From Candidatus Omnitrophota bacterium (GTDB taxonomy: Bacteria; Omnitrophota; Gorgyraeia; 1-14-0-20-64-10; JACQQZ01), in NCBI GenBank assembly GCA_016206755.1, contig JACQQZ010000027.1, positions 1-10,993 on the forward strand: DNA of 10,993 nt, written 5' to 3'. The notes under the pieces were generated by a model, which saw nothing but the letters and a program-made list of their open reading frames with translations, made no database searches and was not told where the DNA came from. Both the position numbers and the translations under genes were made by a program. This document shows, in pieces, positions 1-10,993 of this stretch. Positions within the stretch are counted from its first letter, which is position 1. Each line of letters opens with the position of its first letter.

Positions 1-312
<312 letters not shown>

Positions 313-326
313 TTACTCCTCCTCGA

Positions 327-347
327 CGTACTGTGATTCACAGTACG
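327..347. repeat. 21-bp perfect palindrome (10-bp arms, 1-base centre)
   Basis: The arms CGTACTGTGA (327-336) and TCACAGTACG (338-347) are exact reverse complements around a single T at 337. With a one-base centre this suits binding by a dimeric protein better than an RNA hairpin. The half-site TGTGA resembles a CRP half-site, but the spacing (1 base instead of 6) is wrong for CRP. It lies inside the inverted-repeat element, upstream (minus strand) of a purine-rich GGAGGAG. Confidence 0.8.
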
Positions 348-388
348 CCATCGTCGTCGCGGCTCGAATTGGCCACCCACCTTGGCTT

Positions 389-421
389 CCAGCGCGCTGG
401 AAATTTCCGGTCGGGGGCACT
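389..421 (-). repeat. Right arm of a 33-bp inverted repeat
   Basis: Inverted partner of 140-172. This arm has extra structure: 387-402 is a perfect 16-bp palindrome (TTCCAGCGCGCTGGAA) that overlaps the GGAAATTTCC palindrome at 399-408. The corresponding left-arm sequence has lost the first of these through the two transitions. The arm ends three bases from the TAA of the 818-aa gene, so the element fits tightly between the two coding regions. Confidence 0.85.
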
Positions 422-423
422 CA

Positions 424-2880
424 TTATAGCATACCGCCGTATACATCTTCTTCCGCCTGAGACGTCCGGACGACTTCTTCCAATCCTGCCGTTGCCGAAT
501 TCCCAAACTGCTTCCAGATGTTACCGGCAATGGTATAAACGGCAGCTCCGTCGGCCGTCCCCACCCTTTCGTCTTCATCCTGCCACCATCGCGTTGAAAT
601 GGGCAAAGTGGTTGCAACGCCCTGTCTGCGGATGAAATCACCCGGTTGGGTTGCATACCCTGCCAGGGCAACCTGCAATTCCTCACCTCGATGCCCGTAC
701 CATTCCACCAGCGCATCGTAGACATGAGGCAACAAACCCCAAAAGAGATCCCCGGTGTCTTTCAACTCATTCCACTCCAAGATGGAGCCCCCATCTCCGT
801 GATCGTGCAACGCCGTCAACAGGTCTAGGGCGGCCTGACGGGAGCGCCGGCCCGCCAACAAGGAGAGGATGGGGGACAGAGACTTCGAAGCTTTGATTCT
901 GCGCAAAAAGGACGCGTCTTTCTCAAGCAGCCATTCGCGTAAAGCTGCCCGGGTGTCTCCGTCCGCCAATACAATCCGCAACAGGACTTGCCGGCGATCC
1001 AAACGCAAATTTTCCGTCCATGCATCAAAAGGATCCATAAAATCTCCGTCGTGAAAAAATTGGGAGCTCTCCCGGTCAAGAGCATCCAAAGACAGCTCCA
1101 TCTCCTGCTCGGAACGCAGCAGGATGCGCCCCTGCCGGCGCATTTCAACAAGCCATGGCAGCAGCTCTGCGCCCAATTGCTGCGAAGCGGCCGGGATATG
1201 GGAACGCAGGTACTTTTCCAATGCCTTGAATTGCGCATTCGGCTGAGATTGGCGAATCCGGTCAATGGATTCGTGGATCGGCTCCTCCGGCGCAATGGCT
1301 CTGAGCAAATGAAGCAGGCGTTCTCCGGGAGCAAGAACTGTTTCTTGCTCGGACCCCGGCGGCGCATCGCCGGATTGCCGATAATCTGTGTTGAGATTGT
1401 GAACGGAAATCCCGATCCGCTCATCCTTTAACCAAACCACCTGGAGATTTTCAGGGTATCGTTCGGATGACACATGGGCCGCTAAAATCTGCGCGTCTGA
1501 CCCAAGGGACAACACAGGAAGATCTGCCGCCTTCCCGCTCCAAAGAAAATACCGATGAAGCCGCCCATCGACAACGACGTACGCCATCTCTTCGCTGACG
1601 GCAAAAGTCTGGACGCCGGCCGGCAAAGAATTGACCAGGACCTCGCCCTCAGAACCCCTGAGTAAGTCAATGAGGCGAATCGATGCGGATTCTTCACCCG
1701 CAACCAAGGCGTACAAATTATTGCCGTTGGGTGAAAAAGCCAGCGCACGCACACCTCTAGGCAAAAGGGCAGATTCTCCGTTGATCAATTGTCCTTTAGA
1801 AGGATCGTACGCCTGCAATACAGCTCCTTTTGGAGACTCAACGACGGCAAAGAACCGGCCGCCGGGGGAAAAGGTGGCCGCCACGGGAACGCCCCCTTTT
1901 TCCATCTGAAGAGTGATCGGCGGACCGCCTCCTTGCGGGACAATCACCGTAGGATTGGAAGGATACACGCGATACACGCGTTGATCTCCTGCATCAAGCC
2001 GGAGCGCAGCTAACGGCCTCGGAATCGGCGGAAGCGGCGTTGGGGCTACAGGGGGGCTCAACGAAGCCAAGTCAGCGTTGCGGCCATCGCGGACTGACTT
2101 TGCGATTCCCCTCAAATGATACTGGACGATTTGCCGGTCCAATAAAATGCTTCTTTCTAAGAACTTCTGAATGTGCATTCTCTGTTTCCTGAGATAATTC
2201 GGATCCCGGAGTTTCAATGGTTGCCATCGCCAACCCTCAGAAGTGCCTACCAAGACGTCGCGAACAACGCTCCAGACATCGCCGCATTGGACTCCCAAAT
2301 GAACACGGGCGCGGTCGGTCCCCGCCCAATCCCCCCAATCAATCTCGGAAGAAACCACAAACCACCACACATCGAGACTGATCCCCGAGGGAGGCCGGTA
2401 CGGATCGGGGCGCCGCAAATCTTCCCACATGGCCCAGGCGTAAGGAGAGAGGGCAACTTGAAGGGACGTGACCATTGGGGGCGCATTCGCTTGATAGTGC
2501 TTCCAGAGATCGAGAATGTGCTGCCGGCACTCACCCAATGCCCGCCCTGTAGGTAAACTCGGCAAAGCAGTCACGGCACCGTGTTGGATCAACGGATCAA
2601 GAATGGTGTTGATTTGCTTCCAAAATTGAGGCAGGGCGTTTCCAGACAAACCGTAGGGATGTGAATCAAGATGCTTGCCGGACAGCCGCGACCAATCCTG
2701 ATTGAGAAACCACTGCACCACCTCCCGGTCGCTGGGCCGTTCCTCCAATCCGGCAGCGCGGCGCAATTCCGAAAGTATCTGTGGAGACTGCTCGATCTGT
2801 TGGGCTTTAAGGGCGTAAGCCGGTGAAAAAGAAGCGAGGGTAAAAGCAGGAACCACGAAAGAAACAACAAGCTTACGCAT
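424..2880 (-). CDS. Exported protein of unknown function, 818 aa, with beta-propeller-like centre
   Basis: I do not recognise this protein. The frame is open from 2946, but the ATG at 2880 is preferred. It gives a clean signal peptide (MRKL, a hydrophobic stretch to about residue 20, cleavage probably after AYA at 21-23), overlaps the upstream stop as ATGCGTAA, and has AGGA some 11 bases upstream. Domains as read: AGLEE at 43-47; a Trp-rich region 50-265 (for example DVWWF at 170-174 and IDWGDW at 180-185); a Pro-rich linker 276-290; a region 290-500 with repeated blade-like strands such as AATFSPGGRFFAVV and ALAFSPNGNNLYAL, typical of WD40/YVTN propellers; a charged helical region 515-760; and a second TAGLEE at 797-802, 16 residues before the end. 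It probably acts outside the cytoplasm, together with the upstream gene to which its translation seems coupled. Function unknown; the propeller call is moderate. Confidence 0.85.
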   Translation of the reverse strand: MRKLVVSFVVPAFTLASFSPAYALKAQQIEQSPQILSELRRAAGLEERPSDREVVQWFLNQDWSRLSGKHLDSHPYGLSGNALPQFWKQINTILDPLIQHGAVTALPSLPTGRALGECRQHILDLWKHYQANAPPMVTSLQVALSPYAWAMWEDLRRPDPYRPPSGISLDVWWFVVSSEIDWGDWAGTDRARVHLGVQCGDVWSVVRDVLVGTSEGWRWQPLKLRDPNYLRKQRMHIQKFLERSILLDRQIVQYHLRGIAKSVRDGRNADLASLSPPVAPTPLPPIPRPLAALRLDAGDQRVYRVYPSNPTVIVPQGGGPPITLQMEKGGVPVAATFSPGGRFFAVVESPKGAVLQAYDPSKGQLINGESALLPRGVRALAFSPNGNNLYALVAGEESASIRLIDLLRGSEGEVLVNSLPAGVQTFAVSEEMAYVVVDGRLHRYFLWSGKAADLPVLSLGSDAQILAAHVSSERYPENLQVVWLKDERIGISVHNLNTDYRQSGDAPPGSEQETVLAPGERLLHLLRAIAPEEPIHESIDRIRQSQPNAQFKALEKYLRSHIPAASQQLGAELLPWLVEMRRQGRILLRSEQEMELSLDALDRESSQFFHDGDFMDPFDAWTENLRLDRRQVLLRIVLADGDTRAALREWLLEKDASFLRRIKASKSLSPILSLLAGRRSRQAALDLLTALHDHGDGGSILEWNELKDTGDLFWGLLPHVYDALVEWYGHRGEELQVALAGYATQPGDFIRRQGVATTLPISTRWWQDEDERVGTADGAAVYTIAGNIWKQFGNSATAGLEEVVRTSQAEEDVYGGML

Positions 2881-5800
2881 CCGAGAGAAGTTCCTGAGCG
2901 GCTCGCACGGCATTCTGCGCTGCCGGCCAATCCGCGACACGAACATCCTCCAATCGGGCGAGCTCTATCAAGATACTTTGAGATCCCACCGGCAACAACA
3001 CCAATTGCAGCAGTCGATTCCCAAAAAGAGATGGAAGATTTGGTTTTCGTCTTTCGGTCATATAATCTACATCCGATGCATCTCCTAAGCGTCGGCAAGC
3101 TTCCTCGATATGCGCCAAAGTTGGATTTGGACCTGTCACGATAACATCCCGTTCGTCCATCTTCAAAGAATCTACCAGCAAACGCCGTTGCGCCTCCGTT
3201 TCAACAAAAAGAACGGTTCTCCCCGAACCTTGACTTTTCGCCAACAGCGGCCCCAATCCCGATGCGGTTATCTCCGGAGCAACAATACGAGCGCGGGGCT
3301 GGAATCGCAGATCCGCCCGGAGATTGTGCGCTCGGAATTGCGCAACCTTTTCTTCCAATCCTGATGAAGCGCTTAAACTTTGACCGACCAGATCGGTGAC
3401 AATTTCAGGAGTGGCTTCATCTTCTTGATCAAGCAAACCAACGCTTTCCCAAATTGCAGTCAGCGCCGCATTGACGCCGACTCTGCCCTCTCCAGAAAAA
3501 ATATCGCTCACTTTCCTGCGAATCGCTGCGATGATTTGTGCCGTTTGTTTTTGGTCGAAGCGTCCCGCCATCTGATCTGCAATTGCCTCCACCAAGGGGC
3601 GGTCGACAGAAGCCATTTCATTTCCGACTTCAATAGCACGTTGGCTGATTTTGCTTTGAAGCGCTTCTTCCACCTTGTCCGCTGATTGTGCTGCTGCGTC
3701 TGCTTGCCACTCGGCCATCGGATCATCCCCACCACGACTGCGTCTCTGTTCCTTTTTCCGGCGTTGGCGGCCGGACGCAGCGACCTCGCGATGTTCTGCT
3801 TTTCCTCGTCTGCGAGCAGCCAATCCTTGCAATTCCTCTTCGGCTTCCCCCCTGAGTCTCTGTACTTCCCCATGACCGATAATTTGCCGAGGGTGTTCTC
3901 TGCTGCACTGCAAGATGGTATCGGCAATCATTTCAGCCAATCCTTGCAACTCGCCAAGTACATATGCCCGAAGACGAGTTGCCTCTCCTTGCTTTTGACG
4001 ATTTTCCCAATCCACTCGAACAGTCTCCAAGCGCCCGTCGAGTCCATCCAAATGCCGACGTGCCTGCGCCACAGTCCGACTGGCTGTCACAGCTGCCTTG
4101 CTTCCAAGTTCAGAGATTGCAGCCCGTTGCTGCTCAATTTGCAGAAGCTGCCGCTGGCGCGCCAATTCAGCTGCCGCTTGAGTAGCTGCTGCGGCTGCTT
4201 CTGCGTTGGCCAACTCTTGCGCAGCGGCAGCTTCTGCCTGCTTCCTCAAGCGATCTTCCTCCTGTAGTTGTCTTTCATATGCCTTCCAGGCGTTCAAAAG
4301 ATCGACCGTGCGGCGGCGGGCGGCATCTTGTCCAGGAAACCATGCCCTGACAAACTGCTCGACCTCAGTTGCCCGATCTTGACCTGCCGTTTTAAGCACT
4401 CGCGCAATGAAAGCCCGAATGGTTGCTTCTGAATCAGCGGGTGGTTTGGGCGCAGGCGCTGCAACTTCTGGCTGTTGCGGGGCTTCTTCTGCAAAAGCAT
4501 CGATTTTTACGGGGACGAATAATCGCTCGACAAGAACACGGGCCATCTGCTCGCCGCCCAGCCGGATGAGGCGAAAAGCCGCATTGGTTATCTCGACATC
4601 CTTGTCCTCGGGACTTCTGGCCTTGGCAATGATTGCGACTTCACGATTGGCACGAACCCGCATCGTACCGACCCAATCCTGAGAAGCCTCAACGGCATCC
4701 TCAGGCAGATTTTTAAGTTGAGTTTGAAACATTGAAACGGCTCTACCGGGAAACTGGTTGCCGAACTGGGTAATCCATGGCGCAACTTTTCCGGGGTCAT
4801 TCGGAGGCCGGGCGGTTCGCAGGTACTGCTCCACAGCATCCCGAAATCCCTGATACTGCTTTTCCCACTCGGCCTTAAAAGACCATCTCTGCGCCAACTT
4901 CATGAGATCAACGGGACGGTAAACGCGCAAAGCGCCATTTTGTGTTGCAGCGCCCAAGTAAATCTCCGGATGACCCTCGATCCGCATGGCGCAAGCTGCG
5001 GCATCTTCAAAGAAGCTGTGTATCTGCTCTACATTGGGATGACCACTCACAGACGTGTAGACAAAGACAATGCGATCTCCGGGCTGGTACCATTGCTGCA
5101 ATAAGGAACTAAAGCGTGCGGTAAAACTCAGGGGCATCGCGTAAGATCCCCCGCCCTCGACAAAACGCCGGGGAGAACCGTCGGCATTTAAGAACAAAAC
5201 TCCGGCGGCTCCCAATTGAACATTGCTGGCATGCCGTTGCCCTGATTCGATTTCCTGGGCTGCATCGGCCAACGCATCTGCTGTGGCCTCTTCAAATTCA
5301 ACTTGGACCACGTTGCCGGTCAAGCTGACTGCTTGCGCATCCAATTGTTCAATTTGCTGAGGCGTCAATTCCTGATCGCAAAAAGCTCTTAATTCTCGCA
5401 ACCGGCCAAGCCGCGCATTTCGCAACGCATCGTAATAATGACGGGGCGTAACATCCATCGGAGCCCCTTGAAGCATGCGTTGAGTTTCAATTTCGTGAAT
5501 GGCGATGTGAATCTGATCTACGATCCAAACGACCGCTTCCACCGAAATGTTTTGATCAACGCCGGCTGTACTTTCCAACCATCGATCAAGCATCCATTGG
5601 CAAACAGGCCATTGCGCCAGTTGGCTGCGATGAGGTTGCAAAATTGCGCGTACTGCAGCCGCGGACACCTCTCCATTTTGGGCCGCTTCATGCAACGCCC
5701 CAACAATTTCGCGGCGCATTTCAAATGATCTTTCCTGATTTACATCGGCCTGACGGACGACTTCCAGGTAGTTCTGTACCTTATCTCCAGCCAGGCGAGT

Positions 5801-6907
5801 GGCAAAATTTCTACCCTGGGCATCGACGTCATTCAGCAATCGCTCCAAAACATCCAGAAGGGCTTTGTCGTAATCCAATCCGCTCCCATTTTCCATCTCC
5901 AAAAGATTGGAGATCTCACGGATGAGCGGGTGCCGTTTGGCTGCCTGAAGGCCCCCTGCGTTCATGATGATATTCGGCACAACCCAGCGTGGCGGCAGAG
6001 AAGGCAAAACCACCGCAAGATCTGGTTGCCCAGTGCCCGGGAAAGGAAACGCGATCATCGAAATAGAATCCGGAGCAATGTCCCGACTGTCGGAAGTTAC
6101 TCGCACCCGATCACGGTCTGCGCGGAGAAAAGCGTGGACAACTTGATTGGGGCCAATATAACCCTTCAATGCGCGTCGCACTTGCTCAGCCAGAGCAGTT
6201 TTCATGAACTCTTCCGGCGACTGAACCGGCCCCGCAGGAGGCGGCTCCGCAACGGAACCTGCCGGTGTTGAAGAGGCGGCGGCTTGAGGAACAGCATCTG
6301 CTTCAACATTTGGAGTGGGAACCGCTCCCGCGGACTGAGCAGGAAGAGGGCCCGCTTCGGAAACAGGTGGCCGCTGCCGAACAGGGCCTGCCCAGGCAAT
6401 GCCTGACAAATCGCCCGATTCAATGGCTCGGCGCAATTGAGCGCGGCCTTCTCCGGTAGCTCCCAGCCGGGCCAAAGCTTCCCGCCCCAAGAAAAGAGTG
6501 CCCATCGGCCCCTGCCAAGCGGCGGCGCGAATCTCGCCGTCATGAACCAGATAAATCTCATTTTTAGCCATACGGACAACGGGAAGAATTTCTCCGGCCA
6601 GGATGCTACCCCCTCGTTGTGGCCCACCTGCCAGCGCTTCGGCTATAGCGACATTATCGGTATGCCACTGGTTTCCTTCTCGCCAATGAATCTGGTTTTG
6701 AGGATTAGCAGAAGCGTGCTCAAGCAGATATATTTCTCGCTCATCATCCGATTCCTCCAACCCGGCTTCCATTTGGCCGCGGATGACGGGAGATTGCGGA
6801 ACGCGCAGGGTGCCGGAAGCCCACAATTCCGAGGGGGTTATTAAAGAAATAATAATCCGCGCGGCAAGCAGGCGGACGAAAATACGGTGCGTTGGTCGTG
6901 ATGTCAT
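2873..6907 (-). CDS. Large exported protein of unknown function, 1344 aa, multidomain
   Basis: I do not recognise this protein as a whole. It begins with a signal-peptide-like segment (basic to residue 17, hydrophobic 18-25, cleavage probably after LWA at 28-30). Then follow AGLEE (48-52); a small region 55-170; a Pro/Ala-rich linker 175-232; a helical and mixed region 235-555; a segment 560-665 that reads like a JAMM/JAB fold with a decayed motif (SGHP at 621-624, S631, E634); a Pro/Ala linker 805-825; a long Ala/Glu/Gln/Arg-rich helix, probably coiled coil (872-935); a highly basic stretch (1031-1060, with RRKKEQRRSR); a helical region 1065-1180; SSGLEE (1181-1186); and a C-terminal alpha/beta domain (1187-1344, with TVLFVETEAQ). 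A good promoter lies just upstream, but no Shine-Dalgarno sequence precedes the ATG. Coupled to the 818-aa gene downstream. Function unknown; coding status well supported by length and protein-like composition. Confidence 0.87.
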   Translation of the reverse strand: MTSRPTHRIFVRLLAARIIISLITPSELWASGTLRVPQSPVIRGQMEAGLEESDDEREIYLLEHASANPQNQIHWREGNQWHTDNVAIAEALAGGPQRGGSILAGEILPVVRMAKNEIYLVHDGEIRAAAWQGPMGTLFLGREALARLGATGEGRAQLRRAIESGDLSGIAWAGPVRQRPPVSEAGPLPAQSAGAVPTPNVEADAVPQAAASSTPAGSVAEPPPAGPVQSPEEFMKTALAEQVRRALKGYIGPNQVVHAFLRADRDRVRVTSDSRDIAPDSISMIAFPFPGTGQPDLAVVLPSLPPRWVVPNIIMNAGGLQAAKRHPLIREISNLLEMENGSGLDYDKALLDVLERLLNDVDAQGRNFATRLAGDKVQNYLEVVRQADVNQERSFEMRREIVGALHEAAQNGEVSAAAVRAILQPHRSQLAQWPVCQWMLDRWLESTAGVDQNISVEAVVWIVDQIHIAIHEIETQRMLQGAPMDVTPRHYYDALRNARLGRLRELRAFCDQELTPQQIEQLDAQAVSLTGNVVQVEFEEATADALADAAQEIESGQRHASNVQLGAAGVLFLNADGSPRRFVEGGGSYAMPLSFTARFSSLLQQWYQPGDRIVFVYTSVSGHPNVEQIHSFFEDAAACAMRIEGHPEIYLGAATQNGALRVYRPVDLMKLAQRWSFKAEWEKQYQGFRDAVEQYLRTARPPNDPGKVAPWITQFGNQFPGRAVSMFQTQLKNLPEDAVEASQDWVGTMRVRANREVAIIAKARSPEDKDVEITNAAFRLIRLGGEQMARVLVERLFVPVKIDAFAEEAPQQPEVAAPAPKPPADSEATIRAFIARVLKTAGQDRATEVEQFVRAWFPGQDAARRRTVDLLNAWKAYERQLQEEDRLRKQAEAAAAQELANAEAAAAATQAAAELARQRQLLQIEQQRAAISELGSKAAVTASRTVAQARRHLDGLDGRLETVRVDWENRQKQGEATRLRAYVLGELQGLAEMIADTILQCSREHPRQIIGHGEVQRLRGEAEEELQGLAARRRGKAEHREVAASGRQRRKKEQRRSRGGDDPMAEWQADAAAQSADKVEEALQSKISQRAIEVGNEMASVDRPLVEAIADQMAGRFDQKQTAQIIAAIRRKVSDIFSGEGRVGVNAALTAIWESVGLLDQEDEATPEIVTDLVGQSLSASSGLEEKVAQFRAHNLRADLRFQPRARIVAPEITASGLGPLLAKSQGSGRTVLFVETEAQRRLLVDSLKMDERDVIVTGPNPTLAHIEEACRRLGDASDVDYMTERRKPNLPSLFGNRLLQLVLLPVGSQSILIELARLEDVRVADWPAAQNAVRAAQELLSDA

Positions 6908-6935
6908 TTTAGGGTGTGACGGTTTGAAGATGCTG

Positions 6936-6947
6936 TCAGTATACTGA
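6936..6947. promoter_or_regulatory. 12-bp palindrome covering the -10 box (possible operator)
   Basis: TCAGTATACTGA is a perfect palindrome and contains the whole TATACT -10 hexamer of the promoter for the 1344-aa gene. A dimeric regulator bound here would block RNA polymerase. A chance palindrome around a self-complementary TATA core is possible. Confidence 0.35.
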
Positions 6948-6966
6948 ATTTGCAGTGCGGAAACAA
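6938..6966 (-). promoter_or_regulatory. Sigma70-type promoter for the 1344-aa gene
   Basis: On the minus strand, TTGTTT (6966-6961) and TATACT (6943-6938) are separated by exactly 17 bp, close to the TTGACA-N17-TATAAT consensus. Transcription would start around 6931 and leave a leader of about 25 bases before the ATG at 6907. It lies in the 84-bp gap after the ispG stop, so the two large genes can be expressed independently of the dxr-rseP-ispG block. Confidence 0.6.
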
Positions 6967-6991
6967 GCTCAATAACAAACTTTTTGTTAAA

Positions 6992-8665
<1,674 letters not shown>

Positions 8666-8699
8666 CTTGACACCTGCAATTGTTGCACTGAGCGATTTC

Positions 8700-9779
8700 T
8701 CATCGGAACAATCCTGTGATTTTCTCAAAAACACCAATCTTCGCCAGATCGTTGTAGGTCACCATCAAGAGCATCCCCAGCAAAAGGCACATGCCGACTT
8801 GCGACATCTTTTCTTGAATGCGCATGCTGACGGGTTTCCTGCGAAGCCCTTCAACCGCTAAAAATGCCAAGTGCCCGCCGTCGAGCACCGGAATCGGCAG
8901 CACGTTGAAGATACCCAAGCTGACGCTCAACAGGGCAAACAACTGCAGCAGGTAGCGCCATCCCAGCGCCGCAGCCGAGGTCGTCAGATAAAAAATCCCG
9001 ACCGGCCCGGTCAGAGAATCTTTGATCGGCATCGCCCCCGTGGCCATGTACCAGAATGCCTGGAACGTCATGCCGGTCAGCCAAATCGCGTGCTCGACCG
9101 ATTTGACCGCAGCTTCAATCAAACCGTAGCGCACCAGCTGCACTTCCCCGGAGGGGGTCATTCCCACCATCGCCACGCGCGCCGGTTTTCCAAAGATGCT
9201 GCGCCCCTCGCGGACCTGCGGCTGGACTTCAATCACACGCTCGGCCCCGTCCCGTTTGACCAAAAAGCGAACGGGCGCCCCTGAGGTTTGCTTGCGAATC
9301 GTTTCGGTGAGAGCTTCCCAGGAGTCCGCCGGTTTTTCGTTGATCCGGACAATTCTGTCTCCGGGCAACAGGCCCGCTTCGGCTGCGGGATAATTTTCCA
9401 TGACGGCGCCGATCCGGGGAACCAATACCGGATAGCCCGCCCAGAAAACCACCGTGAATAGAAAAATTCCAGCGGCATAATTCACCACCGGCCCGGCGCC
9501 CACGATGGCAAACCGCTGCCAGACCGGACGGCTTCCGTATTCCTCCGGGGATCCGGTGGCCTCCCCTGCTTGTTCCCCGGCCATTTTGACATATCCGCCC
9601 AACGGCAAGAGACTGACTGCATATTCCGTTTGGCCCGCTTTGCGCTTGAGGAGGACCGGTCCAAAACCGATGGAAAATCGCTCCACTTTGACGCCAAAAG
9701 CCCGGGCCGTCAGAAAATGGCCCAATTCATGGATGATGATGAGAACGCTTAGCGCCGCGATTAAAATAAGAAGATTCAT
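8700..9779 (-). CDS. rseP: RIP metalloprotease RseP (site-2 protease family), 359 aa
   Basis: RseP-family proteases cut transmembrane segments of regulators such as anti-sigma factors, and of signal-peptide remnants, within the inner membrane. The zinc-binding HELGH is at residues 17-21 in the first transmembrane helix, and the second metal-site motif LDGGH is at 299-303 following NVLPIPV. One PDZ domain lies at about 118-190 (AEAGLLPGDRIVRINEKP). Further membrane segments are near 88-117, 275-297 and 328-345. The length and single PDZ resemble RasP-type proteins rather than the two-PDZ E. coli form of about 450 aa. The ATG at 9779 overlaps the dxr stop as ATGA, with GGGGGAG four bases upstream, so translation is probably coupled. 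Physical linkage to dxr and ispG is widespread in bacteria. All catalytic residues are present. Confidence 0.96.
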   Translation of the reverse strand: MNLLILIAALSVLIIIHELGHFLTARAFGVKVERFSIGFGPVLLKRKAGQTEYAVSLLPLGGYVKMAGEQAGEATGSPEEYGSRPVWQRFAIVGAGPVVNYAAGIFLFTVVFWAGYPVLVPRIGAVMENYPAAEAGLLPGDRIVRINEKPADSWEALTETIRKQTSGAPVRFLVKRDGAERVIEVQPQVREGRSIFGKPARVAMVGMTPSGEVQLVRYGLIEAAVKSVEHAIWLTGMTFQAFWYMATGAMPIKDSLTGPVGIFYLTTSAAALGWRYLLQLFALLSVSLGIFNVLPIPVLDGGHLAFLAVEGLRRKPVSMRIQEKMSQVGMCLLLGMLLMVTYNDLAKIGVFEKITGLFR

Positions 9780-10957
9780 GAAACTCCCCCGGCAACTTTT
9801 TCAGCGGCCCAGAAACGCCCGGCCTCCTGGCGCGCTTGAGCGTCGGCTTCCAATAAATCGGCCAACGCCGGTTGGGCCACAACGCGGTGGCGCGACAGCA
9901 CGGCATCAATCACTTTGGCAATGCGCGTAAACGGAATCTCTCCCTCCAAGAAGGCGCCCACGCAGGCCTCATTGGCGGCGTTGAGCACTGCCGGGGCGGT
10001 TCCGCCCGTCTGCGCCGCGCGGTATCCGAATTGCAGGCATGGGAATTTCGCCGGGTCCGGCCGCTGAAACGTCAGTTGCCCGATGCCGACAAAATCCAGC
10101 GAGGGCAAACTCGTGGAGAGCCGGTCCGGGTGCGTGAGCCCCAGTTGAATCGGAATGCGCATGTCGGTGACCCCCATCTGCGCCAACACCGCCCCGTCGA
10201 TGAACTCCACCATCGAGTGAATCACCGCTTCCGGATGAATGACCACTTCAATTTGCGAAACGGGCACATCAAAAAGCCAGCGGGCCTCGATGATCTCGAG
10301 CCCTTTGTTCATCATCGTCGCCGAGTCCACCGAAATTTTCGGCCCCATTTTCCAGCGCGGATGGTTGAGAATCTCCGCGCGCGTGAGCCGGTCAAACCGT
10401 TCCGAAGGAATCGTGCGAAGCGGCCCGCCGGATCCGGTCAGCAACAGGCGCTTGATCTGCTCCGGACGCCGCCCTTCCAAGCATTGGAAAATGGCGGAAT
10501 GCTCGCTGTCGACCGGAACAATCGCGGCGCCGTATTTTTCCGCTTCCGCGCGCATGATGGCGCCGGCCATCACCATCGTTTCTTTGTTGGCCAATGCAAC
10601 GGTGCGGCCCCGGCGAATGGCTCCCAACGCCGGCAACAGAGCCGCCGCTCCCGCGATGGCCACCAAAACAGCATCGACGCCGTCCATCGCGGCCGTTTGC
10701 TCGACCGCCTCCGGTCCGGCGTCCACTTGAATCCCGGTTCCAGTCAAAAGACCGGCCAACGCGCGGACTTTCGATTTATCGGAAACGGCCACCCGGCGCG
10801 GGCGCACGCGCAGCGCCTGCTGCGCTAAAATCTCGACGTTGTTTTGCGCGGTGAGGCCGGCGACCTCAAAAACCCGGCGGTGCTCTTCCGCCACCTTGAT
10901 GGCATTTTGCCCGATCGACCCCGTCGACCCCAGAATAACAATACGTTTCTTTACCAT
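9776..10957 (-). CDS. dxr: 1-deoxy-D-xylulose 5-phosphate reductoisomerase (Dxr/IspC), 393 aa
   Basis: Dxr converts DXP to MEP with NADPH and a divalent metal, the first committed step of the MEP isoprenoid pathway and the target of fosmidomycin. The NADPH-binding GSTGSIG is at residues 10-16. Metal ligands are Asp150 and Glu152 (VDSEHSA, 149-155) and Glu221 in MNKGLE (216-221). The flexible active-site loop with HPRWKMGP (199-206) and the C-terminal LNAANE (325-330) are also present, and the length matches the family. The ATG at 10957 is preferred over an in-frame TTG at 10963: it gives the usual MVKKRIVILG start and has GTGGA six bases upstream. Its TGA overlaps the rseP ATG. The sequence further upstream, where cdsA is often found, lies outside the window. 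Confidence 0.97.
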   Translation of the reverse strand: MVKKRIVILGSTGSIGQNAIKVAEEHRRVFEVAGLTAQNNVEILAQQALRVRPRRVAVSDKSKVRALAGLLTGTGIQVDAGPEAVEQTAAMDGVDAVLVAIAGAAALLPALGAIRRGRTVALANKETMVMAGAIMRAEAEKYGAAIVPVDSEHSAIFQCLEGRRPEQIKRLLLTGSGGPLRTIPSERFDRLTRAEILNHPRWKMGPKISVDSATMMNKGLEIIEARWLFDVPVSQIEVVIHPEAVIHSMVEFIDGAVLAQMGVTDMRIPIQLGLTHPDRLSTSLPSLDFVGIGQLTFQRPDPAKFPCLQFGYRAAQTGGTAPAVLNAANEACVGAFLEGEIPFTRIAKVIDAVLSRHRVVAQPALADLLEADAQARQEAGRFWAAEKVAGGVS

Positions 10958-10993
10958 GAACAATCCACGTTAACGTACAGCGGTACCGTTTCC

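Follow-up and report, generated by a model that had tools for sequence, protein, structure and literature searches.

A recurrent [AST]G[LM]EE pentapeptide as a candidate protein-level signal in exported modular proteins of one Omnitrophota order

The pentapeptide [AST]-G-[LM]-E-E recurs along giant exported proteins in one order of Omnitrophota, and it is best read as a protein-level signal of exported modular polyproteins that is recognised by a trans-acting factor; we place the probability that a single such reader exists at about 0.8. The window, a stretch of 10,993 nucleotides from one genome of this order (G000; G-numbers denote genomes of our Omnitrophota sample, 11 of which form the order under study), encodes two neighbouring members of this class, P1 and P2 (Table 1). 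A first-pass annotation of the sequence had noticed four copies of [AS]GLEE here, and all four are present in the P1 and P2 ORFs at the coordinates it gave. Its estimate that far less than one copy should arise by chance also holds, with about 0.013 copies expected in P1 and P2 together (scaled from 0.12 for AGLEE and 0.06 for SGLEE in 29,539 residues) against the four seen.

Table 1. Features of the two window proteins.
Feature	Positions	Strand	Basis or remark
P1, 1344-aa exported modular protein	2873..6907	-	ORF; C-terminus ...LLSDA; order: signal peptide, TLR, AGLEE, central module, SGLEE, C-terminal segment
P1 signal peptide, approximate, residues 1-30, ...LITPSELWA	6818..6907	-	by eye; missed by crude predictor
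P1 TLR, directly after signal peptide	6803..6811	-	loose pattern; fits [AT]LR of other members
P1 GLEE copy 1, AGLEE, GCCGGGTTGGAGGAA	6752..6766	-	pattern match
P1 central module, about residues 190-740	4688..6340	-	recurrence in other giant ORFs
P1 GLEE copy 2, SGLEE, TCAGGATTGGAAGAA	3350..3364	-	pattern match; borders C-terminal segment
P1 C-terminal segment, 158 aa	2876..3349	-	candidate likeness to C-terminal domain family
P2, 840-aa ORF (818 aa from ATG at 2880)	424..2946	-	ORF; C-terminus ...YGGML; order: signal peptide, ALK, AGLEE ... AGLEE
P2 signal peptide, approximate, MRKLVVSFVVPAFTLASFSPAYA	2812..2880	-	sequence; passes crude predictor
P2 GLEE copy 1, AGLEE, GCCGGATTGGAGGAA	2740..2754	-	pattern match
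P2 GLEE copy 2, AGLEE, GCAGGATTGGAAGAA	475..489	-	pattern match

Members of the class usually consist of a signal peptide, (A/T)LR, soon afterwards [AST]G[LM]EE, and further copies between modules. Both window proteins have an apparent signal peptide, [AT]L[RK] and then [AST]G[LM]EE within about 35 aa, and with two copies each they belong to the class as defined by at least two copies. The [AT]LR pattern is loose, and its last match upstream of the motif was taken. The first copy lies about 17 residues after the signal peptide in P1 and about 19 in P2, close to the 20 first proposed. No Pfam family reaches the cut-off in P1, part of which is present in 7 of the 11 genomes of the order (its own counted). 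Parts of its central module are found again in further giant ORFs, two times in G007 and also in G004, and likeness over about 100 to 165 residues extends to motif-free giant ORFs of other orders (G017 and G113). P2, whose ORF start overlaps the end of P1, has no relative among the 10 other genomes of the order.

As a DNA pattern the motif has 41 matches in the genome of the window against 5 for the reversed pattern used as control, and 10 of the 11 genomes of the order (all but G005) contain roughly 22 to 102 matches per Mb. Counts outside the order came from samples of 88 and 378 Omnitrophota genomes; density there is at most about 12 per Mb, as read from the table for the 378, and the highest count is 24, against 15 in the control. 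A phylum-wide motif was rejected on these densities, and the GLEE-type motif is characteristic of one Omnitrophota order among the genomes sampled. The earlier impression of similar motifs in Omnitrophota proteins was correct to this extent.

Strings of this kind might simply follow from chance, or from the composition of proteins rich in Glu, Leu, Gly and Ala. AGLEE-like strings do occur near the expected rate elsewhere (G[LM]EE in 342 other ORFs, 10 against 5.5 expected, the ORFs being mechanical so that backgrounds include some false ones), and the reversed control, which is imperfect, is exceeded at small numbers in some genomes outside the order (16 against 2 in G152, 11 against 0 in G081). 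Against this stands the low density outside the order as a whole. In the exported modular class G[LM]EE occurs 225 times against 5.5 expected, a ratio inflated by a class definition that uses the motif itself. Among the twelve orderings of G, L, E and E, GLEE has 40 occurrences and the remaining eleven have 0 to 3 apiece in the G000 stretches, which, like all stretches giving per-residue counts here, were picked for motif or profile matches and are what those counts describe. When the 4-mers of giant proteins are ranked, GLEE also comes first in G000, G004, G003, G008 and G010, and it is absent among the ranked words of G017 and G113. The excess over the control in the window's genome, the orderings, the ranking and the class count together led us to reject chance or composition, whose probability we consider negligible; the frequency of GLEE is not that of random expectation.

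The codons GG[AG]-TTG-GA[AG]-GAA noted at first describe the four window copies correctly and fail as a general rule, and the suggestion that the likeness extends to the DNA level is generally unsupported, since synonymous codons vary. The Leu codons of the motif in the G000 stretches read are TTG 27, CTG 5, CTT 3, CTC 2 and CTA 1, and in G004 mainly CTG; this variation places the conservation of the motif at the protein level. An uptake word, a recombination site or an internal start, incidentally read as GLEE, would fit the bias at the third codon, where NTG makes up 127 of 143 codons at the L/M position compared with 614 of 990 in other Leu-Glu pairs (six genomes summed), and alternation of M and L would suit internal starts. 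Such an element does not account for the codon use of the G000 copies, in which Gly is written with all four of its codons, Leu with five and Glu with both. Val at the third place, as expected from GTG starts, is rare (GVEE 0 to 2 per genome sample), and the copies in the read stretches keep to the reading frame and cluster in a single class of proteins. We rejected a DNA-level word in the main on this codon variety and regard a DNA or RNA element as very improbable.

In a logo of 160 copies five positions stand out sharply, of which G and EE were fixed by the search; the residue at −1 is A97 S31 T23 V5 G4, and upstream bias is weak and P/A-rich. The N-terminal copy has the richest context, with the leader ALRPxNAGMEESP. 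By a home-made and crude rule, signal peptides occur in 37 of 48 motif ORFs and in 65 of 276 others (Fisher 1.8e-12), and 8 of the 11 motif ORFs that fail this rule resemble signal-peptide proteins by eye (P1, L032, L039, L090 (13461), L061, L091, L057 and L068). Not one of 78 copies falls within a Pfam match, against 15 expected (P about 1e-8), in a test that used best stretches only, excluded proteins without a match above the cut-off, and retained L060 729-884, an interval whose propeller model scores under its own threshold, since WD40 passes. Closeness to Pfam edges is not significant (11 copies within 30 aa against 8.0 +/- 2.4 for random positions outside domains). The first-pass annotation had asked for a count of [AS]GLEE in this genome and its relatives; the outcome is strong enrichment in proteins that are exported, with copies lying outside domains and where modules meet. 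Its reading of the second copy as a C-terminal boundary suits the two window proteins, where that copy lies 158 (P1) and 16 aa (P2) from the end, and does not clearly exceed chance over the class, in which 6 of 33 complete proteins have a copy in the last 25 aa against 3.1 expected. The modules behind apparent signal peptides include domains of sugar-metabolism type, among them FBPase, phosphomannomutase, 4-alpha-glucanotransferase and mannitol-1-phosphate dehydrogenase.

Homologous proteins show a positional preference of the motif, most clearly in homologous polyproteins of G003 and G004 (58% over 2,759 columns). The homology begins at an AGLEE that is internal in one protein and comes after the signal peptide of its counterpart, a G004 module of about 300 aa flanked by two GLEEs is matched by a single GLEE in G003, and in G004 the homology of two C-terminal modules sets in at GLEE. 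In this genome pair, modules have been gained or lost, and proteins fused or split, exactly at GLEE, which bears out the recombination seam among the roles first proposed. This junction would also suit an account in which the word stems from the leader of exported proteins and the internal copies are old fusion or recombination joints without present function. The rich context of the N-terminal copy and the overuse of NTG at the L/M position, as if derived from or alternating with ATG, point the same way, and copies near C-termini, for which this account makes no provision, do not clearly exceed chance, a result that raised our estimate for it slightly.

Functionless joints do not explain, however, why the word is intact at nine distinct aligned sites (10 by BLAST pieces) with flanks only 5 to 77% identical, or why its synonymous codons vary. 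Eleven aligned sites lack the motif: one reads GVEE (G002/G006), two are GLPS and a gap in one repeated-module pair (G003/G004), three are GLEA twice and SPLE (G005/G008), one is GGED (G006 against the outgroup G017), one lies in a glycogen-synthase pair (G005/G113), and three are in ordinary enzymes and transporters. Of the 15 sites aligned within the order, 6 lack the exact word.

The genus of G005 departs from the others in a coordinated way. The residue after [AST]G[LM]E is A17 S7 G6 T5 E4 at 48 sites in G005, whereas it is E at 38 of 46 sites in G000, 46 of 48 in G003 and 50 of 50 in G004; in these proteins, classed by the motif itself, the genus has moved its internal copies towards GLE[ASTG]. 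The change is uneven, in that 4 of 8 first copies retain AGMEE while the internal copies drifted. The G005 form has 130 matches in G005 against 46 in the control, about 76 per Mb. Use of this form by outgroups was rejected, the highest count seen outside the order being 73 against 45 in G028, about 30 per Mb, with higher ratios at low counts in G189 (23 against 3) and G142 (25 against 4). Because the word stays intact as flanks diverge, synonymous codons vary and the internal copies of one genus moved together, selection on the motif probably continues, which favours the proposed tag read as a signal and leaves functionless joints an improbable explanation.

The C-termini of the class have features of their own. 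The last residue is A, L, V or M in 60 of 63 class proteins against 44 of 145 others; the class definition is independent of the C-terminus and rests on the motif, which inflates the ratio, and the 63 include homologues, so that the P-value overstates independence. Both P1 (A) and P2 (L) end in such a residue. Many members share a new C-terminal domain (alignment A3); of 24 profile matches, L115 (G001) and L125 (G003), unrelated ORFs by eye, and L120, which is cut by a contig end, were dropped before A3 was made. The domain is modelled as alpha/beta. A few GLEE copies lie inside it (L112, L116 and L119), and the copy covered by the model sits on a predicted helix. The P1 C-terminus compares with A3 at hhalign P = 0.04 over 39 columns, its modelled segment has low confidence (pLDDT 51.6), and no HMM match of P1 to the family is among the matches listed; P2 is a non-match (P = 0.52).

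Seam and signal, which together with a protease linker had been posed as alternatives, are both supported; the signal may act through cleavage or through docking. As a working model, the signal peptide would export the polyprotein, and one dedicated extracytoplasmic factor would recognise the pentapeptide in exposed linkers and cleave the chain at these points, so that the N-terminal leader is removed and the modules are set free, with the shared C-terminal domain and nonpolar last residue perhaps serving as a further handle in sorting or for a protease of PDZ type. The G005 pattern of small residue, L/M, E and small residue resembles 3C- or GluC-type protease sites. That the putative reader is a processing protease is a tentative proposal somewhat short of even odds, lowered slightly since copies close to C-termini do not clearly exceed chance. 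Several observations sit awkwardly with cleavage: the predicted helix would be a poor site, 24 of 215 spacings are shorter than 30 aa (in a set defined by the motif), a closeness that cleavage by itself would not require, some stretches exceed 1,000 aa without a copy, the exact word is missing at the aligned sites counted above, Pfam edges are not significantly close, and half of the G005 first copies keep AGMEE. Alternatively, GLEE could serve, uncut, as a short linear docking motif for a putative scaffold, chaperone or export receptor, its multiple copies in disordered linkers giving avidity. Tight pairs and the copy on a predicted helix would suit such docking, and the shift in one genus is compatible with any trans-acting reader; docking does not, however, require exact placement at seams or module indels between copies, and we think it possible and on the whole unlikely.

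A candidate protease family is S41 with a PDZ domain. Prc/Tsp proteases are reported to prefer nonpolar C-termini, and substrates of Prc/Tsp/CtpA without nonpolar tails are also named in parts of the same source (PMC7481392). The tails of the GLEE class fit this preference, yet S41 is present in 65 of the 69 Omnitrophota genomes examined for it and is too widespread to explain an order-specific motif by itself. No expansion was found in the order, each of whose 11 genomes has one copy.

Apicomplexan parasites offer a parallel. Their PEXEL/TEXEL motifs lie about 10 to 35 residues after the signal peptide, TEXEL also internally, and are handled by one processing protease; GLEE likewise is a short motif after the signal peptide, common to many exported proteins of one clade. 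PEXEL is RxLxE/Q/D, cut by plasmepsin V, with R needed two residues before L, a position that is A, S or T in 151 of 160 GLEE copies and otherwise V or G. PEXEL/TEXEL (RxLxE/Q/D or RRL) also belongs to a eukaryotic secretory pathway and is not found at module seams, and no homology is claimed. Polyproteins processed by viral 3C-type and other proteases likewise have one short word that separates the modules of a long chain and share, in the G005 form, the pattern small-x-L/M-acid-small, whereas GLEE proteins are bacterial chromosomal genes with signal peptides and their cleavage is putative. Sortase LPXTG, PEP-CTERM and rhombosortase GlyGly-CTERM tags occur once, at the C-terminus. GLEE resembles them as a clade-wide tag of otherwise unrelated exported proteins, many with a conserved C-terminal domain, and differs in repeating along the chain; a sortase signal combines an LPXTG-like motif with a transmembrane segment and a basic tail, and the last 45 residues of P1 and P2 contain, by eye, no LPXTG and no basic tail. 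No bacterium is known to us whose exported proteins, across the genome, have their modules set apart by a single short word, and a literature search found none. The C-terminal domain of type IX secretion (PMC4804311) is a further tag that occurs once; the C-terminal domain of the GLEE class is modelled as alpha/beta rather than as a beta-sandwich.

Giant, domain-poor ORFs are known in Omnitrophota and their roles have been called poorly understood, and the sections of that source bearing on them describe no motif, module seam or C-terminal domain (PMC10066038). The motif would supply an internal grammar for the giant proteins of this order, marking where modules start and end; it unites otherwise unrelated giant proteins into one exported class and predicts a reader. 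Sugar-metabolism-type domains behind apparent signal peptides raise the question of where these enzymes work. The order may have a dedicated export-and-processing pathway, in which enzyme modules, many of sugar metabolism, follow one signal peptide, are separated by a universal pentapeptide, are released by a single lineage-specific protease, and often carry a C-terminal domain and nonpolar tail as an address for the cell surface, a compartment inside the cell or a partner cell. We advance this joint claim as speculation that is doubtful as a whole; if true, it would join PEXEL-like export to a bacterial equivalent of the way viruses process their polyproteins.

The window carries dxr, rseP and ispG, identified by Pfam and all on the minus strand, together with an ORF cut by the edge and two unknown ORFs on the same strand, P1 (1344 aa) and P2 (840 aa, or 818 aa from the ATG at 2880), neither of which matches a Pfam family above its cut-off. 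A DNA pattern search of the window located the four [AS]GLEE copies in these two proteins exactly where the first-pass annotation had placed them. With its start codon (ATG) at either 2880 or 2946, P2 begins before P1 ends, an overlap that suggests translational coupling. Elsewhere in the order, G002 has a tandem of four motif-bearing ORFs (L134). A giant member of the class of exported motif proteins (class ORFs) adjoins an ORF whose start is rsmA/ksgA-like by eye in both G002 (L137) and G004 (L051), and in G002 the S41 protease is within a few kb.

The abundance of GLEE is not a product of chance. In the source genome, G000 (1.05 Mb in 165 contigs), the core pattern had 79 matches versus 31 for the control, and GLEE occurred 40 times in the stretches read, each of eleven other orderings of its letters occurring 0 to 3 times. 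In an unbiased ranking of 4-mers, GLEE came first in G000 (38 versus 1.06 expected), G004 (52 versus 2.3), G003 (17 versus 0.8), G008 (17 versus 0.5) and G010 (15 versus 0.5); it was among the 4-mers of G001 and G002, which gave smaller samples, without ranking first, and no word passed in G006 or G007. The GMEE variant, summed over 11 genomes, had 104 matches versus 4 for the control. Class ORFs (90,811 residues) contained 225 G[LM]EE versus 5.5 expected, and 342 other ORFs (132,822 residues) contained 10 versus 5.5. Some of these ten resemble cut or missed class members.

The first survey covered 99 genomes, 11 of them in the order, and compared matches to the [AS]GLEE DNA pattern with those to its reversed control (G000 41/5, G001 44/8, G002 61/6, G003 86/23, G004 167/15, G005 13/18, G006 46/10, G007 173/15, G008 71/14, G009 20/5, G010 65/23). 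Among 384 genomes of the phylum, 6 of the order and 378 others, the top count outside the order was 24 (control 15), and density reached about 12 per Mb outside versus 22 to 102 per Mb across the order when G005 is left out. Small excesses over control exist outside the order, as in G152 (16 versus 2). Giant proteins of other orders contain part of the P1 module, with the GLEE-type word absent.

The form of the word differs in G005, where 48 [AST]G[LM]E (2.5 expected) are followed by A (17), S (7), G (6), T (5) or E (4); E follows in 38 of 46 cases in G000, 46 of 48 in G003 and all 50 in G004. Across the whole G005 genome this form had 130 matches versus 46 for the control, and four of its eight first copies retain AGMEE. 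The third motif place is relaxed in G002 (L11, A4, Q3, M3). That many internal sites shift jointly suggests a single reader. The word is kept at nine distinct aligned sites, with flank identity of 5-77%, and not at eleven others, six of these between order members. Compared with other Leu-Glu pairs, the L/M position shows an excess of NTG codons in G000, G003, G004 and G008, which may reflect alternation with Met at this site; G001 (a small sample) showed no difference and G010 a non-significant one.

In most motif ORFs a signal peptide comes first, followed by [ATSG][LFMV][RK] and the first copy, the last two separated by 5-33 aa in nearly all class members under this loose pattern. By a crude rule, 37 of 48 motif ORFs have a signal peptide versus 65 of 276 others. 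In a logo of 160 copies, with G and EE fixed by the search, the -1 position is A97, S31, T23, V5 or G4 and the third L146 or M14; flanking bias is weak. A longer leader, (A/T)LR(P/Q)xNAGMEE(S/N/Q), often followed by P, is common to first copies of several genera (L034, L069, L095, L096, L097, L141).

Features of the window and modules at other class loci. Modules are Pfam matches between or beside copies; at L060, copies frame the module.
Feature	Position	Strand	Content
P1	2873-6907	-	
P1 copies	6752-6766; 3350-3364	-	[AS]GLEE
P2	424-2946	-	
P2 copies	2740-2754; 475-489	-	[AS]GLEE
P1/P2 overlap	2873-2946	-	
L033			GPI
L039			mannitol-1-phosphate dehydrogenase, GNAT
L052			4-alpha-glucanotransferase, starch synthase
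L053			PfkB, aminotransferase
L054			transaldolase
L057			PGM/PMM
L060	copies at 541 and 893		WD40 propeller
L061			FBPase, HAD
L068	1-3786	-	sigma-70 region 3
L069			GcvT

Many class proteins had no match in the Pfam search; three putative enzyme modules could be aligned with solved enzymes. The L068 protein has a signal-peptide-like N-terminus, and by eye a resemblance to sigma factors is also apparent at the start of L085, which lies in the giant, motif-free ORF of G017. In the 18 Pfam-matched proteins, none of 78 copies lies inside a match (15 expected), and copies show no particular tendency to lie near Pfam edges. The proposal that the second copy marks a C-terminal boundary is not clearly supported across the class, in which copies near C-termini are not clearly enriched. 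Because copies are neither edge-close nor clearly C-terminal, we limit the placement claim to a position outside domains and to homology.

Homology does place seams at the word. Polyproteins of G003 (5615 aa) and G004 (6145 aa) are 58% identical from residues 1507 and 73 onward, beginning at an AGLEE that is internal in G003 and follows the protein's own signal peptide in G004. In a second comparison, one GLEE in G003 (4645) corresponds to two in G004 (3273, 3573) flanking a module of about 300 aa, nucleotidyltransferase-like by eye; the homologous segments stop 11 residues past the motif and resume 2 residues ahead of it. Two C-terminal modules from different G004 proteins are homologous starting at GLEE (36%), and protein P0003 runs from phosphoglucomutase through SAGLEE, a ROK kinase, SGLEE, a part repeat-like by eye and TGLEE to the C-terminal domain.

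A profile of this domain (about 125 aa), built from five proteins, gave 24 matches up to E 0.1 in 10 of the 11 order genomes, the sole G001 match and one from G003 being unrelated by eye. An alignment of 21 domain sequences, each of which ends no more than 10 residues before the stop, again matched 10 of 11, G005 now included and G001 not, with one marginal match (E 0.0097) among 186 other genomes. So far, this conserved domain of exported giant proteins has been found confidently only in this order. Profile comparison did not detect it in P2; for P1, profile alignment gave P = 0.04 over 39 columns, alongside a low-confidence structural model (pLDDT 51.6). The model of the domain itself (m57906eb00037; loci L106-L129) predicts an alpha/beta fold (pLDDT 87.9), and a PDB fold search with it returned no convincing known relative. 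Independently of this domain, class proteins have nonpolar C-termini: 60 of 63 end in A (39), L (11), V (9) or M (1) and none in a charged residue, versus 44 and 42, respectively, of 145 other ORFs of at least 400 aa. P1 ends in A and P2 in L.

No literature linking Omnitrophota with GLEE or a short linear motif was found within a scope that left out most subscription journals and bioRxiv, and no title among the listed matches for 'AGLEE' was recognisably on this motif. The observations fit a signal, mostly outside domains, that is read by a trans-acting factor. Binding of GLEE by a docking partner, to which tight pairs of copies and the copies within the C-terminal domain point, seems somewhat less likely than processing. 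That the copies are fossil seams is more doubtful still; this reading gained slightly, and processing fell from about 0.45, because the number of copies near C-termini does not clearly exceed chance. We tentatively favour GLEE as a processing signal (probability about 0.43), because its copies act like interchangeable seams and are located where leader trimming would occur, and because the G005 form resembles a protease site.
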